This document shows positions 1 to 64,000 of a stretch of DNA of 64,000 nucleotides, in pieces. The DNA comes from Weissella hellenica (GTDB lineage: Bacteria > Bacillota > Bacilli > Lactobacillales > Lactobacillaceae), in assembly GCF_005405545.1 (NCBI RefSeq), contig NZ_BJEG01000002.1, positions 16,932 through 80,931 of the forward strand, written 5' to 3'. The first letter of the stretch is position 1, and every line of letters begins with the position of its first letter. The notes under the pieces were generated by a model. The model was not told where the DNA came from. It was given only the letters and a program-made list of their open reading frames with translations, and did no database searches. The position numbers were made by a program, and so were the translations under genes.

Positions 1-1632
1 AGGTTGCTGGGCCGCCCACAAATCACCACGATCAATTGCCGTATCTCGCCAATCGATCAAACGCTTTTGAATACCAATCTGCGTCATAAATCCATACAAC
101 TTCACTGCCATCTCACGGGCCGTCGTTGCATGTTGTAAATCTTTTATAAATGGTGCTACCACTTGGCTAATCTGATCATGAATTAACGACAATTGCGCAT
201 CTTTACTAGCTACGCGTTCACGAGTTACTTCATCATCACTAACTTGTGCTTGGCGATCATAACGCCAGGTATTTGTATTTGTCCATTGCCAACCACCGAT
301 ATTCTTAGCTAGCACAAAATTTTCAGTTTCTGTCAGTGCTTCCCGATAATCTGCTATCGATACATCAGCTGGTATGAATAATTCTGTTTTTAAAAAACTC
401 ATCACATCAGTAATTGTGTATGCTGGTGCCAAACGCAATAATTTATCCAAAAAAGCCACTAACGGGTGGGCCGCCATCGGCCGATCTAAATCCATGAACA
501 TGGGAATATTATAACGTTCAAAAACTGCTGGTATGATATTTTCATATTGGCCTAAATCACGAGTCATTAACAAATAATCTCGGTAACGTCGTTTACCACT
601 CGCAACTTCTTGGCGAATCAAACGCGCCATTTGTTCAACTTCCTGATAACGCGTGTGCAACTGCCACACGGTCACATCATCAGCTTGATAACCGGTCTGC
701 GTGATACCCGTTTGTTCGTACTGAATCCAAAATGATTCAATCGCCTGCATACTTGCACTAATTTTTCTTTGTGGTTCAATCGTCTTAGTGACAACCTGAA
801 TATCATGTTTAATCGAAAAATCACGTAGTTGTCGGCCTAATTTTTTTGGACGATAAAATAAATCATTTTCACTAATTGCTGCTTGCGTCAAACTTGCAGC
901 ACCATCATCAGCTGGTAACGCTAAAATAACCCCTGCACTGTAGGTAATCAAAGCTTCAACTAACCCTTGTTCCACTGATGTCATTTGCGAATAATCATTG
1001 ATTAAAAAATAATGATGCGAGATATCTGTTTGTCCAGTTGCTAAATAAACGCGTAACGCTAATAACAAGTCACTACTCAAATATTGTTCCCGCTGCATCA
1101 ATTCATTATCTAAATCTATTCCAATAGTCGCTAGATCGTGTAATTTCATCTGCAGAGTTTCTTGATTCGTTAATTGATCAGCCATTTTATTAACTTCTGA
1201 CCAACGTACACCAGATTGTTTTAATTCTAATAATTGGGTTGTAAATTGACCGATAAATCCTTGCTTTGACAACAAGTTACCATAAAGTTCCAACTCTTTT
1301 TTATTTTTTTCAAGTAACGTTTGTACCAACATGGTTAAACCATTTTGTGACATCGTTGCTTGTTGATACAACGGATCATTTTGCATGTAATACCATGCTA
1401 AACGACTCAAGGAAAAAACAGATACTCGTGGCACTGAAATAGCAGCACCATAATGCCCCGACAAATTAGCTAATCGATTTAAAACTTTAATTTCCGTTTC
1501 AAATTTAATGTGATTAGGCACCAAATAAAATATTTCTGCTTGATCATCATTAGCTAAAATATGTTGTGCCCGCTCTAATAAAGCTAGCTCATGATCAGCA
1601 CTTGCGCGACCAAACAATAATTCTAATGCCAT
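1..1632 (-). CDS. rexB: ATP-dependent nuclease subunit B (RexB/AddB type), N-terminal part
   Basis: The reading frame stays open from an ATG at 1632 to the left window edge, giving the first 544 residues of a protein that is normally about 1,150-1,200 long. The start (MALELLFGRASADHE) and the following helicase-like region resemble RexB/AddB, the subunit that works with RexA/AddA to resect double-strand breaks and load recombinase at Chi. A GGGGG ribosome binding site lies just before the ATG. The N-terminus has no clear Walker A motif, as is usual for RexB of lactic acid bacteria compared with AddB of Bacillus. The C-terminal nuclease domain and the expected downstream rexA lie outside the window. 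The assignment rests on pattern recognition without alignment. Confidence 0.8.
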   Translation of the reverse strand, partial: MALELLFGRASADHELALLERAQHILANDDQAEIFYLVPNHIKFETEIKVLNRLANLSGHYGAAISVPRVSVFSLSRLAWYYMQNDPLYQQATMSQNGLTMLVQTLLEKNKKELELYGNLLSKQGFIGQFTTQLLELKQSGVRWSEVNKMADQLTNQETLQMKLHDLATIGIDLDNELMQREQYLSSDLLLALRVYLATGQTDISHHYFLINDYSQMTSVEQGLVEALITYSAGVILALPADDGAASLTQAAISENDLFYRPKKLGRQLRDFSIKHDIQVVTKTIEPQRKISASMQAIESFWIQYEQTGITQTGYQADDVTVWQLHTRYQEVEQMARLIRQEVASGKRRYRDYLLMTRDLGQYENIIPAVFERYNIPMFMDLDRPMAAHPLVAFLDKLLRLAPAYTITDVMSFLKTELFIPADVSIADYREALTETENFVLAKNIGGWQWTNTNTWRYDRQAQVSDDEVTRERVASKDAQLSLIHDQISQVVAPFIKDLQHATTAREMAVKLYGFMTQIGIQKRLIDWRDTAIDRGDLWAAQQP

Positions 1633-1774
1633 TTTTCGCCCCCATTAATTGTCTTATTTGTTATTATTTTACCAGTTTTATCCATTGGATTAAATTTGGT
1701 TACATCATGATTTAGGTTACAAAAATCAGAACAGTTTAAATATCTCTCACTTGCTGTTAATTTAGTCATAAAAA

Positions 1775-1807
1775 TACCCCGAAAGTTAACCTTTTACTTT
1801 CGGGGTA
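1775..1807 (-). terminator. Intrinsic terminator of pepV
   Basis: A perfect 12-bp stem (TACCCCGAAAGT and its complement) encloses a 9-base loop. On the minus strand it is followed by TATTTTTATG. It lies 57 bases past the pepV stop. Confidence 0.85.
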
Positions 1808-1863
1808 CACATTTATAAGCCATTAATGACTCTTTATTTTTGCTTAAAAATCAGGGAATCTAT

Positions 1864-3267
1864 TTATTGACATAATCGCCATAACGATTCAGCAAAAATG
1901 GCCATCGTTTTAGTCAAATTAACGACGGGTATATTTTCATTTGCCTGATGACTGGTCACTTTTAAATCTGGAAACTGGCCACCAAAGGCAACGCCTCGTT
2001 TCAATAAACGCGCATATGAACCACCATTTGATGTTCTTGGTGGTAAGTACTGACCAGTTTGTTTAGCATAAACATCTGATAAAACTTGTACCAATTCATC
2101 TTCAACTGACACTAGATGTGGTGGCATCCCTGCTTGAACCTGATTTACCTCTGCTTTTAGCCCATTTAAATGGCGTTGAACTTGCGTAATAATTGCTTGT
2201 AAATTAACACCCTGCGGATAACGAAAATTCAATAAAATCGTCCCCTGACCACGATTACTATAGCGCATCACACCAACATTCAACGTTAAATCACCCATTT
2301 GGGCATCCTGATATGCTAACCCTAAACCATGCGCATATACATCTTGGTGAATGGTAAAACCAACAAAGTCAAGAAAAGCTCGGGCATCCCCACCAAAATC
2401 ATAATGACTCAAAAAATGAGCAAGGTAGGTGCCTGCATTTTTCCCATCAGCTGGATAGGCTCCATGTGCCTGTATACCCAACAGTGACAGTTTGAGCGTT
2501 TGACCAGTCTGTTTTGCATTACCATTTAAAAAAGGGTGTTGTTGTAAGAAATCATCAAAATCTCGCACCAAATCAACCCCATCAGGCACCATAATACGAG
2601 CCTTAGCTTCGCCTGGCACAACATTCGGTCGATTTCCGGATATAAAACGTTCTAAAATATAAATACCATTTGAACTGCTAGGAAATCTTAATTGTACCGT
2701 TTGAAAAGCTTTTTCCCCATTAATAACTGGGAATGCCCCATCAGGTGAAAAGCCCAATGTTGGTTCACCTTCTTGCTCAATATAACGTGGTATATCACGC
2801 CAACCATTTTCTTCATCAGTACCAATAATCAGTCTAATTTTACGCTTTAAAGGTCGCTTTTGATCAGCTAGCATTTTAATTGCATAATAAGCTGACATTA
2901 AATCTGCTTTCATATCAGCAGCACCCCGTCCAAAATATAGACCATCTAATATTTCTGGATTAAATGCTGGTCGTAACCAACCATCCCCTGCTGGAACAAC
3001 ATCGATATGCGTTAAAATACCAACCGTTTCAACAGCATCTTGTGGTCCAAATTCAATCCATGTCACCATGTTATCAACACGACTGTACTTAAACCCATCA
3101 CGACTGGCAAATGCCTCCATTTGACTCAAAGCACGAATCATGTCAATCCCAAACGGTGTCTGTGGCGTTTGCGTTTTTACATCCAACACAGAAGGAATCC
3201 GAATAATTTGATTTAAATCATTAATCAATGCTTGTTCGTACTGTTTTGCTTGTATCGCCCACGTCAT
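1864..3267 (-). CDS. pepV: Dipeptidase PepV (M20 metallopeptidase)
   Basis: This 467-residue cytoplasmic protein has the usual length of PepV, which hydrolyses dipeptides, and some tripeptides, taken up by the cell. The M20 zinc ligands are visible: H87 and D89 in THIDVV, D118 in GRGAADMK, and the acidic pair near residues 151-153 (GTDEENGW), which includes the catalytic Glu. The C-terminal part (NGGSYARLL, then SHQANENIP) holds the last ligand region. The gene has its own terminator downstream, and the next gene upstream is an amino-acid permease, so peptide hydrolysis and amino-acid exchange sit side by side. Confidence 0.93.
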   Translation of the reverse strand: MTWAIQAKQYEQALINDLNQIIRIPSVLDVKTQTPQTPFGIDMIRALSQMEAFASRDGFKYSRVDNMVTWIEFGPQDAVETVGILTHIDVVPAGDGWLRPAFNPEILDGLYFGRGAADMKADLMSAYYAIKMLADQKRPLKRKIRLIIGTDEENGWRDIPRYIEQEGEPTLGFSPDGAFPVINGEKAFQTVQLRFPSSSNGIYILERFISGNRPNVVPGEAKARIMVPDGVDLVRDFDDFLQQHPFLNGNAKQTGQTLKLSLLGIQAHGAYPADGKNAGTYLAHFLSHYDFGGDARAFLDFVGFTIHQDVYAHGLGLAYQDAQMGDLTLNVGVMRYSNRGQGTILLNFRYPQGVNLQAIITQVQRHLNGLKAEVNQVQAGMPPHLVSVEDELVQVLSDVYAKQTGQYLPPRTSNGGSYARLLKRGVAFGGQFPDLKVTSHQANENIPVVNLTKTMAIFAESLWRLCQ

Positions 3268-3339
3268 TATCCCTACCTCTAATTAAATTCTAATAGAGTT
3301 AGTGTACCGCGTTTTAACATTACTGACAATCATTCACAA

Positions 3340-4671
3340 TTAGTGCTGACGCCGATGATTATAGTAATAAAATACTGGTAAGCCAACAGCAACTAATAAC
3401 AAAGAAATAACGGCACCAGTGAAATCATTAATAATTGTTGAAAAAATAACAAAGAGGGCGCCGAAAATAGCAACTAATGGCGTAATTGGAAACAAAGGTG
3501 TCTTAAACAAAGTCTTTTCATCTAATGTTGCATCAGTCTTTTTATGACGCAAGATGAAAACACCAATAAACGCAGCGGTATAAAAAATCCAAATTGTAAA
3601 AATAGCAATATCTGACAAACGATCGACACCATTTGTATAAATAATCGCTAGGGCAATCGTCATACCAGCAACCGTCAAAATGGCGTTAGTTGGCTCTTGT
3701 GTTTTACGAGTTAATTTTGATAAATATTTTGGAAACAAGCCATCCAAAGACATTGCGTAGGCCATCCGAGGAAATGACATCATTTTCCCATTCAATGTCC
3801 CTAACATTGAAATAATAATGGCTATACTCAAAGCACGTCCGCCTAAATCACCAAAAGCAGCACGTACAACGGCGAACGTTGCATTATTTTGTAACGCAAC
3901 AATTTTATCTGATGGTAATGCATGGTACACACCAAATGAAACACCGACATAGGCAACCACAATGATACTAACACCACCGACAAGCGACCGTGGTAAGTCG
4001 CGCCGTGGGTTCTTTAATTCACCAGCAATATTAGCCAATAAAATCCAGCCATCGTAGGCAAATAACGTGGCCAAGATCGCCATTCCAAATCCACCACCGT
4101 GGGTCACAGTATGTGTCACAGTTTGTCCAAGGGCATCAACCTTCCCGAAAAATAGTCCATAAATAATTAAAATTGCAATGGGAATTAATTTAATTGATGT
4201 TGTTAATACTTGGAAACCTGCTGCAACGCGATTTTCAAACAAGTTGACTGCGGCAATGAAGACAACATACAAAACAGAAATCCAAGTAGCATATTTCGTT
4301 GATACACCCAAAAAGTTAGCAGTTAAAAAGGCAGCATATCCTGCAATTGATGCTATAACTGCCGGTGCGTAGATAACAACTTGCATCCACCCTGTTAAAA
4401 AGCCGGCAACGGGACCATATAAAGATTCAATATAGCTATAAAGTCCGCCAGTCTTAGGTAAACGTGCGCCAATTTCAGCAATTGTTAAACCCGCTGCCAG
4501 CGTAATAATTCCTCCCGCTAGCCAAGCTAATAACCCTAATGTTGATGAACCAGCGGTTTGTAAAACACCTGCTTGCTTAAAAAATATTCCAGAACCAATT
4601 ACCGTCCCCACTACCAACGATAATCCTGACCAAATTCCCATCGATCGCTTTAACTCAACATCCTGCGCCAT
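3340..4671 (-). CDS. APC-family amino-acid permease (probably serine/threonine- or asparagine-related exchanger)
   Basis: This 443-residue integral membrane protein has about 12 hydrophobic segments and the APC-family start GLSLVVGTVIGSGIFF, the glycine-rich substrate-backbone binding loop of TM1. Overall it looks like the SteT/YfnA-type amino-acid exchangers of Firmicutes. AGGAG lies 8 bases before the ATG. The leader upstream encodes a short peptide with six consecutive Asn codons followed by an intrinsic terminator, so expression probably rises when charged tRNA-Asn is scarce. That regulation points to asparagine or a metabolically linked amino acid as substrate, but the protein alone does not establish specificity. 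Confidence 0.88.
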   Translation of the reverse strand: MAQDVELKRSMGIWSGLSLVVGTVIGSGIFFKQAGVLQTAGSSTLGLLAWLAGGIITLAAGLTIAEIGARLPKTGGLYSYIESLYGPVAGFLTGWMQVVIYAPAVIASIAGYAAFLTANFLGVSTKYATWISVLYVVFIAAVNLFENRVAAGFQVLTTSIKLIPIAILIIYGLFFGKVDALGQTVTHTVTHGGGFGMAILATLFAYDGWILLANIAGELKNPRRDLPRSLVGGVSIIVVAYVGVSFGVYHALPSDKIVALQNNATFAVVRAAFGDLGGRALSIAIIISMLGTLNGKMMSFPRMAYAMSLDGLFPKYLSKLTRKTQEPTNAILTVAGMTIALAIIYTNGVDRLSDIAIFTIWIFYTAAFIGVFILRHKKTDATLDEKTLFKTPLFPITPLVAIFGALFVIFSTIINDFTGAVISLLLVAVGLPVFYYYNHRRQH

Positions 4672-4704
4672 ATAATCACTCTCCTAATGTAAAAATAAAC
4701 AAAA

Positions 4705-4740
4705 AAGCAGTCATCCAATTTAGTAATTGGGTGACTGCTT
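4705..4740 (-). terminator. Attenuator terminator in permease leader
   Basis: Two 16-base arms (AAGCAGTCA-CCAATT type), with one C-A mismatch on the transcribed strand and a 4-base loop, are followed by TTTTTTG. The hairpin lies between the leader peptide and the permease start. Its 5' arm (CACCCAATTAC) can instead pair with GTGATTGGGCG inside the leader peptide coding region (4774-4784), which would act as an antiterminator. Confidence 0.88.
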
Positions 4741-4763
4741 GATAAGTACTCACAGTTTAAGCG

Positions 4764-4838
4764 TTACACAAAACGCCCAATCACTAATTGTGTTGAGTTC
4801 AAGCGATTATTATTATTATTGTTCATAAATACAACCAT
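4764..4838 (-). CDS. Asparagine-rich leader peptide (24 aa)
   Basis: A 24-codon ORF starts with ATG at 4838, preceded 10 bases upstream by a perfect AAGGAG (4849-4854), and ends with TAA at 4764. It reads MVVFM, then six consecutive Asn codons (AAC followed by five AAT), then RLNSTQLVIGRFV with a seventh Asn. The position is that of a classical attenuation leader peptide: promoter, ribosome binding site, run of regulatory codons, overlapping alternative pairing segment, terminator, transporter gene. A ribosome stalled on the Asn run would leave the distal part of the ORF free to form the antiterminator. I infer the function from layout alone. Confidence 0.85.
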   Translation of the reverse strand: MVVFMNNNNNNRLNSTQLVIGRFV

Positions 4839-4886
4839 TTGTTTAACTCTCCTTAATCAATGTACGGGTTTTGCTTAACCAAATAA

Positions 4887-4915
4887 ATATTAGCATACTT
4901 TATACCACATAACAA
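4887..4915 (-). promoter_or_regulatory. Promoter of leader peptide and permease
   Basis: On the minus strand, TTGTTA and TAATAT are 17 bases apart, with an extended TGC directly before the -10. The RNA start would fall about 25-30 bases before the leader peptide ribosome binding site. Confidence 0.6.
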
Positions 4916-4939
4916 CATAAATAAATTTATATTGTTATT

Positions 4940-6367
4940 TTATGCTTCGTCATACCATGAATAATGGTACATTTCACCAGTGGGCTTATCAACACGTTCA
5001 TACGTGTGGGCCCCAAAATAATCGCGCTGGGCTTGAATTAAATTAGCTGGTAACACTGCTGAACGATATGAATCATAATAAGCTACTGCTGCTGACAGTG
5101 ATGGAACTGGGACACCCGCAGTAGTTGCTAATGCAATCACGCGACGAGCAGCATCCTGGTAAGACTCAGCAATTTGCTTAAAGTATGGTGATAGTAACAA
5201 ATTGTGCAAATCAGGCGTTTCATCATACGCATCAGTAATGCGTTGCAAGAATTGTGCACGAATAATTGCACCAGCACGCCACAATTGGGCTAATTCACCA
5301 AACGGCAATGACCACTCATAGTGGTTTGAAGCCATCCGTAATTGATCAAACCCTTGTGCATATGACATCACTTTACCAAAATACAAAGCTTTACGAATAT
5401 CTTCAATCGTTGCATTTTCGTCACCCTGGAATTCATAATTTGGTCCTGCTAATACTTCAGAAGCCGCAACACGATCTGTTTTTAATGCTGAAATATATCG
5501 TGCATAAACAGATTCTGTGATTAAGGATTGTGGCGCCCCAACTTCTAATGCTGATTGTGATGACCACTTACCAGTTCCCTTATTACCGGCACGGTCCAGA
5601 ATCATATCAACCATTGGCTTGCCTGAACCTAAATCATCATCCCGCGTTAGAATATCTGCTGTAATTTCAATCAAATACGAGTCTAACTCACCTGTATTCC
5701 ATTGCGCAAAAGTATCAGCTAAATGCTGCTTATCTAATTTAAGGATGCGTTTTAACATATCATATGATTCAGCAATAAGTTGCATATCGCCATATTCAAT
5801 CCCATTGTGCACCATCTTCACATAGTGACCAGCACCATCAGGTCCAATATACGTAACCGTTGGCTTACCATCTTCAGGTGCCTTAGCTGCAATTTCTTGC
5901 AAAATTGGTTCTACTAAATCATAAGCAGCCCGCTGACCACCTGGCATCATCGAAGGCCCTTGCAAGGCTCCTAATTCACCACCAGATACCCCCATGCCAA
6001 TAAAGTTAACTCCTGATTTTTCTAACTTTTCTGAACGACGAATCGTATCTTCAAAGAAAGTATTACCACCATCTAATAAAATATCACCTTCATCTAGATA
6101 AGGTAATAATTCTTCAATAACGGTATCAGTTCCGGCACCTGCCTTAACCATCAATAAAATACGTCGTGGCTTTTGAATTGATGTGACAAAATCCTCAATT
6201 GAATAACTAGGTACAAATCCTGAATCAGGATGCTTGGCTACCAAGTCTTCCGTACGCCCGGATGTACGATTATAAAGTGCTACTTTATAGCCACGTGATG
6301 CGACATTTAAGGCTAAGTTACGCCCCATAACAGCTAATCCTACAACCCCAAATTCTGCTGTTGCCAT
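4940..6367 (-). CDS. gnd: 6-phosphogluconate dehydrogenase, decarboxylating
   Basis: This 475-residue protein matches the family length. It starts with a Rossmann NADP-binding motif ([12 protein letters not shown]), carries the substrate-binding signature [14 protein letters not shown] with MPGG following, and has [13 protein letters not shown], which holds the catalytic Lys and the HNGIEY signature. It oxidises 6-phosphogluconate to ribulose 5-phosphate and CO2 with NADPH production. That is the committed step of the phosphoketolase (heterofermentative) route in this group of bacteria. The gene appears to be monocistronic. Confidence 0.96.
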
Positions 6368-6463
6368 ATTTAAATCCCCCTATTGCTCAAATAAAAAATA
6401 GTCTGTATGCATTATTTTAACCTGAGATTTATAAAATAACAGCACAATATTTGATAATAAAAA

Positions 6464-6778
6464 TTAACTGGTATAGTTTGTTAATAATTGCTTTTTCAAT
6501 GATTCTGGTCCCATCGTTGTTAAAAAGCGCGAAATTGGATTGAAGTCATGCCGATTTTTAAACGCTAATGGTCTAATTGCAATCAACATCACAAATAAAT
6601 TATTTTCTGTTAAAAATAATTGGCCTGGTTCTAGTAGCTTGCCTTTAGTGTGTTTACCAATACGCCAACTATGAAATGTTACTTGGTCTATTTTATTTTC
6701 TTTTAGCGCATACTGACCATCATTGGCTTGCTGCACCACCACGCCAATTAATTCTGCTGTTGGATATTTACTTGCCAT
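6464..6778 (-). CDS. Conserved hypothetical protein, 104 aa
   Basis: This is a small soluble protein without a signal peptide, membrane segment or recognisable motif. It is mixed alpha/beta in appearance, with a beta-rich middle (LFLTENNLFVMLIAIRPLAF) and a short charged C-terminal helix. The upstream GAGGAGC suits the ATG at 6778. The gap to gnd is 96 bases in the same direction, so the two could be transcribed together, with this gene first. I do not recognise the family. Confidence 0.6.
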   Translation of the reverse strand: MASKYPTAELIGVVVQQANDGQYALKENKIDQVTFHSWRIGKHTKGKLLEPGQLFLTENNLFVMLIAIRPLAFKNRHDFNPISRFLTTMGPESLKKQLLTNYTS

Positions 6779-6904
6779 CGTTTAATGCTCCTCGTTAGTC
6801 TTTGCTATTTCATCGCTAATTCATTTTTTATTTTTACCTATATTTTATAATCACTGCGTTTATTTATCATCCGATATCCAATAATTTTTATTTTTAAATA
6901 ACAA

Positions 6905-6944
6905 AAAAACCGTACCAATGTATATCTACATCAGTACGGTTTTT
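6905..6944 (-). terminator. Intrinsic terminator of the 45-aa gene
   Basis: AAAAACCGTAC pairs with its complement, an inner ATGTA/TACAT stem extends the hairpin, and a T-rich tail follows on the minus strand. Confidence 0.85.
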
Positions 6945-6968
6945 GTTTAATCACTAATTAAAATCAAA

Positions 6969-7106
6969 TTACTTTGATTCCAATTCAGTTTTACCCTTGG
7001 CCCATTGTTGGATGTTAACAATTTCAGCATGACGTGCCTTCTTTGCTTGGTCATGTGAAACTGGACGACGGCTGGCCCATGAGTTATATGGTGACTTTAC
7101 TGCCAT
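6969..7106 (-). CDS. Small basic protein, 45 aa
   Basis: A 45-codon ORF begins with ATG at 7106, preceded by GGAGGAATTAAACT, and ends at 6969. Twenty-four bases later there is a strong terminator. The protein starts MAVKSPYNSWASRRPVSHDQ, is rich in Lys, Arg and Gln, and has no membrane segment. A strong ribosome binding site, high-quality coding and a dedicated terminator all argue that it is a real, well-expressed gene. I do not recognise the family. Its size and charge would suit a ribosome-associated or nucleic-acid-binding protein, but that is a guess. Confidence 0.75.
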   Translation of the reverse strand: MAVKSPYNSWASRRPVSHDQAKKARHAEIVNIQQWAKGKTELESK

Positions 7107-7294
7107 AGTTTAATTCCTCCATTTTTGTTATCGATAACTTTTAAAGTATACCGATATTCAACAAATTAGTCAACTCCTCATTACCGTTAGATGACAGAAT
7201 TTCTAAATAAGCAGTAATCATTTGCTTTCCGGTTGCTCATTTCTTATAATTAGTAAGTGATATAGTCTTTATTTTATGAGGGAGGTCATCTATT

Positions 7295-7690
7295 ATGGCT
7301 AAATTAACTGATGATATGAAAAAAATGATACAAGAGCAATTTCCATTTTTAGCTACCGCCGATGAAAACGGCATGCCAAAAGTCGGCCCAAAAGGATCAT
7401 TACACGTGTTAGATGACTCACACTTAGTATATTTCGAACACACTTTCCATCACGCGTACCATAATTTACAACAAAACGGTCGCGCTGCTGTGGCTGTTGC
7501 TGACCGCGAGGCACAAAAAGGTTTCCGTTTCGAAGGTCAAGCTCACATACATGAGAATGATGATTTAGCTAACGAACTCTTGCCTGAAAGTATTTTTGAC
7601 CGTTTCCCAAGGGCTGCGCTTGTTATTATCGATGTAGAGCACATTTTTAAATTAGACAATACACTAGAAGCCGGCACACAAATTGCTTAA
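7295..7690 (+). CDS. Pyridoxamine 5'-phosphate oxidase-like flavin protein
   Basis: This 131-residue protein has the small split-barrel fold signature of PNPOx-like proteins: an N-terminal helix, then FLATADENGMPKVGPKGS, a typical FMN-contacting strand-turn-strand, and a second block around NGRAAVAVADREAQKGFRFEG. Members bind FMN, F420 or haem and act as reductases or of unknown role. It is too short to be the true vitamin B6 oxidase PdxH. GGGAGGTCATCTATT precedes the ATG. It is a single gene with its own terminator, divergent from the 45-aa gene. Confidence 0.8.
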   Translation: MAKLTDDMKKMIQEQFPFLATADENGMPKVGPKGSLHVLDDSHLVYFEHTFHHAYHNLQQNGRAAVAVADREAQKGFRFEGQAHIHENDDLANELLPESIFDRFPRAALVIIDVEHIFKLDNTLEAGTQIA

Positions 7691-7723
7691 CTGACGATTT
7701 CATTATCTTTATAATCGAACCCG

Positions 7724-7769
7724 AGACCGACAAGCTAACCATTTAATATGGCTGACTTGTCGGTCTTTA
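7724..7769 (+). terminator. Intrinsic terminator
   Basis: AGACCGACAAG pairs with CTTGTCGGTCT, an inner AGCTAACC/GGCTGA region adds partial pairing, and TTTATAT follows. Confidence 0.8.
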
Positions 7770-7847
7770 TATATACCAGACATTGTTATACTATGATAGG
7801 ATACCTTAAAAATATATGGATGAATTAATAAAGAAAAGAGCACTATC

Positions 7848-8768
7848 ATGATTAACAAACAACCACTATCTGCCAACGCTACTTGGTATCAAATTGATGA
7901 ATTAACCCCTGAGGACCGCGAATGGCTGGTCCATTCCAAAAACATTCCAAACGAAATCATAAACTATGCTATCGACCCTTATGAAAGTGCACGTATGGAA
8001 TTTGATGATGAACACCATTATAATCTAATGATTTTTGACGTTGTTACCCCGACATCAAATCGGGCAACAACTGAACCAATTAGCTTTTTATATAACATCG
8101 ACCAACCTGATTTGTACATATTTACACGTAAAGAAACTGACTATGTCATTAATTACATAACAAAATTCACCAACGAAACAGCTGAGAATTCACAAATACA
8201 ACCAATTGATTTCATCCTCAACGTTGCCGAAAAACTGTCCGGTGAATTTATGAAGTCAATTTTAAATATCAATCGGAAACGTCTATCTATTCAAAGCTCA
8301 ATCAAGTCAACTAAACCTACTCAACCCGCCATCAATCAACTAATGTCTTTACAAACAGACTTAATTTATTTAATTAATTCATTACAAACAGACCATACGT
8401 TACTAACAACACTTAAAAAACATGATCACAATACTCTAAATTCTCGTCAAATTGAACGAATTGAAGATGTTGAAGTTGAATTAAAACAAGCTTTAGATAC
8501 TAGTAAACTTTCTCAAGAGGTTACCAGCAGCGTTGCCAATGCTTTTGATAATGTTGCCAATGCCAATCTAAATTGGACCATGAAATTATTAACCGTTTCA
8601 TCAATCGTTTTAACTGTTCCCACGATTATTTCTGGATTTTTCGGTCAAAATGTCATCTTACCATTAACACGCGTTAACGATGGTTGGATATACACTATCT
8701 TGATTACCGTTATTTTTATGATTATTATCACGCTCATTCTATGGCATTATGGTTTCTTTAAAAAATAA
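7848..8768 (+). CDS. CorA-family divalent cation channel, variant GQN motif
   Basis: This 306-residue protein has a long acidic cytoplasmic N-terminal domain, a long helix around residues 195-235 and two C-terminal transmembrane helices (about 245-268 and 282-302), which is the CorA architecture. The invariant GMN motif at the end of TM1 reads GQN here (GFFGQNVILP). The acidic loop after it (TRVNDGWIY) is kept. CorA proteins carry Mg2+, Co2+ or Ni2+ and form pentamers. A Met-to-Gln change in the selectivity motif may alter specificity or conductance. Other divergent CorA-like proteins exist, so the transported ion is open. Confidence 0.85.
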   Translation: MINKQPLSANATWYQIDELTPEDREWLVHSKNIPNEIINYAIDPYESARMEFDDEHHYNLMIFDVVTPTSNRATTEPISFLYNIDQPDLYIFTRKETDYVINYITKFTNETAENSQIQPIDFILNVAEKLSGEFMKSILNINRKRLSIQSSIKSTKPTQPAINQLMSLQTDLIYLINSLQTDHTLLTTLKKHDHNTLNSRQIERIEDVEVELKQALDTSKLSQEVTSSVANAFDNVANANLNWTMKLLTVSSIVLTVPTIISGFFGQNVILPLTRVNDGWIYTILITVIFMIIITLILWHYGFFKK

Positions 8769-8776
8769 ATAAGATT

Positions 8777-8824
8777 AAAAAATGTAATGACAGTAGTTTA
8801 GAACTAACATCATTACATTTTTTA
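8777..8824. terminator. Bidirectional terminator between convergent genes
   Basis: AAAAAATGTAATGA pairs with TCATTACATTTTTT around a long loop. It lies between the corA-like stop and the FemAB-type stop and can serve both strands. Confidence 0.8.
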
Positions 8825-8834
8825 TTTATTCACA

Positions 8835-10100
8835 CTATCCGCGCGCCAAAATTTTCTTTAAGAAGCGATAAACTGCATATTTGGTACTGTTAATTGGCTT
8901 GATAAATGAACCAACCTTTTCCTCTGCATAACCAGCGAAACCTTGTTTAAATCCTAGTACACCATCAGAACCATCAAATACACCAGAAATGCCGTAGAAA
9001 TTATAATTTGGAATCTTACGTGCTACTGCTTGTTTAAATGCATATTCTTGCACAGCATATGGCCCGTAAAAATTCTTATATTCATCATACGTACCTGAAT
9101 AAAGGTAAATCATTTCATTAGCTGTCGCTAAGAATAAAGCACCTGCGATGACAACAACATCCTTGCCAGCCTCTTGGCGTGCAGTCTGTGCTTGCGCAAT
9201 TCGTTTTTCGTGTTGCTTATGTTGATCAGCATATTCAGCGCGTTGTCGCTTTAACTTTTTATAATTTGGCTTTTCAGCAATTCGTGCATCTAGGTTAGCC
9301 ACCACTTCGGCTAGATGGTCACGTGCTTGTTGTTGTCCTTTAATATAGGCCGGAAAATCCATTTCAGCAAATACAAAGTACGCATCATCACCGTACTCTT
9401 CAAAGACGGTTTCATAAAAATCTAAGTCTTTATCGTGATAGTCTAATCGATTAGCCGTATCTTGCGTTAAAGCTTTAAATGCGGGCAATTCATCTTTGGC
9501 TAATCGATGAACTTTAATCCCAAATTGGTCCGTTTTCTTCAAATAATATTTACCATCTTTAGCAAATGATGCCCGTAATGCCTTAGAATCACCATCAACA
9601 TCTAATACTGGCTTTAGTGATTTCACGTATTGCCTAGATGGTGATGAATTAGTTGTCCATCCTTGTGTTGCAGGCGCATGTGTAAAGCCAATTGCCATTA
9701 GCGCATCAATCACCGTATTATCATCTGTACCAATTTGTGTACCGTCATCATTAAATTTACGATAAATTGCATTGGGCATAATTCGTAAAAAAAGACCCTG
9801 ATGTTCCTTAGCAAATGCCATAACACCCGCAACAAATTCTGTCACTAACTCTTGATTACTAAAATCAATCAACATACCACCGTCAATTTGAAAAAGATTT
9901 CCCATTTTTACCGGAATCCATCCCAAAACTGCCGCTGCTTGAACTTTATGATCTTCAACTAAACCAACTAAGCTTGTTTGCCAGCCACGACGAGCTAACA
10001 AACGAGCTTGTGAAGCTGTTTGTAAATAACTACCGTCAGCATGCGTTTGGGCGAATGCTTCAAATTCTGCCGTTGTTAATTCTTCAAATGAACGTGTCAT
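8835..10100 (-). CDS. FemAB/MurM-type peptidoglycan interpeptide-bridge aminoacyltransferase
   Basis: This 421-residue cytoplasmic protein has the FemABX layout: two GNAT-like domains with signatures such as DGSYLQTASQARL at the N-terminus and SGTYDEYKNFYGPYAVQEYAF near the C-terminus. A charged coiled-coil arm of about 60 residues is inserted at roughly 245-310. It uses aminoacyl-tRNA to add side-chain amino acids to the peptidoglycan precursor. The coiled-coil arm is typical of FemA, FemB and MurM and, as far as I recall, is absent from FemX of Weissella viridescens. This is therefore more likely a later-acting bridge enzyme than the first-residue ligase. It appears monocistronic. Confidence 0.87.
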   Translation of the reverse strand: MTRSFEELTTAEFEAFAQTHADGSYLQTASQARLLARRGWQTSLVGLVEDHKVQAAAVLGWIPVKMGNLFQIDGGMLIDFSNQELVTEFVAGVMAFAKEHQGLFLRIMPNAIYRKFNDDGTQIGTDDNTVIDALMAIGFTHAPATQGWTTNSSPSRQYVKSLKPVLDVDGDSKALRASFAKDGKYYLKKTDQFGIKVHRLAKDELPAFKALTQDTANRLDYHDKDLDFYETVFEEYGDDAYFVFAEMDFPAYIKGQQQARDHLAEVVANLDARIAEKPNYKKLKRQRAEYADQHKQHEKRIAQAQTARQEAGKDVVVIAGALFLATANEMIYLYSGTYDEYKNFYGPYAVQEYAFKQAVARKIPNYNFYGISGVFDGSDGVLGFKQGFAGYAEEKVGSFIKPINSTKYAVYRFLKKILARG

Positions 10101-10395
10101 GTTTAACTCTCATCCTTATCTTCATATATATTATTTTAAATTATACGCTATCTGCCTTAAATTTTGGCAAACAACTCATAAATATAGGTTTTCCACAGTA
10201 AATAGTGTTAAAAAATTTAATAAAAAGTATCCAAACAAGCAACTTAGATTGGTTTTCCAATATTTTTTTATGACTTAAAATTTAAATTAAAAAGTAGTCG
10301 GTGGAAATCTAACACTCTTTTCCACCTTTTTACATGAGTTTTCCACAAACAGGCGGTCTTTTACACAGGTTTTTCCACAATTTAGTTTAAAAAAA
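10101..10395. other. Gene-free AT-rich stretch with DnaA-box-like repeats
   Basis: There is no credible ORF. TTTTCCACA occurs at 10189-10197, 10339-10347 and 10371-10379. TTTTACACA is at 10359-10367 and TTTTCCACC at 10318-10326, with weaker TTTTCCAAT and TTTCCACC copies between. The first four fit the relaxed DnaA-box consensus TTWTNCACA, and all of these point the same way. AT-rich runs lie between them (10206-10225, 10258-10293). dnaA and dnaN are not in the window, so this is unlikely to be oriC. A DnaA-titrating or regulatory cluster is possible. Confidence 0.5.
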
Positions 10396-10420
10396 GTTGG
10401 GCTCAATATTTGAGTCCAAC
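10396..10420 (-). terminator. Intrinsic terminator of the flippase gene
   Basis: GTTGGACTCAA pairs with TTGAGCCCAAC (one G-T pair), followed on the minus strand by TTTTTTTAAA. It lies just after the flippase stop at 10442. Confidence 0.85.
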
Positions 10421-10441
10421 CATATCTTAATATTCGTCATT

Positions 10442-12433
10442 TTATTTTTTTAAATGCAACTTATGCGCCAATTTAACGGCCCGGGCACCTAAAATTTCCT
10501 CACCAACATGTGTCTTTAAAATAGTTATACCATAAATGCTAGTCCCAATCGCACCAGCAATTACTAACAACAATAATTGTGCTGATTTAGTATCTGGCAC
10601 AAACAGACCTAACGTATAAGTAATTGGTGTGACAACTGCATACATAATTAAACTCCAAAACAGAATAACCATGAACGTAGCATTAAAGGATGACCAATCA
10701 ATATGATATAAAGTCGATAGATGATAAATCGCAATAATCATTCCCACCATAAACGCAATAGTTGTTGCAAGCAACGGTCCCATTCCTTGTAACCAGATCG
10801 TTAATGGTATTTGCAAAACAAACTTAAGGATGAAAATTAACACCAACAGTCTAACTGTATACCCCAATCGTCCTAATCCTTGATAAATCGCTAACACGAC
10901 CATATACAAACTCAAGAAAATAGCTGAATAACTAGCAAATTGTAAAATCAGCGTACCATTTGTGACATCATTTGTTTGATAGAACAAAATGTATAGTGGA
11001 CGCGCAACAGCAACCATCCCCAAAACAGCTGGAACCATCACAAATGCTAGTAACTTAAAAGCAAATTGAATTTGATGGCCAATATTTTCACGATCACCAA
11101 TCTCACGGGCTCTTGAAATCATCGGTAAAGCTGTCTCAGACATTCCTACAGCTAATGACACCACCAACATGACCAACTTGTTTGAGTTAAAAGCAAACTG
11201 GGCATACATCGCTTGCATGACACCACTTGAAACATCCGTAAATGCACGAATAATTCTAAAGAACGTGTACTGATCAAACACTTGGATCAATGAAATGGCC
11301 GAACCTGCAAAGATGACCGGCACTGACTGACGTGCCATCCGTATTAAGATAGCCCGTGCATCGAATTTTTTAACCGATACACCCTGTCTACGTTTTTCGT
11401 TAAAGAAACGACGCCGACGCAAAATACCAAATAGTAAAATGACGATTCCAGCTAACGCACCCCAGAAAGCGGCGAAGGTTGATTGAACTGTTGCATCAAT
11501 CCAGTCGCCATGATGACCAACCATAATCCAGTACGTCATGGCTAACATGTATACGACACGTACCAGTTGTTCAATAAACTGGGACCAAGCCGACAAACCC
11601 ATAAATTCAAAACCTTGCACATAACCACGCAACATTGAAAGTATTGGGATAATGACAACCGCTGCTGATAATGCTCTAATGACCCGAACAACATTCGGGT
11701 CACCTTGTGATAGCAACCCTGCTGACAAGTATAGTATAGCACCAGCAACAATTCCCAAAATAGCACCAAGATTTAGTGCCTGCCTGAAGATGTACCGAAT
11801 CGCTTCATACTGTCGCGAAGCACTATACTCAGCAACCAATCGAGCTAACACATTTGGCAACCCAGCAGTTGCAATCAGCAAAGCCACACTATAAATCTGA
11901 TAACCTTGTGAAAATAACGAGTTGGCAAGATTGTAGTACACATTTCCAATCATCGCAATCCACGGAATGATATACAACGCACCTAGCAGACGTGACGCTA
12001 AGCTACCAATCGTCATCCAAGCTGAACCACGCAGCATTCGGGACTTGGCATCTTTTTCCGATTCTACTGGTGGCGTAATTTTTTCTTCATATGTTACTGC
12101 TGATTGTACCGGTGCCACTTCAGCACTTTTTTCAACTGCTTTTTCAGTTACTTGTTGTTTAGTCAGGGGCGTTGCTAGGTTGCTAGTGACTGTGTCTGGT
12201 ACTTCATGTACTTTAAACGTTGCAACACCATTTTTATGCATTTTAACGTTAGGATTATTTGCTACTATTGGTTTCGTACTCTCTGACGTTGTACTTTCCG
12301 GAGAAAGTGCATCATTATGCCGTTCATCAAAAACTTCATCAACTTTTTTACCATTAATAATTTGATTTAATTCTTCAAACGTAATATCTCGTCGAAATGG
12401 CGAATTTGATTGGGGTGTTTTATCGTCCTTCAT
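10442..12433 (-). CDS. MATE/MOP-superfamily lipid-linked polysaccharide or lipid II flippase (YtgP/SpoVB type)
   Basis: This 663-residue protein has a hydrophilic N-terminal tail of about 130 residues, followed by about 14 transmembrane helices starting near SAWMTIGSLASRLLGALYIIPW. That motif is typical of the polysaccharide-export branch of the MOP superfamily, including YtgP of streptococci and lactococci, which can serve as the lipid II flippase. The long acidic and Thr/Ser-rich N-terminal tail is larger than in YtgP and probably cytoplasmic. A tRNA-Arg gene ends 26 bases upstream in the same direction, so both may come from one transcript. Confidence 0.87.
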   Translation of the reverse strand: MKDDKTPQSNSPFRRDITFEELNQIINGKKVDEVFDERHNDALSPESTTSESTKPIVANNPNVKMHKNGVATFKVHEVPDTVTSNLATPLTKQQVTEKAVEKSAEVAPVQSAVTYEEKITPPVESEKDAKSRMLRGSAWMTIGSLASRLLGALYIIPWIAMIGNVYYNLANSLFSQGYQIYSVALLIATAGLPNVLARLVAEYSASRQYEAIRYIFRQALNLGAILGIVAGAILYLSAGLLSQGDPNVVRVIRALSAAVVIIPILSMLRGYVQGFEFMGLSAWSQFIEQLVRVVYMLAMTYWIMVGHHGDWIDATVQSTFAAFWGALAGIVILLFGILRRRRFFNEKRRQGVSVKKFDARAILIRMARQSVPVIFAGSAISLIQVFDQYTFFRIIRAFTDVSSGVMQAMYAQFAFNSNKLVMLVVSLAVGMSETALPMISRAREIGDRENIGHQIQFAFKLLAFVMVPAVLGMVAVARPLYILFYQTNDVTNGTLILQFASYSAIFLSLYMVVLAIYQGLGRLGYTVRLLVLIFILKFVLQIPLTIWLQGMGPLLATTIAFMVGMIIAIYHLSTLYHIDWSSFNATFMVILFWSLIMYAVVTPITYTLGLFVPDTKSAQLLLLVIAGAIGTSIYGITILKTHVGEEILGARAVKLAHKLHLKK

Positions 12434-12458
12434 GCTTAGTCCCCTTCCTAATATTTGA

Positions 12459-12531
12459 TGACGCTACACAGACTCGAACTGTGATCTAAGACTTAGGAGG
12501 TCCTTGTTCTATCCTGTTGAACTATAGCGCC
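12459..12531 (-). tRNA. tRNA-Arg (anticodon CCU)
   Basis: This is a 73-base cloverleaf. The acceptor GGCGCTA pairs with TAGCGTC (one G-T) and the D stem is GTTC/GAAC. The anticodon stem AGGAC/GTCTT carries a 7-base loop CTCCTAA, so the anticodon is CCT. The T stem is CACAG/CTGTG with loop TTCGAGT. The discriminator base is A. CCA is not encoded. Confidence 0.95.
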
Positions 12532-12637
12532 GATAACAACCTAATATATTATTATACACAAGAAATCTAATTGTTTGTAGATGTAATTCGCCACATTCAA
12601 TAATAATAACGTATCTGACCATAAATAACGCATAAAA

Positions 12638-12669
12638 AAATCACTGAATTCAGATGAATACAGTGATTT
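12638..12669 (-). terminator. Intrinsic terminator of leuS
   Basis: AAATCACTG pairs with CAGTGATTT, with an inner GAATTCA/GAATTCA-like extension. On the minus strand a TTTTTTTATG tail follows. It lies 20 bases past the leuS stop. Confidence 0.8.
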
Positions 12670-12688
12670 CATTTAATTATTATAACGA

Positions 12689-15103
12689 CTAAATAACAAA
12701 GTTAACTAGCTTACCAGGTACAGCAATAACTTTCTTAGGTTCAGCACCATCAAGTTGCTTTTGAATAGCTTCTTCATTACTTGCAATCTTAATCATAGCT
12801 TCACGATCAGCATCAGCTGGTACAGTAACACGACCACGTAGCTTACCATTAACCTGTAGAATAACTTCAATTTCATCAGCTACCAAGGCAGCTTCATCAT
12901 ACGTTGGCCATTTAGCATACGCAATTGATTCATCAGCATGTAAGTAACTCCACAATTCTTCAGTCATGTGTGGGGCAATTGGATTCAACATTTTAATAAA
13001 TCCTTCAACATATTCAACTGCCAAGTTTTCTTGCTTGTAAGCTTCATTGATGAAAATCATCATCTGTGACACTGCCGTATTAAAACGTAAGTTCTCGTAA
13101 TCATCAGTCACTTTTTTAACGGTTTCATTGTAGATTTTATCAAGTTTGTGATCATTAACTGTTGTAATGTGATCACGTAACTTATCTTCATCATCAATGA
13201 TCAAGCGCCAAACACGATCTAGCCAACGACGTGACCCAGCCAATCCTTCTTCTGACCAAGCAATTGATTGTTCCAAAGGTCCCATGAACATTTCATACAA
13301 ACGCAATGTATCTGCACCATATTCAGCAACAACATCATCAGGATTAACAACGTTGCCCTTTGACTTTGACATCTTTTCATGGTTTTCACCAAGAATCATT
13401 CCTTGATTAGCCAACTTTTGGAATGGTTCCTTCGTATGTACAACACCTAAATCGTACAATACCTTGTGCCAAAAACGTGCGTATAGCAAATGCAATACCG
13501 CATGTTCTGCACCACCAATATACAAATCAACATTTTTCCAGTAAGCTTCTGCCTCTGGTGACACAATTTCTTGATCGTTGTGTGGATCCATGTAACGCAA
13601 GTAATACCATGATGATCCAGCCCACTGTGGCATCGTATTTGTTTCACGCTTACCTTTACGACCGTTCTCATCAACAACATTAACCCAATCATCAACATTA
13701 ACCAATGGTGACTCACCCGTACCTGAAGGCATAATATTATCAACCTCTGGCAAACGTAGTGGTAATTCTGATTCAGGTACTAATGTTTGTTCACCATCTT
13801 CCCAGTGAATAACAGGAATTGGCTCACCCCAGTAACGTTGACGTGAAAAAATCCAATCACGTAAACGGAAGTTAACCTTCTTGTGACCAGCATGATTTTC
13901 CTCTAACCAATCAATCATCTTGGTAATGGCTTCTTCTTTATCCAAACCATTTAAGAAATCAGAATTGATATGTTCCCCATTGCCAGTATAAGCTTCCTTT
14001 TCAATGTCACCACCAGCAATAACGGGACGAATTGGCAAGTCGTACTTCTTAGCAAAATCATAGTCGCGACTATCATGGGCAGAAACTGCCATAATAGCAC
14101 CCGTTCCGTATGATGCTAAAACATAATCACCAATCCAGATTGGCAATACTTCACCATTAACTGGGTTAATAGCGTAAGCACCGGTGAAAACACCGGTCTT
14201 ATCTTTATTCAAGTCCGTACGCTCTAAATCTGACTTAGAAGCAATTTCAGCCTTCAAAGCTTCAACAGCATCACGTTGTGCATCTGTGACAATTTTTTCA
14301 ACAAGCTGGTGCTCCGGTGATAAGACCAAATATGTTGCACCAAACAACGTATCAGCACGTGTCGTAAATACTTCAATTTCATCATCAGTATTTTGCACTT
14401 TAAAATTAACTGATGCCCCAATCGAGCGACCAATCCAGTGACGTTGTTGTTCCTTAATGGCTTCTGGCCAATCCAAATCTTCCAAATCATCAATCAAACG
14501 ATCTGCGTATGCTGTGATTTTCAAAGCCCATTGGCGCATTGGTACGCGATAAACTGGATAGCCACCACGCTCCGTTTTACCATCAATGATTTCCTCGTTG
14601 GCAACGACTGTTCCACCATTATAATCTGGGGCCCAGTTAACCATGATTTCATCTTCGTAAGCTAACCCTTTTTTATATAATTGTTCAAAAATCCATTGGG
14701 TCCACTTATAATACTTAGGATCCGTTGTGTTAACTTCGCGTGCCCAATCGTAAGACAAACCCAATGATTTCATTTGGTGACGGAAAGTTTTGACGTTTTT
14801 AGCCGTTACCGTCTTTGGATCTTCACCAGTTTTAATGGCGTATTCTTCAGTTGGTAACCCAAAAGCATCAAAGCCCATTGGATGTAAGACATTATAACCT
14901 TGCATCCGCTTCATACGTGACACAATGTCTGTCGCCGTATATCCCTCTGGGTGACCAACATGTAATCCTTGTCCAGATGGAAATGGAAACATGTCCATTG
15001 CAAAAAACTTTTCTTTATCAGTTGCATTTGTTGTTTTAAATGTCTGATTTTCATCCCAAAAATGTTGCCATTTTTTCTCTACTAATTTGTGTTGATATGC
15101 CAT
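12689..15103 (-). CDS. leuS: Leucyl-tRNA synthetase
   Basis: This 804-residue class Ia synthetase charges tRNA-Leu. The HIGH-type signature is in [12 protein letters not shown] near residues 45-56, the KMSKS signature is KMSKSKGN, and the CP1 editing domain lies between them ([12 protein letters not shown], then [15 protein letters not shown]). I chose ATG at 15103 because AGTGAGG lies at the right spacing upstream. A GTG at 15118 would add five residues, and the ribosome binding site would then sit inside the gene. No T-box leader is visible in the 157 bases before the start, which is notable because many Firmicute leuS genes have one. Confidence 0.97.
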
Positions 15104-15260
15104 GATTGATAACCTCACTTTAATAGTCTTACTTTATCAAAAAAAGACCGAGCTTTCAATATTCATAAAGGATTAGCCAAATTAATTCTCATTAATATTT
15201 TTAAGACATTTTGTGCTAAACTAATAAAATGAGAAATAAATAAAAAGGAGGTCGCAACAA

Positions 15261-15953
15261 GTGCACTTACGTAAATTTGATTATTTCCAATTAGCCATTG
15301 CTTTAGGTGGTTTAACAATATTTATTATTATGGCATTGGGTTATGTCTACAATCTTGGTTACATTGGTATAATCGATCATTTTGGTTTTCGTTATATTCG
15401 TGAACCACTAACCCCTGAAAGATCATGGTTTTTCCGCAACATTACGCGTGCTGGTAACACAAAATGGACTGCTCTAGTCATGGCTATCACCGCAATCATT
15501 GCGTTACTAATTCGTAAATGGGATGTCGCCGTGTTTATGATTGTCAACGTTGGTGTCTTTGGCGGTGGTGTGATGAGTGTGTTTAAGCATATTTTCAAAC
15601 GACCACGCCCCGACATTTATCATGTTATTGAGCAATCAGGTTATTCATTTCCTTCAGGGCATGCGTTAAACGCTATTTTACTTTACGGTTCATTAATTGT
15701 TTTAGTCCATTATTATTTAAAATCTGAAGATAATATCCGCTATGCATTTATGACCTTGTTTGCGGCTTTAATTATCGCCATTCCTGTTAGTCGTGTCTAT
15801 TTAGGCGTACACTACTTGTCAGATATTTTGGCCGGTTTTGGCTTAGGAACCTTCCTATTAATTATGTCTAAAGAAGTTATTTTTAAATATCGTACACGAG
15901 AGGTTTTCGAAAATGCGCAAAATTCAAAATCTAGTTCAAATATCACTAAATGA
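15261..15953 (+). CDS. PAP2-family membrane phosphatase
   Basis: This 230-residue protein has about six transmembrane helices. The three catalytic phosphatase motifs are visible: KHIFKRPRPD (motif 1), PSGHA (motif 2) and SRVYLGVHYLSD (motif 3, with the catalytic His). It probably dephosphorylates a lipid phosphate such as undecaprenyl pyrophosphate or phosphatidylglycerophosphate at the outer face of the membrane. The start is GTG at 15261 with AAGGAGGT upstream. The next gene overlaps its last 41 bases, so they are translationally coupled. Confidence 0.9.
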   Translation: MHLRKFDYFQLAIALGGLTIFIIMALGYVYNLGYIGIIDHFGFRYIREPLTPERSWFFRNITRAGNTKWTALVMAITAIIALLIRKWDVAVFMIVNVGVFGGGVMSVFKHIFKRPRPDIYHVIEQSGYSFPSGHALNAILLYGSLIVLVHYYLKSEDNIRYAFMTLFAALIIAIPVSRVYLGVHYLSDILAGFGLGTFLLIMSKEVIFKYRTREVFENAQNSKSSSNITK

Positions 15954-16425
15954 ATACTTAAATCCTGGTGACCTAGCGATTGATGCTACTATTCATCATG
16001 GGGACATCACTCGTTTCTTAGCTAGTCGCGTTGGTGATACTGGCAAACTTTTGGCCTTTTCAGAAAAAAAAGATGAAATCGATGATGTTGCTGCCTCACT
16101 ATTCTTAAGCGGTCTAAATGAGCGAGTTGATTTGATTAATAAAGATTTTACAAATATCATCAACTACCTAGAACCAACCCAACCAATTGGTGCTGCCATG
16201 TTTCAATTAGATGCTCAAATAGATTTAGCGGCCGTTCAAAATGCTACTAAAGCCATTTTAATGTTTTTAAAAACAGATGGCCTCTTATGCTTGCTAAGCG
16301 AAGATGCGCAATTGTTAAACACCATCAAGGGGTACTTTGCTAAACTGCCAGCTAATTCTTACAGCGTATCTTATTATGAAAATATGTTAACATCAGAAAG
16401 TGCGTTGGTAATACAACGACATTAA
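15913..16425 (+). CDS. SAM-dependent methyltransferase-like protein (YtqB-like, degenerate motif)
   Basis: This 170-residue protein resembles the small putative rRNA methylases of the YtqB family in length and layout. The N-terminal strand-loop that normally reads DATAGNGHDT is here DATIHHGDIT, followed by GKLLAFSEKKDEI where the acidic ribose-binding residue is expected. The glycine-rich SAM loop is therefore degenerate, and the motif-IV region is also atypical. It may have lost activity, bind a different ligand or simply be divergent. It starts with ATG inside the PAP2 gene, with GAGAGG upstream. Confidence 0.6.
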   Translation: MRKIQNLVQISLNEYLNPGDLAIDATIHHGDITRFLASRVGDTGKLLAFSEKKDEIDDVAASLFLSGLNERVDLINKDFTNIINYLEPTQPIGAAMFQLDAQIDLAAVQNATKAILMFLKTDGLLCLLSEDAQLLNTIKGYFAKLPANSYSVSYYENMLTSESALVIQRH

Positions 16426-16483
16426 AAAATCATTGCTTATCTAACAAATGTCATAATGATCTTGTTAGTAAGCAATGATTTTT
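16426..16483. terminator. Bidirectional terminator between convergent genes
   Basis: AAAATCATTGCTTA pairs with TAAGCAATGATTTT, and an inner CTAACAA/TTGTTAG stem extends it. T- and A-rich tails lie on both sides. Confidence 0.85.
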
Positions 16484-16486
16484 AAT

Positions 16487-17367
16487 TTATTTAGTTAATA
16501 ATGATTTAGCTAGATAGAAGCACCCTAAAATACCAGCATTATCACCATGTTCAACATGCATAATATAATGTTCTAAATCATCAACTGGTAAATAATCAGC
16601 TAACTGGCGTGCAAATGATTCACGAACCATAGGTAATAAAATACTACGATGTGGTACACCACCACCAAATACAATTCTATCTGGCCTTAAAATAGTTGTA
16701 TATGTTACTAATGCCTGTGCCAAATAATCAGCTTCAATTTCCCAAGCCAAGTGAACATCAGGTAGAGATTTTGCTGACTCTTGCCAACGTTCTTCAATTG
16801 CTGGTCCTGAAGCTAACCCTTCTAAACATGTATCCCCATGGAATGGACAATGTCCCGCATATTGATCTTTAGGATGTTTACGCATCATAATATGGCCCGC
16901 CTCAGGATGTGAATTACCACTCAATAATTGGCCATGTTGAATGATTCCAGCTCCAACACCTGTACCAACCGTTAAATAAACAACATTTTCAACATCTTTT
17001 GCTGCACCCGAAACATATTCTGACCATCCAGCACCATTTACATCTGTTGTCCAATAGTAGGGAATGTCACGCCATGCTTTCATAGCACCCAAAAAATATT
17101 ATAGCCTGACCATCCCCGCTTAGGTGTATCTAAAACATATCCATACGTTCGACTTTGTGGATTAATGTCAATCGGCCCAAAGGCGGCAATTCCAATTGCA
17201 GCAATGTCTTGGAATTGATCAAAAAATGTTATTACTTGCTTAATTGTGGCTGCGCCATCTAACGTTGGAAAACTTTCACGTGCAATAACTTTATCCGGAT
17301 TGTTCACATCAACTACTGCAACAACAAACTTTGTTCCACCTGCTTCAATTGCTCCTAAAAACGACAT
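16487..17367 (-). pseudogene. scrK: Fructokinase (ROK family), frameshifted
   Basis: Two overlapping frames cover one ROK-family fructokinase. The first (17367-17080) has GAIEAGGTKF, the ATP-phosphate loop, and IAAFGPIDIN. The second (17092-16487) has DVNGAGWSEY with the catalytic Asp, GTGVGAGI, and the zinc motif around CPFHGDTCLEG. The break lies in a run of six T on the coding strand (17091-17096). One extra T would join the frames into a 293-residue protein of normal fructokinase length. It ends the sucrose operon, 24 bases after scrB. If the lesion is real, free fructose from sucrose could not be phosphorylated by this enzyme. A homopolymer sequencing error is the main alternative. Confidence 0.85.
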
Positions 17368-17391
17368 TATATTTCTCCTATTTTAGTTTTT

Positions 17392-18813
17392 TTAATATTT
17401 AACTGCATTTTTTCCTAAATCATACGTAGTAGCTTGCACATCGGCAAAGTTTACTCTATCTAAGAGAACATCAGGATGCATCTCACTATAATAACGTTCT
17501 GTAAACACCGTCTCACCATCATTAATAAAAATTTCTACCGAACTACGATCAATCAGCAATTGTAACTTTATGACCGCTGATTGGTTAACATAACCGATTC
17601 GTTTATCTGAACGATCTGATCTTGAAATTGTTACCTTATTTTCTGTATGTTCAAATTGTAAAGCCAATACAACATCATCTGCTGCCATAAACTTTAACGT
17701 AAAATCTTCATCTGCATTTAATTGCAATTGAATTTCATGACTATCAACATTTTCTAATAATAATTTTTCTGTTAAATTCGATGAAAATGATACTTTATTC
17801 TCTGTTTGTTTAATCCTTAATTTTTCTAATTCTGTAACTGGTTCCATATAAATATGGTTATCTTTTAGTTTTAATTCACGTGGGAATGTTAAGGCTCCTG
17901 CCCAACCATCTTCTTTCTCAGGCATCTCACTTTCCCACATAGCCATCCAACCAAACATAATCCGTCGTCCATCAGGCGCTAACGTTGTTTGGCTAGCATA
18001 AAAATCATGCCCATGGTCAACTTCAACAAAATTATTTCTTTCAAATTTTGCTGTCGCAACATCTAATTTACCGATCATATATCCTGTCTGGTGTAAATTT
18101 AAATACTTTTCATGACTAGGTTTAATCCCTTGTGGCGACATCAACAAAACATCATGATCTGCAAGTGAAAAAATATCTGGACATTCCCACATATATCCTT
18201 CTGTATCTAGTGTTCTTGCCTGCGCTATTGCACCTTCATAATGCCAATTTAACAGGTCTTTTGATGAATACAGTAGTACCCGTCCTACTTTCGAATCTTG
18301 TGTTTGTCCACCAAGAATCACATAGTATGTGTCACCTGCTTGCCAAACCTTTGGATCACGAAAATTAGTTGTATTATCAATTGGTGGCACTGAGATTACG
18401 GGATTACTTGCATATTTTTCAAAATTAATACCATCTTCACTAATGGCGATATTTTGATCCTCATAAAAATCATCATCATGCCCGCTATCACCAAAGTGAT
18501 GACCTGTATACATCAAATATAATTTATCATCTTTGACAATTGCACTTCCTGAAAAAATACCGTTTTTAGAAATTGGTTTTTCTGGCGATAAAGCAATTGG
18601 TAATGATTCCCAGTGAACAAGATCTTGACTACGGGCATGACCCCAATGCATTGGTCCCCAATCTGCACTATACGGATGGTACTGATAAAAAATATGGTAA
18701 TACCCTTTAAAATAAACGAACCCATTTGGATCATTAATCCAGCCTGCTGGTGCCGTTACGTGAAAATTAGGACGATAGCGTGTATTTGTTACTTGGATAA
18801 ATGTTTCATTCAT
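17392..18813 (-). CDS. scrB: Sucrose-6-phosphate hydrolase / invertase (GH32)
   Basis: This 473-residue cytoplasmic glycosidase has a five-bladed GH32 propeller followed by a beta-sandwich. The nucleophile is D28 in WINDPNG, the transition-state Asp is in FRDPK, and the acid/base Glu is in ECPD. Family members hydrolyse sucrose or sucrose 6-phosphate. Because the adjacent transporter is a proton-symporter type and not a PTS, the natural substrate here is probably unphosphorylated sucrose. It starts 21 bases after the permease stop, in the same operon. Confidence 0.93.
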   Translation of the reverse strand: MNETFIQVTNTRYRPNFHVTAPAGWINDPNGFVYFKGYYHIFYQYHPYSADWGPMHWGHARSQDLVHWESLPIALSPEKPISKNGIFSGSAIVKDDKLYLMYTGHHFGDSGHDDDFYEDQNIAISEDGINFEKYASNPVISVPPIDNTTNFRDPKVWQAGDTYYVILGGQTQDSKVGRVLLYSSKDLLNWHYEGAIAQARTLDTEGYMWECPDIFSLADHDVLLMSPQGIKPSHEKYLNLHQTGYMIGKLDVATAKFERNNFVEVDHGHDFYASQTTLAPDGRRIMFGWMAMWESEMPEKEDGWAGALTFPRELKLKDNHIYMEPVTELEKLRIKQTENKVSFSSNLTEKLLLENVDSHEIQLQLNADEDFTLKFMAADDVVLALQFEHTENKVTISRSDRSDKRIGYVNQSAVIKLQLLIDRSSVEIFINDGETVFTERYYSEMHPDVLLDRVNFADVQATTYDLGKNAVKY

Positions 18814-18834
18814 AATCTAAAATTCCTTTCTTGA

Positions 18835-20109
18835 CTAAGCTGATTGCTTGATTAATGGTTCACCATTGACATCTTGATTGTCTTTTTTAATCATAAAAAA
18901 TGCATAAATACCAGCTATCACCACAATAATTGTAATAATATGGAAAGTTGTTGCATAGCCTGATTTATCTCGTAACATTCCTAAAGGTGTTGAAAGAACA
19001 ACCTGTCCTAATTGTGCTGCAACTTGAAATCCAATCATATACAAAGTAGCTGATAATTTTGTTTCAAAGTGTAAAGTGAAATATCTAAAAATTGATAAAA
19101 TAAAGAGCGGTGTTTCAAAGGAGTGCAACATTTTAACAAATGAAATTGCAATTGGGTTATCAATAAGCCCGCATAATCCGATACGAATTGCCATAATAGT
19201 TATTCCCATCAATAACGTATTACGTACACCAATTTTATTCATAATAATTGGCACGATTCCCATCATAATAGCTTCTACGAACACTTGAATTGAATTTAAA
19301 TTACCATACATTTGTTGTCCTTGGGCTACTGATCCAAACAAACCAGCATAAAAACTTGGGAACATTTGTTGATCAAATACAGTATAAAATGTCCATGTAA
19401 AAAAGATAAGAATAATAATTATCCAAAGGTCACGTAACTTCAATAATGAAAACATTTCCTTAACACTAGGTACCGAGGCTTGTGTCGTTTGGCTATCACG
19501 CTTTTTTTCCCGTCGCTCTGCCTTAGGTACCCAAAGGCAAAGGTTAAGCAATAGTATTACACCAAAAATTGACCCAATCCAAAAATTCAAATCTGGGTTA
19601 ATAACGAACAAGTGACCTGCTAAAAGCGCCACTACTGCGTATCCAAATGAGCCCCAGGCACGTGCTTGGCCATATTCAAATTTAAATACACGACTAAATC
19701 TTTCAACCAGTGCTTCATAAATACCCGTAGTTGCTAAAAATCCGGCTGATAAAAAAATTGAACCGACTACCAAGCCAATTGTAAAATTGCTATGTAACAT
19801 TGGTTCATACGCATAAATAAAAAATGGTCCGACCAAAGCCGCACAGACACCACTAAATATTAGTAAATGTCTTTTAATTCCTAATTTATCTTGCAATGCG
19901 CCATAAAAAAACATCAAAATTAATGTCACTAATGAATCGGCAGAATAAATTGTCCCCACAGCACTACCATTTAAGTCCAAACCACTTTTGGATGTTAACC
20001 ATAATTGAAAAAATGACCACCAAATTCCCCAAGACGCAAAGTATAAAAACATCGTAACGGAACTTTGAAGATAGGATTCATTTTTAAAAGCTTTCATATA
20101 TTTTGACAC
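18835..20109 (-). CDS. Sucrose/oligosaccharide:H+ symporter (LacY/CscB-type MFS)
   Basis: This 424-residue, 12-helix MFS protein belongs to the oligosaccharide:H+ symporter group. The N-terminal FASWGIWWSFFQLWL, the cytoplasmic loop GALQDKLGIKR and the RAWGSFGYAV motif (Arg-Ala-Trp-Gly) are characteristic. Gene order (regulator, permease, GH32 hydrolase, fructokinase) supports sucrose as substrate. I chose GTG at 20109 because AAGGGGGGAT precedes it at good spacing. A frame extending to 20148 has no ribosome binding site. Confidence 0.9.
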   Translation of the reverse strand: MSKYMKAFKNESYLQSSVTMFLYFASWGIWWSFFQLWLTSKSGLDLNGSAVGTIYSADSLVTLILMFFYGALQDKLGIKRHLLIFSGVCAALVGPFFIYAYEPMLHSNFTIGLVVGSIFLSAGFLATTGIYEALVERFSRVFKFEYGQARAWGSFGYAVVALLAGHLFVINPDLNFWIGSIFGVILLLNLCLWVPKAERREKKRDSQTTQASVPSVKEMFSLLKLRDLWIIIILIFFTWTFYTVFDQQMFPSFYAGLFGSVAQGQQMYGNLNSIQVFVEAIMMGIVPIIMNKIGVRNTLLMGITIMAIRIGLCGLIDNPIAISFVKMLHSFETPLFILSIFRYFTLHFETKLSATLYMIGFQVAAQLGQVVLSTPLGMLRDKSGYATTFHIITIIVVIAGIYAFFMIKKDNQDVNGEPLIKQSA

Positions 20110-20165
20110 AGGATAATCCCCCCTTGAATAAATAAGCAACAGCGCCATTTAACTAAAACAAAAAA

Positions 20166-20179
20166 TGTAATCGCTTTCA
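20166..20179. promoter_or_regulatory. cre site (CcpA) of the sucrose operon
   Basis: TGTAATCGCTTTCA fits the cre consensus TGWAANCGNTNWCA at every position. It begins about 9 bases downstream of the -10 element, where bound CcpA would block initiation or early elongation. Confidence 0.85.
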
Positions 20180-20187
20180 CAAGTGAT

Positions 20188-20217
20188 ATTATATACTGTT
20201 ATTCAAAAACACGTCAA
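20188..20217 (-). promoter_or_regulatory. Promoter of the sucrose operon
   Basis: On the minus strand, TTGACG and a perfect TATAAT are 18 bases apart. The -35 overlaps the LacI-type operator. Confidence 0.8.
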
Positions 20218-20225
20218 CCGGTTGA
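20214..20225. promoter_or_regulatory. LacI-type operator, probable ScrR site
   Basis: The perfect 12-base palindrome TCAACCGGTTGA has the central CG expected for LacI-family operators. It overlaps the -35 element of the sucrose promoter, and scrR lies immediately upstream. Confidence 0.75.
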
Positions 20226-20244
20226 TATATTTTTATAAAAAAAA

Positions 20245-20260
20245 GACCAGTCACCTGGTC
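20245..20260 (-). terminator. Intrinsic terminator of scrR
   Basis: GACCAG pairs with CTGGTC around a 4-base loop, with eight T directly after it on the minus strand. It sits directly after the scrR stop, separating the regulator from the sucrose operon. Confidence 0.85.
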
Positions 20261-20265
20261 AAAAA

Positions 20266-21249
20266 CTATCTACTACTGGTTTTACCTTCCCACAAATTTA
20301 CTGGCAATATATATTCAGATTCTGTTTTTATTCCTTCAATTCGTTTTACTAAGACATCAACCGCTATTTTAGCCATGTTTTCAATAGGCTGAATAATCGT
20401 TGTTAATTCGGGAATCACGTTACGCATTAGATCTGTCCCATCATAACCAACAAGCAATAAATCTTCAGGAATTTTTCGGCCACGTTCATTTGCAATTGTC
20501 ATAATAATGCTTGCATCAACATCATTTGATACAAACAACGCTTCCATATCAGGATATATACTAAACAATTCATTATAACGTTGCTTTTTTTCCGCAAATG
20601 ATAAACTAAAATCTATTGTAAACGTATGAGGTTCTAACCCATATTCATTCATTACCGCTTCATAAGCTTCACGCCGTCGCTGTGTCGGTGTTTCTAGAGC
20701 GCTTGGTCCATTTGTGTGAATAATACGTGTAACACCAGCATTAATTAGACGTTGTGTTGCTAAAACACCACCTTTATAATTATCAGACTCGATAATTGGA
20801 ATATCACTATTTACAACACGATCAATTGCCACAACTGGCAAGTGACTATATTTGTACTCCTCAATTCCTTGATTATGTGTCCCAACAATTAATCCATCGA
20901 CTTGTCCAGCTAATAATTGGTTTAAATAGTCGGTCTCTTTATTAATATCATGTAATGAATTACCAATAATCACTTTAAAATCTCGTTGATATAATTCATA
21001 CTCTAAATAATTTACTAGTTCACCAAAAAATGGATTGGATACAGTTGGAAAAATCAATCCAATTAGGCCCGTCTTTCGTTTGAATAATTGACGAGCTGCT
21101 GCATTGGGTTGATAATTTAGTGTTTCCATGGCATCGTGTACTTTTTTTAGTGTCTCATCACTTAAATAACCACGATTATTAAGCACACGAGATGCTGTGG
21201 TTTTTGATACGCCAGCTAATTTTGCAACATCTTCTAACTTCGGTTTCAT
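20266..21249 (-). CDS. scrR: LacI-family sucrose operon repressor
   Basis: This 327-residue protein has an N-terminal helix-turn-helix (LEDVAKLAGVSKTTASRVLN, with the LacI hinge following around NYQPNAAAR) and a periplasmic-binding-protein-like effector domain. It lies directly upstream of the sucrose permease operon in the same orientation. A matching palindromic operator overlaps the promoter of that operon, so repression relieved by sucrose or a derivative is the likely role. The regulator has its own terminator. Confidence 0.88.
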   Translation of the reverse strand: MKPKLEDVAKLAGVSKTTASRVLNNRGYLSDETLKKVHDAMETLNYQPNAAARQLFKRKTGLIGLIFPTVSNPFFGELVNYLEYELYQRDFKVIIGNSLHDINKETDYLNQLLAGQVDGLIVGTHNQGIEEYKYSHLPVVAIDRVVNSDIPIIESDNYKGGVLATQRLINAGVTRIIHTNGPSALETPTQRRREAYEAVMNEYGLEPHTFTIDFSLSFAEKKQRYNELFSIYPDMEALFVSNDVDASIIMTIANERGRKIPEDLLLVGYDGTDLMRNVIPELTTIIQPIENMAKIAVDVLVKRIEGIKTESEYILPVNLWEGKTSSR

Positions 21250-21346
21250 TCTACTAACCGTAACTACCTTTCAAAAATTATTTAAGTAGTTTTATTATAT
21301 CAAAGCTATTAATAATACGCTTTCTTTTATAAATCTTCGTTAAAAT

Positions 21347-21391
21347 AAGAACCAACAAGCAAAAGCTATAAGCTCTTGCTTGTTGGTTCTT
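21347..21391 (-). terminator. Intrinsic terminator of the RNA methyltransferase gene
   Basis: A perfect 16-bp stem of the AAGAACCAACAAGCAA type encloses a 13-base loop. The minus strand continues into ATTTTAACG. Confidence 0.8.
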
Positions 21392-21433
21392 AACATAGTA
21401 AAAATTATTTTTTATTATAACACTGTTTGCTGT

Positions 21434-22810
21434 TTAATTATTAGGTTCAAACACCGTAACCACTTCAACATGTGCTGTTTGTGGAAATTGATCTAGCGGT
21501 TGTACATCCCCTTTGATGTGGAAGTCCTTTTCAATTAAATACTTAGCATCACGTGCCATCGTTTCTGGATTACATGACACGTAAACAAACCGTTTAGGCC
21601 TAATTTCTGCCACTGCATCCAACAATTCATTTGTTAGTCCACGACGAGGTGGATCGACAAAAATAACATCTGCTTTAATCCCAGCTTGTTGCCATTTGCG
21701 CATTTGTTCAGGCGCATCTGCTGTAACAAAGCTAGCATTTTTCACATTGTTATTAGCAACATTCTTTTGTGCATCAATGACAGCACGCGCAATTACCTCG
21801 ACACCTAATACTTGTTTAACTTGGTTAGCCACCGTTAACCCAATTGTCCCAATACCAGAATAGGCATCAATTATTGTATCTGTTAATTTTAATTCTGCCT
21901 TTTTGGCCGCCAATGCATACAGTACTTCTGTTGTTTGTGGATTAACCTGATAAAACGAATTAGGTCCGATTTCAAATTCAATACCTAACAACGTATCATG
22001 AATGACATCCTCACCCCATAAAGTTCGATTATTACCTGACATTAACAAGTGCAATGACCGGGGGTTATGATTTAAGACAACGCTATGAATCCCCGGCACA
22101 ACATCAACAATTTCTTGTGCAATATCTGTTTCATCTTTAATGTTTGCCGTTTGAGAAACCAAAACAACCATTAATTCATGGCTATAATAACCACGACGCA
22201 CCATAATGTATCGCAGCTCACCTTGCTGCGTTTCATCATTAAATACTGTTACGTGGTGCTGATTTAAAATATCACGCACCGTGGCAATGGTTTGGTCGAT
22301 AACTGGATCATTCACATAATAATCTGTTAACGGCAAAATCTCACCTGGTGTCCGTCGCTTAATAAAACCGGTCACCAATTTCTCGCCATCATTTTTAATC
22401 GGCACCACCGTTTTATTGCGATATTGAATCGGATTTTTCATACCAATTGTTGGTGCAATGTTTGCTGCAATTCCTGCTGCTGTGTATATTTTTTTAACCT
22501 GTGCCTGCTTTAATTTTAGTTGGGCCTCATAACGTAAGTTTACATATGGTGCTATCCCTACGTCTAACAAGTAGTCTTTACCCATTTCAACACGATCTGA
22601 CGACGGGTCAACAATACCCACAACCTCAGCACGTGCGAATTTACGATTTACTTGGGTTATTTCAAATTTAACAGTTTCATCTGTAAATGCGTTGGCCATA
22701 TGAATCGGGTAATCATTCAGCATGACGACACCGAATCCGTTATAGCGTACTGCAACGACTTTTCCTGTTAGTATTTGCCCTAATCGTACAGGCATGATTG
22801 TATGACTCAT
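21434..22810 (-). CDS. rlmD: 23S rRNA (uracil-C5) methyltransferase, RlmD/RlmCD type
   Basis: This 458-residue protein starts with a TRAM-like RNA-binding barrel (about residues 5-65) and continues into a class I SAM methyltransferase. GPNSFYQVN and DAYSGIGTIGL form the SAM site, DPPRRGL is motif IV, and SCNPETMARD carries the nucleophilic Cys that attacks uracil C6. It makes 5-methyluridine in 23S rRNA; single enzymes of this group in Firmicutes can modify one or two positions. I prefer ATG at 22810 (MSHTIM) because GAGAGAG precedes it. The upstream ATG at 22849 lacks a ribosome binding site. Confidence 0.9.
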   Translation of the reverse strand: MSHTIMPVRLGQILTGKVVAVRYNGFGVVMLNDYPIHMANAFTDETVKFEITQVNRKFARAEVVGIVDPSSDRVEMGKDYLLDVGIAPYVNLRYEAQLKLKQAQVKKIYTAAGIAANIAPTIGMKNPIQYRNKTVVPIKNDGEKLVTGFIKRRTPGEILPLTDYYVNDPVIDQTIATVRDILNQHHVTVFNDETQQGELRYIMVRRGYYSHELMVVLVSQTANIKDETDIAQEIVDVVPGIHSVVLNHNPRSLHLLMSGNNRTLWGEDVIHDTLLGIEFEIGPNSFYQVNPQTTEVLYALAAKKAELKLTDTIIDAYSGIGTIGLTVANQVKQVLGVEVIARAVIDAQKNVANNNVKNASFVTADAPEQMRKWQQAGIKADVIFVDPPRRGLTNELLDAVAEIRPKRFVYVSCNPETMARDAKYLIEKDFHIKGDVQPLDQFPQTAHVEVVTVFEPNN

Positions 22811-22895
22811 ATTTTCTCTCTCATTATCTTTAGTATTACTGTCTTTCATTATACTAGTTTATCAATATCAGGCAATCATTCTACTAAACAATGCG

Positions 22896-23300
22896 CTAAT
22901 CAATTGGACAGCCAATCAGACGACATAGTTGCTGCATCATCCAAATAATACTTGGTAAAGCAACACTCATACCAATCAACCATTTAAAAAAGCGCATTTC
23001 AGATACAATATTTTTCAAGCCGACTTTCACTTCAGCCATATCCAACTTTAATCCTTGGACATCTTGTTTAAGTTCTGTGACATCTTGCTTTAAATAGCGT
23101 ACATCAATTTGTAGCTCAATGACGCTAACTTTTAATACTTGGACATCGCTTTTTAAGTCAGCTATTTCATGATTATAATGTGTGCTTTCATGCTTTAAGT
23201 CAGCAACATCCTGTTGTAGATGTTTAAAATCATCATCCTTAAAAGCGATAAAGTCATTAACTGTCATCAAATCATGCACTTCGACACTTGTTACCGACAT
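22896..23300 (-). CDS. Coiled-coil protein with C-terminal membrane anchor
   Basis: This 134-residue protein consists almost entirely of a regular heptad coiled coil (about residues 25-95). Repeats such as DVADLKHE, DLKSDVQVLK, YLKQDVTELK and DVQGLKLDMAEVK have hydrophobic residues at a and d. A hydrophobic segment follows at about 104-125. There is no signal peptide, so the coil is probably cytoplasmic and tethered by its C-terminus. I do not know the function; the pattern resembles small membrane-tethered scaffold proteins of unknown role. It is separate from both neighbours. Confidence 0.65.
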   Translation of the reverse strand: MSVTSVEVHDLMTVNDFIAFKDDDFKHLQQDVADLKHESTHYNHEIADLKSDVQVLKVSVIELQIDVRYLKQDVTELKQDVQGLKLDMAEVKVGLKNIVSEMRFFKWLIGMSVALPSIIWMMQQLCRLIGCPID

Positions 23301-23384
23301 ATAAGCTCCTCTTTTCTATTAGTGCCAATTATTTTATCAAAACTCATCAACCATCAAAGACGAAGTTTTAAGTAAATAAAAAAA

Positions 23385-23410
23385 GTTCCGTTAATCTAAA
23401 TTAACAGAAC
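23385..23410 (-). terminator. Intrinsic terminator of the MFS gene
   Basis: GTTCxGTTAAT pairs with ATTAACxGAAC around a short loop (one mismatch), followed on the minus strand by TTTTTTTATT. Confidence 0.8.
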
Positions 23411-23419
23411 CAGCCAAAT

Positions 23420-24607
23420 TTATTCAAAAATTGTTTTATCGCTCTCAGAAAACCACATCAAAGCAATAAAGATAACAATTGCAATCGCCATCACAACGGT
23501 TTGCAAAATCCAATTATTCAGTTGTGCATATAAAACACCATACGCCCATGGCGCACCAGCTGCAATTAGATAACCACCCGTTTGTGCCATTCCTGATAAC
23601 GCTGAACTTTCACTGGCAGTACGTGTCCGAATCGCATAAGACGTTACCATGTAGACAAACACGGCCGTTCCGCCAATACCGATAAAGGCTGTCACAATCA
23701 ACCACCAAACAAGACCGGCATGTTGATTAAACATCATAAGTATTGCAAGTAACCATAGCACCGTAGCACCTGTCATCAACGCCCGACGTCCTTTGTACGA
23801 TGAACGTTCCAAAAAACTTGGTACCCACATTGAAACCGGAATACCAATCAATGATAAGACACCAATAACCCAGCCTGATTGCGTGGCTGTTACACCTGTT
23901 CGTTGTGCAATTGTTGGAACCCAAGCAATTGACGTATAAAAGACTGCTGATTGAATACCTGCCATAACCAGCAAAGACCAAGCATATTTGTTACGCCATG
24001 GATTAATCTTTTTCATTGCCGTGGGCGTTGTCTTGGTTACTGACTTATCTAATGCCTGGTCAGTATTAATCAACATATGCGCAATCCAAGTCACCATCAC
24101 TAGTAAAACAATGACTGTGATAAATACAATCAACATTTGCCAACTAAATGTTTTGGTAATGGGTACTGCAATAATTTGGAACACCGCTGTCATCAACGTC
24201 ATCGTTGTACTGTATAGTGACGTATAAACACCAATTTTATTTGGCGTGAATTTAACCAACGTTGCTGGTAATAACACATTAATAAAAGCAATTCCGATAC
24301 CAACCAAAATCGTTCCAATAAACAACATTGGTGCACTGACAACACGTGCAATTGATCCAACTACAACAAATAAGAGCGCCACTAATAACGTTTTCTCAAT
24401 TCCAGAACGTTTTGTGAAAAATGTTGTTGTTGGTGAAATGACTGCAAATGTTAACAATGGTAATGTCGTTAAAATACCCAATTGTGATACTGGCAAGCCA
24501 AATGTATTAGCCACATTATCAATGACTACGGGAATTGTTGTAAACGTTGACCGCATTACCACACCGAGCAAAACAATGCTTAAGATAAATAACCATCTTT
24601 TCTTCAT
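23420..24607 (-). CDS. MFS transporter, CynX/NimT-like
   Basis: This 395-residue protein has 12 predicted membrane helices. The N-terminal stretch VVMRSTFTTIPVVID, the GLPVSQLGILTTLPLLTFA block and the inter-domain loop around residues 190-210 resemble the CynX/NimT (cyanate permease-like) MFS branch. The substrate cannot be told from sequence. The gene stands alone with its own terminator and no regulator nearby. Confidence 0.8.
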   Translation of the reverse strand: MKKRWLFILSIVLLGVVMRSTFTTIPVVIDNVANTFGLPVSQLGILTTLPLLTFAVISPTTTFFTKRSGIEKTLLVALLFVVVGSIARVVSAPMLFIGTILVGIGIAFINVLLPATLVKFTPNKIGVYTSLYSTTMTLMTAVFQIIAVPITKTFSWQMLIVFITVIVLLVMVTWIAHMLINTDQALDKSVTKTTPTAMKKINPWRNKYAWSLLVMAGIQSAVFYTSIAWVPTIAQRTGVTATQSGWVIGVLSLIGIPVSMWVPSFLERSSYKGRRALMTGATVLWLLAILMMFNQHAGLVWWLIVTAFIGIGGTAVFVYMVTSYAIRTRTASESSALSGMAQTGGYLIAAGAPWAYGVLYAQLNNWILQTVVMAIAIVIFIALMWFSESDKTIFE

Positions 24608-24755
24608 ATAATACCTCTGATTTCTATCAAATAAAATTTTAAAAGTCCGTTAGAAACTATACCGCCTTATTTTATAGCTGTCAAAAATAATTTTTACATG
24701 AGAATTTAATGCGTTTATTATATAAAAAAACAATTACTTAACTAACGAAATAAAA

Positions 24756-24793
24756 AAATAGCAAACCACCAGTATATTGATGGTTTGCTATTT
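24756..24793 (-). terminator. Intrinsic terminator of the flavin reductase gene
   Basis: A perfect 13-bp stem (AAATAGCAAACCA type) encloses a 12-base loop, with a TTTATTTC tail on the minus strand. Confidence 0.85.
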
Positions 24794-24828
24794 AGATAAT
24801 TAAGCTAATTGCTGTTGACCTAAATTTA

Positions 24829-25368
24829 TTAGTTCTTTGCAAATTCTGCAAATTGACCAGCTACGTTAGCCAAAAATTCTTTTGTGCCTTCGTTAGTGAT
24901 CTTACCATTTTCATCAGCTAGTTCAGCAGTATTACCAATGAACAATTCTGGTTGGTGCATAATCTTCATGTCTAAGAAGTCCAATGAGTTACGCAAAACA
25001 TGGTGTGCTACAACACCAGCAATACCAGAAATTGATTGTGAAGCTGGCAATACTGGCTTACCTGCCCAAACGCTTTGTCCCCAAGGACGTGAAGCAACAT
25101 CCAAAGCGTTCTTCAAAGCAGCTGGCACACTACGATTGTGCTCTGGCGTTACCATAATAAATGCATCTTGTGCTTTAACAGCATCACGGAATTCAGTATA
25201 TTCTACTGGTGAAGCCTCATCATAATCTTGGTTATACAAAGGAAGCTTTGCAATATCCAAATAAGTAACTTCTGCATCTGCTGGTAAACCAGCAACCAAT
25301 GCTTCTGCCACACCCAATGAGTATGAGTTCTTACGAGTTGATCCAACAATTACACCATATTTTGCCAT
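24829..25368 (-). CDS. NADPH-dependent FMN reductase-type oxidoreductase
   Basis: This 179-residue flavodoxin-fold protein starts with GVIVGSTRKNSYSLGVA, the FMN phosphate loop of the NADPH-dependent FMN reductase family. The second flavin contact is TPEHNRSVPAALKNALD, a family signature, followed by GKPVLPASQSISGIAG. Members reduce FMN, quinones, azo dyes or chromate. A strong GGAGAAATATC precedes the ATG. It is monocistronic. Confidence 0.88.
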   Translation of the reverse strand: MAKYGVIVGSTRKNSYSLGVAEALVAGLPADAEVTYLDIAKLPLYNQDYDEASPVEYTEFRDAVKAQDAFIMVTPEHNRSVPAALKNALDVASRPWGQSVWAGKPVLPASQSISGIAGVVAHHVLRNSLDFLDMKIMHQPELFIGNTAELADENGKITNEGTKEFLANVAGQFAEFAKN

Positions 25369-25479
25369 GATATTTCTCCTTAAAATTAATCATTATATCC
25401 AACGTTTTCGTCGTTGAGATTATTTTAACTTACTTTTACAAAGTTGTAAACACTTATTTTAAATAAGTAAAATAAAAAC

Positions 25480-25504
25480 ACACATATTATATAAATACAT
25501 GTGT
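25480..25504 (-). terminator. Weak intrinsic terminator of bdh
   Basis: ACACAT pairs with ATGTGT around a 13-base AT-rich loop. The minus strand continues GTTTTTATTTTAC. The stem is short, so termination may be partial. Confidence 0.5.
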
Positions 25505-25523
25505 CTTAAATATTATATTTCGT

Positions 25524-26576
25524 TTAATCTTCTTTAGTTAGATCAATCAAGATTTTAGCTTGTGACTTATCAGTTGATAGGCGATCAAATCCCTTCTCAA
25601 CAACATCATCCAAACCAATCATATCTGTAATAACAGGTTCGACATTGATTTGTCCTGAACTTACCAAGTCAACAGTTTGTTGGAAAGTTTCGCGTGAGTA
25701 AGCGATTGTTGAGGTCAACTTAACCCCTGCATTCATCAATTGCATTGGATCAAATGTAATTGGGTGCGCAAAGATTGAAACAATAACTGCTGTTCCACGG
25801 GCCTTAGTTACTGAAATAGCTTGCTCAAATGTTGGTTGTACACCAGCTACCTCAAATGATACATCAGCACCACCGCCTAAGATCTCACGTACCTTAGCGA
25901 CAGGATCCGCAACATCACTAGGGTTAACAACATCAGTCGCACCCATTGTTAGTGCCTTTTCCAAACGAACTGCCGACAAATCAACCGCCACAATCTTAGT
26001 TGCCCCAGCTGCCTTAGCTGCAGCAGCTACTAACACACCAATTGGACCAGCACCGAAAATGGCAACCTTTTGTCCAAACTTCAAGCCACCTTCTTTAACA
26101 GCTTGCACTGCCACAGCCGTTGGCTCGATAGTCGCAGCTAATTGTAATGAGAAGTCTTCTGGCAAAGCATACAAGTTAGATTCTGGCACATTTACGTGGG
26201 CAGCAAAACCACCATCACAGCTCAAACCAATAAAGCTATAACCATCATAAACATCTACATCATCTGGAGATTCTCCATGTGTGACAGTTGGGTTGACTGA
26301 TACATGATCCCCAACCTTGTAATTTTCAACATCCTTACCAACAGATTCGATGACACCTGAGAACTCGTGTCCCATTGTTAATGGTGCTTCACCACCAGTT
26401 AATTCATCTACTCTGTCAACCGGAATGAAGACAGGGCCTTCCAAGTACTCATGTAAGTCACTTCCACAGATTCCTGCGTAAGCAACGCGAACAACTACTT
26501 CGTTGTCTTGTGCTGGCTTTAAGTCTACATCTTCTACTCGAATATCTTTTACACCATGCCAAACTGCTGCCTTCAT
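25524..26576 (-). CDS. 2,3-butanediol dehydrogenase (zinc-dependent MDR family)
   Basis: This 350-residue alcohol dehydrogenase carries the catalytic zinc residues in AGICGSDLHEYLEGP (Cys and Asp/His region) and MGHEFSGVIESVG (His-Glu). Its NAD-binding Rossmann motif is FGAGPIGVLVA. The HEYLEGP sequence and length match (R,R)-butanediol dehydrogenases, which interconvert acetoin and 2,3-butanediol and balance NADH. The usual second (structural) zinc Cys cluster is not evident, as in this subgroup. I chose ATG at 26576 because GGGGGT lies just upstream; an upstream extension is hydrophobic and unlikely. Confidence 0.88.
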   Translation of the reverse strand: MKAAVWHGVKDIRVEDVDLKPAQDNEVVVRVAYAGICGSDLHEYLEGPVFIPVDRVDELTGGEAPLTMGHEFSGVIESVGKDVENYKVGDHVSVNPTVTHGESPDDVDVYDGYSFIGLSCDGGFAAHVNVPESNLYALPEDFSLQLAATIEPTAVAVQAVKEGGLKFGQKVAIFGAGPIGVLVAAAAKAAGATKIVAVDLSAVRLEKALTMGATDVVNPSDVADPVAKVREILGGGADVSFEVAGVQPTFEQAISVTKARGTAVIVSIFAHPITFDPMQLMNAGVKLTSTIAYSRETFQQTVDLVSSGQINVEPVITDMIGLDDVVEKGFDRLSTDKSQAKILIDLTKED

Positions 26577-26601
26577 GTCAATACCCCCAAATAGTATGCT
26601 T

Positions 26602-26630
26602 GTTATAACAATATATACAAAAACAATCAA
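26602..26630 (-). promoter_or_regulatory. Promoter of bdh
   Basis: TTGATT and TATAAC on the minus strand are separated by 17 bases, about 25 bases before the bdh start codon. Confidence 0.6.
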
Positions 26631-26716
26631 TAAATGTTTTGCTAACTTCTTACCAACAAGTATATTTTATCGCTCATATTATAAGTAATCAACCACAACA
26701 CTATTCGTATGCGAAA

Positions 26717-26748
26717 CAATAAAATTCCTGTATACAGGAATTTTATTG
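26717..26748. promoter_or_regulatory. Perfect 32-bp palindrome upstream of bdh
   Basis: The 16-base half CAATAAAATTCCTGTA is followed directly by its exact reverse complement. It lies about 87 bases upstream of the bdh -35 and 30 bases after the gpx terminator. It could bind a dimeric or tetrameric regulator, or fold as a second terminator hairpin (tetraloop TATA). Confidence 0.6.
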
Positions 26749-26777
26749 AGTGACTGTATTTATGTGATTTTTTTAAC

Positions 26778-26821
26778 ATAAAAGCAGTTACATTGATTTA
26801 AAAATTTGTAACTGCTTTTAT
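26778..26821 (-). terminator. Intrinsic terminator of gpx
   Basis: A perfect 14-bp stem of the ATAAAAGCAGTTAC type encloses a 16-base loop. On the minus strand the 3' arm runs into GTTAAAAAAATCACA, so the T tract is formed mainly by the stem end. Confidence 0.7.
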
Positions 26822-26856
26822 AATTTGTTCTATTTTACACAAAATGATAATGTTCG

Positions 26857-27327
26857 CTAATCATTCAAGGCTGCTAGTACATCATCTACCATTTTTTCAG
26901 GCTTAGTAATTGGTGCGTAACGACGAATTAATTTGCCATCACGACCAACCAAAAACTTCGTGTAATTCCACTTAATCGCACCGTTTCCTGATTGCTCTTT
27001 TAAATACGTAAACAATTCATCTTCATCTTTTCCATTAACCATCACACGACGAGTCATTGGAAATGTTACACCATAATGCACTTGGCAGAATTCATTCGCT
27101 GCTTCGTCGCTATCAAGTTCCTGCTTAAATTGGTTAGATGGTAGCCCCAATACAACCAAGCCATCATCTTTATGCTCTTTATATAAAGTTTCTAATCCTT
27201 CAAGCTGTGGCGCTAAACCACACTTACTTGCAGTATTTACAATAATAACAACTTTACCTTCATAATCTTTCAAATTAATTGTTTTACCATTCATCTCAGT
27301 TTCTGTAAAATCATAAATCGTTGCCAT
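26857..27327 (-). CDS. Glutathione peroxidase-like thiol peroxidase (Cys type)
   Basis: This 156-residue thioredoxin-fold protein has C36 in NTASKCGLAPQ, where vertebrate enzymes have selenocysteine. It also has Gln in LPSNQF and Trp/Asn in KWNYTKFLV, completing the catalytic tetrad. Bacterial enzymes of this kind usually reduce peroxides with thioredoxin or another thiol donor. It appears monocistronic with a strong terminator. It may protect against peroxide made by the pyruvate oxidase encoded elsewhere in this window. Confidence 0.92.
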   Translation of the reverse strand: MATIYDFTETEMNGKTINLKDYEGKVVIIVNTASKCGLAPQLEGLETLYKEHKDDGLVVLGLPSNQFKQELDSDEAANEFCQVHYGVTFPMTRRVMVNGKDEDELFTYLKEQSGNGAIKWNYTKFLVGRDGKLIRRYAPITKPEKMVDDVLAALND

Positions 27328-27477
27328 TGTTCTATCCCTCTTTCTAAAAGAACATCACTTATTAAAAGTAATTATAAATTATAAGCTAATTTCTTTATGC
27401 ACAGATTACCATAATTATCAGTAAATTGTCTAATAAGCTGTATCTAATCGTTAAAACCCAAATAACTTGCACGATAA

Positions 27478-28312
27478 TTAATCATGCGTAATTGATAATA
27501 TCGTCCCCATTGGATCTATTATTTTAATTTGTTGCGCATTAATCAACATAACATCATCTAACGCTTCTGCTCGTTGTGTGAGTAAAGCAAAATAATTTTT
27601 ATCGACAAACACGGACCAGTCAATCAAGCCAGCTTCATCTAAACGTCTCAACTCACTATTTTCACTTTGCCACAAATTCACCGCATGGTGATGGTGATAA
27701 TGATTATTTGAATAAAAATGAGCTGACGTTGATATTTTAGAAACAAGATCCATTTGCAAAAAATCCATAAAAAATTGGTCAGCAGTCACTAAATGATTAC
27801 CCATAAAATGCAAATGACCAATCTTCATCCCCACTGGGGAATCCTGCCCAATCATGTTGCTTTTTAGCCAACAACTGCTCACCATCAACCTCATCCGTCC
27901 CCATTGTGACTAATCCATCTTGCGAATCCCAGCCAGCCGCATCACGGTCGTGGTATAACTCAATACCATTACCTTCAAAATCATTAATGTATAATGCTTC
28001 ACTTACTGAATGGTCACCAGCACCTACCGGAATCTGTAAAGTTAATAAACGATGCAAAAGCGATGCTAACTCTGTTGCATCAGGAAAAAGCAAAGCCATA
28101 TGATACAAACCAGTCTGTGCAACAGTTTGGGCTTTACCACCTAACAGCATTGTTAAAAATGGTTGCTCGCCTTCACGGAAAGCATAATTAATCTCTTTCT
28201 CATCAGATTGTACATCAACAAGGCCCAACACTTTTTCATAAAATACACGTGTCCGTTGTTCATCAACAACACACATTGTTAAATGTTTTATCTCGTACTT
28301 TACTTTTTGCAT
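27478..28312 (-). pseudogene. VOC-family ring-cleaving dioxygenase/glyoxalase (CatE-like), frameshifted
   Basis: Two frames encode the halves of one vicinal-oxygen-chelate protein. Residues from 28312 (MQKVKYEIKHLTMCV) include YINDFEGNGIELYHDRD and WDSQDGLVTMGTDEVD. The second half (GHLHFMGNHLVTADQFF, then SNNHYHHHHAVNLW) has the metal-ligand histidines. The break is at a run of four G on the coding strand (27829-27832); removing one G gives one 277-residue protein close to CatE length. CatE-type enzymes cleave catechols or hydroquinones. The frame between 28396 and 28312 lacks a ribosome binding site. Real frameshift or sequencing error cannot be separated here. Confidence 0.82.
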
Positions 28313-28334
28313 TTTTATCAACCATCTTTCCGTT

Positions 28335-28354
28335 ACTTTTAGTTTACTAAAAGT
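28335..28354. promoter_or_regulatory. Inverted repeat in promoter of the VOC gene
   Basis: ACTTTTAGT and ACTAAAAGT form a perfect 9-base inverted repeat with a 2-base spacer, 23 bases before the start codon. Part of it overlaps a second dyad, TTAC-TAAAA-GTAA. Such dyads are typical of HxlR/MarR-type quinone or thiol stress regulators, and an HxlR gene exists at 58.5 kb. Confidence 0.55.
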
Positions 28355-28414
28355 AAGTATATGCTTTTTAGTACATTTCGTAAAGAATCCACCCATCTAC
28401 CATTTTATAGAAAA

Positions 28415-28454
28415 TACCTCAAAAGCTTAGGCTTTCACCTTAACTTTTGAGGTA
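28415..28454 (-). terminator. Intrinsic terminator of the SHOCT/DUF4767-like gene
   Basis: TACCTCAAAAG pairs with CTTTTGAGGTA, and an inner CTTA/TTAA region extends it. The minus strand continues into TTTTCTAT. Confidence 0.8.
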
Positions 28455-28464
28455 TATCTAATTT

Positions 28465-29571
28465 TTAATATTCTGTAACCGTAGCATCGTCACTGATTGT
28501 GACATCTTCTTGTGGTTCTTCATCTGTTGCAGAAGCATCCGTACTCTGTGCTTCTGCAACAATATTAGCAAAATTATTTTTTAAATCTGCATTTTGCGTT
28601 TCAGTCAGTGTTAGATCTTTACCACTAGCTGTTTCTGTTGCGTACACATAACCCTTACCTTCATGTATCACAAAGAAATAAGAAGTTGGTGAATCAACCC
28701 CCTGTCGTGAACCCGTCGTAACGGCCACTACTTGATAATCAGCCTTTTTATCTGCTTTGGGTGACCACGTAAAGTCTACCTTTTTATCGTCAAGTTTTAA
28801 ATGATCCTTTAATTGCCCGTCTTTAAGAGCTTCCGGGAATTTATATTCTAAATGCTTTGGTGTATCACCATTGTAAGTACCAACAAAATCTTGTCCAACA
28901 GCAGTCTGCCAAATTTTCATATAATCTGCTAATTCACTGTTTTGTGCATCTGACCATTGTGCTGGTACAGTTTCCTTTTCACTGCTTGATTTCTTTTCTG
29001 ATTTATCACTAGCAGCCTGCTTTACAGAAGAAGATGATGAGGAAGCCTTTTTACTAGTTTCCTTTTTCACACTTTCCGTACCAATCTGGGCATTCTTTTG
29101 ATTATGGTGAGTCACAATAACCCCACCACCAATCAAAACTACCAACACAACAACCACCGCAATCAATAAATCGTGGTTTTTCTGCAGTGCTTTATTCGTT
29201 TCTTTATCAGCATTGACAGTCGTCCGTTCAGACCGTGACAGAGCAGCTTGCGTGGCACTTTTTTCTGCCTGTCTAGGCATCAAAACAATCGCCTGCTTAT
29301 GCTCATCAACAACTGCATTATTTCCCCCATCAGACGCGGGTTCTTCTGCAACAGCTGTGTCGTCGTCCTCTTCAGGACTAGCATCCTCATCAACTGACTT
29401 AACATCTACTAATGCTGGTGTTTCTTCTACCGATACAGCCTTCTCATCAAGCTCTGGCTTTTCTTCTAGCCTTGCTCGCAAGTACTTTGTCATATCGTCA
29501 TATTCATCTTGCGTAATAGCGCCTGTATGCAATAAATCTTGATACTGACGCAATCTCTCTTCATCGGTCAT
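28465..29571 (-). CDS. SHOCT-like / transmembrane / DUF4767-like protein
   Basis: This 368-residue protein starts with a short helix pair (LRQYQDLLHTGAITQDEYDDM) that matches the SHOCT pattern: Leu-rich helix, G-x-I-T, acidic residue, Tyr/Phe. A long acidic segment follows. One membrane helix lies at about 133-153 (LLIAVVVVLVVLIGGGVIV), then a Ser/Lys-rich linker. The extracellular C-terminal domain (WSDAQNSELADYMKIWQ, then FVGTYNGDTP) resembles DUF4767 of lactic acid bacteria. The same architecture occurs at 48099-48899. The start has GAGGAG upstream. The function is unknown; an inside-out surface or envelope sensor is one option. Confidence 0.75.
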   Translation of the reverse strand: MTDEERLRQYQDLLHTGAITQDEYDDMTKYLRARLEEKPELDEKAVSVEETPALVDVKSVDEDASPEEDDDTAVAEEPASDGGNNAVVDEHKQAIVLMPRQAEKSATQAALSRSERTTVNADKETNKALQKNHDLLIAVVVVLVVLIGGGVIVTHHNQKNAQIGTESVKKETSKKASSSSSSVKQAASDKSEKKSSSEKETVPAQWSDAQNSELADYMKIWQTAVGQDFVGTYNGDTPKHLEYKFPEALKDGQLKDHLKLDDKKVDFTWSPKADKKADYQVVAVTTGSRQGVDSPTSYFFVIHEGKGYVYATETASGKDLTLTETQNADLKNNFANIVAEAQSTDASATDEEPQEDVTISDDATVTEY

Positions 29572-29919
29572 CGCTCACTCCTCTAATAACCTATTCCTTA
29601 CTATATCTATTATCACATATAAGTACATCTATATGTTAATTATTACTACATCGTCAATTTACCATTATACGCTAATAAAGTGTGCAACGTAAAACAAACT
29701 ATACCAATTTATCGTATATCATCAATAATACAATAGCTGTAATATAACTAGTTGTCTGTTAGTCGCTATCGTTAAAGTTATCACAAAGCCCCTAAAAACG
29801 ACCATCAGCCCCCTAATAAAAACTATACCATTTTCATTTTAATCTTGATAAGCCACCTTTTTAGCGGTATACTATTCCTGAATAATGTTATGACGTAAAG
29901 CATAGAAAAGAGGGGCATT
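29572..29919. other. Gene-free stretch; promoter of the nucleotidase-aldolase operon
   Basis: There is no credible ORF. Near the right end, TTGATA (29845-29850) and TATACT (29868-29873) are separated by 17 bases on the + strand, a good promoter for the downstream nucleotidase and aldolase genes. The rest is AT-rich without visible repeats. Confidence 0.6.
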
Positions 29920-30510
29920 ATCAAAAAATTATTTATCGATATGGACAATACATTAGTTAACACGCTTCCCATCCTAAATGCGGAGAGTGAAAACATTAAA
30001 AAATATCACGTTAATAAACCAGATCAAATTCCTGGTATTTTCCGTGATTTAAAGCCACTGCCAGGTGCCGTCGACGGCATTTTTAAATTAGCTAATTATT
30101 ATGATCTTTATATTTTATCAACAGCTCCTTGGGAAAACCCCAGTTCTTGGCAAGATAAAATTAACTGGCTAACCGAATATTTTGGCAATGATGAAAATAG
30201 TCCATTTTATAAAAAAGTTATTTTAACGCATAAAAAAGATCTCGTTAAAATGCCATCTAGTATGTTACTTGATGATCGCCCTTACCATGGCGCAAGCGAT
30301 TGGGATGATAAAAAACTTGATAGCTTTTGGCTACAATATGGCTATGATCCTCGCTTAGTTTGGACTGAAGATTTAGTACCTTTTTTAATTAGCATCGCGC
30401 AATCAAACGAAGATTCATTACGCACGGACATTATTCATGCTAATGAAAAAGCGCAGCACAAACTTCGTCACGCTACAGATGAATTTAAAAAAGAAAGTTG
30501 GGAACAATAA
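29920..30510 (+). CDS. 5'(3')-deoxyribonucleotidase (HAD family), non-ATG start
   Basis: The HAD nucleophile motif must read FIDMDNTLVNTLP. Its first Asp (codon 29938-29940) lies before the first available ATG (29941), so a protein started at that ATG would lack the catalytic residue. In frame, only ATC (29920), ATT (29917) or ATA codons precede it, and TAA closes the frame further up. AGAGGGG (29909-29915) is correctly spaced for ATC at 29920, which reads as KKLFIDMDNT with the first codon altered. The 196-residue product has the other HAD features (LSTAPWENP, then HKKDLVKM and LLDDRPY). It dephosphorylates deoxynucleotides such as dUMP or dTMP. Its stop overlaps the aldolase start. Confidence 0.78.
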   Translation: MKKLFIDMDNTLVNTLPILNAESENIKKYHVNKPDQIPGIFRDLKPLPGAVDGIFKLANYYDLYILSTAPWENPSSWQDKINWLTEYFGNDENSPFYKKVILTHKKDLVKMPSSMLLDDRPYHGASDWDDKKLDSFWLQYGYDPRLVWTEDLVPFLISIAQSNEDSLRTDIIHANEKAQHKLRHATDEFKKESWEQ

Positions 30511-31391
30511 TGACTATCGTTTCAGGAAAAAGCATGATTAACAATGCTCGTCAGAATGGCTATGCCATTGGTGCATTTAACACAAACAATCTAGAATGGA
30601 CGGAAGCCATCTTAAGAGTGGCCCAAGAACAGCAAGCACCAACGATGGTCGCTGCTTCGATGGGAGCCATTAAATATATGGGTGGCTTTAAAACTGTCGT
30701 GGACCTCGTTCACGATTTGCATGATGAACTAAACATTACTGTGCCAATTGCCATTCACCTTGATCACGGTAACTATGAAGCTGCCAAATCAGCTATCGCA
30801 GCCGGTTTTACCTCAATTATGTTTGATGGTTCAGATTTACCAATCGACGAAAACCTTGCCAAAACACAAGAAATCGTGAAACTTGCGCATGCTAAGGGCA
30901 TTTCTGTTGAAGCTGAAGTTGGTACTATCGGTGGTGAAGAGGACGGCATTATTGGGGATGGTGAAATTGCACCCATTAAAGATGCTGTTGCCATGGTTAA
31001 TACCGGCATCGACTTTTTAGCTGCTGGTATTGGTAACATTCATGGTCCTTATCCCGACGATTGGACCGGTCTGCATCTAGACCATCTTCAAAACGTCACA
31101 ACTGCTGTTGATGAGGCTGCTGGACACAAAGTGCCAATCGTTTTGCATGGTGGTTCTGGTATTCCAGATAATCAAATTAAAACCGCCATCTCAATGGGAG
31201 TTTCAAAGGTAAACGTTAACTCAGAAGCACAACTCGCCTTCCACGAAGCACTGCGTGAATTCATTTTAGCGGATCACGACTTAGAAGGAAAGAATTATGA
31301 CCCACGTAAGTTACTTGCAACGGGCGTCCAAGGTATCGAATCTGCATTAACTGACCGCATTAGCGTTTTTGGAAATGCTCACAAAGCTTAA
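30510..31391 (+). CDS. fba: Class II fructose-bisphosphate (or tagatose-bisphosphate) aldolase
   Basis: This 293-residue zinc aldolase has IAIHLDHGNYEAA (zinc-binding His and catalytic Asp), VEAEVGTIGGEEDG, GIGNIHGPYPDD and LHGGSGIPDNQIK, the standard metal and phosphate motifs of the FBA-II family. It cleaves fructose 1,6-bisphosphate into two triose phosphates. The ATG shares a base with the stop of the nucleotidase (TAATG), so translation is coupled. Heterofermenters use such an aldolase mainly for anabolic flow or in tagatose metabolism, and sequence alone does not separate FBA from TBA. Confidence 0.9.
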   Translation: MTIVSGKSMINNARQNGYAIGAFNTNNLEWTEAILRVAQEQQAPTMVAASMGAIKYMGGFKTVVDLVHDLHDELNITVPIAIHLDHGNYEAAKSAIAAGFTSIMFDGSDLPIDENLAKTQEIVKLAHAKGISVEAEVGTIGGEEDGIIGDGEIAPIKDAVAMVNTGIDFLAAGIGNIHGPYPDDWTGLHLDHLQNVTTAVDEAAGHKVPIVLHGGSGIPDNQIKTAISMGVSKVNVNSEAQLAFHEALREFILADHDLEGKNYDPRKLLATGVQGIESALTDRISVFGNAHKA

Positions 31392-31418
31392 AATTGATTG
31401 CATTTATATACTAAAAGA

Positions 31419-31450
31419 GTCGTTGGGACAAAAGAAGATGTCCCAACGAC
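31419..31450 (+). terminator. Intrinsic terminator of fba
   Basis: GTCGTTGGGACA pairs perfectly with TGTCCCAACGAC around an 8-base loop, followed by CTTTTTAG. It may also stop the convergent phosphodiesterase transcript. Confidence 0.88.
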
Positions 31451-31458
31451 CTTTTTAG

Positions 31459-33117
31459 TTAAAAATCCGTTTTTGCAAATAACATGCTATGCCAAATTAC
31501 CAACGCATAATTTGGGCGTTGTATAATTCTTTTTAGATATGCCCGTGTTTCTTTAGGTTCATTTGTAATAAATCCATCTACACCATACGCATACATAGTC
31601 ATAATATCGGTATGGCCATCCACCGTCCAAGCATATAATTTTTTATCCACTTGATGTGCTTGTTGGCTTGTTTTAGGTTCAACACTAGAATACTCTAGCG
31701 CATAAAATTGATTTGTTTTATCCCGATTTATTGTATTATTTAACGGTGAAAGCAAGCCACTCGTAATATCAGTATAGCCTGCCAACCGCTTTAAAGCATT
31801 TTGATTTAATGACTGTAGCTGTGCGCCATTTTTTTGCATAGCCGATCCATATTGATGCATAAAATCTTTTAATTCTTGGTTACTAATCGATGAATTAATT
31901 TTCAATTCAACTAATAATCGTTGATTCAATCGATTAGCCTCATTCAAATAGTCGCCAAAATTAGATACTTTAATCTTCTTACCATTTGATTGATATGTCA
32001 CTTTTTGTAATTGTTCCCAATTCGTCTGGCTGATTTTATATTTTTTGCCATTTGTTGCTTTAATTGTCGCATCATGACTCAAAACATAAACCCCATCCTT
32101 GGTGTGTTGAATATCAATTTCAACATAATCCGGTTTGGTGGCACTAACTTTACGCAGATTTTCGATAGCATTCTGGACGTCACGATCAGAGGTAACCCCC
32201 ATGTGAGCCATTACAAGTTGTGATGTGGCCGGTTTTTGCATAAACCGATTTGCTAGGCTCAACGACAATCCTCCTGTCGCTATCATAGCGACAACTGCTA
32301 ACAATTGCATACTTACGCTGGGTTTTTGATCAATACGTATCGTTAACGACGTCGTAAACATTAATAACCACTGCGCAGTAACAAAATATAATATCCCCGT
32401 TAAACAGGCAATGAATATATTAGCTGCCGCAATACTAATATCTAAATTACCGACGTAATCAATACAATATTGCAAGACCATCAAAATCCCAACAGTTAGC
32501 AACAACTGACCAATCAACCATAATATCAACGTGGCATTGCCCAACAATTGGTGTTTATTTTTATACCAGCTTTTCTTAATAGCCTGCTTCAATTTTTCAT
32601 CAGCAACAATTAGATAATACGTTGTGTCCTTTAGTCTAAACACAATTAACAACATACCAAGATAAACAACACCTGCAAACAGCTTTATCCACGTACCACT
32701 AATCATACTAATGAAAGTTGCCGGAATCGGTATGTGATTAATCACCGGCACCTTCATACCAAATTGATTTAGTGGTAATAATATTAGCAATAAAATAAAT
32801 AGCCAAACATATACTTTACCACGATGAATATTACGCAGCCATGCTTTTATATGTAACTGATGATAATGATGTAAAACAACTGTAATCAACAAGATGACGA
32901 AAATTAAATACACCAAAAAATAACCAATCATCGACATGCCATATTGTAGCCCGTTTGATTTTAAATCATTCAGCAATGCCGATATACCCGATGTATCAAG
33001 TTGATAAGCTGGCGGCAAATATTTATTGATATATCCAATGCCGACCGAAGCGGTATAATTGTAAACCAGTAACAGCACCATCATAAATGTGGTTTGCTTT
33101 AAATAACGATTATTCAT
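31459..33117 (-). CDS. Membrane-anchored glycerophosphodiester phosphodiesterase, variant HMG motif
   Basis: This 552-residue protein has about 7-8 membrane helices in its first 290 residues, then an extracellular GDPD TIM-barrel domain. The catalytic region shows AHMGVTSD where the family normally has AHRG, then EIDIQHTKDGVYVLSHDATI with the acidic metal ligands and the second His. Arg in HRG contacts the phosphate, so its change to Met is unusual. EL near LLVELKI and the C-terminal AWTVDG are kept. Such enzymes degrade glycerophosphodiesters or lipoteichoic acid. The substitution may change substrate preference or activity. Confidence 0.85.
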   Translation of the reverse strand: MNNRYLKQTTFMMVLLLVYNYTASVGIGYINKYLPPAYQLDTSGISALLNDLKSNGLQYGMSMIGYFLVYLIFVILLITVVLHHYHQLHIKAWLRNIHRGKVYVWLFILLLILLPLNQFGMKVPVINHIPIPATFISMISGTWIKLFAGVVYLGMLLIVFRLKDTTYYLIVADEKLKQAIKKSWYKNKHQLLGNATLILWLIGQLLLTVGILMVLQYCIDYVGNLDISIAAANIFIACLTGILYFVTAQWLLMFTTSLTIRIDQKPSVSMQLLAVVAMIATGGLSLSLANRFMQKPATSQLVMAHMGVTSDRDVQNAIENLRKVSATKPDYVEIDIQHTKDGVYVLSHDATIKATNGKKYKISQTNWEQLQKVTYQSNGKKIKVSNFGDYLNEANRLNQRLLVELKINSSISNQELKDFMHQYGSAMQKNGAQLQSLNQNALKRLAGYTDITSGLLSPLNNTINRDKTNQFYALEYSSVEPKTSQQAHQVDKKLYAWTVDGHTDIMTMYAYGVDGFITNEPKETRAYLKRIIQRPNYALVIWHSMLFAKTDF

Positions 33118-33262
33118 AAATTCTCCCTAAATACAACATTACGCCAAACCAATCTCACTATATAATACCGAAATATTGCATAATTAAAAGACCCGCAACC
33201 CATCAAATAACCATCAATAGATTTACAAGTCCTTCAATTATCATTATACATGACTGCTACGA

Positions 33263-34559
<1,297 letters not shown>

Positions 34560-34567
<8 letters not shown>

Positions 34568-35246
34568 GTTGTCCTCCCAATTTATTCATTCTACGGATCA
34601 TTAAACTTGCCTGATATGCAGCGCCAAACCCGTTATCAATATTAGTTACGGTAATACCTGAACTGCATGACGTTAACATTGATAACATTGTCGTAATTCC
34701 CTGCAAATTAGCACCATAACCAATAGACGTTGGTACAGCAATAACCGGTGCATCAACCAACCCAGCCAATACTGTCGGCATTGAACCTTCCATACCAGCA
34801 ACGGCAATAATCACATCCGCTTCACGCAACTCTTCAGTGTAATATAGCAAGCGATTCAACCCGGCAACACCAACATCCCACAGATACTTGACGTTAACGC
34901 CCATCCATTCAGCTACTTGCACCGCTTCTTTCGCAATTGGCAGATCTGAAGTTCCCGCACAAACAACGTAGACTAGCCCAAGTTCTAACTTTGGATTTGG
35001 CTTACCAACTGACAGAACCTGGCTTTCTTCATCATAACGAAGATCTGCAATGCGCGCCTGCAAATATGCATATTTTTCTTCATTAACTCGCGTAACTAAT
35101 GCATTACCATTTTTATCCAATAGCACATTGACAATTTTTTCGATTTGTTCAGCTGTTTTACCACTACCATAGACAACTTCTGAAAAACCTTTTCGCTGTG
35201 CGCGATCAACATCAACCTTCGCTGAACCAATATCTACAAACTTCAA
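34560..35246 (-). CDS. larB: Nickel-pincer cofactor carboxylase/hydrolase LarB
   Basis: This 228-residue protein has a small N-terminal domain and an AIR-carboxylase-like C-terminal domain (VCAGTSDLPIAKEA, AVAGMEGSMP, PTSIGYGAN). C194 in TSCSSGITVTNIDNGFG is the conserved Cys that attacks the pyridinium ring of nicotinic acid adenine dinucleotide. LarB carboxylates the ring and cleaves the phosphoanhydride, the first step of pincer cofactor synthesis. GAAGGG precedes the ATG. A hairpin separates it from larE. Confidence 0.93.
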
Positions 35247-35282
35247 CTTTCTAATCCCTTCTCTAAATCCATGATAAAAATA

Positions 35283-35333
35283 AAAGAGCTGTTTTTCTAG
35301 ATAGTTTAATTATCATGAAAAGAACAGCTCTTT
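35283..35333 (-). terminator. Hairpin between larE and larB
   Basis: AAAGAGCTGTT pairs with AACAGCTCTTT around a 29-base loop. On the minus strand it is followed by TATTTTTATC. It could be a partial terminator or an attenuator that lowers larB-larC expression relative to larE. Confidence 0.75.
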
Positions 35334-35350
35334 ATAATCGTTTATTAGAA

Positions 35351-36205
35351 TTATCCGTTACTTACTGCTAATTCTTCTGCTGTCAAAGTAGTGTTCATAC
35401 GACCACTACGGAATCCCGCTAAATCAACAGAAACAAACTTGAAACCAAATGATGTTAGCTTTTCATCAATAACATCTTTGTTTTCAAAGACAAATTGAAT
35501 TTCGTCCTTTGGTACTTCGATACGTGCGACATCCCCATGGAAACGAACACGTGCATTTGAGCAGCCCAATGAGCGCAAGAATTTTTCTGAATTCATAACT
35601 TCAGCAATGCTATCAAGATCAATCTTCGTGTTGTATGGGAAACGTGATGAAACTGAGCAGCTAGCAACCTTGTTCCAGTTACTCAAGCCAACCTTCTTAG
35701 CAAGCAAACGTACATCTGTCTTGTATAAATCAGCAGTTTGCAATGGGCTAACAACGCCAGCTTCTTTCTTAGCAACCAAACCTGGACGGTAATCATCATT
35801 ATCATCCATGATAGTACCATCTAACACAACGTCAAAGCCTTTGTCGCGACGAATGTCTTCCAAGCGGTTAAAGAACATTTGCTTTTGGTAGTACCATGAC
35901 TTTGATGTGTTGTTAGCAATTTCATCATTCGTTAAGTAAGCTAAGTCTGTTCCCATAACAGTTGCATCTAAGTCCTTAGCCAATGAAACTGCTTTGTCAA
36001 ATTCTTCATCAGTAAACAATTCTGAATTAGCAACAACGGCTAAAACGTTTTCCTTACCTAAAACATTCAAAGCTTCCTTTAGAACTAAAGTACTATCGAT
36101 ACCACCAGAAAAGGCAACGATCACACGGTTATACCCACCCAAAGTGTCTTGCAAAACGGCTTCTTTTTTCTCTAAATCTTTTGTTGCAGTTGTTGTACTA
36201 ATCAT
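35351..36205 (-). CDS. larE: Pincer cofactor sulfur transferase LarE (sacrificial-Cys type)
   Basis: This 284-residue PP-loop enzyme has the pyrophosphatase loop SGGIDS at residues 33-38. C183 in ASCSVSSRFPY corresponds to the Cys that gives up its sulfur in the L. plantarum enzyme, so this is the single-use type rather than the iron-sulfur type with several Cys. LarE adenylates the pyridinium carboxylate and converts both carboxylates to thiocarboxylates. AGGAGG precedes the ATG closely. The gene follows larA by 52 bases. Confidence 0.93.
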   Translation of the reverse strand: MISTTTATKDLEKKEAVLQDTLGGYNRVIVAFSGGIDSTLVLKEALNVLGKENVLAVVANSELFTDEEFDKAVSLAKDLDATVMGTDLAYLTNDEIANNTSKSWYYQKQMFFNRLEDIRRDKGFDVVLDGTIMDDNDDYRPGLVAKKEAGVVSPLQTADLYKTDVRLLAKKVGLSNWNKVASCSVSSRFPYNTKIDLDSIAEVMNSEKFLRSLGCSNARVRFHGDVARIEVPKDEIQFVFENKDVIDEKLTSFGFKFVSVDLAGFRSGRMNTTLTAEELAVSNG

Positions 36206-36257
36206 AATTATCCTCCTAAAATAACATATACATCCTACTAAGTAATATTATATACCT

Positions 36258-37541
36258 TTATGCTTTGATGATCGTTGAAACACCATCAGGCAAAACAGCA
36301 ATCGATGAATCTGCGCCAACAATACCATCAGCAATTGTCAAGGCTTCTTCAATTGAGCTAGCAAAAGTCATCTTCATATCTTCAATGATTTGCTTATTCG
36401 ACTCATCACTAATGATAATGACATGGTGCTTCATCATAACACGTGCTAAGATTTGTGCTTGCCATTGATCTTGTTCAGTATGTAATGCAGGCATTTTAAC
36501 AGCATTTTCGTAGATATCAGAAATCTTTTCGCAATCCTTAAATTGACGATAGAACTTTTCACCACCGGTACCATCAGACAAACGACTAGCGATGATAATA
36601 ACACCATCCTCTATATTCGTTGCTTCAGCTCCCGTCATACCTTTAACAGTTTGATAAATATTTTGATCTAATGGATACCCACCATTACTTGTAATTGTAA
36701 TGTCTGTGTAAAGTGGCTTAGCTTCCATAATGCTGTCAACGAACTTTGTACCTGCAATATGCGCAGTCTCTGAATTTCCAGCAAATGAACCAACAATACG
36801 CTTATCATGATCCAAAACAACATTTACGATGAATTGTAATTTAGACAAACGGGCTGCTTCTAGCATATCCTTATGAATTGGGTTATGCATTAACATCCCC
36901 GTTCTTGAGTGCTTTGAATCAATGAATTGGCCGTTGTGATTACCCACAACTGACTTTCTTGATGCAATCCCAGGAAATACTGCTTTACGACCACCAGAAT
37001 AACCGGCAAAGAAGTGCGGCTCAATAAATCCTTCAGCAACTAAAACATCAGCTTCAGCAGCAACACGATTAATTTCACAATCAGCACCAGATGGTAACGT
37101 TCCAACATTAATCATGTTTTCAGTATCATCACTGTCATGAACAACGATGTTAATATTGTTAACAATATCTTCACCGTACTTATCAACCAATTCATCATGT
37201 GTTGTCAATCGGTGAGTTCCTGTTGCAACTAGAATGGTAATCTCTGCATCAGGATTACCTTTCTTAATTTCCGCAATAATATTAGGCATAATACGCTTCG
37301 ACGGTACTGGTCGTGTGTGATCAGAACTAATCACGACAATATTTTGCTTACCTACTACTAATTCAGACAAATGCTTTGAATCAATTGGATTTGCCAACGA
37401 ATTGTCCACGATCTCCTTTTCTGAAAGTTCATAACTTTTTGCAAGAACTGCATCAGCATCGGCTGCAATTGTACCCTGTAGTCGACTTGAAGGAACTTCA
37501 CCCGTTAACTTACCTTTTCCATACGGCAAAGAAATTTCCAT
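36258..37541 (-). CDS. larA: LarA-family nickel-dependent 2-hydroxyacid racemase/epimerase
   Basis: This 427-residue protein matches LarA. Every residue I recall as catalytic in L. plantarum LarA is present with a constant +2 offset: D74, R77, H110, H176, K186 (the covalent cofactor Lys, in GYSGGRK), H202, Y296 and K300. The first reported member racemises lactate, but the family includes enzymes acting on other 2-hydroxyacids and aldonates. The neighbouring glycerate kinase and KDG-permease homologue make a substrate such as glycerate or a sugar acid plausible. It starts 6 bases after the kdgT frame ends, with AGGAGATAATATATT upstream. Confidence 0.92.
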   Translation of the reverse strand: MEISLPYGKGKLTGEVPSSRLQGTIAADADAVLAKSYELSEKEIVDNSLANPIDSKHLSELVVGKQNIVVISSDHTRPVPSKRIMPNIIAEIKKGNPDAEITILVATGTHRLTTHDELVDKYGEDIVNNINIVVHDSDDTENMINVGTLPSGADCEINRVAAEADVLVAEGFIEPHFFAGYSGGRKAVFPGIASRKSVVGNHNGQFIDSKHSRTGMLMHNPIHKDMLEAARLSKLQFIVNVVLDHDKRIVGSFAGNSETAHIAGTKFVDSIMEAKPLYTDITITSNGGYPLDQNIYQTVKGMTGAEATNIEDGVIIIASRLSDGTGGEKFYRQFKDCEKISDIYENAVKMPALHTEQDQWQAQILARVMMKHHVIIISDESNKQIIEDMKMTFASSIEEALTIADGIVGADSSIAVLPDGVSTIIKA

Positions 37542-37547
37542 AATATA

Positions 37548-38494
37548 TTATCTCCTAGTCTTTTTGAAATGCGCTGCAATAAATGGTATTAACAATGCCG
37601 TTATAATCACCGACGTTGCTACTTGTGCAGTTGCCTGACTAACATATGGTGCCCAACTTTTATCTAATTGTGCAACGATTGCTGGTGTCGCAACAGCATT
37701 ACCAGCCGTTGTACCAATAAATCAGCCCATCACATTATTAGGTAAATGTTTTTTAAACAACTGTCGACAAATCAAAAACGAAATACCACCTGTAATAAGA
37801 ATGTTCAATAAACCAATAATTATACCGCCAACACCCCCTTTAAATAAATCGCCCAAATCCAATGCCGTTCCTAATGGGAAAGCAAAAAAAGGGACTAATA
37901 GTTGCTGTCCTTTAGCTAAGAAAGTTCTAAAATCAGCATCAAGATTACCTAAAATCAAACCAACTAAAATGGGTGTACAAATCGCCACAAACTGCATCAT
38001 GGGTATACTAGCTAAACCACTAGCTCCAAGTGCTAAAAATACCATTAACGGTCCTTCGTTAATCGCCACAATTGATGTTGCATTAACTTCGTCTTGGGTC
38101 CCAAATTCTTCAGCTAAAGAAGCATATACGCCCACATTAGCATTACTCATTGCTGCCAGTAGCGCCAATGGTGAAATACCAAGTAAACCAGCATAACCCC
38201 AAAAATGGGCTACTAACAACCCAATCACTGACCCCAAAATAAATTTCAGAAGTAACAGCGTACCACCAATTTTAATGGTTTTCCCAATGGTTTTTATTTG
38301 AATTTGAGCACTCGTACATAAGATAAACAAACCCAAAAATACTAAAGCACCATCTTTAAATACAGCTGTCGTAAAAGAACCAATGGTTAAAAATTTTGGA
38401 AAAACGAATTCACTAACACTCCCAAGCACAATGGTATAACCATCATGCCACCCGGAATCTTTTGAATACCACTCAAAATCTTTCCGTTAAACAT
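37548..38494 (-). pseudogene. KdgT-family (2-keto-3-deoxygluconate) permease homologue, two lesions
   Basis: The frame starts at ATG 38494 (GGGGGATAATATAGAT upstream), and its protein begins SGIQKIPGGMMVIPLCLG, the KdgT family signature. A frame change is needed in a run of five T on the coding strand (38400-38404); one extra T restores VNSFFPKFLTIG. Later TGA at 37722-37724 interrupts the frame exactly where NVMG-x-FIGTTAGNAVATP should continue, probably a former Trp codon. The frame then runs on to TAA at 37548. Repaired, it is 315 residues with about 10 membrane segments. Two separate lesions make a non-functional gene likely. Confidence 0.88.
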
Positions 38495-38545
38495 ATCTAT
38501 ATTATCCCCCATAATATACAGTAATTACTCACATTTGCTTATCGC

Positions 38546-39550
38546 CTAGTGGGCACCCCTTTTATTAATAAAACGCCAACCACCATACGCAATCAACCAA
38601 ACCATCACGAATAACACAATCAAACCATAACCTAGCCAATTGAAATCAAGGTTTTGGACCCATGATAAGAAACCACCTTGAACATTTAACCCACTGGTTG
38701 ATACCTGTAACAATTCAACAACCCCAATCAAAAGGGCTGCAATAACTGAAACTAGCGTCACTGTAAGATTGTAATAAATCTTTCGCATCGGCGTTTCAAA
38801 AGCCCATGAATATGCCCCTGACATCATAACTGAATCTGTTGTATCCATCACATTCATACCAGAAGCAAATAAAATTGGTAATGCTAAAATACCCCAAATT
38901 GATGCGCTCTGCGTAGCCGTACCTGCAGACAGTGCAATTAGCGCAATTTCTGAAGCTGTATCAAAGCCTAACCCAAATAAAAAGCCAACCGGATACATCT
39001 GCCAAGAATGACTAATGAATTTAAAAATAGGGCCTAAAAATTTTGATAAAAATCCCCGTGACATTAATAACTTATCAAAACGTTCTTGATCAAAGGTTCC
39101 CGCCTTCATTTGACGATACTGTGACCAAATATTAATTAGAATCACGCCATTTATCAGTGCAATAATAATTAAAAATATACCAGAAACCGATGCCCCAATT
39201 TTGCCACCAATTTCTTGTAAAATCGGCAAATTCAATTTAGCAAAGCGCACTGCAAAGCCAACAATTAACGCCATAATAAACACAACTGTTGAATGCCCAA
39301 GCGAGAAGAAAAAACCTACACCTGCAGAGGTCTTGTTTTCTTGAACCAATTTACGAACAGTATTATCAATCGCAGTAATATGATCAGCATCAAATGCATG
39401 TCGCAAACCTAATGTATAAGCAATTAATCCAATTCCTAAAAATTTAGGTTCGTGTATCGTCGCAATAATTAACAACACTATTCCAATAACGTGCAATGCT
39501 AAACTTGCCACATAATACGGTAAAGCATCACGAAAAACTTTTTTATTCAC
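38546..39550 (-). CDS. NiCoT-family nickel (cobalt) permease
   Basis: This 334-residue, 8-helix membrane protein carries all NiCoT signatures: RHAFDADHITAIDN (His and Asp ligands of TM2), LGHSTVVF, GLGFDTASE and GMNVMDTTDSV. It imports Ni2+ with high affinity. It lies between the glycerate kinase and the lar genes, supplying metal for the pincer cofactor. The start is GTG at 39550 with GGAGATATAG upstream. Confidence 0.93.
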   Translation of the reverse strand: MNKKVFRDALPYYVASLALHVIGIVLLIIATIHEPKFLGIGLIAYTLGLRHAFDADHITAIDNTVRKLVQENKTSAGVGFFFSLGHSTVVFIMALIVGFAVRFAKLNLPILQEIGGKIGASVSGIFLIIIALINGVILINIWSQYRQMKAGTFDQERFDKLLMSRGFLSKFLGPIFKFISHSWQMYPVGFLFGLGFDTASEIALIALSAGTATQSASIWGILALPILFASGMNVMDTTDSVMMSGAYSWAFETPMRKIYYNLTVTLVSVIAALLIGVVELLQVSTSGLNVQGGFLSWVQNLDFNWLGYGLIVLFVMVWLIAYGGWRFINKRGAH

Positions 39551-39565
39551 CCTATATCTCCAATA

Positions 39566-40714
39566 CTACTTTTTATCTAAACTAATCATCAAACGGGCGA
39601 TATTTTCAGCTAATAACGACAAATCTTTAGCACTATCCATTATTGCTTCTTCTAGTGATTTCGCACTTGAAGGCGCCGCAAAAATAGCATCAATAACACC
39701 CGTCTCATATAATTCTTCAATCCGCTTACCAATTTTACCGACAAAACCAATCACTGGTGCATGGGGTGCAATTTTCTTCGCAGCTAATGCCACACCATAC
39801 GGCGTTTTACCATATTTTGTCTGAAAATCCATACTACCTTCACCAGTTATGACAACATCCGCATTTTCAAGCCGACTTTCTAATTTACTGTATGCAACCA
39901 CAATATCGATACCTTTTTGTATTTGAGCACCAGTAAAGGCTAGTAAACCAGCGCCAAGTCCACCAGCAGCACCACTTCCCGCTGCTTGTTCGATATCAAT
40001 ATCCAAATCACGGTTAATAATTTGTGCATAATGATGTAAACTTTCATCTAAACTAGCAACCATCTCTTCAGTCGCACCCTTTTGTGGACCAAAGACTGCA
40101 CTAGCACCATTAGTACCAGTTAATGGATTCGTAACGTCTGAAGCAATTAAAAATGCCGTGTTTTTAATACGCTCATCAACATTGCTCATATCAATTTTGG
40201 CTAACTTTCCAAGTTCACCACCACCATATGCTAGTTCATTATTATTATCATCAAATAGTTTTACACCAATCGCTTGTGCCATACCAGCACCACCATCATT
40301 GGTAGCTGAACCACCGAGTCCCAGAATAATTTTATTAACACCATGATTAATTGCATCAATAATCAATTGACCAGTCCCATAAGTCGTTGCAATTAATGGG
40401 TTTTGCGTCTGCTCATCAATAAATTGAATACCACTTGCTGCTGACATTTCAATAACTGCTGTTTCACCATCACCTAGTAAGCCATAAGTTGCACTAACTT
40501 GCGTGTCTAGTGGCCCGATAACTTGCTTCGTTACCAATTGACCGTCTGTCGCATCAGTCAATGCTTGGACAGTCCCTTCACCACCATCAGCCATTGGCAC
40601 TTTATCAATTTCAGCATCAGCAAAAACTCTTCTAACGCCAACTTCAATAGCATCGGCCGCTTCTTTTGCAGTAAGGCTTCCTTTAAATGAGTCTGGTGCG
40701 ATTACAAATTTCAT
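39566..40714 (-). CDS. glxK: Glycerate kinase (GlxK/GarK family)
   Basis: This 382-residue protein starts KFVIAPDSFKGSLTAKEAADAI and continues with MADGGEGT and LGGSATNDGGAGMAQAIG, hallmarks of the GlxK/GarK glycerate kinase family, which phosphorylates D-glycerate and feeds lower glycolysis. I chose ATG at 40714 with GAAAGG upstream; a TTG three codons earlier is less likely. It is the first gene of the lar cluster, 15 bases before the nickel permease. A kinase heading a LarA operon suggests that the racemase product is glycerate or a compound converted to it. Confidence 0.92.
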   Translation of the reverse strand: MKFVIAPDSFKGSLTAKEAADAIEVGVRRVFADAEIDKVPMADGGEGTVQALTDATDGQLVTKQVIGPLDTQVSATYGLLGDGETAVIEMSAASGIQFIDEQTQNPLIATTYGTGQLIIDAINHGVNKIILGLGGSATNDGGAGMAQAIGVKLFDDNNNELAYGGGELGKLAKIDMSNVDERIKNTAFLIASDVTNPLTGTNGASAVFGPQKGATEEMVASLDESLHHYAQIINRDLDIDIEQAAGSGAAGGLGAGLLAFTGAQIQKGIDIVVAYSKLESRLENADVVITGEGSMDFQTKYGKTPYGVALAAKKIAPHAPVIGFVGKIGKRIEELYETGVIDAIFAAPSSAKSLEEAIMDSAKDLSLLAENIARLMISLDKK

Positions 40715-41025
40715 TTGACACAACCTTTCTTGAATATAAATAAATTTTAATTGTATTTAAAAATAATTTGTTAACAATATTCATCTCAAAACTTAAAAAA
40801 TTCTATCATTGTTAAACTAGTCAATATAATAAAGGATTTCACCCTTTAATAGCGCAATGACGACCATAGCAGGCGTCATTTCCCTATATAATTAGTATAT
40901 AATTAATTAGCGCTTTTACAATAAACTTTCGAATTAATTGTGAATTAAAACAAAACATTCATAATCCTTTTTTGGTTCCGCTTATTATAAAATTCAAGTG
41001 ATAGCTAATCAGCATTTAAATTAAA

Positions 41026-41070
41026 AAGGCCATCAATCTAACCATTTTAATGTGGTAGATTGATGGCCTT
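41026..41070 (-). terminator. Intrinsic terminator of pox
   Basis: A perfect 15-bp stem of the AAGGCCATCAATCTA type encloses a 15-base loop, followed on the minus strand by TTTTAATTT. Confidence 0.85.
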
Positions 41071-41083
41071 AAACGTGTTCCAA

Positions 41084-41111
41084 AAAGGATAAAATTTTAC
41101 TTTTATCCTTT
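41084..41111 (-). terminator. Second hairpin after pox
   Basis: AAAGGATAAAA pairs perfectly with TTTTATCCTTT around a 6-base loop, 18 bases past the pox stop. It is AT-rich with a weak T tail. It may protect the mRNA 3' end or assist termination. Confidence 0.6.
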
Positions 41112-41129
41112 CAGGTTCACTTACTTTAA

Positions 41130-42950
41130 TTAGAAGCTAAACTTGTTACCGTTTTCTTCCTTAATGTACTTTGAAGTCAAGCCTTCAGCTTCAAGGAACT
41201 CGCGGAATGGTACCAATTCTTGTGCTTCATACTTTTCCTTATATGCGTTAACAACATCTTCGCTGTACAAGTTAGTGTCAAGCTTCAAAGTTTCAACTGG
41301 AATTGGACGATCCTTAGTGATCTTAGCATCGATAACCACAACACGACCTTGGTTGTAGTATTCAACAGCTTCCTTCATAACGCGATCGATGTCTTCGATA
41401 CGGCTAACAGTTAGACCAACAGCTCCTTGAGCTTCACCGATCTTAGCGTAGTCAACATCACCGAAGTCAACACCGAAGTTGTATGTGTTAGTATCTTCGT
41501 ACTTGTTCTTAATGAAACCGTACTCAGTGTTTGTGAAGACAACGTTGATAACAGGCATGTCATAACGTACGTTTGTCACAACGTCTGGGTAAGTCATTGA
41601 GAAGGCACCATCACCCATCAAGTTCCATACTTGACGTTCTGGGAAGATGTTCTTGGCACCGATACCACCTGGCAAACCAATTCCCATTGTTGCAAACAAT
41701 GGTGAAGTACGCCATAGGTTCTTTGGTGTCATGTGCAAGTGACGAATTGACATTTGAGTAACGTTACCAACATCAGTTGAGAAGATTGCATCTTCTGCAG
41801 CGTACTTGTTAATAGCATTGTAAACTTGGTAAGCTTGTAGGTCACCCTCAGTCTTTTGCTCCAACTTGTTCATGTAGTCACGCCAGTTTTGAACGTTCTT
41901 AACGTTAGCATCCCACCAAGTTGATTCCTTAACTTCTGAAACCTTACCAAGGATAGCATCAATTGCTTCACCAGCATCACCTAAGATAGCAACGTCAGTT
42001 TGGTGACGCTTACCTAGCATTGCAGGGTTGTTATCGATTTGGATGAACTTATCAACGTTACGGAATGTTCCCTCAACTTCTGAGAATGGGAAGTTAGTTC
42101 CCACAAACAATACAGTATCTGCTTCAAGAACGGCTTCGTTGGCTGGCTTCCAACCAACACGGAAAGTTGAACCAGTGAAGGCTTCAAAGTCCCATTCGAA
42201 AGTTTCAAAGTTCTTACCAGTTGTGATAATAGGTGCCTTGATCTTACGAGCCAAATCTTGAACGGCTGATCCGTGACCCATAGTACCAACACCAGCGTAG
42301 ATTACTGGACGCTTTGCGGCGTTCAACAATTCAGCAGCTTCATCAATGTCTTCTGCTTCAACAGGTGCTGACTTGTAGTTTTTAAACTTCAAACCTGATG
42401 AGTACAAAGGTGTTGAGTAAATTGAATCTGCATCAAGTTCTGCGAAACCAAAGTCTGCAGGAACTTCAAGCACGGCAACGCCACGCTTTGCAATAGCAGT
42501 ACGGATAGCATCGTCAACCAAGTGTGGCAATTGCTCTGCAGTAGCAACACGACGGTTGTAAACAGCAATATTATCGTACATTGGGTTTTGGTTTAATTCT
42601 TGGAATGAATCCATGTTCAATTCACGAACAGGCTTTGAACCCAAGATTGCCAATACAGGAATGTTATCCATTGCTGCATCGTACAAACCGTTAATCAAGT
42701 GAGTTGCACCAGGTCCACCAGAACCAACAGTAACACCTAACTTACCACCAAATTTCCATTGCATAACTGCAGCCATAGCACCAACTTCTTCGTGCTTAAC
42801 TTGCAAAAACTTAATGTTGTTTTCAGGATTACCCATAGCATCCATGAAACCACTCAAAGTACCAGAAGGAACACCGTAAACTGTAGGTACTCCCCAGCCT
42901 TCCATAACCTTCAATGCTGCCAAGCCGGCAGTAATTTTATTATCTGACAT
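41130..42950 (-). CDS. pox: Pyruvate oxidase (thiamine diphosphate/FAD)
   Basis: This 606-residue enzyme has the three thiamine-enzyme domains: an N-terminal pyrimidine-binding domain with the activating Glu in [11 protein letters not shown], a central FAD-binding domain, and a C-terminal pyrophosphate domain with [12 protein letters not shown], the GDG..N-type metal motif. It converts pyruvate, phosphate and oxygen to acetyl phosphate, CO2 and H2O2, giving extra ATP in aerobic cells. Codon use looks highly biased, which suggests strong expression. A near-consensus promoter with a cre site right after it points to CcpA control. AGGAG precedes the ATG. Confidence 0.95.
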
Positions 42951-42975
42951 TCCACATTCTCCTACTCGACGCGTT

Positions 42976-42989
42976 TGGAAACGCTTTCT
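42976..42989. promoter_or_regulatory. cre-like site downstream of the pox promoter
   Basis: TGGAAACGCTTTCT matches the cre consensus at 12 of 14 positions. Its position, about 19 bases after the -10 element, suits CcpA repression by roadblock. Confidence 0.7.
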
Positions 42990-43007
42990 TTTCTTTTACC
43001 ACTTAAA

Positions 43008-43037
43008 ATTATATTGGAAATGGTAGCCACGTGTCAA
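43008..43037 (-). promoter_or_regulatory. Promoter of pox
   Basis: Perfect TTGACA and perfect TATAAT are 18 bases apart on the minus strand, about 60 bases before the pox start codon. This is a very strong promoter. Confidence 0.9.
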
Positions 43038-43039
43038 GT

Positions 43040-43398
43040 TGTCTTTTATATAAAAATATTGTTTTTTTTATGTGTTTTTATCAAATTTTTTTATAATTTG
43101 CATACCATTTTTTAAAAAATAGATTATTATAATATAAAAACAATCACTTATATTACAAAAAAATAGTAAAAATCTATACTAAAAAACGAACTCATATTTA
43201 TATATAGAATATTTTTATTTTAAAAAATATCCAAGCTTTAAAAAAACTTAAACTTTTAAACACATTTTACGTTCTTTTATCTCAAAGAAAATCCTTATTT
43301 TATTCGATTTCATCTTTTTTCACTATATTAAGCACCCAATAAAAGGCATTTACCCCCTAAATAAACTTTATATCCTGCACCAGCTACATCAGTTTATT
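43040..43398. other. AT-rich gene-free stretch
   Basis: This segment is extremely AT-rich with A- and T-tracts, and I see no ORF, RNA gene or repeat in it. The A-tracts upstream of the pox -35 may act as an UP element or as curved DNA. Confidence 0.5.
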
Positions 43399-43413
43399 TG
43401 AAATGTTATTTCA
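43399..43413. promoter_or_regulatory. Probable RpiR/MurR operator
   Basis: TGAAAT-GTT-ATTTCA is a perfect 6-base inverted repeat upstream of the murQ -35. TGAAA/TTTCA dyads are the usual type for RpiR-family regulators, and such a regulator is the last gene of this operon. Confidence 0.55.
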
Positions 43414-43437
43414 TTAATATAATATAACATCGTTTAG

Positions 43438-43466
43438 TTGTACTTTTATTTCATAACTATTATAAT
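43438..43466 (+). promoter_or_regulatory. Promoter of the MurNAc operon
   Basis: TTGTAC and a perfect TATAAT are separated by 17 bases. The murQ start codon follows 43 bases later. Confidence 0.75.
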
Positions 43467-43509
43467 TCAAGGTACAATAGATAACGCTTACAAAAAGGAG
43501 CTTTATACG

Positions 43510-44397
43510 ATGAATTTAGAACAATTAACAACCGAACAACGTAATGAACATACCATGAATTTAGATAGCCTTAATATTCATGAGGCTGCTGTGTTAATGA
43601 ATAATGAAGACCAGACTGTTGCAGATGCAGTTGCCCAAGCACTCCCTGCTATCGAGGAGGCAATCGCCAAAACAACTGCCTCTCTTAAGGCTGGCGGTCG
43701 TATTATCTATATGGGCGCTGGTACAAGCGGTCGTTTAGGCGTTTTAGATGCTGCCGAGTGTGTCCCTACTTTTGGTGTGAGTCCCGAAACAGTCGTCGGT
43801 TTAATTGCTGGTGGTGAAAAAGCCATGATCCACGCTGTAGAGGGTGCCGAAGACAGTCTGACTTTAGGACCAAGTGATTTGCAAAACTTACAATTAAATC
43901 ACAAAGATACTGTTATTGGTATCGCTGCAAGCGGTCGAACACCATACGTCATTGGTGGCTTAGACTATGCGCAAAGCGTCAATGCTGCAACTGTTAGTTT
44001 AGCATTAAACCTTAATGCCATTATTAGCCAACATGCTCAAACCGCTATTGAAATTAATGTCGGCCCTGAATTTTTAACAGGTTCAACACGTTTAAAGTCT
44101 GGAACTGCACAAAAGATGGTCCTTAACATGATTTCAACCATTTCTATGATTGGTATTGGTAAAATTTACAAAAACCTCATGGTTGATGTGCAACCTACCA
44201 ATGAAAAATTAGTTGAACGCTCAAAAGGCATTATCATGACGGCAACTGATTGTTCATACGAAGTTGCCTCAAAAACATTTGCGGCTGCTGAACAACACGT
44301 TAAACCTGCAATTGTTATGATTTTAACAGGGGTAAACTATGCAGATGCGACAGCCAAATTACAGCAAGCTGATGGCTTTATTAATAAAACTTTCTAA
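43510..44397 (+). CDS. murQ: N-acetylmuramic acid 6-phosphate etherase
   Basis: This 295-residue SIS-domain enzyme shows [19 protein letters not shown] (phosphosugar-binding and catalytic Glu region), [10 protein letters not shown] and the etherase block [11 protein letters not shown]. It removes the lactyl ether from MurNAc 6-phosphate, giving GlcNAc 6-phosphate and D-lactate. I chose ATG at 43510 because AAAAAGGAG precedes it. A longer frame from 43438 has no ribosome binding site and would start at the promoter. It is followed by the PTS gene after 18 bases. Confidence 0.95.
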
Positions 44398-44415
44398 TCA
44401 AAGGGGTATAACATC

Positions 44416-46383
44416 ATGGTAAATGAAAATTATGATCAAATGGGACAAGATATTTTTAAAAACGTGGGCGGTGAAGAAAATGTCGACAAAGTGATCCATT
44501 GTATGACCCGTGTTCGTTTAACGCTAAAAGATGAAGACAAGGCTGATATTGAAAAATTAAAAGCCATTCCGGGCGTTCTAGGTGTCGTTGAAGATGAAAC
44601 CTTACAGGTTGTTGTGGGCCCTGGTAAGGTTAATAAGGTTGCGCAAAGCATGGTAGATTCAGTTGGTGTTAAATTAGGCGAAACCTTTCCACAGGCACAA
44701 AACACCCAACCTGATAATGCAAATTTACAAAATCAAACCAACCAAAATAAGGCTGCAGCAAAACAAAAGTATAATAAACCTAATAAATTCAAATCCATTT
44801 TGAAATCTTTGGCTAATATCTTTGTGCCAATGATTCCTGCCCTAGTCGGAGCTGGAATTGTTGCCGGTATTGCTTCAATTTTCCAAAATTTGGTAACAGC
44901 TGGTACATTAACGGGTGATAACATTACCCAATTTGTAACCGTCTTAAACGTCATTAAAAATGGGCTATTTGCTTACTTAGCTATTTATACAGGAATCAAT
45001 GCTGCTTCTGAATTTGGTGCTACCCCTGCCTTAGGTGGTACCGTGGGTGCTGTTACGTTGTTATCAGGCGTAACACCTGATACACCAATTCAAAATTTGT
45101 TTAATGGTCAAGATCTTGCCGCTGGTCAAGGTGGTATTATCGGTGTTATTTTCGCCGTTTGGATTTTATCATTGGTTGAAAAAAGACTACATAAATGGGT
45201 ACCCGATGCTGTCGACATTATTGTTACGCCCACCTTGAGCTTATTGGCTATTGGTTTAGCCACAATTTATATCATCATGCCAGTTGCCGGTGTCGTTTCA
45301 GATGGTTTGTTACAATTTATCAATGTCGTTTTAAACATTGGTGGTCCAGTTGCCGGATTCGTATTAGGTGCACTATTCCTACCAATGGTTATGCTTGGTT
45401 TGCACCAAATTTTGATTCCAATTCATTTGGAAATGATTAACCAAATGGGTAGCACACCACTTTTGCCAATCCTTGCCATGTCTGGTGCCGGACAAGTTGG
45501 TGCTGCATTCGCACTTTGGTTGTACTTCCGTCACAGTAAGCAACAAGCTGAGTTAGTACAAAACATTAAAGGAGCACTTCCAGTTGGTTTGCTTGGTGTT
45601 GGTGAACCTTTGATTTATGCCGTAACTTTGCCACTAGGTCGTCCATTTATTACTGCATGTATTGGTGGTGGTATCGGTGGTGCCGTTATCGGTATGCTTG
45701 GCCATGTTGGTGCCATCGCAGTTGGACCTTCAGGTTGGGCACTAATCCCATTAATTGCTAACCATAAAGTTGTTTACTACCTAATTGGTTTGGCTGCCGG
45801 TTATGTTGGTGGTTTCATCTGTACTTACTTCTTTGGAATTCCAAAAGATATGAAGAAAGCAGCTACTGAGGAAGTTACTGCTCCAGCAGCCACTAACGAA
45901 ACACCTGCAGTTGCCGAAACAAAACCATTTACAACTGAATTAACCGCACCTGTTAATGGTCATTTAATTGCGCTTGCTGATGTCCCAGATGATGTCTTTT
46001 CTGCAGGTATGATGGGTGAAGGTGTTGCCATCGAGCCAAGTGATGGCCATGTTGTTTCACCAATTGCTGGTACTATTCAAGCTGTCTTCCCAACTAAGCA
46101 TGCCATTGGGATTATTGGTGATAATAATGAAGAAATCTTAATTCACATGGGATTAGATACGGTCAGTCTGCAAGGACAAGGATTTGAAACTTTGGTCGAA
46201 GCAGGTCAAACTGTAAAAGCTGGTGATCCCCTTACAAACATGGACTTAAACGTTATTAAGGAAGCTGGTTACGCTACTGTAATACCAATACTAGTCACAA
46301 ACAGCGCTGATTTTGCTTCTGTTACTGACGTTCCTGCACAAGATGTTCAAATCGGTAATACCATTATAACGATTAAATCATAG
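44416..46383 (+). CDS. murP: PTS EIIBCA for N-acetylmuramic acid (MurP-like with fused EIIA)
   Basis: This 655-residue protein has an EIIB domain (residues 1-85) with the phosphorylated C29 in VIHCMTRVR, and a linker rich in Gln/Asn. An EIIC membrane domain follows (about 115-470) with GVGEPLIYAVTLPLGRPF, the glucose/sucrose-type signature. The EIIA domain (about 505-655) has the active His in LIHMGLDTVSL. E. coli MurP lacks EIIA and borrows it from the glucose system; here it is fused. The murQ neighbour fixes MurNAc as the likely substrate, taken up as the 6-phosphate. Confidence 0.92.
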   Translation: MVNENYDQMGQDIFKNVGGEENVDKVIHCMTRVRLTLKDEDKADIEKLKAIPGVLGVVEDETLQVVVGPGKVNKVAQSMVDSVGVKLGETFPQAQNTQPDNANLQNQTNQNKAAAKQKYNKPNKFKSILKSLANIFVPMIPALVGAGIVAGIASIFQNLVTAGTLTGDNITQFVTVLNVIKNGLFAYLAIYTGINAASEFGATPALGGTVGAVTLLSGVTPDTPIQNLFNGQDLAAGQGGIIGVIFAVWILSLVEKRLHKWVPDAVDIIVTPTLSLLAIGLATIYIIMPVAGVVSDGLLQFINVVLNIGGPVAGFVLGALFLPMVMLGLHQILIPIHLEMINQMGSTPLLPILAMSGAGQVGAAFALWLYFRHSKQQAELVQNIKGALPVGLLGVGEPLIYAVTLPLGRPFITACIGGGIGGAVIGMLGHVGAIAVGPSGWALIPLIANHKVVYYLIGLAAGYVGGFICTYFFGIPKDMKKAATEEVTAPAATNETPAVAETKPFTTELTAPVNGHLIALADVPDDVFSAGMMGEGVAIEPSDGHVVSPIAGTIQAVFPTKHAIGIIGDNNEEILIHMGLDTVSLQGQGFETLVEAGQTVKAGDPLTNMDLNVIKEAGYATVIPILVTNSADFASVTDVPAQDVQIGNTIITIKS

Positions 46384-46410
46384 TACACTAATTATCAAGT
46401 GGGGTAACAT

Positions 46411-47253
46411 ATGAATTCATTATTCGCCCGTTTAGTGGCTGAAAAACATTTTACAGCGAGCGAACGTAAAATTGCGGATTTATTACTTAAAAATCCACAA
46501 TGGTTTCTTGACGCAACTACTGCTAAGATTGGTAACAAAACTCAAACTAGTAGCGCCGCTGTGGTTCGATTCGCTAAAAAATTAGGTTACGCAGGCTTTC
46601 CAGCACTACGCTTAGATATTGCCTTAGCAACTACCGACAATAAGCAACCCTCATTGAGCGAAATCACTGCAGACGAATCTGTCGATGACATTCTAGCAAA
46701 AACAAGCGCACGTTTTAAACTAATTCCTGATACTATTGCGCAACAAAATAATGCTAGTGACTTTCTTACTGCTACTCAATTAATTGAACAAGCCCAACAT
46801 ATTTTTATTTATGGCATTGCGGCCTCCTCTTTAGTCGCGCAAGATTTACAGCAAAAATTTACACGCATTGGTATTGAGGTGATTTACCACGCTGATTTTC
46901 ATCAAATGATTACCAGCATACAAGCTATTGCAACGGATAATGATATTAGTATTATTATTTCTGAATCTGGCAATACGTATGAAACACTAAAATTTCAAAA
47001 AATTAGTCTTGATTTGAATCTAAAAACTATTGTTATAACTAGTAATCCAGATACACCGCTAGCAACTAACAGCCACGTGATTTTACAAACTGCGACGCAG
47101 CAATTTGATAAAGTACGCTTTGCCTCAACAATTGGACTGTTATCACAATTATATGTCGTTGATATTTTGTTCTACACTTATATCAGTCGCCACTATGATG
47201 CTGCTCAAGAAAAGATTGCGCTAACAAGAGCACGAATCGATCAAGATTTGTAG
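46411..47253 (+). CDS. murR: RpiR-family regulator (MurR-like)
   Basis: This 280-residue protein has an N-terminal RpiR helix-turn-helix domain (ERKIADLLLKNP, then SSAAVVRFAKKLGYAGFPALR) and a C-terminal SIS sugar-phosphate-binding domain (IFIYGIAASSLVAQDLQQKF, then IIISESGNTYETL). Its place after murQ and the PTS gene suggests that it senses MurNAc 6-phosphate and regulates the operon. A TGAAAT/ATTTCA dyad before the promoter is a candidate binding site. GTGGGG upstream of the ATG is a modest ribosome binding site. Confidence 0.88.
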   Translation: MNSLFARLVAEKHFTASERKIADLLLKNPQWFLDATTAKIGNKTQTSSAAVVRFAKKLGYAGFPALRLDIALATTDNKQPSLSEITADESVDDILAKTSARFKLIPDTIAQQNNASDFLTATQLIEQAQHIFIYGIAASSLVAQDLQQKFTRIGIEVIYHADFHQMITSIQAIATDNDISIIISESGNTYETLKFQKISLDLNLKTIVITSNPDTPLATNSHVILQTATQQFDKVRFASTIGLLSQLYVVDILFYTYISRHYDAAQEKIALTRARIDQDL

Positions 47254-47256
47254 ATT

Positions 47257-47302
47257 AAAAACGCCATCAACATCCTATATTTCGGGATGTTGATGGCGTT
47301 TT
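47257..47302. terminator. Strong terminator of the MurNAc operon
   Basis: A perfect 18-bp stem of the AAAACGCCATCAACATCC type encloses a 10-base loop, with a TTTT tail and an ATTTAT continuation. It lies between convergent units. Confidence 0.92.
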
Positions 47303-47340
47303 ATTTATATTTATTGAATTAGATCTTACTTACCCCAAAA

Positions 47341-48057
47341 CTAATATTCATCGTCTGAAATATCATCGGCGTCATCGTCATCCGTATCATTTGCAGGCAT
47401 GGTGTCCTGATCAACCGGTAAATAAGTGAACGCCTCTGCTGACTTAGACATATCAATCGAACTAGCTACAGAATCAACTGTTGTTTTATTAAGCTCATAC
47501 TCTGAAAGCAATGTTGTCTTTGAAACAGTTTCCGTTGCTTTCCAATAACTATTCTTAGAGCTTTTCAAAGCCAAAGTTTCTTCAGAAGATTCAACCTGCG
47601 AAAGCGTAAATGTGCCATCATGATTATCCGTAATTAAAAACGAGATATTCAAAATGCCACCGTTACCATCCCAAGTCATCACTATCTTATTTGCAGTCCC
47701 CATATAAGGCCAATAAGGTATATTCATATACGGTGAGTTTTTAAACTCATGATTAATCAACAATGCTAATTGTGCTTTTTGAGGCAATGAATCAAAATCA
47801 TTCAAATTTGAACTTTCAGTAGCAACATTTGCTACCGATTGTATACTCGTTACCGCTGATGATGACTGTTTTTTATTCACATTTGTTTTATCTGAAGATT
47901 CATGTGACTTATTATTCTTGGCGCTACTTTCATCTTTTTCTGCTCGCTCAATAACATTTGATCTATGGTTATAACCAATAGCAGCACCGACTCCCACACT
48001 AACAACTAGTACAACAATAATTAGACTAACGAGCCCAATAATTTTTTTCTTGCCCAT
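47341..48057 (-). CDS. Membrane-anchored extracellular protein, unknown function
   Basis: This 238-residue protein has a short basic N-terminus (MGKKK), one membrane helix (about 6-30) and a Ser/Lys/Asn-rich linker. An extracellular domain of about 130 residues follows (YWPYMGTANKIVMTWDG, then NHDGTFTLSQVE), with a very acidic C-terminal tail (DDDDADDISDDEY). No Cys lipobox is visible, so it is a signal anchor, not a lipoprotein. It follows the SHOCT/DUF4767-like gene by 41 bases and is probably in its operon. I do not recognise the domain. Confidence 0.65.
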   Translation of the reverse strand: MGKKKIIGLVSLIIVVLVVSVGVGAAIGYNHRSNVIERAEKDESSAKNNKSHESSDKTNVNKKQSSSAVTSIQSVANVATESSNLNDFDSLPQKAQLALLINHEFKNSPYMNIPYWPYMGTANKIVMTWDGNGGILNISFLITDNHDGTFTLSQVESSEETLALKSSKNSYWKATETVSKTTLLSEYELNKTTVDSVASSIDMSKSAEAFTYLPVDQDTMPANDTDDDDADDISDDEY

Positions 48058-48098
48058 TATTAAATTGCTCCGCCCTTTTTATAATCTGCTACTTTGTA

Positions 48099-48899
48099 TT
48101 AATCATTAACAACATTTTCAAATCCTGCCTGCAATTCAGTATTTGCCGTGGGAGTAAAACTCAAAATATTCCCGTTTGTTGTTTTGGTCATATAAACTAT
48201 TGGTTGTCCATGATTTAGCATGAATAAGTAAGTTGTCGGATACATTTGACCCGGAATAGTGCCTGATGCAACAGCAACAGCTTGATAGTCACCTGGTGTC
48301 TTACCGTCAGCATCCCAGACTACATTTGTTATTGCACCATTAAGTTCAATTCTCCCTTGTAGTTCACCATTCTGGATCTGTTCAGGAAATTTAATACCTA
48401 AATGTTCAACACTTTGAGAATCATAAGTTCCTTGATATTGTTGGTGCATTTTTGCCTGCCATTGCGCCATAAAGCTTGATAGTTCAGCCTGTTTAGTAGC
48501 ATTCCATCCGGATACCGTTGCTGCTTCCGAAGATGATGATGATTGCGGCTGATCTGATGATACCTCACTACTTTCGGTTACTTCTTTTTGTACTGAATCG
48601 ATTTTCTTTTGTAATGATCTATGACTAGACTGGCTCACTTCTTGATCGGCATTTCTCTGTGAGATGTAAGTCGCACCAAAATACCCACCAACAACACCAA
48701 TCAAAACCACTGCAGCAGCAACCACTACTGGCAGCACCCAACCTCGTTGCTTACGTGATTTTGCCCGTGTCTCTTGCTGGACTGATTTTGAATCCTGGAT
48801 AATCACTTGCTTCATTTCACTAAATTCGTCCGATGTAATTATTCCTTCATCCAACATTTTTTTAAGCTTATTTAATTTTTCTAAATCGGTTGATCCCAT
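48099..48899 (-). CDS. SHOCT-like / transmembrane / DUF4767-like protein, paralogue
   Basis: This 266-residue protein has the same order of parts as the protein at 28465-29571. An N-terminal SHOCT-like helix pair (LNKLKKMLDEGIITSDEFSEM) comes first. One membrane helix (about 51-73) and a Ser-rich linker follow. The extracellular domain starts WNATKQAELSSFMAQWQ and contains YQGTYDSQSV and DYQAVAVASG. The C-terminal halves of the two proteins share the W-x-L-x-W-x-GTY pattern and DYQ-x-VAV-x-(T/S)G. Being first in a two-gene unit, it may act with the anchored protein encoded next. Confidence 0.75.
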   Translation of the reverse strand: MGSTDLEKLNKLKKMLDEGIITSDEFSEMKQVIIQDSKSVQQETRAKSRKQRGWVLPVVVAAAVVLIGVVGGYFGATYISQRNADQEVSQSSHRSLQKKIDSVQKEVTESSEVSSDQPQSSSSSEAATVSGWNATKQAELSSFMAQWQAKMHQQYQGTYDSQSVEHLGIKFPEQIQNGELQGRIELNGAITNVVWDADGKTPGDYQAVAVASGTIPGQMYPTTYLFMLNHGQPIVYMTKTTNGNILSFTPTANTELQAGFENVVND

Positions 48900-49102
48900 A
48901 GTTCTACTCCCTTAGGTAATTGCCCACAATATGTAAATTTAATAAACTACTCAAATATCCATCAATACAATTCGTATTAAAAAGCTTTATATCGCTTTGA
49001 TTATATCACAACACATATTACCAAAAGCCTGTATTCGTTCTTTATGCACTATTTCCCACTATGCCAAGTGTTTAATTTTCGACAAGTTACTATATTCATA
49101 AA

Positions 49103-49133
49103 AAAAGAACTGTGAAAATTTCACAGTTCTTTT
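49103..49133 (-). terminator. Intrinsic terminator of metK
   Basis: AAAAGAACTGTGA pairs with TCACAGTTCTTTT around a very short loop, with a T-rich continuation on the minus strand. Confidence 0.85.
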
Positions 49134-49142
49134 ATTTATCTT

Positions 49143-50336
49143 TTACTTGTTAAAGTAATCCTTCAACTCATCAACCTTATCCAAGCGCTCCCATGGCAAA
49201 TCCAATTCTGGACGACCAAAGTGACCGTAGGCAGCAGTTGCTTCGTAACGAGGCTTACGCAAATCCAAATCGTCAATAATCCCTGCTGGACGTAATTCAA
49301 ACAAATCACGAATTGCAGCAACCAAATCATTTTCAGAAACCTTTGCTGTACCAAATGTCTCAACATTAACTGAAACAGGGGCAGCAACACCAATTGCGTA
49401 GGCAACTTGAATTTCAACCTTTTCAGCTAAACCTGCAGCAACAATATTCTTGGCAATGTGACGCGTTGCATAAGCAGCTGAACGATCAACTTTAGTAGCA
49501 TCCTTTCCTGAGAAAGCACCACCACCGTGACGAGCATAACCACCATAAGTATCAACGATAATCTTACGACCTGTCATACCAGCATCACCCTTAGGCCCAC
49601 CGATTACGAAGCGACCAGTCGGGTTAATGAAGTAACGTGTCTCATCATCAACCATGTCAGCTGGTAGAATGGGGTCAATAATGTATTGACGAACATCTTG
49701 ACGTAATTGTTCTAAGGATACTGAGGCGCGATGTTGTGTTGATAACACAACTGTATCAATACGAATAGGTGCACCATTTTCATCAAGTTCAACTGTCACT
49801 TGTGCCTTAGCATCTGGCAACAAGTAATCCAAAACGCCTGCACGACGAATATCGGCTTGCTTTTTTACCAATTTATGTGACAACACAACTGATAGTGGTA
49901 AATATTCATCAGTCTCATTTGTTGCAAAACCAAACATTAGACCTTGATCACCAGCACCAATTTGGTCAAGTGGGTCAATCCCACCATCCTCACGTTGTTC
50001 GATAGCTGAGTCGACACCTTGAGCAATATCAGGTGATTGCTCATCCAAAGTAATTCCTACGTGGATGTCATCTGCTAAGAAACCTGCTTCTGGATCATCA
50101 TAACCAATACGCTTTAATGTATTACGCACAATATCATTAATATTAACATATGCACGCGTTGACATTTCACCAAAAACATTAACGTAACCTGTTGTTACTG
50201 ATGTTTCTACCGCTGTACGTGCCTCTGGATCTTGCTTTAGGACAGCATCCAAAATTGCATCTGAAATTTGATCTGATACTTTATCGGGGTGTCCTTCTGA
50301 AACTGATTCTGACGTAAATAAACGCTTTTCTGACAT
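49143..50336 (-). CDS. metK: S-adenosylmethionine synthetase
   Basis: This 397-residue enzyme has [17 protein letters not shown] (ATP-binding His), [10 protein letters not shown] and [19 protein letters not shown] (P-loop-like signature). It makes SAM from methionine and ATP. I chose ATG at 50336, preceded by AAAGGGAG. An upstream frame extends into the leader RNA and is not coding. Expression is probably controlled by the S-box-like riboswitch in the leader. Confidence 0.97.
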
Positions 50337-50376
50337 AAATATCTCCCTTTTACTTTTACAAAAATCAAAAATAAAT

Positions 50377-50415
50377 AAACCCCGAGTACCACACATAGGC
50401 GGCATGTCGGGGTTT
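50377..50415 (-). terminator. Riboswitch terminator before metK
   Basis: AAACCCCGA pairs with TCGGGGTTT, then TATTTATTTTT follows on the minus strand. The loop contains CGCCTAT (50395-50401), exactly complementary to ATAGGCG at the 3' side of the aptamer P1 (50427-50433), giving a mutually exclusive antiterminator. Confidence 0.88.
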
Positions 50416-50428
50416 GAGTCGATATGCG

Positions 50429-50516
50429 CCTATCTACTAGAAATTACCACATCACCTTTAACGGTAGTTGGTGTCAGATCATGGGGTCCAGTCCCTCCCT
50501 GACTCTTGATAGGGTG
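50429..50516 (-). promoter_or_regulatory. SAM-I-type (S-box) riboswitch aptamer, compact variant
   Basis: The RNA reads CCTATC, AAGAG, a UCAG/CUGA P2a stem, then GGAGGGACUGG, the S-box kink-turn signature. CACCAAC replaces CAGCAAC, and GUGGUAAUUUC replaces GUGCUAAAUCC. The two changes covary (AGCA/UGCU to ACCA/UGGU). P1 closes with GATAGG. P4 is reduced to about three base pairs. Position before metK and the downstream terminator fit a SAM-off switch. Confidence 0.87.
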
Positions 50517-50545
50517 TCGAGTTATTTACTTTTTATACTCCAACT

Positions 50546-50574
50546 ATGATACTGATTTTTTTTTAATTGTGCAA
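50546..50574 (-). promoter_or_regulatory. Promoter of the metK riboswitch
   Basis: TTGCAC and TATCAT are separated by 17 bases on the minus strand, about 30 bases before the aptamer P1. Confidence 0.65.
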
Positions 50575-50603
50575 GCTAATTTTTTTCGTTAATTAAGAAA
50601 CAC

Positions 50604-50986
50604 TGAATAAAAAGTGATAATGTCCACTTAGTTGGCAAATAGAAATGTCCGTTTTCTGCACAATAGCGTAAAGACTAATTACAAGGGGCGAAACAAATAA
50701 AAAAAGTTGAACTAATGGAACATGAACAACGATATCTTTTTTACAGGTCACCCGACCAAAGTTTTTATTATTGAAACATTGGCTAAAAAGCTGTATACCA
50801 CCATTGACAACCATCTATACCTCATAAAGGAAGTCCCTAAACATCATACTATTTGCCGTCACTATGCTAGCATTCAGCGTAAGAAAGCTTAACAAGTATA
50901 TATTTCATCAATAAATCATTCTTGAAAAGCACGATCGTATAAGCGATATTGCGCTTTAAAAATTGGACATTATCACTTCCTATTCA
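50604..50986. mobile_element. 383-bp inverted-repeat-bounded element, probable decayed IS/MITE
   Basis: The 23-base ends (TGAATAxxAAGTGATAATG then TCCA) are inverted repeats with only two differences. A second AATGTCC copy lies inside the left end (near 50646). TG...CA termini and repeated end motifs recall IS21-like elements, but no transposase remains. I see no clear target duplication. It fills most of the gene-free stretch between the metK leader and the DUF2325 gene. Confidence 0.6.
50722..50892 (+). CDS. Possible 56-aa ORF inside the IR-bounded element
   Basis: ATG at 50722 opens a 56-codon frame (begins MNNDIFFTGHPTK, ends with RKKA). The ribosome binding site is weak (TGGA). It may be a remnant of a gene once carried by the element, or chance. 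I do not recognise it. Confidence 0.25.
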   Translation: MNNDIFFTGHPTKVFIIETLAKKLYTTIDNHLYLIKEVPKHHTICRHYASIQRKKA

Positions 50987-51012
50987 GCTCAAAACAGCCC
51001 ATTGAAAGCGAC

Positions 51013-52562
51013 CTATGCCTCATCCTCAACGTTCTGCAAAGCTTCTTGTACAAATGCCACCATTGCACTAACACCAGGGTTATTAGCAACTTTTATGCGT
51101 CGTCCCATGCGACGTAAACGATGTGCTGCGGTTACTATTTCATGATGTGCACCACGCAAAACAACTAATTGGAAATCATATTGCGTCTTATTCATTTCAT
51201 GCACAATTTTACCATTATTAACATCTGATGGATCCAACCATACAACTTTAATACCCAGTCGCGTTAATTTTTGTGTGGCATTTTTTACTGTCTCGCCCCA
51301 CCAAGAAATAATTAAAACCTGATAATTTTCAGCCATCATAGGTTCTACTAATTCATGTACTTGTTTTACTGAATCACACTCATTCACAACTGGAACATTT
51401 AATTGACGAATTAATATAATCGATTTGGTATCCCGACGTTGACGCGCCGAATAATAATATGCGGTTGTTAATTCTTCTATTGGAATGCCATTCATTGATT
51501 CTGTAGTTAAACAATATTGATTTCCTTGTTGGTCAATAAATGACCAATCATTCTCCGACCGTACCAAGCGTCCCTGTATTTGATGCCATAATACAACATC
51601 TTCAGACACTAATTGATTATATTTATCAACTAACCGCAGTAACGGATGATATTCACTAACACAAGCTTCATCTAATTCACTTGTTAATTGCCGTAATCTC
51701 TCAGAACGACTAATTTGAGAGGGTTGCATTGTGCTTATTTTTTGTTGCTGCGTTTGTTGTTGCTGTTGCGAAAACATCAATTGTTCCTGTAGGTCATCTA
51801 TTTTTTTATATAATGCACGATTGTCTATTTTTGGACAGACATGTTTAGACTCTAACTTAAACTGCGTGCGTTGTTTTTGCTTTATTTTTGTCTGTTTTTA
51901 CGGACTTGCTCACGAATAACCCCCATTTCTTGTTGTTGTTTCTTTATTTTAAATTGATATGTTGCGTTCGTTTCGCATAATATTTGTAATTTTTGTGTCA
52001 ATTCTTGATTAAGTAACATTTGTTCACGCAATACCATTTCCTTTTGTGCTAATGCTACTTTTAATTGTTGATATTGCTGCGTTAATTGTAATTTACTTTC
52101 AGTTAGTTGCCGCAAACGTTGTTTCAGCGTTTGGTTGGCTCGTTTTGTTTTATCACCAATATTCTTTGGTGAACTTTTTTCAAATATCTTAGGTTGCTGA
52201 TACTGATAAAAAATTTCCTCAGTTATTTCTCCTAATAACAACTGATTCAATTTTTCAACAAACTCATACACCCGATACCGTTCACCACTAGGTAACATAA
52301 CCATCAATTGCATGAGGCGCCGATCATGATGATAAGTAATTGCAGTCATATCCAATGGACGCTGAACTAATTTTGTGTCTACTTTGTTTTGGATGGCGCC
52401 TAACATTACCCGACTAGTTTGACTAAATTTTGCTAACTGGGATTTAGATAATAAACTATCCTGACGATAGGTTGTTTGAATTAATTTTCCAAAAGGCTTC
52501 AAGTCATCAACTAATTTTTTGCCCGTCGTTGCCGACTTAATAGGCCGCTTACTAGTTCTCAT
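51013..52562 (-). pseudogene. DUF2325-domain protein with coiled coil, split by a -1 frame change
   Basis: Two frames make one protein. The first (from ATG 52562, GAGG upstream) has a basic N-terminus and a long coiled coil with many Gln. It stops at TAA just after a run of five A (51885-51889 on the + strand). Reading one base back continues without a stop through KQKQRTQFKLESKH and YKKIDDLQEQLMFSQQQ into the second frame. That frame ends in the DUF2325 signature VVLRGAHHEIVTAAHR. Repaired, the length is 516 residues. Either one A is missing or a -1 ribosomal frameshift occurs at the A run. DUF2325 proteins are poorly characterised. Confidence 0.75.
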
Positions 52563-52679
52563 TAAATCATCCTCTATGTTATTTGTTATATTCACATGCT
52601 ACTTTGTTTTATAAAACATAACAATATTTTTCATGACGGATAATTATTTAGATATTAAAAAACCAGCTTTTCACACTAA

Positions 52680-52714
52680 AAAACATCTTGAAAATATAAT
52701 TTTCAAGATGTTTT
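52680..52714 (-). terminator. Intrinsic terminator of the lactose operon
   Basis: A 16-bp stem of the AAAACATCTTGAAAAT type with a 3-base loop, followed on the minus strand by TTTAGTG. Confidence 0.8.
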
Positions 52715-52721
52715 ATCTTAA

Positions 52722-54623
52722 TTATTTAAAAGAAACAGGTTGTAATTCATCCCCATGTTGTACATGCTTTTCATCAAATTCAAAATTTTGAATACGCTTA
52801 GGGTCAACAAAGAACATCACGATTGTATCCGCATAACCATTCGCTTCAAACAATTGACGATCAAAATTCATCAACAAGTCACCTTGATGAATTTCTTGAC
52901 CATCAACGAAGTGTAAGTCAAAGCCAGCACCTCTCAAGTTAACAGTCCCGATTCCAACGTGGATAATTGCAGCTAATCCATTTTCAGATTCAATCCCAAA
53001 AGCATGCTGTGTTGAAAATGTAAAACGAATTTTACCATCAAATGGTGCATAAACCTTATTATCACTTGGTTGAATCACATAACCTGTACCATCAAACAAA
53101 TCTAATGCCGGTTGTGCGCGATTTAACTCAGCTAATGATGTGATAACCCCACTAGTTGGTGCACTAATTAACTGTTGTTGTGTGACAACATTTGTTGATG
53201 CTGTAACACCGCCTTCAGTTGCTAATTTTGATTCTAACTCAACAACAACTTGTGCATGCGCCTTTTCAGACAATTTTACTTTCCACCAAAAAATAAGCAA
53301 TGATCCTGCAGCCAAAATTAATGGTGTGTAGAATGAGAACAATTCAAAAGTATGAATATTCCCTGCCGTCATATCTTTGGCAGTTGCTGATCCAGTCATA
53401 CCAGCTGTCACAGCAATAAATCCAACAATCCCATTTGAAAAGGCCCCTGAAATTTTATCTAACAGTGGTCGAATTGATAATGTGACCGCCTCATTTCGTT
53501 TACCACTTTGTAATTGACCATATTCAATAGCGTCTGTCAATGTTAAGACCGTCACTAGTTGTGCATAGTTAAAGTTGAATAATACTAATCCTACTGTTAC
53601 CAATGTTGGATTGTCATGGGCTACTAAGAATATAACATAAGCCAAAATCATACAAATTTGGCCGATACTAAACAAAACTTTACGTGTCACAAACTTATTT
53701 AACATACCAAATAATGGTGCTGTAAAGAAACTAACGATAGTAGCAACCACACCGGCAATCCAGAATTGGTTTGGTTTGTCCAAAACATACTTGAAATAAT
53801 AGAATAAAACACCATTTGTTGCCACATACGCAACTGAATACAATAGATATGACAATGACGTCCATAACATTTGATCGTTATGTGCAATTCCAAGGAACAC
53901 ATCTTTAATTGATGTCTTTTCTTTATTTGCCGACTCACGAATAACGTTGTTCTTTTCTTTGGTTCCCCATGCAGTTGCTGCTGCAGATAGAATCGCAATT
54001 AATGAAATAATAACGGCAAACGCTAACCATCCTGCGCTACCTTGCTCATGTTTACCGGTCGCTAAGTAAGTAAAGTAGGTTGTAATTGGCACCACAATAA
54101 TTGTTAAGCCGTTCCAACCAATAGTTCCTGTGAAACTACCCCAAACTGTAAATACACTACGTTCCGCACTACTTTCAGAAATAGCTGGTACCATCCCCCA
54201 ATAAGCAACGTCACTGAAAGAATAGAAAATATCTAATGCCACAAAGACAATGACAAATAAAATCGCAAATAATAACGGGCTAATTTTTGATAAGCCAAAC
54301 AATCCTGTAAAACTAACAATTAACAGAATTGCACTAACAATCGTACCGATCATTAACCAAGGCTTAAATTTCCCATATTTAGATTGCGTATTGTCAACAA
54401 TATTCCCTAAAATCGGGTCTAATACCACCTCAGCTAAACGAATAATCACAACTAATGATGTAATTAAACCAATTAATTTATCGGCAACAGAAGGTGCTAA
54501 ATCAGAAAACATACTTGATGTCACATACACAATAAAGTAAGTACTTAATGCCCCATAAAATGCGGAATGACCTAAATTCCCCAGAGCGAAACTAATTCGC
54601 TCCTTATAACTTGTCCTATTCAT
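52722..54623 (-). CDS. lacS: Lactose/galactoside permease with EIIA domain (LacS type)
   Basis: This 633-residue protein has 12 membrane helices of the glycoside-pentoside-hexuronide family (residues 1-460; start SFALGNLGHSAFYGALSTYF, cation-site region VVIIRLAEVVLDPILG). A C-terminal EIIA-Glc-like domain (about 490-633) carries the regulatory His in AIIHVGIGTVNL. LacS moves lactose in symport with H+ or in exchange for galactose. HPr-dependent phosphorylation of the EIIA domain tunes activity. It lies 14 bases after the GH42 gene, in the same operon. Confidence 0.93.
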   Translation of the reverse strand: MNRTSYKERISFALGNLGHSAFYGALSTYFIVYVTSSMFSDLAPSVADKLIGLITSLVVIIRLAEVVLDPILGNIVDNTQSKYGKFKPWLMIGTIVSAILLIVSFTGLFGLSKISPLLFAILFVIVFVALDIFYSFSDVAYWGMVPAISESSAERSVFTVWGSFTGTIGWNGLTIIVVPITTYFTYLATGKHEQGSAGWLAFAVIISLIAILSAAATAWGTKEKNNVIRESANKEKTSIKDVFLGIAHNDQMLWTSLSYLLYSVAYVATNGVLFYYFKYVLDKPNQFWIAGVVATIVSFFTAPLFGMLNKFVTRKVLFSIGQICMILAYVIFLVAHDNPTLVTVGLVLFNFNYAQLVTVLTLTDAIEYGQLQSGKRNEAVTLSIRPLLDKISGAFSNGIVGFIAVTAGMTGSATAKDMTAGNIHTFELFSFYTPLILAAGSLLIFWWKVKLSEKAHAQVVVELESKLATEGGVTASTNVVTQQQLISAPTSGVITSLAELNRAQPALDLFDGTGYVIQPSDNKVYAPFDGKIRFTFSTQHAFGIESENGLAAIIHVGIGTVNLRGAGFDLHFVDGQEIHQGDLLMNFDRQLFEANGYADTIVMFFVDPKRIQNFEFDEKHVQHGDELQPVSFK

Positions 54624-54637
54624 CTCTTATTTCTCCG

Positions 54638-56683
54638 TTAATTTTTCTTCACTAATACCAGACCATCATATGCCACCATTTGATGCTTACCGACTGATAT
54701 TTCTTTACCTGTCAAAATATCAATAACTGGAGTTTTAATGGTTATCGTTGCTGCTTCATCTGCAAAATTTTGAACAAAATAATATGTTTGTGTATCATCT
54801 TCACGTCTATTCACATGAACGGCCGTTGTTGTTTTTTCAATAGGCATTACTGACGTTAATTGCAAATCAGTTACGATTTTTTCATAGAAAGTAGCTAAAT
54901 ACTTTTGATCAAAACGGGCACCAACATAATATGCCGTTCCTTTACCAAATGAATTCATCGTTACCGCTGGCGAATCCGCATACCAATCACTGGTATAACG
55001 TGCCAACACTTCGGCTGTATCTAATTCCATAATTGTTGTATAGTCATGGGCTTGCGTTTGATTATTTTCATCAGCAACCCCAACTAGCTGACTTGGATAT
55101 AAAGTATCTGTCTCAATTGGCTCAATACCATAAACCTCATGTAATGGTTTTAGCCAACCACCAAGATAAGCTAGGTAACGTTCATCAACCTGACCTGAAA
55201 TATACGATCCGACCAGTACTCCACCTTGCGCAACATATTCATTTAATTGATTAGCAAAATCCCTACTCATTAAGAAATGCATTGGATCAATAACTAATTG
55301 ATAAACAGACCAATCATCTTGTGTACTAATAAATTCAACGGGAATATCATGCTCCCAAAAATATTGGTATTGTTCTTGAATTGTGCGCCAGTATTTAATC
55401 GTTTCACCTGCATAATTACGTACATCACTCAGTGCCCACATATTGTCATAATCATAAACAATTGCGACTTTCGCCTGTCGAGCAGTTGTATTTAATGCTG
55501 GTTGTAATGAAATTAAATTTTCGCCAACCTTGGTAACCTCTTTAAAAACCCGAGTATCATCTCTCAAATCATGGCCAATCACAGCCCCATGATACATTTC
55601 AGATGAACCACGTGATTGATGTAGTTGAAAATAATTAATGGCATTTGCGCCATGCGATATTTCTTGCAACACACCCATACGATGCATGCCCGGCGCCTTT
55701 GGTCGATTAATCGGATGCCAATTTACTTGTGACGGTGTACTTTCCATGATCATATAATTAGCATGCTTATAACTACGCATGACATCATTCATCACAGCCG
55801 TATTCATTGCTAATGCAGTGGTTGTTTTAGCATCACTACGCCAACTTGGATATGAATCCCAACTAATAACATCAACGTGTTGCGCAAACTTTTGATAATC
55901 TAAATCAAAGAACACATGCTCATCATCTGGATTACCACCCATGAAATTTGTTGTAATTTTAATATTCGGCGTAACTTCTCGTAACACTTGTGCTTCCGCC
56001 TCAAAGAAATCAATTGTTTGTTCTGACACAAAACGATGCCAGTCCAAATTAAGCCCCAATAAGTTTTCATCGCCACGTGGTGAAGGTGCTACCACTTGAT
56101 TCCAACTTGTATACGTATGACTCCAAAATGTCGCCCAATAAGCCTGATTCAAGTTATCTAAAGTTTGATATTTATCTTGTACCCATTTACGAAATGCTGC
56201 CTGACATAAATCACAATAGCACTGACCACCAAACTCATTTGAAACGTGCCATAAAATCAAACTTTTACGCTGACCATATCGTTCTGCCAACTTTCGATCA
56301 ATATTTTGCACCTTTTGTCGGTAAGCCGGGCTAGTATAACAATGGTTATGTCGTTCACCGAATAGATGACGTTGCCCATTTTGATCAACGCGTAATACCT
56401 CTGGATATTTTTCAGCAACCCAACGTGGTCGCGCACCACTAGGCGTCGCTAAAATGACATGCATATCTTGTTGTTCAGCCCGATCAAACACTTCATCAAG
56501 CCAATCACAATTGTACTCACCTTCACTTAGCTCTAATTTTGCCCAAGAAAAGATGCCGATTGTAATGGTATTAATGTGCGCTTTTTTAAAATACGCAAAG
56601 TCCTTCGCAATAATTTCCGGATGGTCTAGCCATTGCTCAGGATTATAATCACCACCATGTATAAATTCCCTTATCTGTGTCAT
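54638..56683 (-). CDS. GH42 beta-galactosidase
   Basis: This 681-residue enzyme has the GH42 TIM barrel with acid/base E150 (HVSNE) and nucleophile E314 (MESTPSQ). C115, C155, C157 and C160 form the zinc-binding cluster typical of the family. A trimerisation domain and a small beta domain follow. It hydrolyses terminal beta-galactosides such as lactose or galacto-oligosaccharides in the cytoplasm. I chose ATG at 56683 with TTGAGG upstream. The adjacent LacS-type permease supports lactose or galactosides as substrate. Confidence 0.94.
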   Translation of the reverse strand: MTQIREFIHGGDYNPEQWLDHPEIIAKDFAYFKKAHINTITIGIFSWAKLELSEGEYNCDWLDEVFDRAEQQDMHVILATPSGARPRWVAEKYPEVLRVDQNGQRHLFGERHNHCYTSPAYRQKVQNIDRKLAERYGQRKSLILWHVSNEFGGQCYCDLCQAAFRKWVQDKYQTLDNLNQAYWATFWSHTYTSWNQVVAPSPRGDENLLGLNLDWHRFVSEQTIDFFEAEAQVLREVTPNIKITTNFMGGNPDDEHVFFDLDYQKFAQHVDVISWDSYPSWRSDAKTTTALAMNTAVMNDVMRSYKHANYMIMESTPSQVNWHPINRPKAPGMHRMGVLQEISHGANAINYFQLHQSRGSSEMYHGAVIGHDLRDDTRVFKEVTKVGENLISLQPALNTTARQAKVAIVYDYDNMWALSDVRNYAGETIKYWRTIQEQYQYFWEHDIPVEFISTQDDWSVYQLVIDPMHFLMSRDFANQLNEYVAQGGVLVGSYISGQVDERYLAYLGGWLKPLHEVYGIEPIETDTLYPSQLVGVADENNQTQAHDYTTIMELDTAEVLARYTSDWYADSPAVTMNSFGKGTAYYVGARFDQKYLATFYEKIVTDLQLTSVMPIEKTTTAVHVNRREDDTQTYYFVQNFADEAATITIKTPVIDILTGKEISVGKHQMVAYDGLVLVKKN

Positions 56684-56716
56684 AATTAACCTCAATGTAT
56701 CCTTATCTTTATTAGT

Positions 56717-56724
56717 TAACGTTA
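56717..56724. promoter_or_regulatory. Possible LacI-type half operator in the lactose intergenic region
   Basis: TAACGTTA is an 8-base palindrome with the central CG of LacI-family sites, in the divergent control region. Confidence 0.4.
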
Positions 56725-56731
56725 CTTTTAA

Positions 56732-56760
56732 TTGTAAGCGGTTTCATCAAATGGTATAGT
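56732..56760 (+). promoter_or_regulatory. Promoter of lacR
   Basis: TTGTAA and TATAGT are 17 bases apart on the + strand. The -35 overlaps the cre site. Confidence 0.7.
56733..56746. promoter_or_regulatory. cre site (CcpA) of the divergent lactose genes
   Basis: TGTAAGCGGTTTCA fits the cre consensus at every position. It lies between the GH42 gene and the regulator and can repress both. Confidence 0.88.
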
Positions 56761-56806
56761 GTTATTTAGTAAATTTATTTACTTATCATATAAAAAGGAT
56801 TATCTA

Positions 56807-57817
56807 ATGGCTTCAATTAAAGAAATTGCATTGATATCTGGATTTTCACAAAGTACTGTGTCTAGATTATTAAATCATGACCCTGCCCTTTCCGTATCAG
56901 ATGCAACGCGCAATAAAATATTGGCTACTGCAAAAAAGCTACATTACCCATTACCGCAGACAGATACTAAAAAAACCTATCAAGTTGCCGTTTTTTTTGC
57001 GTTAAACCCGCAACGTGAAATTGAGGATGTCTATTATTACGATTTACGTCGTAGCATTGTTCAACACGCTAAGGATGAATACATAGACGTAACTTTTATT
57101 AAGGATCTTAAAAACAAAAATTTAACCAAGTTTGATGGCGCTATTGCCGTTGGTTATTTTGATGATGATCAGCTTATGCAATTACATCAAGCTTTCGCAC
57201 ATATTCTATTTATTGATAGTAACCCTGAACCTGAACACTTTAGTTCTGTACAGCCCAATTTGGAGTACGCAACTACTAAAGCAGTTAATTTATTTATCAA
57301 ACGACGATTAACAAATATTGGCATCGTAACTGGCCAATACTGGGATGTAAACACACCTAGTCACTTAATTGTTCGTCTAGATAGTCGGTTAAATTACTTT
57401 AAAAACATCATGACAGATGCGGGATTGTACAACGATGAATTACTGTTCAAAGCACATGACTTTACCGTTTCTAGCGGCCGTGAAATCGGGACTGAAATTG
57501 CTAACCAACTAAAAACCGGCTTAGCATTAGATGCCCTATTTATTGCATCAGATTCTCTTGCCATCGGTGTTTTAGACGCCCTGAATGAGATTAATCCTGA
57601 ATTGGCTCAAGCTTTGTCTATCATCAGTATTAATGACAGTCCCAGCGCAGCTTATACACAACCACCCTTAACAACATTTCATATTGATATTGACTACCTA
57701 GTTAGGGTTAGTTTCAACAAACTATATGACATGATAACTTTTCATAATCAATCGCAAGAAATCACGTTAGTCACACCGACTTTGGTTTATCGCGATACTT
57801 TTACTAAAAATGACTGA
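56807..57817 (+). CDS. LacI-family regulator of the galactoside operon
   Basis: This 336-residue protein has the helix-turn-helix IKEIALISGFSQSTVSRLLN and a periplasmic-binding-protein-like sensor domain. It is divergent from the GH42-lacS operon, so it is probably the repressor of that operon with a galactoside-derived inducer. I chose ATG at 56807 with AAAAAGGA upstream; the longer frame from 56759 would start inside the -10 region. Its hinge segment (LHYPLPQTDTKKTY) is less canonical than that of scrR. Confidence 0.88.
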   Translation: MASIKEIALISGFSQSTVSRLLNHDPALSVSDATRNKILATAKKLHYPLPQTDTKKTYQVAVFFALNPQREIEDVYYYDLRRSIVQHAKDEYIDVTFIKDLKNKNLTKFDGAIAVGYFDDDQLMQLHQAFAHILFIDSNPEPEHFSSVQPNLEYATTKAVNLFIKRRLTNIGIVTGQYWDVNTPSHLIVRLDSRLNYFKNIMTDAGLYNDELLFKAHDFTVSSGREIGTEIANQLKTGLALDALFIASDSLAIGVLDALNEINPELAQALSIISINDSPSAAYTQPPLTTFHIDIDYLVRVSFNKLYDMITFHNQSQEITLVTPTLVYRDTFTKND

Positions 57818-57824
57818 TATACAA

Positions 57825-57861
57825 AAAAACACGTGCTTGAACGAACCAAACACGTGTTTTT
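57825..57861. terminator. Bidirectional terminator
   Basis: AAAAACACGTG pairs with CACGTGTTTTT around a 15-base loop. It lies between the convergent regulator and pfpI-like genes. Confidence 0.85.
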
Positions 57862-57897
57862 CATTTAATAAACATTTATAATATGAATATTTTTATT

Positions 57898-58404
57898 TTA
57901 TGCTAAAGCCTTAACAACTGCTTCGTTAAATGCTGGAATATCTTTTGGTTCACGACTTGTGATCAAGTTACCATCAATAACGACAGCTTCATCTTCAATA
58001 CGTGCACCAGCATAGTACAAATCAGGTTGTACAGTTAGGTATGAAGTCATTGTGCGACCTTGTACCAAACCAGTTTGAATCATTAATTGTGGACCGTGGC
58101 AGATACTTGCTGTTAGCTTGTTCTTTGCCAAGAATGACTTAGCAAAGTCAACGAAACGTTGGTCTGCACGCAATTGGTCAGGTGAAAATCCACCGGGAAT
58201 GAACAAGGCATCAAAATCTTCTGGCTTTACGTCAGCGATTGACTTATCAATAGTAATCTTAGTACCGTGCTTACCTTCAACAGTACCTTCTTCGAATCCG
58301 ATAGTTGTTACATTGTGCCCTGCATCCTTAATAGCTTCAACGGGGTCAGTATATTCAACATCTTCAACTAAATCTGTTACAACAACTGCAACTTCTTTTG
58401 TCAT
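57898..58404 (-). CDS. PfpI/DJ-1 family protein (type 1 glutamine amidotransferase-like)
   Basis: This 168-residue protein has the nucleophile elbow SICHGPQL with C102 and H103, and an acidic residue before it (near E19), as in PfpI/YhbO-type stress proteins. Proposed activities of the family are peptidase, glyoxalase or protein deglycase, and are disputed. I chose ATG at 58404 with GGAGGATG upstream. It is divergent from an HxlR-type regulator, with dyad operators between them. Confidence 0.88.
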   Translation of the reverse strand: MTKEVAVVVTDLVEDVEYTDPVEAIKDAGHNVTTIGFEEGTVEGKHGTKITIDKSIADVKPEDFDALFIPGGFSPDQLRADQRFVDFAKSFLAKNKLTASICHGPQLMIQTGLVQGRTMTSYLTVQPDLYYAGARIEDEAVVIDGNLITSREPKDIPAFNEAVVKALA

Positions 58405-58424
58405 AATTAACATCCTCCTTTGGT

Positions 58425-58458
58425 TATGGTATATAATTTATACCTAAAAGTACCATAA
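58425..58458. promoter_or_regulatory. Nested dyads between the pfpI-like and hxlR genes
   Basis: TTATGGTA (58425-58432) and TACCATAA (58451-58458) form a perfect inverted repeat. Inside it GGTATA-TAATT-TATACC (58428-58444) forms a second one. Both suit binding of the dimeric HxlR regulator encoded next to them. Confidence 0.6.
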
Positions 58459-58513
58459 CACAATAACGCACTTTTTTGTGCGTATGAGTTTTCATATCAA
58501 ATAGGAGATAATT

Positions 58514-58897
58514 ATGACTGATATTGTAAGAAAATATGCGATTGAAAAAATACAAAAAAAGGATTTTAGTTGTGCCAAGGAATACACGTTATCAATGTTT
58601 TCAGGTAAATATAAAATTGTCATTATTTACCATTTATCACATGATGGCACCATGCGCTTTGGGGAAATCCAGAATTTACTGGACCATGCTACTCACAAGG
58701 TTTTGTCGCAACAACTCAATGAATTAGTTGAAGATGGCTTGGTTTCTCGTCAAGAAGATTTGATAAAAAATCGCAAAGCTGTTTTTTATTCATTAACGTC
58801 TACTGGGCAATCACTCATGCCCATCATTGAAATGATGTTCTCATGGGGTAAAGAACGCTTAGCAACGCTGGACGTTGATTACACACCCAAAATATAA
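58514..58897 (+). CDS. HxlR-family (winged helix) transcriptional regulator
   Basis: This 127-residue protein has the HxlR/DUF24 core: C16 at the N-terminus, KYKIVIIYHLSHDGTMRFGEIQ, the recognition helix HKVLSQQLNELVEDGLVSRQ, and a YSLT wing. In characterised family members a conserved N-terminal Cys (here FSCAKEYTL) senses quinones, aldehydes or oxidants. It is divergent from the PfpI-like gene and probably controls it. AGGAGATAATT precedes the ATG. Confidence 0.9.
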   Translation: MTDIVRKYAIEKIQKKDFSCAKEYTLSMFSGKYKIVIIYHLSHDGTMRFGEIQNLLDHATHKVLSQQLNELVEDGLVSRQEDLIKNRKAVFYSLTSTGQSLMPIIEMMFSWGKERLATLDVDYTPKI

Positions 58898-58914
58898 AAT
58901 GCAGTTTCACTAAA

Positions 58915-58951
58915 AAGACCTGTCCTCACTTTCATAGCGAGAACAGGTCTT
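58915..58951. terminator. Bidirectional terminator
   Basis: AAGACCTGT pairs with ACAGGTCTT, with a CTCACTTTCATAGCGAG-type inner region, between convergent genes. Confidence 0.8.
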
Positions 58952-58997
58952 AACTTATTTTTCACATAAAAATCAAGCATTATTTTATGATAACTGC

Positions 58998-59675
58998 CTA
59001 ATCATCAATGGCTTCCTTAATCGGTGTGTCCCCACCATCCAGATCAAATGAATGACGCACAGTAGCTTGATTATTCAAAACAGCCAAAATAGTTGCTGCA
59101 ACATCTGCACGTGGGACCTTCATTTTTGGTGAAGCGACCTTTGCCAAATCATCCGTAACTGTTACTTTACCAGTACCTTCGTCATCCAATAACAACGTTG
59201 GCCGTAAAATCGTGTAGTCCAACTCACTATTTTCCAAATATAAATCGGCATAATGCTTAGCTGCATAATAGAAGTTGCCAGTTGGGCCTAAGTCGTGACG
59301 ACCATATGACCAAAATTCACGTTTATTGGCATTGATGGCACTAACGATAACAAAGCGCTTAATGCCAACGTTTTCAGCAGCCTTGATACTTTTAATAGCA
59401 CCATCCAAATCGATCATCATGGTTTTTTCTGGACCTGTTTTACCACCTGAACCAGCCGTAAATACAACAGCATCGACGCCCTGCATGGCTTTTTCTAAGT
59501 CAGTTTGTTCTTTTTCTAAATCAATCGCAACTGTTTGTACACCAGCTTCTTCATAAGCATGTCTTTGCTCTGCCGTGCGCAAACCTGCAACTTCCTCAAA
59601 ATCATTACTATCATGTAATTTTTTAGTCAAAATTTGACCAATCTTACCGTGTGCCCCAATAACTAATACTTTCAT
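58998..59675 (-). CDS. Atypical short-chain dehydrogenase / NAD(P)-binding protein (YhfK-like)
   Basis: This 225-residue protein starts KVLVIGAHGKIGQ, the GxxGxxG dinucleotide loop of atypical SDRs (SDR_a5 type). VVFTAGSGG, then VSAINANK and YYAAKHYADLYL supply the remaining core, with a YxxxK-like catalytic pair in the last. Members bind NADP and act in stress responses or as unknown reductases. I chose ATG at 59675 with GGCGGGAAGTC upstream. It is separate from both neighbours. Confidence 0.85.
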   Translation of the reverse strand: MKVLVIGAHGKIGQILTKKLHDSNDFEEVAGLRTAEQRHAYEEAGVQTVAIDLEKEQTDLEKAMQGVDAVVFTAGSGGKTGPEKTMMIDLDGAIKSIKAAENVGIKRFVIVSAINANKREFWSYGRHDLGPTGNFYYAAKHYADLYLENSELDYTILRPTLLLDDEGTGKVTVTDDLAKVASPKMKVPRADVAATILAVLNNQATVRHSFDLDGGDTPIKEAIDD

Positions 59676-59744
59676 GACTTCCCGCCTTTCTATTAGTAAG
59701 TACATGTATATCATAACGTATTGACGCTAAGGTCGTAAAGCAAC

Positions 59745-60572
59745 TTAATGTGTGGTACCACCAGCATCCCCATTACTACCTTCTTCAGTCCCTGGATTAA
59801 ACCAATCAGCATGCGCATTGGTTGGTTGTTTTGTTAAATCAAAGTAACGAACAACGTGACTAGGTGCTTTTTCCCATGTATATGTTTTTGTTAAATAGCC
59901 CGTCGTAATGATACGATATTGCGTACTTGGAAATAGACAAGTAACAATCGTCACTTGCGCCGACTGAGTTGGATCTAACACACTTACATCATCAGCCGTT
60001 ACCACAGTTTGTTTGGCAATTTTATATTTGTAGATACCTTTGTCATTCGCCAAATAAATGGGCTTACCATTTAACCATTTATTTTCATGGCGCTGACCAT
60101 CAACCAAATAGGGCGCATCATCTTTATAATGCTGTTGCAAGCCACTAAATCCTGTTAATCCATCATCAAAATTATGACTTGCTAAACCATAATTACCTTG
60201 CCCCATCACTGGCGTTTGCTTCCCTTGTGGATCATTTTGCGTTCGATTCGCATAATTGGCTCCTGCATTCAGCCCTTTTTTGGAATAAGCGTCATCAAAT
60301 ATTGGTTCTAAAATACCAACTTGTGGTACACTCACAAAGCCTTGTTTTTGTAAATCGGGTTGCGTATCGCGCATTAAACGACGCATAATCGTCTGTCGAT
60401 CACCCCTTTTTTTAATGGGGGTTTTATCTATGGTCGTTTTGTTTGATTGTATTTCTTTTACAATTTACCCATGTATCCCAAACCAATTATATTCATAAGC
60501 TGCATATCCAATGCCAACTATTAACGTTAGCCCTAAGAAAATTCTTGTTAAAATCGTGGTTAATTTTTTCAT
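59745..60572 (-). pseudogene. srtA: Class A-like sortase with in-frame stop
   Basis: ATG at 60572 opens a frame with a basic start, a membrane anchor (residues about 5-30) and WFGIHG. TAA at 60465-60467 stops it after 35 codons, and the same frame then continues without interruption to 59745. The remaining part has the sortase catalytic residues: His in LASHNF, Cys in VTIVTC and Arg in YRIITTG. Repaired, it is 275 residues. A C-to-T change of CAA (Gln) would explain the stop. A downstream ATG could give a soluble catalytic domain without anchor. Sortases attach LPXTG proteins to the wall. Confidence 0.82.
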
Positions 60573-60812
60573 ATTTTTATTAATTGTTATCGTTTAATAA
60601 CACCCTTTTACGTTTTAAATTTACTTTTAAATAATAAACAAAACTTAAAACTATCAACTTTTATTTTAATTATAAAAAATACAATAGTTATGGTTTTGTT
60701 TTTACAAAAAAAGCAACCTAAATTACACTATCATAGGTAGTACATGGCTTTTTTATTAATTTATTTTAATTATACTTTAATTTCAAAAATTCTAGAGAGG
60801 GGGGGCTCAGTC

Positions 60813-62297
60813 ATGATTGAAAAATTTAAGCCGTTTATTGATAAAGAACGTCGTCTTGTCATTCAATTATTTGAATTCATTGAAAGTCATCGTAAACCGT
60901 CGCATACATTGAACGAAATAGCAGATTTTTTAGATATCAGTATATACAAAGCTAATATCGTTAGTAAAAATGCTGTCGTGATTGCGCAACAATATCCAGA
61001 AATAACGCTAGCTTTTGAAAATGATTGCTTATTCACAGATGACATTAATAATGCCGTCGTTACTAAAATAATCAATAAACAAGCTTACAATTCACTGCCT
61101 TTCCAGATTTTTTTGCATACTTTTTTAAATATATATCATATGTCTGACTCAGAATTCCAACAATCTGTTGGTATAAGTGCTGCAACATATTTTAGACTTA
61201 AAAAGAATTTAAATAATGCAATTGGTTTAGAAAAAATTAGGTCCCTTAAAAAAAGTGAAATTTTTATGCGTTATTATATTCATACTGTCCTGGTATATTT
61301 TTCATACTTTGATTTTTCACCCGACAGTTTAACACAACATGCTGATTTCATTAAAATGAAACAAACTGCCAATTATGCGATGCTAGTTTGGCATATTAAC
61401 CCCTCGCGTAGTCAGCAAAAAAATTTCCAATATTTTTGCTTAGTTAATCTATTACGAGCTAAAAACAACTCACCTTTATTAAAAAGTGATCTTTCTTATC
61501 TCGTTACATTAACATCGCAAAATGAACTACTTTTGTTTATGAACCACATGCATAAGAAATGGCATCTTTTAAAAGAAGATGCTGAGATAGCAACTAGATA
61601 TTATATTACTTTTCTGATTACAACCTATAGTTTACCCAACAAACATTTAGATTTTATACAAGAAAATACTATTAATCAAGTCATCACGCAACAACAAATA
61701 CAACATGTTGCGTTTCTACTGGAAAAACAAGGGACAAATATTGATATTTCTGATTTAAAAAACAAGTTAGCCATTGTTAACGCTAGAATATTAAGCCCCT
61801 TTTTTAAAACGGATTTATTTCACTACGCTAAAAAGCAAGGTCCCAATTTAGTCCCAATGAATAATTCACAGGCCGATAATCTAATTAGTGAATTTACTGA
61901 TATGGTAGCACACACGAGTGCATCACCATTTAATACAGTTGAAATTTCTGAAATTAATAAAATTTACGGTTTAGTCGTACTACCAAAATTATTAATGCGT
62001 CATACAGATTTGCAAGTTCATATTGTTATTGATTTTACATCTGGTCGCATTTTAAATGATTATATTTCCGATATTTTTAACACCTTAGGTGACCTACACA
62101 TTACGATTGATAAAAATGTGACTGATAATACTGAAATTTATTTAACCGATACTTTAAATTCAACACTGTCAATTCATCAAATTGTGTGGAAAAGTAAGCC
62201 TTCTGAAAATGAATGGCGTGCATTTTATAACCTTATCTTTAGTTTGAGACAAAATAAAATTATGAATTCCAATGCAAATATTAATCCACTACAATAA
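60813..62297 (+). CDS. Mga/AtxA-like helix-turn-helix regulator
   Basis: This 494-residue protein has an N-terminal helix-turn-helix (TLNEIADFLDISIYKANIVS), a second Mga-type HTH (MSDSEFQQSVGISAATYFRLKKNL), a helical middle typical of PRD-like domains, and a C-terminal EIIB-like domain (LQVHIVIDFTSGRILNDYIS). The architecture recalls Mga, the streptococcal regulator of surface proteins. I chose ATG at 60813 with AGAGGGGGGG upstream; the frame from 60744 lacks a ribosome binding site. It is divergent from the broken sortase gene, separated by a 240-base AT-rich gap with no other features. Confidence 0.75.
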   Translation: MIEKFKPFIDKERRLVIQLFEFIESHRKPSHTLNEIADFLDISIYKANIVSKNAVVIAQQYPEITLAFENDCLFTDDINNAVVTKIINKQAYNSLPFQIFLHTFLNIYHMSDSEFQQSVGISAATYFRLKKNLNNAIGLEKIRSLKKSEIFMRYYIHTVLVYFSYFDFSPDSLTQHADFIKMKQTANYAMLVWHINPSRSQQKNFQYFCLVNLLRAKNNSPLLKSDLSYLVTLTSQNELLLFMNHMHKKWHLLKEDAEIATRYYITFLITTYSLPNKHLDFIQENTINQVITQQQIQHVAFLLEKQGTNIDISDLKNKLAIVNARILSPFFKTDLFHYAKKQGPNLVPMNNSQADNLISEFTDMVAHTSASPFNTVEISEINKIYGLVVLPKLLMRHTDLQVHIVIDFTSGRILNDYISDIFNTLGDLHITIDKNVTDNTEIYLTDTLNSTLSIHQIVWKSKPSENEWRAFYNLIFSLRQNKIMNSNANINPLQ

Positions 62298-62310
62298 TAT
62301 TCTTTTAAAT

Positions 62311-62349
62311 AAGCCCCCATAAGCTAGTATATCCAGCTTATGGGGGCTT
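62311..62349. terminator. Strong bidirectional terminator
   Basis: A perfect 15-bp stem of the AAGCCCCCATAAGCT type encloses a 9-base loop, between the Mga-like and aldo/keto reductase genes. Confidence 0.9.
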
Positions 62350-62379
62350 TAATGTATGCTAAACCGCATAATTAATTTT

Positions 62380-63333
62380 TTATGGCAAATCATTACCTGC
62401 TGCAAAGTAAATGTCGTACCATTCTTGATGAGTCAAAGCAATCTCACGACCATCAATCATTTCGACCAAACGGCTTGGGGTCATTGATCCCAAAATCACC
62501 TGCATATTTGCTGGATGTGTCAAGACAAACGCAACTGCAATACCATTCTTAGTTGAATGGTGTGCGTCAGCAATTTCTTGTAGCTTAGCATTCAATTCAG
62601 GGAATTTATCGTTATCAACAAAGTGCCCTTCAAACATACCATACTGGAATGGTGACCATGCTTGGATGGTCATATTTTTCAATTGTGAATAAGGCAAAAT
62701 ACCGCCATCATGATCAACTGAACGACTATCATTCATGTTAACATGTAAGCCAGCATCAACCATTCCCGTGTGCATTACACCAAATTGCAACTGATTGGCC
62801 ACTAATTTTTGATCCACAACTGATTGAATTAACTCCACTTGCCATGGATTCATGTTAGAAACACCAAATTGTTTTACTTTACCTTGTTGTGCTAAATCAT
62901 TGAAAGCTGCTGCAATTTCCTCAGGTTGCATCAATACATCTGGACGATGCAACAAGAAAACATCTAAGTAATCTGTTTCTAAACGTGCCAATTCGGCATC
63001 GACTGAAGCAATAATATGCTTCTTTGAAAATTCATAGCGTGGTCCCAAAATACCATCATCTGCAACTGGACCAGCATCAGATAAAATACCACCCTTTGAT
63101 TGCAATATAATATCTTCACGCTTAGCACCAACAGCCTTCAAAGCTTTGGCCAAACTCTTAGTCGATGCCCCATTACCATAAATATCAGCCGTATCAAAAA
63201 AATTAACGCCTTTTGATAATGCCGTTTCAACAACTGCTTGTGCTTCTGCCTCTGTTTTATCACCCATACGCATAACACCTAATGCGATTTGGGGTACCAT
63301 TAAACCAGAACCACCTAAATTAATTTGTGACAT
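62380..63333 (-). CDS. Aldo/keto reductase (YdhF-like)
   Basis: This 317-residue NADPH-dependent reductase has the TIM-barrel catalytic tetrad region: GVNFFDTADIYGNG (Asp and Tyr), LQSKGG (Lys) and LDVFLLHRPD (His). The phosphate-binding end is VILGSMTPSRLVEM. It reduces aldehydes or ketones of unknown identity. I chose ATG at 63333, which has AGGGAGG at 10 bases; a GTG at 63342 would overlap that site. It is monocistronic. Confidence 0.92.
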   Translation of the reverse strand: MSQINLGGSGLMVPQIALGVMRMGDKTEAEAQAVVETALSKGVNFFDTADIYGNGASTKSLAKALKAVGAKREDIILQSKGGILSDAGPVADDGILGPRYEFSKKHIIASVDAELARLETDYLDVFLLHRPDVLMQPEEIAAAFNDLAQQGKVKQFGVSNMNPWQVELIQSVVDQKLVANQLQFGVMHTGMVDAGLHVNMNDSRSVDHDGGILPYSQLKNMTIQAWSPFQYGMFEGHFVDNDKFPELNAKLQEIADAHHSTKNGIAVAFVLTHPANMQVILGSMTPSRLVEMIDGREIALTHQEWYDIYFAAGNDLP

Positions 63334-63398
63334 ATTTTTCACCCTCCCTGTGTAGTATCTATTTTACACTTTTTTCAGTATCAAAAATACGCTGATAA

Positions 63399-64000
<602 letters not shown>

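Follow-up and report, generated by a model that had tools for sequence, protein, structure and literature searches.

A predicted asparagine-responsive leader-peptide attenuator upstream of an APC-superfamily permease gene in Weissella

We analysed a 64,000-nucleotide stretch of the genome of a food bacterium, Weissella hellenica (contig NZ_BJEG01000002.1, positions 16,932 to 80,931; hereafter the window). It contains a leader element through which, we predict, ribosome-mediated attenuation governs the transcription of an amino-acid permease gene, with charged asparaginyl-tRNA as the signal. The element is present at 17 of 26 orthologous Weissella loci, and we put the probability of this reading at roughly 84%. 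Its anatomy, its conservation, the complementarity of one segment (segment 3) with two alternative partners (segments 2 and 4), and the presence in the genus of asparaginyl-tRNA synthetase (AsnRS) without a detected asparagine synthetase can all be read directly from the genomes.

Results

Anatomy of the leader

The leader lies between gnd (6367-4940) and the permease gene (4671-3340), and it and both genes are on the minus strand of the window. The earlier note on this DNA had described a promoter, an AAGGAG site, a 24-codon open reading frame (ORF) with one AAC and five AAT codons, an intrinsic terminator and an APC permease, in that order, and all of these are present, the promoter being only promoter-like. 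It consists of a −35-like TTGTTA (4915-4910), a 17-nt spacer and an extended −10 region, TGC-TAATAT (hexamer 4892-4887; whole site 4887-4915). This site scores 8/12 against the consensus, which is below the cut-off of the pattern tool and leaves it off the tool's list; a similar −10 region is visible by eye in most of the 17 Weissella leaders. The Shine-Dalgarno sequence AAGGAG (4849-4854) is followed by the leader peptide ORF, MVVFMNNNNNNRLNSTQLVIGRFV (4764-4838), of 24 codons plus TAA, and the six Asn control codons AAC AAT AAT AAT AAT AAT (4806-4823) form a run that is conserved in frame.

Four further features give the leader its alternative structures. Segment 2, the 5' strand of the antiterminator (TTAGTGATTGGG, 4776-4787), lies inside the leader ORF, and its partner, segment 3 (CCCAATTACTAA, 4720-4731), is at once the 3' strand of the antiterminator and the 5' arm of the terminator. 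The pairing that the earlier note had suspected between the 3' part of the ORF (given there as 4774-4784) and this terminator arm was found as 12 consecutive pairs, including one G-U, between 4787-4776 and 4731-4720. A small hairpin, GCGTT(TTGTGT)AACGC (4761-4776), sits between segments 2 and 3. The intrinsic terminator (4701-4740) has a 15-pair stem with one mismatch and ends in TTTTTT (4706-4701); it was predicted by folding and missed by a simple pattern scan. Finally, segment 1, a putative protector (CATTGATT, 4855-4862), can pair with AATTAGTG, which comprises segment 2 and its flank. The fold of the 196-nt leader has a minimum free energy of −52.2 kcal/mol (z −4.3), and none of 200 shuffled sequences folded as low.

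When the 190-nt leader was shuffled 20,000 times with its dinucleotide composition kept, no shuffle gave six Asn codons in a row in any of the frames, and four gave five. The six-Asn pattern has four matches in the W. hellenica genome, the window leader among them. Two of the others overlap and lie antisense to the 5' end of a 181-aa ORF (contig C10), and the third is antisense within a 469-aa ORF (contig C1). Since these three matches are antisense inside ORFs, the window leader is the only one in a leader position, and the genome has no further leader with this six-Asn pattern.

Conservation in Weissella

A search for the permease in 28 Weissella genomes, that of the window included, gave 26 orthologous loci (L005-L030). 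One genome (G008) matched only in pieces and another (G020) yielded only a 40% relative, and neither was counted; the window permease is 99% identical to that of genome G019. When the Asn run and the two pairings were checked across these orthologous leaders, an in-frame run of 5-7 Asn codons behind a Shine-Dalgarno-like motif was found at 15 of the 26 loci and a mixed Asp/Asn run at two more (DDNNDD in L016, DTNDDN in L017), while the antiterminator and a script-detected terminator were each present in all 17 of these leaders. No comparable leader was found at the remaining 9 of the 26 loci, so the permease does not require it. Leaders L011-L014 are near-copies, and the 17 leaders are therefore not 17 independent cases.

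The pattern of conservation differs between the parts of the leader. A leader ORF and a Shine-Dalgarno-like motif occur in 17 of 17 leaders. The distance from the start of the ORF to the run varies (15, 18, 21 or 27 nt), as do the AAC and AAT codons themselves, yet the Asn run stays in frame, which points to selection on the codons. The antiterminator segment TGATTGGG does not differ between any of the 17 leaders, but its reading does. Twelve leaders translate it as V/M-I-G and three (L019, L020 and L023) as D-W, and in the two Asp/Asn leaders (L016 and L017) it comes immediately behind the stop codon. Letters that remain constant across such different reading contexts point to selection on the RNA. 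A small functional protein is not favoured as the product of this ORF, because the peptide outside the run varies by group and its C-terminus shifts frame.

These observations also bear on the possibility that the run is a chance AAT microsatellite in a spurious ORF, with a terminator that belongs to gnd or is constitutive and partial. AAT repeats can expand by slippage, and the run does range from five to seven codons. However, it is a mixture of AAC and AAT held in frame through length changes upstream, six Asn codons were never reached in the shuffles described above, and segment 2 is conserved exactly whatever its reading context. Moreover, a promoter-like site separates gnd from the leader, and the leader is kept at five loci where, by eye, the upstream sequence is no longer gnd (L013, L018-L020 and L023). 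We therefore regard a chance origin as very unlikely. The position of the terminator bears likewise on whether the leader, folding around the ribosome-binding site of the permease, controls its translation and not its transcription. Such attenuators are known, according to passages of PMC9413887; in the window, however, the terminator stem and its T6 tract precede the permease's own ribosome-binding site, and a terminator accompanies every one of the 17 leaders, which makes translational control highly improbable and argues for transcription attenuation.

Another invariant element in the 17 leaders is the pentamer ACTCA, which follows the Asn run (4794-4798, minus strand, in the window) in differing codon contexts and may pair with the Shine-Dalgarno region. 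A helix of ACTCA with the stretch before the terminator is not claimed here: by eye it is strong in L018-L020 and L023 (TTTACACT:AGTGTAA), and elsewhere amounts to 4-5 bp.

A covariance model of the leader was built on the antiterminator structure and not on the terminator, because MAFFT misplaces the 3' arm of the terminator in one group. It was run with strict filters on 397 Lactobacillaceae genomes, of which the list includes 26 Weissella genomes (G005 and G008 do not appear). The model matched 16 of these 26, once each and always beside the permease. Its one match outside Weissella was weak (G350, E 0.003) and was taken as chance, being a terminator-like repeat between genes with no Asn run by eye in the stretch read. 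The Asn element thus appears confined to the genus, as far as it was sampled.

Alternative pairings and ribosome position

The helix between segments 2 and 3 is 7-14 bp long across the 17 leaders. A shuffled segment 2 matched it in 0 of 500 trials for 13 leaders and in 7-23 of 500 for the other four. In the alignment of 16 distinct rows, 88.6% of the cells assigned to the antiterminator and the small hairpin are paired, as against 33-45% when the structure is slid by 1-3 columns; for the small hairpin the figure is 87.5%, with a double change at one pair. Double changes occur at four pairs, compared with a mean of 1.2 in shuffles (5 of 500 reach four) and 0-3 in the slid versions. The overall covariation score is modest, with 52 of 500 shuffles scoring as high, which is expected where the core of the structure never varies; 127 of 500 shuffles had as many pair types.

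The protector pairing of segments 1 and 2 is 8-9 bp long in ten leaders (L005-L014, the window's included), and the pair CATTAATTG:CAATTAGTG of L007-L010 is replaced by CACTTTTTG:CAAAAAGTG in L011-L014. It is better than shuffles (at most 8 of 500) in 10 of the 17 leaders (L007-L014, L020 and L023); in the window's own leader it is no better than shuffles (44 of 500).

We infer that these pairings form in the cell, and the following sequence of events is proposed. When asparagine is plentiful, the ribosome would pass the six Asn codons and cover segment 2; the terminator, formed by segments 3 and 4, could then fold, and transcription would stop before the permease gene. Under asparagine shortage, the ribosome would come to a halt at the Asn codons, upstream of segment 2; the latter could then pair with segment 3 while segment 4 was still to be transcribed. 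RNA polymerase would then read into the permease gene and perhaps into pepV beyond it, so that readthrough would follow the charging of Asn-tRNA. If the leader is not translated at all, the region of its ribosome-binding site may pair with segment 2 and so favour termination.

Each leader was folded up to the start of the 3' arm of the terminator, with a ribosome-sized mask placed at each codon in turn. In the window leader, 3.8 antiterminator pairs are expected without a ribosome and 5.7-9.3 when an Asn codon is in the A site; between codon 16 and the stop codon, where segment 2 is masked, the expected number is at most 0.2. Antiterminator pairing in L005-L010 exceeds the no-ribosome value over most of the run, and in L015 it is high (8.8) whether a ribosome is present or not. 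Ten leaders (L011-L014, L016-L020 and L023) show low pairing or a rise over part of the run only; the probable reason is that the start region can pair with segment 2 behind the stalled ribosome. With the start region also occupied, as by a queued or initiating ribosome, pairing on the run is high in 13 of the 17 leaders, including L015 but not L011-L014. A ribosome at the stop codon leaves segment 2 free in L008-L010, L013, L015 and L019 (6.1-9.8 pairs), and termination in these leaders would therefore need the ribosome to be released, or tight coupling. Because the folds are static and the process is kinetic, they speak to the plausibility of the mechanism and are not proof of it.

Leaders with other control codons on related permeases

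We also classified 111 loci by leader type, made up of 30 from the Weissella permease search, the paralog in the window's own genome, and 80 from a wider permease search; four pairs among them were taken as the same locus. To be counted by the script, a leader ORF had to start with ATG, have 10-45 codons, lie within 330 nt and follow a Shine-Dalgarno-like motif. Asn leaders were assigned to 17 loci (15 distinct), Asp/Asn leaders to two, Ser leaders to 19 and Ser/Thr leaders to 10, and 63 loci were without a leader. The last include all 19 loci from Bacillales-type families and many from Lactobacillaceae, for example Lactiplantibacillus, Levilactobacillus, Fructobacillus and two Limosilactobacillus (L055 and L056).

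Leaders with Ser runs (SSSSASSS, SSSSSS) accompany Limosilactobacillus and Lactobacillus permeases (L058, L060, L061, L063-L065, L067-L071, L073-L075, L078, L079, L082, L084 and L089). One of these, L073, comes from a record labelled Clostridiaceae and groups with those from Limosilactobacillus and Lactobacillus. In Weissella, a paralog that is 53-60% identical to the window permease carries a Thr/Ser leader (MTSSNLT.., TTSSDSTT) instead of an Asn leader; this is the case in the window's own genome (L037:1557-1634, on G000:C1) and at L031, L033, L034 and L042-L044. Inspection by eye of several Ser-leader folds shows the TCC and TCT codons paired with the AGGAGG Shine-Dalgarno sequence of the same leader, an arrangement that may be self-sequestering.

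A terminator candidate, weak in some cases, was found for all 46 distinct leaders examined. The pairing of segments 2 and 3 was matched by 5 or fewer of 200 shuffles in 8 of the 19 Ser leaders and in 2 of the 10 Ser/Thr leaders. TCACTTA or TCACTC in the terminator arm takes part in the best pairing of 10 of the 19 Ser leaders, a match that recurs but is weak in single sequences. Attenuation is thus a firm reading of the Asn leaders and no more than a likely one of the Ser and Ser/Thr leaders.

Leader type goes with position in the permease tree. With 106 permeases in the tree, 7 changes account for the five leader classes, compared with 42.7 in shuffles (0 of 200 as low); the figure was obtained by a quick method, and near-copies contribute to it. 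The tree omits L038-L041, taken as duplicates of L010, L018, L024 and L026, and the truncated L095.

Two other Weissella APC permeases have leaders of their own. One is preceded by a Thr-run leader (TTTTSTT) at all seven loci read (G000:C1:177782-177702, minus strand, in the window's own genome, locus L140; and L143-L148). The other follows a short ORF ending in FTYFG or FTFFG at seven of eight loci (L138:122-178 in the window's own genome, at G000:C1:158421-158477; L149-L151 and L153-L155; absent in L152), which is perhaps a Phe/Tyr (aromatic) attenuator.

The permease, its neighbours and asparagine supply

The regulated gene (3340-4671, minus strand) encodes a 443-aa amino-acid permease of the APC superfamily, LAT/SteT-like (PF13520, 198.5 bits). 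It scores 199 bits against TIGR00911, below the cut-off of 702 for that family, and its best relatives in the PDB are 9h76 and 6f2g (280 bits). The dipeptidase gene pepV (1864-3267, minus strand; NF005591, 481 bits, above cut-off) begins 72 nt downstream and is possibly the second gene of the same unit. Seven positions separate the permeases with Asn leaders from those with Ser and Thr/Ser leaders; these residues were considered as substrate markers and are not diagnostic.

AsnRS is encoded in all 28 Weissella genomes. AsnA was detected in 0 of 28 and AsnB above its cut-off in 0 of 28; weak AsnB matches of about 40 residues occur in 10 genomes, within frames of 518-548 codons that resemble GMP synthetase. 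With AsnRS present, AsnA not detected and AsnB not above its cut-off, external asparagine is probably needed, and the charging of tRNA-Asn would follow import. We infer that the window permease imports asparagine.

It is conceivable that the leader peptide senses a broader state, either Asp together with Asn or the general speed of translation, with the Asn run acting as a slow stretch. The replacement of the pure Asn run by DDNNDD and DTNDDN in two leaders would fit such a sensor, and the signal in these two could, from their codons, be Asp as well as Asn. Asn-tRNA might also arise by routes other than the AsnRS, AsnA and AsnB that were searched for, such as transamidation. However, 15 of the 17 leaders have pure runs of 5-7 Asn codons, AsnRS is encoded throughout the genus sample, and the leaders of other permeases contain runs of other specific residues, which a speed sensor would not need. 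We consider a broader signal unlikely and asparagine the probable one.

T-box leaders (RF00230) respond to tRNA charging and act through a terminator and antiterminator (in part after passages of PMC9413887), and the same source, in the passages used here, reports His T-boxes in Lactobacillales. They differ from the leader described here in binding the tRNA directly and requiring no ORF. A T-box or a riboswitch that recognises asparagine or its tRNA, and to which the ORF would be incidental, might be considered because T-boxes are common in this genome (21 matches, 11 of them over the cut-off). However, none of the 21 lies at the permease leader or on the asnS contig, no Rfam family reaches its gathering score in the leader, and a lax Rfam scan of it returned only sub-threshold matches (E at least 0.06). 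We give this alternative hardly any weight beside leader-peptide attenuation. Elsewhere in the window there are a SAM riboswitch (RF00162, 51.3 bits; 50427-50515, minus strand) and a tRNA-Arg(CCT) gene (12459-12531, minus strand).

Discussion

The classical ribosome-mediated attenuators are those of the enteric amino-acid operons trp, his, thr, leu, phe and ilv. The Weissella leader resembles them in having a short translated leader, a run of control codons and a mutually exclusive antiterminator and terminator (for the his mechanism, passages of PMC9413887). It differs in its asparagine control codons, in its transporter gene, in its lactic acid bacterium host and in the absence of a detected asparagine synthetase from the genus. 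By the features testable here, the predicted Weissella element belongs to the ribosome-mediated transcription attenuators.

The earlier note called ribosome-mediated attenuation little described in lactic acid bacteria, where T-boxes dominate. Leader peptides are less rare in Firmicutes than it supposed, with His, Leu/Ile and predicted branched-chain examples published. In Staphylococcus aureus, according to passages of PMC5794164, mutations in the ilv-leu leader and depletion of Leu raise promoter activity. This leader resembles ours in its Firmicutes host, its leader peptide with regulatory codons and its terminator and antiterminator, but it has Leu/Ile codons and serves a biosynthetic operon (PMC5794164). 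His leader peptides have been described for hisS*/hisZ in bacilli (passages of PMC2965389) and his attenuators predicted in Peptostreptococcaceae, Lutispora and Erysipelotrichales (passages of PMC9413887). These are cases of predicted leader-peptide attenuation in Firmicutes, in places of T-boxes or other control, but they use His codons and precede biosynthetic or tRNA-synthetase-like genes (PMC2965389, PMC9413887). Leader attenuators have also been predicted in Lactococcus lactis and Streptococcus (as cited in PMC5794164); these likewise have a leader peptide in Lactobacillales but concern branched-chain amino acids and biosynthesis. Upstream ORF candidates with Cys and Phe codons appear in passages of PMC8632094. 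In the titles, abstracts and passages of the open-access literature, the scope within which we searched (subscription papers fell outside it), we found no Asn- or Ser-specific leader-peptide attenuator and none on a permease of lactic acid bacteria. The mechanism proposed here is classical; its Asn specificity, its transporter target and the exchange of codons across a permease family are apparently new.

Since related permeases have Ser or Thr leaders, the codon run probably reports the amino acid that each permease serves. Beyond the single leader, we lean towards the view that Lactobacillaceae possess an undescribed suite of attenuators on permeases, in which control codons were exchanged as the permeases diverged. 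The control codons would be Ser in Limosilactobacillus and Lactobacillus, Thr/Ser in the Weissella paralog, Asn in the clade of the window permease and, in two species, Asp/Asn; other Weissella permeases would add Thr-run and aromatic leaders. Each run of codons would then act as a substrate label, and asparagine would be a new signal for attenuation, one that safeguards asparagine import in an auxotroph for this amino acid.

If this is true, lactic acid bacteria apply leader-peptide attenuation to importers, with asparagine as a signal. The substrates of APC permeases are often unassigned, and the codon run would predict them from sequence only. In addition, the exchange of control codons across the permease tree would open the evolution of regulatory specificity to direct tests.
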